IMG/VR virus record: IMGVR_UViG_3300008120_000296 | Location: 1-24,384 of that record | DNA length: 24,384 nucleotides | Source of the DNA: a virus | Reading direction: 5' to 3' (one strand) | Shown: positions 1 through 24,384 of the stretch, piece by piece | Layout: every line of letters begins with the position of its first letter | How positions within the stretch are numbered: position 1 is the stretch's first letter | Position numbers and translations under genes: made by a program | The notes under the pieces: model-generated | What the model saw: only the letters and a program-made list of their open reading frames with translations | Database searches by the model: none | Told to the model about the DNA's origin: nothing

Positions 1-603
1 AATACGTCCTTGTGGCGTCATTGCTAATGCACGAACTACACCAACTATGAGTTTTCTTAAAACAAATCCACCCGCAACCCCGCCGATGAAACTTCCATCA
101 TCATCACCGCCACCACCTCCAGCACCGCCTCTACCACCTCTACCACCACCAAGTCTTTCAACAGCATTTAAAAGTTTTTCGTCACGTAATGTTTGTTCAT
201 TTGCAATCTCTTCTGCAAACAAATCTTTTCTTTTTGTTTCGTTGATTTGGGCTAAAAGAAGTTTAGACTGATTAACAACATTTTTATTTAATTGTTTTAG
301 TTGTCTGACTTGTTCAAGACTAATAACGTTACCTTGTGATTGACTAGCAACCATTGCAACGCTTGCACCGAAACCACCCATTGCAGGAGATGATGAACTA
401 GTAGGAGAAGATTTTCCACCAGCTGTTACTCTTGGCGCATTAGCACGATTTTTTAATTCTTTTCCAAATGCGTAAGCACCAGTAATACCTGGAGCCTCAC
501 TCATCATTGCGCCTTTTAGCCCGCCAACGAATCCTTTACCCGCACCACTAATTGCATCTTTTGCGATGCTACCGAGTGCGCTTGCGTATCCTATTGTTGC
601 CAT
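1..603 (-). CDS. N-terminal part of a large virion protein (tape-measure or hub/lysozyme candidate), truncated by the window edge
   Basis: The minus-strand reading frame opens at an ATG (601-603) and stays open to base 1, giving 201 residues with no stop, so the C-terminus lies outside the window. It starts MATIGYASALGSIAKDAISG. Residues about 1-50 are Gly/Ala-rich, about 85-150 form a charged helical stretch likely to be a coiled coil (VRQLKQLNKNVVNQSKLLL, then an Asn/Glu/Lys-rich segment), followed by a Gly/Arg/Asp linker (GGGRGGRGGAGGGGGDDDG) and a hydrophobic segment around 170-195. It lies 7 bases downstream of the holin-like gene and two genes after gp26. In G/GT/H-type tail operons the tape measure follows the chaperones, which makes a tape-measure role possible. 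A virion-associated lysozyme is the alternative, because the gp5-like protein here has no lysozyme domain. Neither can be decided from the N-terminus. That the ORF is real is much surer than its function. Confidence 0.7.
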   Translation of the reverse strand, partial: MATIGYASALGSIAKDAISGAGKGFVGGLKGAMMSEAPGITGAYAFGKELKNRANAPRVTAGGKSSPTSSSSPAMGGFGASVAMVASQSQGNVISLEQVRQLKQLNKNVVNQSKLLLAQINETKRKDLFAEEIANEQTLRDEKLLNAVERLGGGRGGRGGAGGGGGDDDGSFIGGVAGGFVLRKLIVGVVRALAMTPQGRI

Positions 604-610
604 ATATTAA

Positions 611-1108
611 TTATCCTCTGTCGAATACAGAGTCTGGATCGGCTTCTGCAAATCGTGCTGATTTTCCTGTTGCGGGTTTTGATGATGCACCAAAGCTAGA
701 CGTTGATGCTCCAAGGCTTGGACTGCTACCAAAGCTACTTGATGCTCCGAATCCGCCCGCTGAAGGCGAACCATATGTTGTTGTGACGCTTTGTCCAACG
801 GGTTGCATTCCGCCATTGTTTGCTCCTGCTAGTTTTTCTTGTGTACGACCAAATGCGGCAATACCAATAATAGCACCCATAGACAAATGAAACAATCCTG
901 CACCTTGTAGTGTAATTGGTTGCCAAGCAGTCACTGGTTGTTTTAGTGACGCTTGTAATATAGACCAGAGAATAGGAAAGAGGATGAAGTCGGTCACACA
1001 AGTTATCATGTAAATCCAACCCATCATTGGGCGCCATTTGGCGTTCATCCAATCTTCTTTTTTCTTGTCGCTATCACTCAGTTTTTCGTATTCTTTTTGC
1101 GTAGCCAT
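611..1108 (-). CDS. Holin-like membrane protein (3TM/GTA-holin-like family)
   Basis: A 165-aa protein that probably sits in the inner membrane and helps trigger lysis. A short charged N-terminus (residues 1-24, rich in Lys, Asp and Glu) is followed by the motif KWRPMMGWIYM, a hydrophobic helix at about 28-51, a loop and a second helix at about 66-87 ending in GRTQEK. The W-R-P entry to the first helix and the G-x-R-T-x-E-K exit resemble the holin family described for gene-transfer release (PF11351-like). From residue 100 the tail is low-complexity Ser/Gly/Phe with repeated FGASS/FGSS units and ends in acidic residues. The start follows the stop of the upstream -1 frame ORF directly (TAAATG) and has a GAGGA Shine-Dalgarno. 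Its place in the tail operon instead of a lysis cassette is unusual by lambda standards. Holin activity is inferred from family resemblance only. Confidence 0.7.
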   Translation of the reverse strand: MATQKEYEKLSDSDKKKEDWMNAKWRPMMGWIYMITCVTDFILFPILWSILQASLKQPVTAWQPITLQGAGLFHLSMGAIIGIAAFGRTQEKLAGANNGGMQPVGQSVTTTYGSPSAGGFGASSSFGSSPSLGASTSSFGASSKPATGKSARFAEADPDSVFDRG

Positions 1109-1309
1109 TTATCTTCGTCCTCTTTGTTGTGCTTGTAATTTTTGCTGTTCATTTACACTCTCAATATGTTGAGATAATAACATTATATACAATTCACGTT
1201 CAAAGGGTATCATATTCTCTAACGTTTCCAAGTCATATTTATGATGTTGCATTAGAGAAAAGTTTGTTTGATAGTAGGTAGCTAGGCTTTCACCTCCTAT
1301 CAGAAGCCG
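1109..1309 (-). CDS. -1 frame extension of gp26 (GT-like tail assembly chaperone part; gp51 by position)
   Basis: This frame continues gp26 after a -1 slip at T_TTT_TTC (1309-1315). It reads RLLIGGESLATYYQTNFSL, then from an internal ATG (1250-1252) MQHHKYDLETLENMIPFERE and on to a TAA at 1109-1111. The slipped product would be about 312 residues: 246 of gp26 plus 66 from this frame. The part before the internal ATG looks like real protein (GGES, YYQTNF), and the ATG has no Shine-Dalgarno, which argues for frameshift access over separate initiation. As an independent ORF it would be 47 aa. The content is helical, with acidic and aromatic residues and a Gln/Arg-rich end. T4 places gene 51 after gene 26, but T4 gp51 is much longer, so the gp51 label is positional only. 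The lambda G/GT analogy is inference. Confidence 0.65.
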   Translation of the reverse strand, partial: RLLIGGESLATYYQTNFSLMQHHKYDLETLENMIPFERELYIMLLSQHIESVNEQQKLQAQQRGRR

Positions 1310-1315
1310 AAAAAA
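1285..1315 (-). promoter_or_regulatory. Programmed -1 ribosomal frameshift signal in gp26
   Basis: On the minus strand the gp26 frame reads AGT TTT TTC GGC TTC TGA, so 1309-1315 is a canonical X_XXY_YYZ heptamer (T_TTT_TTC) six bases before the stop codon at 1300-1302. Directly after it, GGCTT (1304-1308) can pair with AAGCC (1285-1289) around a 14-base loop. That loop holds the stop codon and AGGAGGTGA (1290-1298), which is perfectly complementary to the usual bacterial 16S rRNA 3' end. No start codon stands at initiation distance from this SD-like site. The heptamer and the open -1 frame are seen directly; the stimulatory role of hairpin and SD-like site is inferred. Confidence 0.65.
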
Positions 1316-2046
1316 CTTTGCAGACCTTCCATAGTAATCTCATCTCTACATCCGCATTTCTGACACTTCCACTCTACTTTGTGTTTCAACTTAGGCATCA
1401 ACTCAAAGAACTTTGTCAGTTTCAAGTATTGATCTTGATTCAAGTTTTCAATGAACTCTAACAACTCTTTCTTTGTGTAATCTTCTTTCTTGAATACATT
1501 TTCTTTATCAAAGATGTACTCAATGCTGTTGATGATTGCATCTGTCGCAAGATCCATTTGATGCTTGTCTTCAATATTCGAACCAGCATCTATCGCCATA
1601 TTGACGTTAGGATATTTTAATTTAATACCAATGCCAGTTTCTTCGTCAAGAAGAATCTTATCTGTGTGGTTTTCTGTTTTTATAACTTCAATTTCCAACA
1701 AGTTTAATTTTCCATCAGTAATGCCGTCACACTCTTGAACGTCAGAATTGTATCCAGTTGGATGACGCAATTTCAAATCAATTGTTTCTCCAATTGACTT
1801 TGCTCTCAATCTCATAAAGAAATATTCTAAGTCGAATGTTGGAATTTTGCTTGTGTCGATTTCATCAATAGCACAGTTATTGACAATTTGTTTAATTGCT
1901 GTCAATACTGATTTTTGATCCTGTGATTCCATAGCAAGTAAAAGAATTTTTTGTTCTTTCACTAAGAATGGTCTGTATTTGATACTTGCACCTGTTGATG
2001 GTAAAGTCAATTCAAATATTGGGTTATTAATTTTTGGTAAAGCCAT
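1300..2046 (-). CDS. 26: Baseplate hub assembly / tail assembly protein, T4 gp26 family
   Basis: A 248-aa protein of the T4 gp26 baseplate family (T4_baseplate, PF12322 type; T4 gp26 is 208 aa). Seen directly: an N-terminal beta stretch opening ALPKINNPIFELTLPSTG, the family-like segment YRPFLVKEQKILLLAME at about 24-40, helices through the middle, and a C-terminal Cys cluster WKCQKCGC with Cys228, Cys231 and Cys233, a likely partial zinc-binding knuckle. It ends MEGLQSFFGF. In T4, gp26 is needed for hub assembly; a chaperone role rather than a structural one is plausible because of the frameshift site in its last codons. A GGAG Shine-Dalgarno lies 7-8 bases before the ATG. It is followed by the -1 frame ORF and the holin-like gene. 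Family assignment is good, exact function less so. Confidence 0.8.
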   Translation of the reverse strand: MALPKINNPIFELTLPSTGASIKYRPFLVKEQKILLLAMESQDQKSVLTAIKQIVNNCAIDEIDTSKIPTFDLEYFFMRLRAKSIGETIDLKLRHPTGYNSDVQECDGITDGKLNLLEIEVIKTENHTDKILLDEETGIGIKLKYPNVNMAIDAGSNIEDKHQMDLATDAIINSIEYIFDKENVFKKEDYTKKELLEFIENLNQDQYLKLTKFFELMPKLKHKVEWKCQKCGCRDEITMEGLQSFFGF

Positions 2047-2078
2047 AGTATTTCTCCGGTAGTTATATTAAAAAATGA

Positions 2079-2672
2079 TTATGAAAACGTGTGATGCCTA
2101 TATGCAAGTGTAACGCCAAATCGTTGATAGGTGTTAGTTTCTTCCCAAGTTGCATTCATAGGAGTAAGTGCAATTGGATAAACATCTGTACATTGATATG
2201 TTAAAATTGTTTTTCCAGTATCGTCAAGTTGAGACACAAAAAGCGTATTGCCTAGCGCATAGTCGCTGTAATATGCAACTGTTCCGGCATCTGGTGAACC
2301 CCAAGGTTTTATGATATAGTCCATCCACTTCTCAAAGAACTTTCGCTCTTTCATATCAGTAGCACATATTATAGACAATTGAATGTCATTGTACGTTATA
2401 TCGTAGCCAAGTTTAATTGTTGGACCAGACCCTATGTCTTCTGAGGTCGCAACTGTTCTTCCTGGCAATTCGGCTCTTTCGCATCTAAATTCAAAAGTTT
2501 GTGCGATGGTAGATTGATTTGGCTTATCTGCTCTGACACTACCGCCTTGAGTAAAACTTGGGGTTTGTAAAGACACTAAAAAATTGTTTGGTCTAGCAAT
2601 AGCACCTAATTTAGAACGTAAATTCGATATTGCATATCCAGATGCGGTACCGGAAAGGTTGTATGTTGCCAT
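2079..2672 (-). CDS. Tail-tube-fold protein (gp19/gp54 family; possible baseplate tube initiator)
   Basis: A 197-aa protein with the layout of T4-like tube proteins. After a flexible N-terminus, RPNNFLVSLQTPSF (about 27-40) begins the beta barrel, then FEFRCERAELPGRTVAT (60-76), a Tyr-rich strand pair (LGYDITYNDIQLSIICATDM, 88-107), the helix FFEKWMDYI (112-120), and a closing strand set with CTDVYPIALTPMN and WEETNTYQRFGVTLAYR. R-C-E-x-A-x-L-P-G-R followed by F-x-x-W-x-D-x-I is typical of both tail tube gp19 and tube initiator gp54 in marine T4-like phages. T4 gp54 is about 320 aa and gp19 about 163 aa, so length does not decide. The neighbouring baseplate genes favour a baseplate tube role over the main tube. 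It is separated by one base from the next minus-strand gene. Confidence 0.7.
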   Translation of the reverse strand: MATYNLSGTASGYAISNLRSKLGAIARPNNFLVSLQTPSFTQGGSVRADKPNQSTIAQTFEFRCERAELPGRTVATSEDIGSGPTIKLGYDITYNDIQLSIICATDMKERKFFEKWMDYIIKPWGSPDAGTVAYYSDYALGNTLFVSQLDDTGKTILTYQCTDVYPIALTPMNATWEETNTYQRFGVTLAYRHHTFS

Positions 2673-2673
2673 A

Positions 2674-3270
2674 TTATGTTCTTCCTATCTTTTTGCGTGA
2701 CTCTTCCCAAACACGTCCTGTGTCTGCTTTTCTGAAAGACTCTGTTGGTAGAAAAATAGCAATATCCCATTCGTTTACTTGCACTTCTAAGAATTGTGAA
2801 CGAACTTGACTTCTTAGATATTTCTTTAGCATCGGTTTAAAGTATCTGTACTTAGATGCGGATTGTAGAATAGAATATGAAATTTTAACTTTTGTTGTGT
2901 CATCATATTTTTTGTTTGTCAATGTAGAATATAATGCATTCATTAATTTAGCACGTAGCACTGGAGGTAAATAGTGAAAGTTAATTCCTAAAAATCCATC
3001 AGAGTCCATTCTAACTGGAAAGATTAATGGAAAGGTATCGTAGTATGGCAAATCATTTTTTGTTTTTGGATCGTATTTGAATGCATACATGTATCCAAAT
3101 TCCATTGACGAAACTTTTCTTGCCTCATCGGTTCTTTTCTCAAAGACTGATGGACTTATGTTTGACATTAATTTGCCAGCCGCAGACCTGTACCAATCCC
3201 TTGCCGCAACTGTTCTTGCAGGAATGATGCCTTGTCGTGCGCCTTGAATGAGTATGTTATCGAATATCAT
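2674..3270 (-). CDS. Conserved T4-like virion-associated protein of unknown function
   Basis: A 198-aa protein without recognised catalytic motifs or membrane segments. Landmarks are a tract at 60-84 (YMYAFKYDPKTKNDLPYYDTF, then PLIF), a strand and loop at 91-102 (DGFLGINFHYLP), a basic helical region around 103-160, and a C-terminal EWDIAIFLPTESF (167-179). I recall similar proteins between the gp4 and tube-protein genes of marine T4-like phages, where they are usually called hypothetical or baseplate/structural, but I cannot attach a T4 gene number. Compact size, mixed alpha/beta composition and position suggest a small virion or assembly component. It lies 8 bases downstream of gp4 and 1 base upstream of the tube-fold gene, so the three are probably cotranscribed. 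Real gene: high confidence. Function: unknown. Confidence 0.75.
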   Translation of the reverse strand: MIFDNILIQGARQGIIPARTVAARDWYRSAAGKLMSNISPSVFEKRTDEARKVSSMEFGYMYAFKYDPKTKNDLPYYDTFPLIFPVRMDSDGFLGINFHYLPPVLRAKLMNALYSTLTNKKYDDTTKVKISYSILQSASKYRYFKPMLKKYLRSQVRSQFLEVQVNEWDIAIFLPTESFRKADTGRVWEESRKKIGRT

Positions 3271-3278
3271 ACTTCTAT

Positions 3279-3722
3279 TTATCTCAAATCTTTGTCGGTT
3301 ATGATTTTAAATTCCCAATTTCTTTCAATTGAGTACTTTGTTGCCGCTTCCCACTTTGCTTGATTGACACCCCATGTCATTACTTCATTGATAAATCGTC
3401 TAGTTGGTTTACCATTGGGTGTGTTTTTTCTGACAGGTGGTCGAGTCTGTATGTCTGGCTTGACTTCAATCAGTACAGATTTTATCTCTCCGTTTCTGTC
3501 TTTGTATTTCATCCAGAAATCAACAAAATATCTATGATATCGATTGTCAACAGGAGACACATAAGGCACGACAACTTCTTCGGAAGACCATTCGAGTATA
3601 GATGGAGTCTCATCACAATACACCATGAATCTTCTCTCCAACAAACTACGATACACAATATTTGTTGGGTTGCCTTTGTACTTTTGATAGTTTTTAGGCT
3701 TAAATTTACCTTTGTATGACAT
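3279..3722 (-). CDS. 4: Head completion protein, T4 gp4-like PD-(D/E)xK nuclease fold
   Basis: A 147-aa protein, near the length of T4 gp4 (about 150 aa), which in T4 acts at head completion before tails attach. Nuclease-fold landmarks are visible: SLLERRFMVY (26-35) with Glu29, the strand EWSSEEVVVPYVSP, Asp68 in RYFVDFWM, and E86-V87-K88 in VLIEVKP, matching a TnsA-like restriction-endonuclease core. A later QAKWEAATKY helix is also typical. The N-terminus is basic (YKGKFKPKNYQKYKG). It is the first gene of the minus-strand block, and its start abuts the divergent junction with gp48. No late-promoter octamer was found upstream on the minus strand. The active-site residues appear intact, so nuclease activity is possible but not shown. 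Confidence 0.85.
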   Translation of the reverse strand: MSYKGKFKPKNYQKYKGNPTNIVYRSLLERRFMVYCDETPSILEWSSEEVVVPYVSPVDNRYHRYFVDFWMKYKDRNGEIKSVLIEVKPDIQTRPPVRKNTPNGKPTRRFINEVMTWGVNQAKWEAATKYSIERNWEFKIITDKDLR

Positions 3723-3727
3723 AAATA
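3720..3727 (+). promoter_or_regulatory. Putative late promoter (CATAAATA) at the divergent gp4/gp48 junction
   Basis: CATAAATA differs at one base from the T4 late promoter element TATAAATA. It ends 28 bases before the gp48 ATG, and its first bases overlap the gp4 start codon on the other strand. It heads the whole plus-strand baseplate block, where a promoter is needed. A TTAAGGAAA Shine-Dalgarno region follows before gp48. Placement supports it; the motif alone is weak in AT-rich DNA. Confidence 0.45.
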
Positions 3728-3755
3728 GAATAATGATTAGTTTAAGGAAACAGCA

Positions 3756-4823
3756 ATGACAATATCAATAGGTCCGTTTGAAACGAATAGAAGTGCGGCG
3801 TCATATCCTGTCGGTAGCGGCACAACATTAATTTTCGGAGCAGATTATGGGCATTCAGGATTTGTCACACCAATGGCAAGATTTCAATTCTTTGATCCAT
3901 TAGGAACGACAGCAAGAGGTCCAATCGTATTTATACGCATGGGTGGATCGTTTCAGAGTGCGCTATCTAATGGATTTCAAGAAACGCAGTCAATTTTTGG
4001 TCAACCAAGTTCAGATGGAACGGTTTCTGGTGCCCTTGGTGCCGCAGCCAAAGGCGGACTCGATGCGCTATATAAACAAGTAGCAGGGGCTGCTGGTAGT
4101 GCCGCTGGTTTTCTTGGTTCTGCTGGTTTGTCAGGAAAAGCGCAATACGAATTCATGACACGAAGAGTGCTAAACACATTTCAACAATTAGTTTATCAAG
4201 GTCCAACTTTCAGAAGATTCACGTTACCATTTACGATGAAGCCGACAAGTATGCAAGAAGCTGAAAAAATGATACAGATCATAAAATCATTTAGAATTGC
4301 CGCATCACCAAAAGGCGCAGGCGATAATATAACACTTAAAGTCAAAGGCGCAGACGATACGGTAACAAATCGAGCACCCGAAACTGCGGCGCCAGACCCA
4401 AATGCGCCACCAGACCCGAATGCAGGAACGTTTACTCAAACAGAAATTAACGATTTATTCAGTAATGGTAACACCGGAGCAGTATCACTGGATGTAGGCG
4501 CAAGAACATCAGTAAGTAACTTTAGTTTTGGATATCCAGACATGTGCAGATTCGAAATCGTTTTGCAAAAAGGCGCATTCGGAGGTGGAACTACTGATAC
4601 GTTTTTAACTCAAGTTTTCTCTAGTGAGTATTGTGTCATAGAGAATGTGCAGGTCGATTATGGTGGACAAAACAAAATGGTATTTTTTAGTCCTGAAGGT
4701 GCTACTGGTGGTAAGTATTATCCATCAGAAGTTACATTAAGCCTTAGCTTGAAAGAAACATCATTGCCAACAGACGGCGCAGTATTTACAGATCATAACA
4801 ACGCATCAAGAACAATTTTCTAA
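3756..4823 (+). CDS. 48: Baseplate tail tube cap, T4 gp48-like
   Basis: A 355-aa protein, close to T4 gp48 (about 364 aa), which caps the hub and nucleates the tail tube. The N-terminal part (1-65) carries Gly-rich beta segments. About 85-130 is an Ala/Gly-rich helical or flexible insert. A gp48/54-type signature follows at 137-180: RVLNTFQQLVYQGPTFRRF, then PFTMKPTSMQEAEKMIQI. Residues 213-223 are an acidic Pro linker made of a tandem PDPNA repeat. The C-terminal part (about 250-340) closes the tube-like barrel with FGYPDMCRFEIVL, SSEYCVIENVQVDYGG and a YYPSEVTLSLSLKE strand. It is the first gene of the plus-strand block and is followed after one base by gp53. gp48 and gp54 are homologous, so a mixed assignment cannot be fully excluded. 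Confidence 0.78.
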   Translation: MTISIGPFETNRSAASYPVGSGTTLIFGADYGHSGFVTPMARFQFFDPLGTTARGPIVFIRMGGSFQSALSNGFQETQSIFGQPSSDGTVSGALGAAAKGGLDALYKQVAGAAGSAAGFLGSAGLSGKAQYEFMTRRVLNTFQQLVYQGPTFRRFTLPFTMKPTSMQEAEKMIQIIKSFRIAASPKGAGDNITLKVKGADDTVTNRAPETAAPDPNAPPDPNAGTFTQTEINDLFSNGNTGAVSLDVGARTSVSNFSFGYPDMCRFEIVLQKGAFGGGTTDTFLTQVFSSEYCVIENVQVDYGGQNKMVFFSPEGATGGKYYPSEVTLSLSLKETSLPTDGAVFTDHNNASRTIF

Positions 4824-4824
4824 T

Positions 4825-5355
4825 ATGAGCATATTCACATACTACCCAAAAATTGCGTACAAAGTCGATGACTACAATTTCTTAAAAGCAATTGATATTA
4901 ATGTAGTCACTAAGATAAAAGATTTTCTCACGCAATATAGAGGAATTTCATATACACCTTATGTGGTTTCTGATGGAGAGAGTCCAGACTTCATTTCGTA
5001 TAAATTCTATGAAGATCCAGGATATGATTGGATTATTATGTTGACTAACAACGTGCATAGCATATATGATGACTGGCCAAGAAACTCTGAGACATTTAAA
5101 GAATATATTATAAACAAATACGGCAGTCTACAGAACGCAATGTCAACGACAAAGCATTACTATGACGCAGACAGAAATATAATTGATGCGATAGAATACT
5201 CAAATTTAACAACGGACAGTAGAAGTCTAGAGACAGTCTATGAGTATGAATTGCAATTAAACGTAAACAAATCAAGAATTAAAATTTTAAATAGAAGCGC
5301 AATTAATTCAGTTGAATCTGGATTGAGATCGATTCTAAGTAAGCCGATTATATAA
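4825..5355 (+). CDS. 53: Baseplate wedge protein, T4 gp53-like
   Basis: A 176-aa protein of the gp53 wedge family (T4 gp53 is about 196 aa), which in T4 clamps wedges together around the hub. Recognisable are the N-terminal MSIFTYYPKIAYK, then YNFLKAIDINVVTKIKDFL (17-35), ESPDFISYKFYEDPGYDWII (52-71) and WPRNSETFKEYIINKYGS (84-101). The Y-x-D-P-x-Y-D-W-I motif followed by N-x-x-x-x-x-x-x-W-P and the YI-x-x-KYG segment is typical of the family. After residue 110 the sequence is less conserved-looking, with a Tyr-rich region and a basic C-terminus. The ATG sits one base after the gp48 stop, so translation is probably coupled. The gp48-gp53 pairing supports both calls. Confidence 0.85.
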   Translation: MSIFTYYPKIAYKVDDYNFLKAIDINVVTKIKDFLTQYRGISYTPYVVSDGESPDFISYKFYEDPGYDWIIMLTNNVHSIYDDWPRNSETFKEYIINKYGSLQNAMSTTKHYYDADRNIIDAIEYSNLTTDSRSLETVYEYELQLNVNKSRIKILNRSAINSVESGLRSILSKPII

Positions 5356-5358
5356 TAT

Positions 5359-6804
5359 ATGGCAACTTCACAATATTACAATTTACCTAATCCGTTTGGA
5401 AGAACTTCGGATGATATAGGGTTTGAAACCGCAGATTTAACACTGAATACGAAAGATACTGTCCGTAGCAACATTGGCGGAACTTTCATTATCAACGAAA
5501 TTTCAATCATAACAAGACAAGGATTAAAAATTTCATTGCTTGAAGCATTTGAAAGTTTAGACATTGATGAGAATGTGTTTTCATCATCGGTAATTGGCAC
5601 AGTCATACTAACTGACGTTGGTGGCGGTGTTGAAAAGTTTCAGCTACAAGGCGGCGAACGACTTGTCATCAAACTATCTAAGCCGATCACAAATGAGATA
5701 TTGCTCTGGCGTGAAGATTTCATCGTCAATAAGATTGGCGCACACACAACCAATATGGAAACTGTTGGTGCAAGATATGCACTGTATTTTTCATCTAGAA
5801 GTTTTGTAAACTCGATGAAGAAGAATCTGTTTAAGAGTTATAAGAACACATCACTTGCAGATGCAGTCAAATCTATGTTTGGTGAAATGTCAAAAAATGA
5901 TTTGATGATTGAAGATCCAAAAATAACTTTGACAACACCATTCATATCAACAGGACTAATGCCGCACAAAGCAATTGAAGCAATGGCACAAAGAGCATGT
6001 TCTAAGTCTAAATTTTATTTATTCTTTGAGAGATTTTTTCCAATTGTCGGTACGTATGCAGATGGCAAAGCATTTGCGTCAACACACTTTTTCGGAAGCT
6101 ACGACAAACTAGTTGAAGATTCAACTAGCTACGGTGTACACAACATATTCTTTGATCCGAATCAAGATGCTAAAATCGAACCGAATTACATTCGTGCGGC
6201 TAGATTGACAAAGAAAGATAACTTCAATCATTTGGAGTTAATGCTGTTCGGGCATTACAATACAACGATAACTTCTCTCGATCCAATCAAAAGAAATCAC
6301 ACAGTAAACAGTGTCGGATATTCAAAAGAAAGCAATTCAACTAAAGATTTTTATCCGAATAAATTACTAGACAAGAATAACATTTTCAGCACATACAATA
6401 ACAATGAGAATGAGATTCAAGGAAGAAAATTAATCTTTTCATCCCCATATTTGAATGATACGATTCAACGCAGTAATTGGCTAGAGACTAACATTTTTGG
6501 TAGTTTATCTAAAAACATGTTTAAGATAGAGATTGACATTCAAGGCGCAACAAACAATATTGGCGCAGGGCATGTTGTGAATTTTATAACACCGAGTGGA
6601 TTAGAAAAGAAATTGATTCCTGGCAAATCAAACATCATAGCAGATGAGTATCACTCTGGCAGATATTTCGTATTTGGCGTTAAGCACAGTATCACACTGT
6701 CAACTTATATTAAAAAACTAGAGTTGTCTAGAGGTTCATTGCCTATGGATTTTAATAAAAATAATTTGACAGAAAAAGATTTGTCAGAGTTACAATACCT
6801 ATAA
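5359..6804 (+). CDS. Baseplate hub protein, gp27-like
   Basis: A 481-aa protein fitting the hub subunit of marine T4-like phages (T4 gp27 is 391 aa), which forms a trimeric ring between the tube and the gp5 spike. The first domain includes GGTFIINEISIITRQGLKIS (40-59), an acidic IDENVFSSSVIGTVILTDVG segment and LQGGERLVIKL, matching the opening barrel of gp27/VgrG-type hubs. The middle has FVNSMKKNLFKSYKNTSLAD, a helical region and KAIEAMAQRACSKSKFYLFF, typical of the D-protein-like fold. The end carries IDIQGATNNIGAGHVVNF and a YHSGRYFVFGVKHSI strand pair, commonly seen in such hub proteins. It lies 3 bases after gp53 and precedes the kinase gene by 14 bases. I am surer of the hub-fold family than of strict T4 gp27 orthology. 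Confidence 0.75.
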   Translation: MATSQYYNLPNPFGRTSDDIGFETADLTLNTKDTVRSNIGGTFIINEISIITRQGLKISLLEAFESLDIDENVFSSSVIGTVILTDVGGGVEKFQLQGGERLVIKLSKPITNEILLWREDFIVNKIGAHTTNMETVGARYALYFSSRSFVNSMKKNLFKSYKNTSLADAVKSMFGEMSKNDLMIEDPKITLTTPFISTGLMPHKAIEAMAQRACSKSKFYLFFERFFPIVGTYADGKAFASTHFFGSYDKLVEDSTSYGVHNIFFDPNQDAKIEPNYIRAARLTKKDNFNHLELMLFGHYNTTITSLDPIKRNHTVNSVGYSKESNSTKDFYPNKLLDKNNIFSTYNNNENEIQGRKLIFSSPYLNDTIQRSNWLETNIFGSLSKNMFKIEIDIQGATNNIGAGHVVNFITPSGLEKKLIPGKSNIIADEYHSGRYFVFGVKHSITLSTYIKKLELSRGSLPMDFNKNNLTEKDLSELQYL

Positions 6805-6818
6805 GAGAGTTACTTCAA

Positions 6819-7775
6819 ATGACTTTAAAACTTAAATTTTCAGAGTACGTAGACTTAAAAGACTACAAAGCGACTCAGCTTATAGAGAAGCAAATACTCT
6901 ATAACAATGGCGCAAAGTATGGACAGATTGTGTTCCTTGCTGGTGGTGCTGGTTCGGGCAAAGGATTTGCCGTTCAGCATTTTATGCAAGGGTCTGAATT
7001 TAAAATACGTGACGTTGACGAATTGAAAATTGCATTTCAAAAGTTAGATGCGCTTGGTAAATTTACGACTCAAGACTTGCTTGATAAGTACGGCGACAAA
7101 ATTTCTGAGAAAGATAAAGACCTTATTCAAAGAGAATTGACTGACAAGAATTTAAAGATGGGTCAATTGAATTTGAAAACTCCAACGCATGTTTACATTC
7201 TACACGTTCTCATCCGTGCGACTGACGTAAAAAACAAGACGTTAGACTTGATGCTTGCTGGCGCTGAAAAAGGGCAATTGCCAAATCTTATTTTTGACAG
7301 CACATTCAAAGAAGTTGAAGACATGACAGATGTTCTACCAAAACTGTTTGCCGCTGGATATGAGCCAAAGAACATTCACGTATCGTGGGTTCTGACTAAT
7401 TATCAGATTGCAATCAAGAATAACAAATCAAGGGCAAGAGTTGTGCCAGAAGATATTTTGCTTGCGACTCACGCAGGTGCGGCACAGACTGTATATAACT
7501 TAGTAACAAAAGCTATGCCGCCAACTGTTCAAGGTGGGATTTATGTCATTCTAAATAATCCAGAGAATACAATTTTCATTGTTGATCCGCAAACAGGTAA
7601 AGCATACAAAGATAAAAAAGGCAATCCTGTTATCAAAGACTTCAAGTATTTGGTACTTAAGGAACCAGGAAAACCTGCTAAGAAAGAACTTGATGTGAAA
7701 AAACAATTACTCACTTGGATTAAAGACAATGTTCCTCCAGGCGCAGTAGACACATCAGAGTTAGACAAGCTATGA
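6819..7775 (+). CDS. P-loop kinase, zeta-toxin/AAA_33-like, within the baseplate operon
   Basis: A 318-aa predicted ATP-dependent small-molecule or polynucleotide kinase. Walker A is GGAGSGKG at 42-49, preceded by the strand QIVFLA. Asp160 in the hydrophobic strand PNLIFDST is a Walker-B-type residue. KNIHVSWVLTNYQIAIKNNK and SRARVVPEDILLATH (184-218) fit the segment of zeta-toxin/AAA_33 kinases that follows the V-x-W strand, with its basic lid and a His. The C-terminal 80 residues are a beta-rich extension (IYVILNNPENTIFIVDPQTG) ending in a Lys-rich tail. The N-terminal 30 residues hold KLKFSEYVDLKDYK, similar to the starts of two nearby small genes. The gene overlaps the next by ATGA, so it belongs to the structural transcription unit. 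The substrate is unknown; a toxin role is not supported, as no antitoxin is seen. Confidence 0.75.
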   Translation: MTLKLKFSEYVDLKDYKATQLIEKQILYNNGAKYGQIVFLAGGAGSGKGFAVQHFMQGSEFKIRDVDELKIAFQKLDALGKFTTQDLLDKYGDKISEKDKDLIQRELTDKNLKMGQLNLKTPTHVYILHVLIRATDVKNKTLDLMLAGAEKGQLPNLIFDSTFKEVEDMTDVLPKLFAAGYEPKNIHVSWVLTNYQIAIKNNKSRARVVPEDILLATHAGAAQTVYNLVTKAMPPTVQGGIYVILNNPENTIFIVDPQTGKAYKDKKGNPVIKDFKYLVLKEPGKPAKKELDVKKQLLTWIKDNVPPGAVDTSELDKL

Positions 7776-8005
7776 AAAAATTTAAAGAATTTATACAAGG
7801 CACCACACTTTCAACTGAAGAGTGGGAAGAAGAAGTTTACGGTCCAGAATTAATTGAGACACTTAAACAAGTAGACGGCAAGTGGGCGTTAGTTTCTAAA
7901 AAGACTGGCAAGCCGTTGCGCTATTACAAAGGCGAAGGTAAGCCATCAGACAAATGGGTTGCAGACCAAGAGAGACAAATTCAATATTTTAAGCATGTAG
8001 GATAA
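7772..8005 (+). CDS. Small conserved phage protein (KWALVSKKTGK domain)
   Basis: A 77-aa protein of unknown function. It begins MKKFKEFIQG, which resembles the N-terminal capsid-targeting peptide of T4 internal head proteins (MKTYQEFIAE), followed by an acidic stretch (EEWEEE). The second half, KWALVSKKTGKPLRYY with GKPSDKWVADQERQIQYFKH, looks like a compact domain that I recall recurring in marine phage proteins, both alone and at protein C-termini. A LIE tripeptide at 27-29 sits exactly between the two parts. The ATG overlaps the kinase stop (ATGA) and the gp5-like start follows within 4 bases, so it is translationally embedded. The gene is real by context and domain; a function cannot be assigned. 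Confidence 0.7.
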   Translation: MKKFKEFIQGTTLSTEEWEEEVYGPELIETLKQVDGKWALVSKKTGKPLRYYKGEGKPSDKWVADQERQIQYFKHVG

Positions 8006-8008
8006 TTG

Positions 8009-8584
8009 ATGAAAAATTTTATTGGGCAAGATGGATTTGTTTGGTGGATTGGAATTGTTGAAGATATCAACGATCCATTGACGCTAGGCAGATGCAAAGT
8101 GAGATGCTTTGGATATCATCCAGCAAAGTCAACCAATCTAGTTCCGACTGAAGACTTGCCTTGGTCGCTAACTATTCACCCCCTAAATACTCCAAACCTA
8201 TACGGAACACCGAAAGCTGGAGATTGGGTTTTTGGTTTCTTTTTAGATTCTATGTCTGCACAAGAGCCTGCGATTCTTGGATACTTACCTGCGATACCAG
8301 AAGCTGCCGCAGAGTATTTCGGTACTGCACCAAGCATGACTAGAAATTTTGCAACTGTTACTGAAAAGAATTCGGTTGTGTGGAATACAAATGATGATAA
8401 GATTACACTTTCAACGAACACTAATTTTAGACTTCATGGAAATACAGAGTTAAGATTTTCTGATGGGTTGAACAATACTACCCTGAATGAATTGATATTA
8501 AGAATAAAGGCACTAGAAGATAAGAACATATTGCAAGACGCTGAAATTGCTGTTGCAAAGACTCTTCCGGTACCTGCGGCTTAA
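8009..8584 (+). CDS. 5: Baseplate central spike/hub OB-fold protein, gp5-like, without lysozyme domain
   Basis: A 191-aa protein matching the N-terminal OB-fold of T4 gp5 (575 aa). FVWWIGIVEDINDPLTLGRC at residues 10-29, KVRCFGYHP, and TEDLPWSLTIHPLNTPNLYG parallel the T4 gp5 start, and GDWVFGFFLD with EPAILGYLP completes the fold. In T4, gp5 supplies the membrane-piercing spike and a lysozyme; here nothing resembles the lysozyme, and the C-terminal region (about 110-191) is short, with a helical end (LNELILRIKALEDKNILQDA) instead of a long beta-helix needle. The ATG at 8009 is preferred over a TTG at 8006 because AGGA (7999-8002) lies 6 bases before it. Marine T4-like phages often carry such lysozyme-less versions. 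It follows the 77-aa gene almost directly. Confidence 0.8.
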   Translation: MKNFIGQDGFVWWIGIVEDINDPLTLGRCKVRCFGYHPAKSTNLVPTEDLPWSLTIHPLNTPNLYGTPKAGDWVFGFFLDSMSAQEPAILGYLPAIPEAAAEYFGTAPSMTRNFATVTEKNSVVWNTNDDKITLSTNTNFRLHGNTELRFSDGLNNTTLNELILRIKALEDKNILQDAEIAVAKTLPVPAA

Positions 8585-8659
8585 TAAGGTTAATATCATA
8601 GGCTACACAGTAGTGTAACACTATGTCAAGTAAATGTCAACATCTATAAGGAAATAATT
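8585..8659 (+). promoter_or_regulatory. Intergenic leader with nested hairpin before the Hc1-like gene
   Basis: This 75-base gap is one of the longest noncoding stretches in the plus-strand block. At 8597-8625, CATAG (8597-8601) pairs with CTATG (8621-8625), and inside it TACAC (8604-8608) pairs with GTGTA (8613-8617) around an AGTA tetraloop. This gives ten base pairs with a small 2x3 internal loop. No T-run follows on the plus strand, so a classic terminator is unlikely. An RNA processing site or a transcript-stabilising stem is possible. A Shine-Dalgarno AAGGA sits before the next ATG. The pairing is visible in the sequence; the role is unknown. Confidence 0.4.
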
Positions 8660-8845
8660 ATGACAAATCACGAAAACTTAGTAAATTTATTTGAATCATA
8701 TCTTGCAGAGAATGCAAAGTTTGATGAAAAGGGAAACAAAGCCGCTGGCACTAGAGCAAGAAAGGCATTAGCAGAGTTTACCAAAGCCGCAAAAGAACGA
8801 AGAAAAGAAATTCAAGAGTCTAAAACGGCAGAACAAACAACATAA
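8660..8845 (+). CDS. Histone H1-like (Hc1-type) basic DNA-binding peptide
   Basis: A 61-aa lysine/arginine-rich, fully helical peptide. The signature EKGNKAAGTRARKALAEF (23-40) closely resembles the core of chlamydial Hc1 and its bacterial relatives (GNKAA-x-R-x-RK), and KERRKEIQESK continues the basic helix. Hc1 proteins bind and compact DNA; in a phage, roles in packaged DNA condensation or host nucleoid effects are conceivable but unproven. The N-terminal LVNLFESYLAENAKF is an amphipathic helix. It has its own Shine-Dalgarno (AAGGA, about 9 bases before the ATG), follows a 75-base leader with a hairpin and ends 13 bases before gp25. The similarity covers nearly the whole protein, which makes the family call fairly good despite its size. 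Confidence 0.75.
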   Translation: MTNHENLVNLFESYLAENAKFDEKGNKAAGTRARKALAEFTKAAKERRKEIQESKTAEQTT

Positions 8846-8848
8846 ATA
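8841..8848 (+). promoter_or_regulatory. Weak late-promoter-like element (CATAAATA) before gp25
   Basis: CATAAATA overlaps the stop codon of the Hc1-like gene and ends 10 bases before the gp25 ATG. It has one mismatch to the T4 late element. The spacing would leave almost no leader, so it may be fortuitous. Confidence 0.2.
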
Positions 8849-8858
8849 AAAGAAAAAA

Positions 8859-9242
8859 ATGGCAGAAATCGCATTCTTCAAAGACTTATCTTTAGACTTC
8901 ACTCCCCATCCGGTGAGTGGAGATATTCGTCCTATCATAAATGAAACGGCAATTAAAAGGTCGGTGATGAATTTAATCAGAACGAAGAAAGGCACACGCC
9001 CGTTCAACCCTGAGTATGGATGCGATATCAGCAATTATTTGTTTAGCTACGAACCTGGATTTACCGAGTACAACTTACAAAAAGAAATAACTGACGCAAT
9101 CAATAAGTACGAACCTAGAGTTTCTGTTAATGAAGTTGATATTAAATTTGAAGAAAATGGAATTGTATTGAACATACAGTATATTATAAAAAACATCAAT
9201 AGAGCCGGTTCTATATCAACATCGTTAACGAGGGCGGCATAA
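8859..9242 (+). CDS. 25: Baseplate wedge protein, T4 gp25-like
   Basis: A 127-aa protein, matching T4 gp25 (132 aa), part of the wedge core bundle and one of the most conserved contractile-tail components. Family landmarks are all present: FKDLSLDFTPHPVSGDI (7-23), AIKRSVMNLIRTKKGTRPFN (31-50), the PEYGCDISNYLF stretch and the core motif EPRV with E85, P86 and R87, followed by VNEVDIKFEENGIVLNIQY. The EPR motif is the gp25 hallmark. It is preceded by an A-rich leader without a clear Shine-Dalgarno, and the gp6 ATG follows one base after its stop. gp25, gp6 and gp7 in this order is the normal T4-like wedge cluster. Confidence 0.92.
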   Translation: MAEIAFFKDLSLDFTPHPVSGDIRPIINETAIKRSVMNLIRTKKGTRPFNPEYGCDISNYLFSYEPGFTEYNLQKEITDAINKYEPRVSVNEVDIKFEENGIVLNIQYIIKNINRAGSISTSLTRAA

Positions 9243-9243
9243 A

Positions 9244-11061
9244 ATGGCCATAGACAATAATTTAAGAGTAGACGAACTTAATTTTCAAGGTATCAAAGAT
9301 AACTTCAAAAGATACTTGCAGGCACAGGATCAATTCAGAGATTACAACTTTGATGGTTCTGGCATGTCCGTTCTTTTGGATATGTTAGCTTATAACACAT
9401 ACTACAATTCGTTCTATCTAAACATGGTAGCATCTGAGGCATTTCTGGCAACAGCACAAAAAAGAAATTCGGTTGTAAACTTAGCCAATTCTTTGAATTA
9501 TCTTCCAAGATCAACATCGTCAGCATCTATCACAGGAACAATAACACTCACGGTTGCGAATGCTCCATCTATTGTTACTATTCCAGAATACACAGAATTT
9601 AATGGCACGATTGATGGAGTTTCATATAAATTCCTAAACGTCAATTCGAAAACTATATCCTCGAACGCTGGCGTATTTTCTGATACTATCACACTCAAAG
9701 AAGGCACACTCATCACAACACGATATACTGTTGTGTCTAGTGATGCGGATCAAAGATTTTTAATTCCAAATTCAAGAGTTGACACCACAACATTAAATGT
9801 AACAGTCTTAAACTCTGCTGTGGATAGTACAACAAGAACATTCACACCATCAGAAAATCTAGTTGAACTTGATTCGTCATCTTTGGTGTACTTTTTACAA
9901 GAATCTGAAGATGGACTGTATGAGTTAAAATTTGGCGATGGTACTTTTGGTACAGCGTTGAGTAACGGAAACATTCTAGTCATTCGATATCTAGTGTCTA
10001 ATGGCGCACTCGCAAATGACATTAACGCACTGACATATTCAGACACAATCACAAACGTTACGGCCGCAACTTTTACCGCAACCAGTCCAGCAACTGGTGG
10101 CTCGGCTAGAGAGACTGTTGCACAAATTAAATTTAATGCGCCAAAATCTTATGAAGCACAAAATCGTGCAGTGACAGCCGAAGATTATAGAGCATTGTTA
10201 TTGGCACAACCAACAGTAGACTCTGTTGTTGTGTGGGGTGGTGAAGACAATGATCCACCTACATATGGAAAAGTTTTTGTTGCAATTAAACCAACTACGG
10301 GTTCGGTTCTGACTGCGACAGAAAAACAAAACTTAATTAGTTCAGTAATTAACCCTAAGAAAATTTTGACAGTACAAACTGAGATTGTTGATCCAGAATT
10401 TCTGTATGTCACGATATCAAGTGTGGTAAACTATGATGCAAAGAAAACGTCACTCTCAGAGGATACTATTTCTAATTTAGTTTTAGACGTTATAAAAAAT
10501 TACAATGATGCAGAAATCAATACGTTTGGTACATATTTTAGATATTCTAAACTGTCAAGATTGATTGACGTTGCGGAACGTTCTATTCTAAGTAACGTAT
10601 TGACTGCACAAATGAGAAAAGAAGTTGCGGTTCAATTGGGTGTTTCAACACGATATGAAATTAATTTTTCTAATGCAATCGACAATGCTACAAACAATAG
10701 ACCATCGACACATCCTTATGGCGTGGGCAATAAAATAACATCAAACTCATTTACAATTGGTGGGTTTTCAGACTGCTTTTTAGAAGACAACAACGGCATA
10801 ATTCGTATTTACAGAACATTAGGCGTAGAAAACATTGCCGTATCTATTAACGCAGGAACCATTAACTATACGACAGGTAAAGTTATACTAACAAACTTTG
10901 CGCCAACTGCATTCAATGATGGCGGCACAACATTAAAGTTAACTGCATTTCCACAAAACAAAGACATTCTTCCTCTGAGAGGTCAAATCATTTCAATTCG
11001 TGACGAAGATATTTCAGTCAGTGTAATTGATGACAATTCGATCAGCTTAGTATACAGATAA
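9244..11061 (+). CDS. 6: Baseplate wedge protein, T4 gp6-like
   Basis: A 605-aa protein (T4 gp6 is 660 aa), the wedge subunit whose dimers form the inner ring with gp25 and gp7. The N-terminal signature FDGSGMSVLLDMLAYNTYYN (36-55) followed by SEAFLATAQKRNSVVNLANS is highly characteristic. The middle has a beta-rich domain with the segment SEDGLYELKFGDGTFGTALS and YLVSNG, typical of gp6/J-type proteins. PKSYEAQNRAVTAEDYRALL and VVWGGEDNDPPTYGKVFVAI follow. The C-terminal part contains a Ser/Thr/Asn-rich beta domain from about 460 on. A GAGGG Shine-Dalgarno precedes the ATG, and gp7 starts 7 bases after the stop. Nothing suggests truncation. Confidence 0.92.
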   Translation: MAIDNNLRVDELNFQGIKDNFKRYLQAQDQFRDYNFDGSGMSVLLDMLAYNTYYNSFYLNMVASEAFLATAQKRNSVVNLANSLNYLPRSTSSASITGTITLTVANAPSIVTIPEYTEFNGTIDGVSYKFLNVNSKTISSNAGVFSDTITLKEGTLITTRYTVVSSDADQRFLIPNSRVDTTTLNVTVLNSAVDSTTRTFTPSENLVELDSSSLVYFLQESEDGLYELKFGDGTFGTALSNGNILVIRYLVSNGALANDINALTYSDTITNVTAATFTATSPATGGSARETVAQIKFNAPKSYEAQNRAVTAEDYRALLLAQPTVDSVVVWGGEDNDPPTYGKVFVAIKPTTGSVLTATEKQNLISSVINPKKILTVQTEIVDPEFLYVTISSVVNYDAKKTSLSEDTISNLVLDVIKNYNDAEINTFGTYFRYSKLSRLIDVAERSILSNVLTAQMRKEVAVQLGVSTRYEINFSNAIDNATNNRPSTHPYGVGNKITSNSFTIGGFSDCFLEDNNGIIRIYRTLGVENIAVSINAGTINYTTGKVILTNFAPTAFNDGGTTLKLTAFPQNKDILPLRGQIISIRDEDISVSVIDDNSISLVYR

Positions 11062-11068
11062 AAAATAA

Positions 11069-13975
11069 ATGTCAGATTCTAAATTCAAGCCATCATTTGG
11101 CATAGACACAATACTTTCGGGCGACATGGCCGCTGAGTCCGATAAGTTTTTGTTGTTTATGAAAGCATACTATGAATGGATGCAAACTACCAAAGTAGAG
11201 ATAACAAGTACAACTGGAACATTCGTTCGAGGTGAAACTATTATTTCTGCCTCTGGCGCAACTGCAATCGTCAAAGAAGTTGTTGCTGGTGAATTGATTG
11301 TGCAGGTTGATACTAGAGCGCCATTTAACTTGTCTGAAATTATAACTGGACAAACATCAGGCGCAACCGCAATCGTAAGCGTTGTTCGAGATAACGTTGT
11401 ACGTAAAACAGGAAAAATATTAGACTATCGTAACATCGAAACGTCTATTGACAATTATATTGGATACTTGAAAGATGAGTTATTTCCTAGTATTCCAATC
11501 ACATTCAATGGTGATAAAAGAACGATTGCTTTAAAGTTCAAAGAATTCTTTCAATCGAAGAGTAACGAAGACTCTTACCGATTTCTCTTTAAACTATTGT
11601 ATAACGATAGCATCGAGTTTTATTATCCAGGCGAAGACATTCTACGTGTGTCTGATGGTAATTTCGAAAAGACACAAATCATTCGAACACAAGCAAAAGC
11701 GACTGGTATAAATGCTTTAGGCAATTCATTTGACAGAGATATATTTTTATTTCTAAACAAAACTATTCGTGGAAAAACTTCAGGCTTTCTTGCTAACGTA
11801 GTTGACATTAAAAAATTCTTTATTGGATCAATCGAAGTTGCTGAGATGACTTTGAAACTTGTCAGCGGTGCATTCATTGCGGGCGAAAGCGTTGAAGATA
11901 TCACTGACACAAACTTAGTCACAACAGTATATGGTATCCTGTCTGGCATCACTATTGTCGATGGTGGATCGGGATATGCAGATGGCGATCTCATTACAAT
12001 TACTGGCAATGGTTCGGAAGCGCAAGCTAGAGTTTCTTCAATTAAAGAATCGCCAATTAGTGCGTTGTCTATCAATACAGTCGGACATGGATATCAATTA
12101 AACACGACTGCGACAATCAACAACTCCGGAACTGGTGGTTCTGGACTCATCATACAAGTTACTGAATTAGCAAACACATACACAGTAACTTCTGGTGCGA
12201 ACACATATAATCTTGGTGAAATCTCTAAAGTCTCTATTATCAATAGAGGCGAAAATTATTTCAAAAAGCCTGGAATCACATTACAAGATACAGCAGTCGC
12301 ATCTTTAGGATTACTGTCTGACAAGTTAATTACTATTAGCAATGCTGGTTCTAATTATGGCGTTGGAAATACTCTTATCTTTACTGGCGGTGCTGGTGCA
12401 AATGCAGCCGGACAAATTGCTTCTGTTGTTGAGACAACAACATTTGACTTTTTGTTTGAAGACGGCTTTCAGATGAAGGCTGATGGTAGTTACGATGACA
12501 TTATTAAGAATGAAGATTGGTTAGTAAAAGGTCCAATCAAACGCATCGAGTTAACTAATTTTGGTACTGGCTATACTTCTGCGAATTTACCAACAATTAC
12601 AATCACCACAACAACTGGTTCTAGCGCAAATTTAATTGCAACAAATATTCAAGGCAATAGTGCAAACGTCACTGTTGACACATCTAACAATATCACAGGT
12701 ATTGGTTCGATTCGTGCAGTTCAAATTACAAATTTTGGTATCAACTACAGCACAGCAAATGCAATCGCAAATACAGTCGGTGATGGCAATGCAAATCTGA
12801 CAGCAACTATTTCAGGACTTGGAATTAAAGATGGTGTTTGGGTGGGCGATGATGGTAAGATTGATTATAAAATTATTCAAGACTCATATTACTATCAAGA
12901 CTACTCTTATGTTATCAAGAGTGGTTTAGCATTTGAAACATATTCGGATACACTGAAATCTATTATTCACCCTGCTGGTTTAATATATTTTGGTGAAATT
13001 CAGATTCTCAATGATATGACTGTTTCTTCAAGTTTACTTGATAATCTTGAGAGAATGATCGTTCGAATATTCAGTGAATTCTCTGTTGGCGGACAGTACG
13101 CCGATTCGTTTATATCAATGACGTTGACTGTTGAAAGTCCGCTTATTACTGTAAACACTGACTTGAACGTTCAGGAATACACAATAAGATTGTTGACAGA
13201 GAATGCCGCAGACGCATCAATTGAAAACAGGACATTCGTTGTACAGGTTCCGCTAGAATCGGATGCGGGTATACTTCCAATACCGATGGCTACGATAAAA
13301 CGACTTACATCGGGTGCGAATGAAATCAAGGCATATGGTGTCACATATGAAGATATCCCTCTATTCTCTACTGGCGTATTGGGTGATGATTGGATCAATA
13401 CCCCGATTTCAACATTAGAGAACGTTGCCTTTAGTGATCCATACTATGAAACTCCAGCGTATCAATCTGTATATTCGATAATAGATAAATTTCCTAATGT
13501 CGAAAATCTCGGAATATCTCTTTTAAATCAAGAATACTCTGTCAAAATTTCTTCATTAGGATTCATGTCATATACGACAGAATCTGTAATTACAACATCT
13601 TCAACATCGATAGATACTGTATACTTAGAAAATGTTATCGATAATTCATCATCGGTAGCTAATACATCTTATGTGTCATACGTTCCAATATCTGGTACAG
13701 TTTCTTCCGCAGTGCAAGATTATTCTACATATACTCTTGCCGCATTTGAAAACGTTGCTATTAACGCAATTGATAGCGTTGTGATTAGTGCGACTGCACC
13801 GGTTGTGGTTGGTGTGGGAACTAATTTTGTGGCAGATTTCAATGGCGGTGACATATTTGTTGCCAACAATGAATATTTCATAATTCAAGCAGTGTTTGGT
13901 ACAACAAACATGGTTATAGATAGAAGTCCAGCAACACCATTTACTAATGTGGTTGCATATAAAATAAATCCATAA
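11069..13975 (+). CDS. 7: Baseplate wedge protein, gp7-like, with inserted beta-repeat modules
   Basis: A 968-aa protein in the gp7 slot (T4 gp7 is 1032 aa), the large wedge arm that binds gp10, gp8 and gp6. DKFLLFMKAYYEWMQTT (25-41) and, after an insert, RNIETSIDNYIGYLKDELFP with FRFLFK-type helices and IEFYYPGEDILRVSDGNFEK match marine gp7-like proteins. The insert at 49-106 carries two GETI/SEII-x-G-x-x-SGATAIV units. Residues about 290-590 contain six imperfect GSGY-type beta repeats (GGSGYADGD, VGHGYQLNT, RGENYFKKP, AGSNYGVGN, FGTGYTSAN, FGINYSTAN). The last 65 residues are another module (VVVGVGTNFVADFNGGDIFV). The start ATG is preceded by an A-rich leader with no Shine-Dalgarno, so coupling to gp6 is likely. 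The gp7 label rests on order and N-terminal pattern. Confidence 0.75.
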   Translation: MSDSKFKPSFGIDTILSGDMAAESDKFLLFMKAYYEWMQTTKVEITSTTGTFVRGETIISASGATAIVKEVVAGELIVQVDTRAPFNLSEIITGQTSGATAIVSVVRDNVVRKTGKILDYRNIETSIDNYIGYLKDELFPSIPITFNGDKRTIALKFKEFFQSKSNEDSYRFLFKLLYNDSIEFYYPGEDILRVSDGNFEKTQIIRTQAKATGINALGNSFDRDIFLFLNKTIRGKTSGFLANVVDIKKFFIGSIEVAEMTLKLVSGAFIAGESVEDITDTNLVTTVYGILSGITIVDGGSGYADGDLITITGNGSEAQARVSSIKESPISALSINTVGHGYQLNTTATINNSGTGGSGLIIQVTELANTYTVTSGANTYNLGEISKVSIINRGENYFKKPGITLQDTAVASLGLLSDKLITISNAGSNYGVGNTLIFTGGAGANAAGQIASVVETTTFDFLFEDGFQMKADGSYDDIIKNEDWLVKGPIKRIELTNFGTGYTSANLPTITITTTTGSSANLIATNIQGNSANVTVDTSNNITGIGSIRAVQITNFGINYSTANAIANTVGDGNANLTATISGLGIKDGVWVGDDGKIDYKIIQDSYYYQDYSYVIKSGLAFETYSDTLKSIIHPAGLIYFGEIQILNDMTVSSSLLDNLERMIVRIFSEFSVGGQYADSFISMTLTVESPLITVNTDLNVQEYTIRLLTENAADASIENRTFVVQVPLESDAGILPIPMATIKRLTSGANEIKAYGVTYEDIPLFSTGVLGDDWINTPISTLENVAFSDPYYETPAYQSVYSIIDKFPNVENLGISLLNQEYSVKISSLGFMSYTTESVITTSSTSIDTVYLENVIDNSSSVANTSYVSYVPISGTVSSAVQDYSTYTLAAFENVAINAIDSVVISATAPVVVGVGTNFVADFNGGDIFVANNEYFIIQAVFGTTNMVIDRSPATPFTNVVAYKINP

Positions 13976-13992
13976 AATTTCAAAAAACTTTG

Positions 13993-14000
13993 TATAAATA
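13993..14000 (+). promoter_or_regulatory. Putative T4-type late promoter (TATAAATA) upstream of gp8
   Basis: An exact match to the T4 late promoter element in the 74-base gap between the gp7 and gp8 genes, on the coding strand and 49 bases before the gp8 ATG. Room remains for a leader with the Shine-Dalgarno AAAGGGAG. In T4 this element is read by sigma gp55 with gp33/gp45. Motif, strand and intergenic position agree. Confidence 0.65.
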
Positions 14001-14049
14001 AGTAAATGAAAAACAACTTTAAGTATCGCATTCAAAGGGAGAACACCTA

Positions 14050-15330
14050 ATGGCATCAATTGTAACTACAAAATTCAGAGTACACAATGCAGAGCAATTC
14101 GCAGAAGCATTTTCTGAAACGTCAAATACTATCATGTATTTGTTTATTGGAAAAAGTACCGCATTTCCAAACGATAACGCACCTCCAACACCAGTAAATT
14201 CAACTGCAAACGTTGAATATACTCCGTGGCGTGATATGTACGCCGCAAAGCGTATTACCACAGCAGACGTTAGCCACGCTATTCCAAGATATGATTGGAC
14301 TGCTGGTACAGTCTATGACAAGTATGATGACCAAGACACAAACTTACTTGAGTCTGACGATTTTTATGTTATCACAGAAGACTATAATGTATATAAAGTT
14401 TTAGGTAATGCTGGCGGAACAGCGTCAACGACAAAGCCATCAGGCGTAAGCACATCCCCATTCACTACAGCAGACGGATACATTTGGAAATACATGTACA
14501 CAGTCACTACTGCTAAAGCATTGAAGTTTTTGACGAACGATTACATTCCAGTGCAAACACTTGCTTCGGATGATGGTTCAGATCAATGGGACGTACAAGT
14601 TGCGGCCGTTGATGGTGGTATTCACGTTGTCAACGTAACATCTGGTGGTACTGGATACGGTTCAGCGCCAGCAGTTACTATTACTGGTGATGGTACAGGC
14701 GCTACAGCAAACTCAACAATTACTGCTGGTGTTGTTACCGCAGTTACAATTACAAATCCTGGTACAGGATACACAAGAGCGCAAGTTACATTTGCTTCTG
14801 GTGCCGCTGCCGCTACTGCTGTAATCTCACCAAAAGGTGGCCACGGATCGAATGCACTTGAAGAACTCGGTGGTAAGTACATTATGCTTAACGTTCGTTT
14901 AGATGGCACAGAATCTAACACATTCTCTACAGCTAATGAGTTCCGTCAAGTTGGTATTATTCGTGATCCATATTTGTATGGTACAACTACAAGAGCAGTT
15001 GCATCTTCTTTCAGACAGTCATTCCAATATCAATTGTCTGGCATCTCTGGAACATTTACATTAGATGAAACTATCACTAGCGGATCTAACACAGCAAGCG
15101 TTGTTGAATTCACAACACCAAACTTGTTTACTACACTACCATTGAATCGTCCGTTTGCTAACACAGCAAGCGTTTCTGGTGGTACATCATCTGCTTCGGG
15201 TACAATTGCGGCTATCACAACTCCAGGCTTACAGCCATACACAGGCGACATTATCTATGTCGAAAATCGTGTGCCAATCTCCAGAGCGGCTGACCAAATT
15301 GAAGACGTTAAACTAATCATTCAATTCTAA
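14050..15330 (+). CDS. 8: Baseplate wedge protein, T4 gp8-like, enlarged by beta modules
   Basis: A 426-aa protein (T4 gp8 is 334 aa), a wedge subunit that binds gp7 and gp10. The N-terminal half is clear: MASIVTTKFRVHNAEQFAEA, YLFIGKSTAFPND, YTPWRDMYAAKRITTADVSH and IPRYDWTAGTVYDKYDDQD, followed by DDFYVITEDYNVYKVL and TADGYIWKYMYTV. Two extra segments account for the added length: a GSGY-type repeat pair at about 190-262 (GGTGYGSAPAVTITGDGTGA and NPGTGYTRAQVTF) and a module near 330-365 (GTFTLDETITSGSNTASVVE) like those in the gp7-like protein. The C-terminus ends EDVKLIIQF. A Shine-Dalgarno AAAGGGAG and an exact TATAAATA lie upstream, so it may be expressed from its own late promoter. Confidence 0.88.
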   Translation: MASIVTTKFRVHNAEQFAEAFSETSNTIMYLFIGKSTAFPNDNAPPTPVNSTANVEYTPWRDMYAAKRITTADVSHAIPRYDWTAGTVYDKYDDQDTNLLESDDFYVITEDYNVYKVLGNAGGTASTTKPSGVSTSPFTTADGYIWKYMYTVTTAKALKFLTNDYIPVQTLASDDGSDQWDVQVAAVDGGIHVVNVTSGGTGYGSAPAVTITGDGTGATANSTITAGVVTAVTITNPGTGYTRAQVTFASGAAAATAVISPKGGHGSNALEELGGKYIMLNVRLDGTESNTFSTANEFRQVGIIRDPYLYGTTTRAVASSFRQSFQYQLSGISGTFTLDETITSGSNTASVVEFTTPNLFTTLPLNRPFANTASVSGGTSSASGTIAAITTPGLQPYTGDIIYVENRVPISRAADQIEDVKLIIQF

Positions 15331-15358
15331 TTTAAAAAAACGTAGGCTTGAAAAATAA

Positions 15359-18300
15359 ATGGCAAATACAAATCCTGGTGGACTAGACTTAAATACCAGT
15401 CCATATTTTGATGATTATAATGAAGATAAAAAGTTTGTAAGAGTTCTCTATCGTCCTGGACGTGCTGTTCAGGCTAGAGAACTTACACAAGCACAGACTC
15501 TTCAACAGGTGCAGACTAGACGCTTTGCTGAATATTTTTTCAAGCAAGGCGCTCTTGTCGATGGTTGCGAACAAAACCTAGACTTAAATTTAAGTTTCGT
15601 CAAACTTCAACCTACATATAATAGTAACACAGTTGCAGTTGCGAATTTTGTTGGTAGCATAATCTATGGCGCAAACAGCGGCATTAAAGCATACTGTGGA
15701 CTTGTTGAAGACATTGATGGCACTGATCCAAAAACACTATTCATCAACTATGCAACAAACGGAACACAAGTTCTTACAGTAAACGTTGCACCAACTACAC
15801 TCACATCAGGAAATACAATTACCTTCTCAACAGGTAATACTGCTACGATTGAAGCATTTTATACCGATCCAATTTCTGGTGCAATTAAAATCTTTGTTTC
15901 AAACACATCTGGAACATTAACTGCAACAACAGCAAACACAGTATTAAGCACTGGTGTTACTCAAGTAATTAACGTAACAAGTATTTCAAATCAAAGTGCA
16001 AATACTAAATTTGCAAATTCGGAAACAATTTTCACTGCGAACACAACAGGCAGAGCATACGCATTGGCTGCGGCAACAAATGCAGTTAGAAACGTAGTGA
16101 ATGAAGGTCTAGCTACAGAACAGGTATATGACTACGGTTCTAAGATTACTGTATCAGAAGGTGTCGTTTATGTCGCAGACCATTTTGTTAAGCACTCTAC
16201 ACAAACAATTATTCTCGACAAGTACACGAATGAGCCTTCATATAGAGTTGGTTTAGTTCCAACAAAAACATTCATTGATTACATTGAAGATCAATCGCTT
16301 GTTGATAACGCACAGGGCACACCAAACTTTCAAGCACCTGGTGCTGATAGACTCAAGATCGATACGACACTCACTAAGATTGCGTTAGGCGCAACAACAG
16401 ATGAAAATGAATTCATCACAATCACCGAAATTGAAGACGGTATTGCTAGAAAAAGAAAATCAATTACTGTTGACAATAAACTAGAAGATGTTTTAGCAAA
16501 ACGAACAAATGAAGAATCTGGTAACTACACGTTGTCTGATCCTGTCGTTTACGTTCGTGAACACTTGACAACATCTGGAACTGACACTGGTGTGTATACT
16601 TCTGCCGAAGGCGGCAACTCAGATTTGCTTATGGTTGAAGTTGATCCATTCACATCATATGTGTCTGGATATAGAAATCAGATTATCATAAAAACACAAA
16701 TTGAAGTAGAGAAGGGTCTAGACACTCAATACGTAGAGCAAACAAAGACTCAAATTAACTATGGACAATATATTGAAGTTAAAGAGTTAGTCGGTGCATG
16801 GGATATTCAGGAATCAACATTGGTTGATTTGTATGACACACCACAGCAAGTGATTACAAACTTAACACATTCGACAGCAACAGTAGCCGGTAGTGCGATT
16901 GGTACTGCTAGGGTTCGTTCTATTGAATACGTAAGTGGTACTAAAGGTACTGCCGATGCAAGATACTATTTGTATTTGTATGAAATTGCAATGGTTGCTG
17001 GTAAAACATTTTCTCAAGTTCGTGCGATATATGATTCTGCGACACCAAAACGTTTTGCTGATATTGTAACAACTACCGCTGGCGCTGTTTTACAAGAGAC
17101 TTCTTTTGATTCGATGATTTTTCCGTTACCATATGATGCGGTTAAAACTCTTCGTGACACATTACAAAACGTTGAAACTTCGTTTAGATTCAAGAAAAAG
17201 TTTACTGTATCTTTCACATCTGGTGTTGCAACTATTGCAACGGATACTGTTACAGAAACATTCGTTGGTACAGATACATTAAACTCCACACAGAAAAACG
17301 ACTTCTATATGGTTGTTGTTAACAATGGTGGCGCAAACGTAGAAACTTCTGCGTTGACTGGTACTGTTACTGTAGGTGCATCATCTACTGCTGTTACTGG
17401 CAGTGGCACACTATTCACATCACAATACAATGTCGGTGATTTAATTAAAATTGGATCAACTACTACGCACAGAATTGCATCTATTGCAAGTGCTACTGCA
17501 CTAACTTTAGCAACAGCGCATGGTGCTGGTGCTACTGGTGTCGCACACACAAAAATTATACCAACAGGAACGGTGTTGTCTCTTTCTGACAATGGCGGAA
17601 AGGGAAGTACAAGAACTGTTAACGTTACTTCTCCAGGCACTGCATCGATTGACGTTCAAGAAAATGCAACATTCACTGCTGACGTTATCGTGTCAATGGA
17701 TAGAGCGAATGCTAGAGAAAAAATCAAAACACTGAATTTTCAAACGCAAGCAAACATTAATCCAAACACACACATCAGCGGATTGTCTGGTCCGTTCGGA
17801 TTAGGCGTAGGTGATATCTATCAACTACACGCAGTATATCAATCGTCTTCATTTGATACAGCCGCAACTACAGGCAACACCAATGTTACTTCTAGTTTCA
17901 CACTAGACAATGGACAACGTGACTATGCATACGAGCATGGATCAATTCGTCCAGTGACAGGATTTGTTCCTTCTGGTAGACTGTTGGCTGTATTTGACAA
18001 CTTTACGCACGACACATCTCAAGGTGTTGGTTACGCATCAGTTGACTCATATCCAATCAACGATGAAGTATCATCAAATACTACGATTGCGACTTCACGC
18101 ATACCGATTTTCACAAGTCCTACAACTAAGAAGATTTTTAAACTTCGTGATTCGGTTGACTTTAGACCAATCAAGACTGCTAACACAGCTTTAAATCCTA
18201 TTGACGTTGGTACATATCAAGTGCCTACGTTTGGTCTTCGTATTCCACAATCAAATTCAGACTTTGATGCTGACTTGATTTACTACAAAGGTAGAATCTC

Positions 18301-21300
18301 AAAAGTATACATCAACAATGCTGGTGTATTCGGTATCAACGATGGTGTGCCTGCACAAGCTGGTAATCAGAGAGCAGAATCACCACCAACAAAGCCAGAT
18401 ACATTAGAGATTGCAGAATTAATTATTCCAGCATATCCATCTTTACCAATCGATGTTCAAATCAAGCTATTAAAGAACAAGCGTCTTACAATGCGTGAAG
18501 TTGCACGTATGAATGAAAGACTCGAAAGACTTGAGTATTTCACTGCATTGAGTTTCTTAGAAAAACAGGCAACAGACACAACAGAATTGGACAATGATGG
18601 TTTAGATAGATTCAAGAATGGTATTCTTGTCGATCCATTTACTGGTTGGGCAGTTGCATCCACGTCTAACGATGCCAAAGATTGTGCTATCGACAAGAAA
18701 AATAACTTTGTAACTGCTAAACAGGATAACTCAAACACTGTAGGACTTCGTTATTCCACTACAGGAACAACTACTTCAACAACATCACTTCAAGTTGGTA
18801 ACAAAATTATGTTGCCGTATACTGAAGTTGAAGCGCCTGGTCTAAAACAACAATATGCATCTAGACAACTAAGACTCGCTGAAGAATTAAACTTCATATG
18901 GACTGGTGACTTATCTGTCATGCCATTTGCTGATACATTCTTTGATACCGTAAACGATCCAACTAAAGCGCAAGTGTACAACGATGACCAAGGTGCAGAT
19001 AACTGGAAAGCATTGATCGATGCGTGGAACACAGAAGTTGCGCCATTAAATCAACATTGGCTTGGTGGCACACAGCAAACAGTAGACACAGCGCAACAAA
19101 CAACACAACAGGGAAATCAAAACGTCACCACAGCATTACGCACAGTGACACAAGAAGCGTTTAACAAAATTGCAACTGGCCAGAGACCTCTAGCAAGTAA
19201 ACAAGAAGTTTCTTTTGATAGAGTTGTGAGTGTAGAAGTTGCACTGTGGATGCGTCAGCGTGAATTTGTAATTTATGCTAAAGGTCTGAAAAACAACGCT
19301 AGAGTTTATGCATTCTTTGATGGTGTTAATGTTACCGCAAATTGTTATCAGATTCAATTGCTTGGCACTTCTACTCTACAGACATTGAATAAGTTCAACA
19401 ACGCTGGTGTATTAGAAGATGAGAACGTTACTTGGAAAGCAATTGCTGATGGCGCAAACACTGCACAACCATTAATTGTTAAAAATAACGAAATCTATTT
19501 GTTGTTTGAAGTTCCATCTAAGAAATTTTACACTGGTCAACGTGAGTTTAAAATTACAGACAGTCCTACAAACTCAGAAGGCACAACATTAACAAGTGCA
19601 AGAAACATCATTACTTCACAGGGTGTTATACAAAAGACTGCATCGTTCTCGATTAACTCTAGACCATTCACTAGTATATCATTCGATACACAGCGATCTA
19701 TAGGCAGAAGAACAGTCTCATCTCAGCGTGTTGAAACCGGAAGAGTGACTATACCACCTCCACAAAACTGGGATCCATTATCACAGAGTTTCTTTGTCGA
19801 TCCAAATACATTTGAAAGAGGCATGTACTTAACTTCTATCGACTTGTTCTTTAGAACAAAGTCACAATCGGAGAATGCTTATGTTACAGTTGAGATACGT
19901 GAACTCGAAAATGGATTCCCTTCACCAGAATTAATTAGTGATGGTGATAATGCGGTTGTTAAAAACACAGATATCAATGTAAGTGAAAATGCATCAGTCG
20001 CAACAAAATGCACATTTAAGAATCCTATCTATTTGAGTCCTGGTGTTGATTACTGTTTCACGGTTAAGCCATCAAACAATGATCCTGATTTTGCACTTTG
20101 GGTTGCCGAGTTGGGCGCAGTTGATATTACAGAACCAAATAAGCAAACTAGAATTGAATCTGCATATAACAGTGGTGTTCTATTTTCATCGTCTAATGAC
20201 AAGACTTGGGCTGTAAAACAAAACACTGATATGAAATTCACTATGAGAGTCGCACAGTTTGATACGACTACTTCTAAAGTTGCTTTCTGGAATAACATTC
20301 CATTAACTACGGCTTTCACGTATGATGCGTTAACACCATCAATTGCCGATGTGGTTCTTGCGGGAACTAACATCAAGTATGAAATTAAAACTTCTGATAG
20401 TAACCTAGCAGTCGATGAAGATTTCACTACAATTAAAAAATATGAAAGACTGGTATTGCGTTCTAGAAAACAGATTTCTACATCTGCATCTGAAACGGCT
20501 GCCAACTTTAAATCATTGTTAGTAAAAGCAACATTGTCTACGACAAACAAGTATATCAGCCCATACATCGATAACGAAAAACTTCTTTTCCACTTCGATA
20601 AAAACATTATTAATAATCTAGATGAAACTGCCGTTTCTGGAACAGTTACATATGCTTCTGGTAATAATGTTGTTATTGGTACTGGTACAACGTTCACCAC
20701 ACAAGTATTCCCTGGTGAATATGCATACTTCGGTGACGAATATCGCAGAGTTTCTTCGATATCAAGTAACACAGTTTTGACTGTTTCAAATAACTTTACT
20801 ACATCAAATGCAGTCAGTCAAGCAATGACTGTTCGCAATGAAGAGAATCCAACTGGAGCATATTCATCGCAGTCTAGATACATCACTAAAGTTGTGACGT
20901 TGAATGATGGATTTGAAGCCTCAGATTTAGTTACTTATTTGAAGATCAACAGACCACCAGGAACATCTATTAAAGTTTACTGCAAGCTGTTGAATGAAAA
21001 CGACACAGATGCGTTTGATGATAAATTCTATACTCCTATGGAATTAGTTGGCACAGAAACCTTCACACTCAATCAAAATGAGTACAAAGAAGAAAAGTAT
21101 GTTGTACCATCTACAGTGAAAACTGGTGGTTCCGAGTTTCTTGCTGGTACAGTTGCAATCTCGAACGTATCTACAACAGTCATCGGTACATCTACTCGCT
21201 TTATTGAAGACTTGAAAATTGGCGATACAATCGCTGTCGGTACTGCTAGAACAGAACGTGTGGTTGCTACAATTGCAAATAACACAGCATTGACAGTTGA

Positions 21301-21490
21301 GTCTGCATTTTCTACAGTTGCTTCTGGTCAAGACATTTTCCGTGTTCTAAATAATACAGTTGCTTACACAACACCTGATGGAAGAACATTCCAAGGGTAC
21401 AAGAACTTTGCGATCAAGATCACATTCTTGTCTAGCAACCCAAGTTATGCTCCGAAAGTCAAAGATTTAAGAGGAATAGCACTAGCATGA
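15359..21490 (+). CDS. Giant DUF4815-type peripheral baseplate/virion structural protein
   Basis: A 2043-aa protein, the largest in the window and in the position of gp9/gp10 in T4. The N-terminus is DUF4815-like: SPYFDDYNEDKKFVRVLYRP and GRAVQARELTQAQTLQQVQ (33-51), then RFAEYFFKQGALVDG. Residues up to about 660 are beta-rich and include SGNT/SETI-type units. A central part holds helical MREVARMNERLERLEYF and, after a Gln/Thr-rich linker, FDRVVSVEVALWMRQREFVI. A later domain reads DPLSQSFFVDPNTFERGMYL with TSIDLFFRTKSQSENAYVTV, typical of marine phage structural proteins. Three copies of a TGSGT-x-F-T type module lie at about 666-724, 1759-1818 and 1928-1997. It probably sits at the baseplate rim linking wedges to fibres; that is inference. 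It overlaps the next gene by ATGA. Confidence 0.8.
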   Translation: MANTNPGGLDLNTSPYFDDYNEDKKFVRVLYRPGRAVQARELTQAQTLQQVQTRRFAEYFFKQGALVDGCEQNLDLNLSFVKLQPTYNSNTVAVANFVGSIIYGANSGIKAYCGLVEDIDGTDPKTLFINYATNGTQVLTVNVAPTTLTSGNTITFSTGNTATIEAFYTDPISGAIKIFVSNTSGTLTATTANTVLSTGVTQVINVTSISNQSANTKFANSETIFTANTTGRAYALAAATNAVRNVVNEGLATEQVYDYGSKITVSEGVVYVADHFVKHSTQTIILDKYTNEPSYRVGLVPTKTFIDYIEDQSLVDNAQGTPNFQAPGADRLKIDTTLTKIALGATTDENEFITITEIEDGIARKRKSITVDNKLEDVLAKRTNEESGNYTLSDPVVYVREHLTTSGTDTGVYTSAEGGNSDLLMVEVDPFTSYVSGYRNQIIIKTQIEVEKGLDTQYVEQTKTQINYGQYIEVKELVGAWDIQESTLVDLYDTPQQVITNLTHSTATVAGSAIGTARVRSIEYVSGTKGTADARYYLYLYEIAMVAGKTFSQVRAIYDSATPKRFADIVTTTAGAVLQETSFDSMIFPLPYDAVKTLRDTLQNVETSFRFKKKFTVSFTSGVATIATDTVTETFVGTDTLNSTQKNDFYMVVVNNGGANVETSALTGTVTVGASSTAVTGSGTLFTSQYNVGDLIKIGSTTTHRIASIASATALTLATAHGAGATGVAHTKIIPTGTVLSLSDNGGKGSTRTVNVTSPGTASIDVQENATFTADVIVSMDRANAREKIKTLNFQTQANINPNTHISGLSGPFGLGVGDIYQLHAVYQSSSFDTAATTGNTNVTSSFTLDNGQRDYAYEHGSIRPVTGFVPSGRLLAVFDNFTHDTSQGVGYASVDSYPINDEVSSNTTIATSRIPIFTSPTTKKIFKLRDSVDFRPIKTANTALNPIDVGTYQVPTFGLRIPQSNSDFDADLIYYKGRISKVYINNAGVFGINDGVPAQAGNQRAESPPTKPDTLEIAELIIPAYPSLPIDVQIKLLKNKRLTMREVARMNERLERLEYFTALSFLEKQATDTTELDNDGLDRFKNGILVDPFTGWAVASTSNDAKDCAIDKKNNFVTAKQDNSNTVGLRYSTTGTTTSTTSLQVGNKIMLPYTEVEAPGLKQQYASRQLRLAEELNFIWTGDLSVMPFADTFFDTVNDPTKAQVYNDDQGADNWKALIDAWNTEVAPLNQHWLGGTQQTVDTAQQTTQQGNQNVTTALRTVTQEAFNKIATGQRPLASKQEVSFDRVVSVEVALWMRQREFVIYAKGLKNNARVYAFFDGVNVTANCYQIQLLGTSTLQTLNKFNNAGVLEDENVTWKAIADGANTAQPLIVKNNEIYLLFEVPSKKFYTGQREFKITDSPTNSEGTTLTSARNIITSQGVIQKTASFSINSRPFTSISFDTQRSIGRRTVSSQRVETGRVTIPPPQNWDPLSQSFFVDPNTFERGMYLTSIDLFFRTKSQSENAYVTVEIRELENGFPSPELISDGDNAVVKNTDINVSENASVATKCTFKNPIYLSPGVDYCFTVKPSNNDPDFALWVAELGAVDITEPNKQTRIESAYNSGVLFSSSNDKTWAVKQNTDMKFTMRVAQFDTTTSKVAFWNNIPLTTAFTYDALTPSIADVVLAGTNIKYEIKTSDSNLAVDEDFTTIKKYERLVLRSRKQISTSASETAANFKSLLVKATLSTTNKYISPYIDNEKLLFHFDKNIINNLDETAVSGTVTYASGNNVVIGTGTTFTTQVFPGEYAYFGDEYRRVSSISSNTVLTVSNNFTTSNAVSQAMTVRNEENPTGAYSSQSRYITKVVTLNDGFEASDLVTYLKINRPPGTSIKVYCKLLNENDTDAFDDKFYTPMELVGTETFTLNQNEYKEEKYVVPSTVKTGGSEFLAGTVAISNVSTTVIGTSTRFIEDLKIGDTIAVGTARTERVVATIANNTALTVESAFSTVASGQDIFRVLNNTVAYTTPDGRTFQGYKNFAIKITFLSSNPSYAPKVKDLRGIALA

Positions 21491-21738
21491 TAGTAGAAAA
21501 AATTAAAATTGCAGAGCCTGTTCGTGGATTTACCGAGAGAGATAAAAACTCTAAGGCAATTCTAAATACAGATATGGACGCACTTCTTAAGTATAAAATT
21601 CAAAAAAGAAAAATATCTGATATAAATAAGAGTAGAAATGAAATCACGTTGATTCGTGGAGAAGTAGACAGCATCAAGTCAGACCTTAACGAAATCAAAC
21701 ATCTATTACTAAAAATAACTAAAGAGAGACAAGACTAA
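21487..21738 (+). CDS. Small coiled-coil protein between giant baseplate protein and fibre
   Basis: An 83-aa protein, mostly alpha-helical and charged. The first 30 residues are extended (MIVEKIKIAEPVRGFTERDK), and from about residue 35 heptad-like hydrophobic spacing is visible in IRGEVDSIKSDLNEIKHLLL, so a short coiled coil is likely. Its ATG overlaps the stop of the giant protein (ATGA), implying coupled translation in similar context, and the fibre gene follows after 2 bases. A fibre-attachment, trimerisation or chaperone role would fit the position, but there is no family I can name. Its coding potential is supported by the tight spacing on both sides. Confidence 0.6.
   Translation: MIVEKIKIAEPVRGFTERDKNSKAILNTDMDALLKYKIQKRKISDINKSRNEITLIRGEVDSIKSDLNEIKHLLLKITKERQD
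21621..21628 (+). promoter_or_regulatory. Possible internal late promoter (TATAAATA) before the fibre gene
   Basis: An exact TATAAATA lies inside the 83-aa coiled-coil gene, 112 bases before the fibre ATG. It could give extra fibre transcript, but exact matches are expected by chance a few times in this much AT-rich DNA. Confidence 0.25.
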
Positions 21739-21740
21739 TC

Positions 21741-22967
21741 ATGCCTATTTCACAAGTACTCTTAAGCGACACGTTTGGTCAGTTCAGAAATGCGTTTAAT
21801 GACACTGCAAACGCTGTTAACTCGGTGGTTAGCACTACGGGCAACATTGTTACTGGCAATATCGTAGGTAGCACATTATCTGCAAACAATTTAACTTCCG
21901 GTAGAGTTGCACTTACTACGACAGCAGGTCAGTTAACGGATGATTCTGCACTCACATACGATACAAGCACAGACATATTAACGCTTGCAGGAACTACAGA
22001 CGCAAGTTCTTCTACTACAGGTACACTTAAAGTTGCTGGTGGTCTTGGTGTTGCTAAGAAACTATATGTCGGAACAGACTTAAACGTTACCGGTAATACG
22101 ACACTTTCAACAAACTTAACTGTCACTGGTAATGCAACAATAACTGGCGACTTAACTGTCAACGGTACAACCACTACAGTCAATTCGACAACTCTTACTG
22201 TCGATGATATCAATATTGAGTTAGGTTCTACAGCATCCCCAACCGATCTCACTGCTGTTGGTGGTGGTATTACTCTTAAGGGTGCTACTGATAAAACTAT
22301 TAGTTGGTCTTCACTTGGTTGGACTTCTTCTGAAGATTTTAATCTTGTTACGGGTAAAATATTTGAAATTAATGGAACATCAGTTCTATCTTCAACAACT
22401 CTTGGTAGCACCGTAATCAATTCTAGCTTAACATCAGTCGGCACAATCGGAACTGGTGTTTGGCAAGGCACAGTAATTAATTCAACGTATGGTGGTACAG
22501 GTGTCAACAATGCTGGTCGAACAATCACTATTGGTGGAAACTTAACGACAGCAGGCGCATTCAATACAACAGTAACTGCTACAGCAAACACCAGTGTAAC
22601 ATTGCCTACATCAGGAACGTTAGTTGGCTCTGCTGACACTGGCACTGTTACGAATACAATGTTGACGAATAGTAGTTTAACAATTGGTAACACCAACGTT
22701 GCGCTAGGTGCAACTTCAACATCATTAACAGGGCTAACGTCAGTCTCAACAGCGGCATTGACAGCTTCTGGAAACGTATCATTCACAAGCACAGGCGCAT
22801 TGAAGATTCCTTCAGGAACTACCGCAGAAAAAGCAGGTTATACGACTGTCGGTATGCTTCGCTACGATACGACACTAGACAGACTTGAGGTTTATAAATC
22901 AACAGGATGGGCCGCCGCCGGTGGTGGCGTATCTGCTTCAAAATTGTATTTTTACGGAAACTTTTGA
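21741..22967 (+). CDS. Tail fibre-like protein with beta-helical repeats
   Basis: A 408-aa protein very rich in Thr, Ser, Gly, Asn and Val with almost no charged stretches, as expected of a fibrous trimeric beta-helix. A short helical start (SDTFGQFRNAFNDTANAVNS) may attach it to the baseplate. A repeat array around 117-150 reads LNVTGNTTLSTNLTVTGNAT and ITGDLTVNGTTTTVNSTTL with roughly 8-10 residue periods. DDINIELG (about 155) and GGGITLKGATDKTISWSS follow, a set I recall from marine phage structural proteins. The C-terminus, TTVGMLRYDTTLDRLEVYKS and TGWAAAGGG, is common in such fibres. It follows the giant protein and coiled-coil peptide and precedes the small host-recognition-type genes. 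A receptor-binding tip is not obvious, so the tip may be a separate protein. Confidence 0.75.
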   Translation: MPISQVLLSDTFGQFRNAFNDTANAVNSVVSTTGNIVTGNIVGSTLSANNLTSGRVALTTTAGQLTDDSALTYDTSTDILTLAGTTDASSSTTGTLKVAGGLGVAKKLYVGTDLNVTGNTTLSTNLTVTGNATITGDLTVNGTTTTVNSTTLTVDDINIELGSTASPTDLTAVGGGITLKGATDKTISWSSLGWTSSEDFNLVTGKIFEINGTSVLSSTTLGSTVINSSLTSVGTIGTGVWQGTVINSTYGGTGVNNAGRTITIGGNLTTAGAFNTTVTATANTSVTLPTSGTLVGSADTGTVTNTMLTNSSLTIGNTNVALGATSTSLTGLTSVSTAALTASGNVSFTSTGALKIPSGTTAEKAGYTTVGMLRYDTTLDRLEVYKSTGWAAAGGGVSASKLYFYGNF

Positions 22968-22975
22968 TATAAATA
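22968..22975 (+). promoter_or_regulatory. Putative T4-type late promoter (TATAAATA) before the host-recognition module
   Basis: An exact TATAAATA begins at the first base after the fibre stop codon, on the coding strand and 28 bases before the next ATG, with an AGAGGA Shine-Dalgarno between. Placement at the start of a set of small genes suggests separate late transcription of that module. Confidence 0.65.
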
Positions 22976-23003
22976 CATCATACAAATTAAAAGAGGATAA
23001 AAA

Positions 23004-23324
23004 ATGTCAGGAATATTAAGTCGAACTATACTCACCCAAAACACCGATACGTTAGTGTATACTGTTCCAGCAGGTTTAATTGCAAGTTTAACAATTTCAG
23101 TGTGTAACCAAGCCGCTTCTGGCGATGCTCGAATTAACATGGCGTTAACTACTCTTGGGTCTATGACAGCCAATAGTTACATCGAATTTAATGCAAATAT
23201 TCCACCATCTGGTGTGCTAGAAAGAAGTGCTATTGTACTTGAAGCTGGAAATACGATTCGTGCATTATCAACCAATTCTAATACAAGCGTTGTTGTATTT
23301 GGAATTGAAGAATCGGCTTCATAA
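23004..23324 (+). CDS. Small beta-sandwich virion protein (fibre-associated)
   Basis: A 106-aa beta-rich protein without signal peptide or membrane segment. Pattern landmarks are VYTVPAGLIASLTISVCN (19-36), a central ALTTLG, YIEFNANIPPSGVLERSAIV (59-78) and a closing VVVFGIEES. The segment P-x-x-GVLER followed by a V-x-V-x-G-x-E-E end is one I associate with small structural proteins near fibre genes in marine T4-like phages. A late promoter and a good Shine-Dalgarno precede it. It probably forms a small capsid or fibre decoration; the exact role is unknown. The gene is convincing by start signals and by composition typical of secreted or virion beta proteins. Confidence 0.65.
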   Translation: MSGILSRTILTQNTDTLVYTVPAGLIASLTISVCNQAASGDARINMALTTLGSMTANSYIEFNANIPPSGVLERSAIVLEAGNTIRALSTNSNTSVVVFGIEESAS

Positions 23325-23346
23325 AAAGTGAAAGGAAAATAAAAAA

Positions 23347-23772
23347 ATGTTAAAATCACTTATTTTAAACAATAATATTATAGAAAATATTATTGTTGGC
23401 TCAATAGATAGTCCTAATTGTGTGCCGAGTCCAGCAGACTATGATGTTTTAGTTGGATATAAATTTAATGACGAATTACAACTTTTTCTGTCTCCAAGTA
23501 TGACAGTTGAAGAGTTTAATTCTATAAGAAACGGACACATCGAAAAACTAAATGAAATTGTGACGTGGTATACATCATATTTAACATCTAGTCATTATAA
23601 TGGTTTAGCTGTCGAAAGAAAAGATCAAATTAGAACTTGGGCCGATGAAATATTTTCTATTGTTCCTACTGAAATTGAAAAATTGAATAACAACAATTCG
23701 TGTGTTTTGTCTTATATTATTCCTTTTACGGAAATTTTAGAAACACGCCCTAACATAGAATTCGAGGTATAA
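23347..23772 (+). CDS. Unrecognised protein with fibre-assembly-like N-terminus
   Basis: A 141-aa protein. Its first 55 residues, with NNIIENIIVGS, a CVP turn, YDVLVGYKF and DELQLFLSP, follow the pattern of short beta domains at the start of phage tail-fibre assembly or fibre-tip proteins (x-IVxNxIV, then a Gly-rich strand and a final F). The rest is helical and acidic (SMTVEEFNSIRNGHIEKLNE, ERKDQIRTWADEIFSIV). It has an AAAGGA Shine-Dalgarno and lies 4 bases before the Cys-rich adhesin-like gene. A dedicated chaperone for that adhesin is a reasonable guess, as in the T4-like gp37/gp38 arrangement, but no family is recognised and the helical part could equally be structural. Confidence 0.55.
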   Translation: MLKSLILNNNIIENIIVGSIDSPNCVPSPADYDVLVGYKFNDELQLFLSPSMTVEEFNSIRNGHIEKLNEIVTWYTSYLTSSHYNGLAVERKDQIRTWADEIFSIVPTEIEKLNNNNSCVLSYIIPFTEILETRPNIEFEV

Positions 23773-23776
23773 AAAA

Positions 23777-24384
23777 ATGGCAAGATATGTATCATTACCA
23801 AAAGAATTGGTCGCAAGTCCACTAGTTTTTGGAAAAAAACCATGTACAACTTACACAGCATTCGGAAGCGGTCAGTTTGAATTTTTTGGTGTATCTGGAA
23901 CGTTCACTGTTCCTACTGGTGTTACCAAAGTTAGAGTTTCAGCCCTCGGCGCTGGCGGCGCTCCTTCATGCGCTTGTTCACCTTCTATGAGTTGCCCTTG
24001 TCATCCTAGCATGGGTGGTCACGGCGGCGGTGGTGGTGGTTATGTTCTCGCTGAAGTAGATGTTACTCCAGGAACAGCATGTACTATTACGGTTGGCGCT
24101 TATCCTGGTGGCACAACATGTATGGGAACTCAAATTATAGCGGCTGGCGGATGTGCCGGAGTTACCTTTGAAGGTTTCTGTTGCGGTAACTACAATCAAC
24201 CATGCGACTATCGCACCAGCGGCGTAGGCAGAGGATGTGGCGGGTGTGGCGGAACAGGTACAGCAAATACCGCAGCCAACGTAACATGTTTAATTACAGC
24301 CACAGGTAGCTGTGGTGGCTGTGGGCTTTGTGGTTGCCCTCAAGCAATGGCGACCTGTTTCTGTCACACTTTAACATGCAATAA
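23777..24384 (+). CDS. Cysteine- and glycine-rich adhesin-like protein, C-terminus outside window
   Basis: An ATG at 23777 opens 202 codons with no stop before the window ends. The N-terminus MARYVSLPKELV is followed by a classic tip-domain opening: GTFTVPTGVTKVRVSALGAG (41-60), then GGHGGGGGGYVLAEVDVTPG (80-99), ITVGAYPGG and AAGGCAG. This is the layout of glycine-rich phage adhesin domains. What is unusual is 21 cysteines in 202 residues, many in CxC or CxxC spacing (65/67, 73/75, 154/157, 179/182, 185/187, 194/196) plus a CC at 135-136, and seven of them within 171-201. Disulfide bonding or metal binding could stiffen the fibre tip. It is the last visible gene and probably the receptor-binding protein. 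Function is inferred from composition and position. Confidence 0.65.
   Translation, partial: MARYVSLPKELVASPLVFGKKPCTTYTAFGSGQFEFFGVSGTFTVPTGVTKVRVSALGAGGAPSCACSPSMSCPCHPSMGGHGGGGGGYVLAEVDVTPGTACTITVGAYPGGTTCMGTQIIAAGGCAGVTFEGFCCGNYNQPCDYRTSGVGRGCGGCGGTGTANTAANVTCLITATGSCGGCGLCGCPQAMATCFCHTLTCN

Follow-up and report, generated by a model that had tools for sequence, protein, structure and literature searches.

The window analysed here is 24,384 nucleotides of viral DNA (IMG/VR record IMGVR_UViG_3300008120_000296, positions 1 to 24,384). Near one of its ends, a gene resembling T4 gene 26 is followed by a tiny gp51-like ORF in the -1 frame, which raises the question of how so small a reading frame is translated. 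The first-pass annotation had proposed a programmed -1 frameshift joining the two, with gp26 and its extension as the T4-like counterpart of the lambda G/GT tail assembly chaperones. By its sequence, the gene at 2046..1300 is gp26 with certainty, and gp26 and the following -1 frame very probably constitute a single gene from which a -1 slip would give two products. The features of the locus are:

1300..2046, minus strand: gp26-like gene of 248 aa, predicted short form of the chaperone (TAC-N / G-like); PF12322 E=1.3e-58, phrog_150 E=9.8e-63.
1309..1315, minus strand: putative slippery heptamer T_TTT_TTC, of the X_XXY_YYZ type, in the phase of gp26, from its sequence and its conservation in relatives.
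1112..1309, minus strand: -1 extension of 66 codons (TAC-C / T-like domain) with stop TAA at 1111-1109; phrog_634 E=4.2e-25.
1250..1252, minus strand: first ATG in the -1 frame, with no Shine-Dalgarno (SD) sequence 5' of it; probably not an initiation site.

The 3' end of gp26 reads CTG CAA AGT TTT TTC GGC TTC TGA TAG on the minus strand, where the stop codon TGA (1302-1300) is directly followed by TAG and exactly six bases (GGCTTC) separate the heptamer from the TGA. The -1 frame contains no stop from 1339 to the TAA at 1111-1109, and the next gene starts at ATG 1108. After the heptamer, the earliest ATG, GTG or TTG in the -1 frame is codon 19, counting from 0. What the first-pass annotation had read from the letters – the heptamer in the gp26 frame (1315-1309) six bases before the stop, a -1 frame open across that stop for 66 codons (1309-1112), and an internal ATG (1252-1250) lacking an SD sequence – was recovered in each detail. 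The family of the extension is named "gp51, baseplate hub assembly catalyst" in the records of relatives. The -1 peptide also matches the C-terminus of the gp26 family itself (phrog_150, positions 231-279 of 282, E=5.3e-7), an early indication that the two are parts of one protein elsewhere.

In the proposed mechanism, most ribosomes would end at the TGA and release gp26, the short form. A minority would slip back by one base on U_UUU_UUC, with the two Phe tRNAs re-pairing on UUU UUU. Now in the -1 frame, these ribosomes would not meet the stop and would append the 66-residue domain, so that the long form, gp26-gp51, would have about 312 residues. Both the slippage itself and the ratio of short to long product are inferred.

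Taken alone, the heptamer carries little information, because TTTTTTC occurs 12 times in the window against 12.06 expected; its conservation is what counts. We gathered relatives by similarity to gp26 and added named phage records, some of them reached via the extension peptide; the heptamer was not a selection criterion. In all 169 surveyed gp26 genes, T_TTT_TTN lies in phase and precedes the stop by 2-4 codons (TTTTTTC in 166, TTTTTTT in 3), and the -1 extension is open; on contigs that reach far enough, this extension measures 55-69 residues. The survey covers cyanophages, phages of Methylophilales, Ochrobactrum, Rhizobium, Sinorhizobium, Pseudomonas, Acidovorax, Stenotrophomonas, Desulfovibrio and Cronobacter, KVP40-type Vibrio phages and Aeh1-type Aeromonas phages; the heptamer and the extension are also present in five further viruses (four named phages and one single-cell virus). 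The first-pass annotation had named stops in the -1 frame between the heptamer and the internal ATG as an observation that would contradict a frameshift, and such stops were found in 0/169 relatives.

As a check, the annotation had also suggested testing whether the -1 frame ahead of the internal ATG is conserved with a synonymous bias. For this analysis, we used 31 relatives with a pairwise difference of >3% and the region from the gp26 stop to the first shared ATG. The pN/pS ratio in the -1 frame is 0.20-0.25 and those in the other two frames are 1.32 and 1.12, so that purifying selection in this interval acts only in the -1 frame. The value of 0.20, against 1.1-1.3 in the other frames, indicates that in this clade the stretch is translated in the -1 frame ahead of any start codon. 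That the open -1 frame and the heptamer reflect coincidence or a sequencing error has a negligible probability: although TTTTTTC itself occurs at chance frequency, its conservation at 169/169 loci and the selection on the -1 frame rule this out. The heptamer has to be read with one caveat, namely that two Phe residues (FF) encoded in both frames would alone force most of it; yet this requires -1 translation upstream of any start.

Alternatively, ribosomes could re-initiate or initiate internally past the gp26 stop and so make the extension as a small protein of its own, gp51; many cyanophage records annotate it in this way, from an internal ATG. We consider this very unlikely. In about half of the relatives (89/161), codon 3 after the heptamer is indeed an ATG, which often shares bases with the gp26 stop (TGATG), and coupled re-initiation could add product at this site. 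The window clade, however, reads TGATAG and has no start before codon 19, and the annotated gp51 starts vary between relatives. In 157/161 complete cases, the SD sequence is missing before the first -1 start, and the conserved protein begins at the FF, ahead of every start codon. Ahead of the heptamer, too, the open part of the -1 frame lacks a start codon in 160/161 complete cases. For the window clade, separate initiation of the extension was rejected, since there is no start for 19 codons and selection is seen upstream of the first one.

Slightly less probable still is a trans-frame protein that arises through RNA polymerase slippage, with one U added at the T6 run, rather than through ribosome slippage. 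The T6 run itself, and the longer runs of some relatives such as the T8 in Melnitz, would allow for this. However, six T are generally short for polymerase slippage, and the T run keeps a constant ribosomal phase, the next base being C in 166/169 loci. Moreover, an SD-like element 5' of the run would act on ribosomes only.

Stimulators of -1 frameshifting are expected as an SD sequence 10-14 nt before the slip site or as an RNA structure 5-9 nt after it. The SD-like element is one of two candidate stimulators that flank the heptamer:

1325..1330, minus strand: SD-like GGAAGG, located 5' of the heptamer at a distance of 9 nt; candidate stimulator of the dnaX type.
1269..1302, minus strand: predicted stem-loop TGATAG.AGGT...ACCT.CTATCA, beginning 6 nt after the heptamer; possible stimulator.

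The anti-SD duplex energy before the heptamer averages -6.9 kcal/mol in 77 non-redundant relatives, compared with -1.0 elsewhere in gp26. Shuffling of synonymous codons leads to an expected energy of -5.5 kcal/mol (Wilcoxon p=6e-6, the sequences being related), which suggests that the E-G peptide forces much, but not all, of the SD-like element. The stem-loop of the window has an MFE of -11.8 kcal/mol with a modest z of only -1.29. Among the 77 relatives, the 70 nt 3' of the heptamer have a mean z of about -1.6 (se 0.18), in contrast to -0.07 to -0.75 elsewhere. RNAalifold on ten relatives gave a common fold of only -2.6 kcal/mol, nothing convincing, and an Rfam search for RNA structure returned no match. 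In the same region, a near-perfect SD-like sequence, AGGAGGTG (1298-1291), which the first-pass annotation had overlooked, lies directly 3' of the gp26 stop and about 40 nt from ATG 1252-1250. It has no start codon at a usable distance and overlaps conserved GGE(S) codons as well as one arm of the predicted stem.

A variant of the junction is found in the Ackermannviridae. Their gp26 ends (L090 and L189-L192), together with L091, are followed by a clearly homologous -1 extension (FHLIFE.DL..YF...PWHLDL) but have no T6 heptamer. Instead, the junction reads RTTTTCAT just before the stop, and no start codon lies near it in the Salmonella, Dickeya and Serratia phages. We tentatively propose, giving it rather less than an even chance, that the slip depends on a dnaX-like three-part signal (SD-like element, T_TTT_TTC and stem) kept across very diverged phages, and that the Ackermannviridae make the same extension in the absence of the heptamer, either by slippage of one Phe tRNA on TTTTC or in some other way.

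In T4, gene 26 (208 aa) and gene 51 (249 aa) lie on opposite strands. When 14 trans-frame products were combined into a profile, its match to T4 gp51 ran through the junction (profile positions 23-287), and its match to T4 gp26 reached as far as the FF junction (11-244). Comparison of the gp26 profile with the gp51 profile gave E=1.9e-9, and the extension aligns with gp51 residues 200-244 at 36% identity (hhalign, E=7.7e-8). The Pfam family T4_baseplate covers both gp26 and gp51, with the gp51 match at 1-201. Judged by these alignments, T4-type phages naturally encode the fusion of gp26 with its extension in a single frame, as gp51, which also argues against a separate small gp51. Since T4 gp51 is homologous end to end to gp26 plus the extension, the tiny gp51 ORF corresponds to the C-terminal domain of the predicted gp26-gp51 frameshift product. 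The frameshift would thereby account for the small ORF, as had been suggested at the outset.

The gp26 genes of 11 two-gene T4-type phages contain no heptamer (0/11), their FF codons being TTC TTT or changed, and no homologous -1 extension was detected in these phages, where the -1 frame closes at once or continues without a match to the extension. In a phylogenetic tree, T4-type gp26 and gp51 group together, apart from the frameshifting genes (support 92/86); the tree is unrooted and has long branches, and the grouping is only suggestive. The homology of gp26 and gp51, the absent heptamer and the tree fit a gene duplication after which two genes took the place of the slip. T4-type phages have probably swapped the slip for the gene pair 26 (short) and 51 (long).

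By analogy with lambda G/GT, the probable task of the short form is to coat the tape measure protein, and that of the added domain to recruit subunits of the tail tube or hub. An AlphaFold2 model of gp26 (pLDDT 87.7) matches other gp26-like proteins. The HK97 chaperone gp13 (PDB 2ob9) is among its top fold matches at rank 5, but this match is weak and not significant (E=0.96, prob 0.66), with a small aligned core (3.5 A over 61 columns). A search for solved homologues by sequence gave PDB matches at chance level only. T4 gp26 and gp51 have been named as chaperones of hub assembly, and the final particle lacks gp51 (PMC3004832). Chaperones of the G/GT type bind the tape measure protein, stay out of the virion and are encoded between the tail tube and tape measure genes. 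The gene order at the locus is tail tube (phrog_45), gp26, extension, a holin-like gene and the gene for an M23 protein of about 1,400 aa, which may be the tape measure or a hub protein; it matches tape-measure families via its M23 peptidase domain only. From the model matches, the listing of T4 gp26 and gp51 as chaperones and the neighbouring genes, we consider a G/GT-like role of gp26 and its extension likely by inference. The proposed equivalence with G/GT is supported further by the absence of -1 stops in 169/169 relatives, by the selection on the -1 frame and by gp51 as the single-frame version.

Three neighbouring ORFs have features of their own. The holin-like gene (1108-611) encodes 165 aa with a three-helix match (PF11351 E=2e-6; phrog_3427) and lies between the chaperone gene and the putative tape measure gene. 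The latter (603-1) is cut by the end of the window; in relatives it encodes about 1,400 aa (L037:6455-10651) with an embedded M23 peptidase domain. Among the baseplate genes, the ORF at 6819-7775 contains a P-loop (GGAGSGKG) and has a kinase-like look.

The abstract by Vladimirov, Gautam and Davidson reportedly states that several groups of T4-like phages have kept the frameshift, while T4 uses genes 26 and 51. As described in two later papers (PMC10885494; PMC12846349), that study (Virology 2022, 566:9-15) identified the tail assembly chaperones of T4-like phages. One of the two (PMC12846349) refers to it for slip signals of the polyT type in the short-form genes of T4-like phages, and the other (PMC10885494) for short and long fusion genes, which some T4-like phages carry separately. 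Possible additions of our analysis to this work, in the form in which it is cited there, are the upstream SD-like element, the downstream folding tendency and the Ackermannviridae variant without the heptamer. An earlier paper (PMC5009743, 2016) had described G/T frameshifting as conserved "except T4"; this view is also affected, as most relatives appear to shift and T4 itself has two genes. Cyanophage gp51 was reported to have about 20% of the usual length and gp51 to be missing in Aeh1 (PMC3037559, 2010). A 233,234-bp Aeromonas phage contig (L187), probably Aeh1, contains both the -1 extension and the heptamer, so that Aeh1 appears to have the gp51 domain. A widespread record annotation would also be corrected: the small "gp51" ORF in cyanophage and related records would be a C-terminal domain and not a gene, which would explain why cyanophage "gp51" looks truncated by about 80%.

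Several known systems resemble the one proposed here. Lambda G/GT slips on GGGAAAG, a heptamer different from that of the window, and no sequence homology between the two systems emerged here; unlike in lambda, the extension is separated from the putative tape measure gene by a holin-like gene. Escherichia coli dnaX has an SD-like element about 10 nt before its heptamer and a stem-loop a few bases after it, similar to the candidate stimulators found here, but it uses another heptamer and encodes an unrelated protein. T4 gp26 is the homologue of the short form and T4 gp51 that of the full fusion; T4 has two genes on opposite strands and no slip site, whereas the window has one gene with a putative slip site. 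The system of the T4-like chaperones (Virology 2022), as later papers present it, has the same genes and the same logic, the short form being gp26 and the long form gp26 plus the C-terminal domain. The uncultured clade of the window adds a further case, in which no start codon lies near the gp26 stop, removing the re-initiation alternative. Since chaperone frameshifting in T4-like phages was published in 2022, the window represents a well-supported further case of a known kind, and the value of our analysis lies in the confirmation on a large set and in the candidate stimulators.
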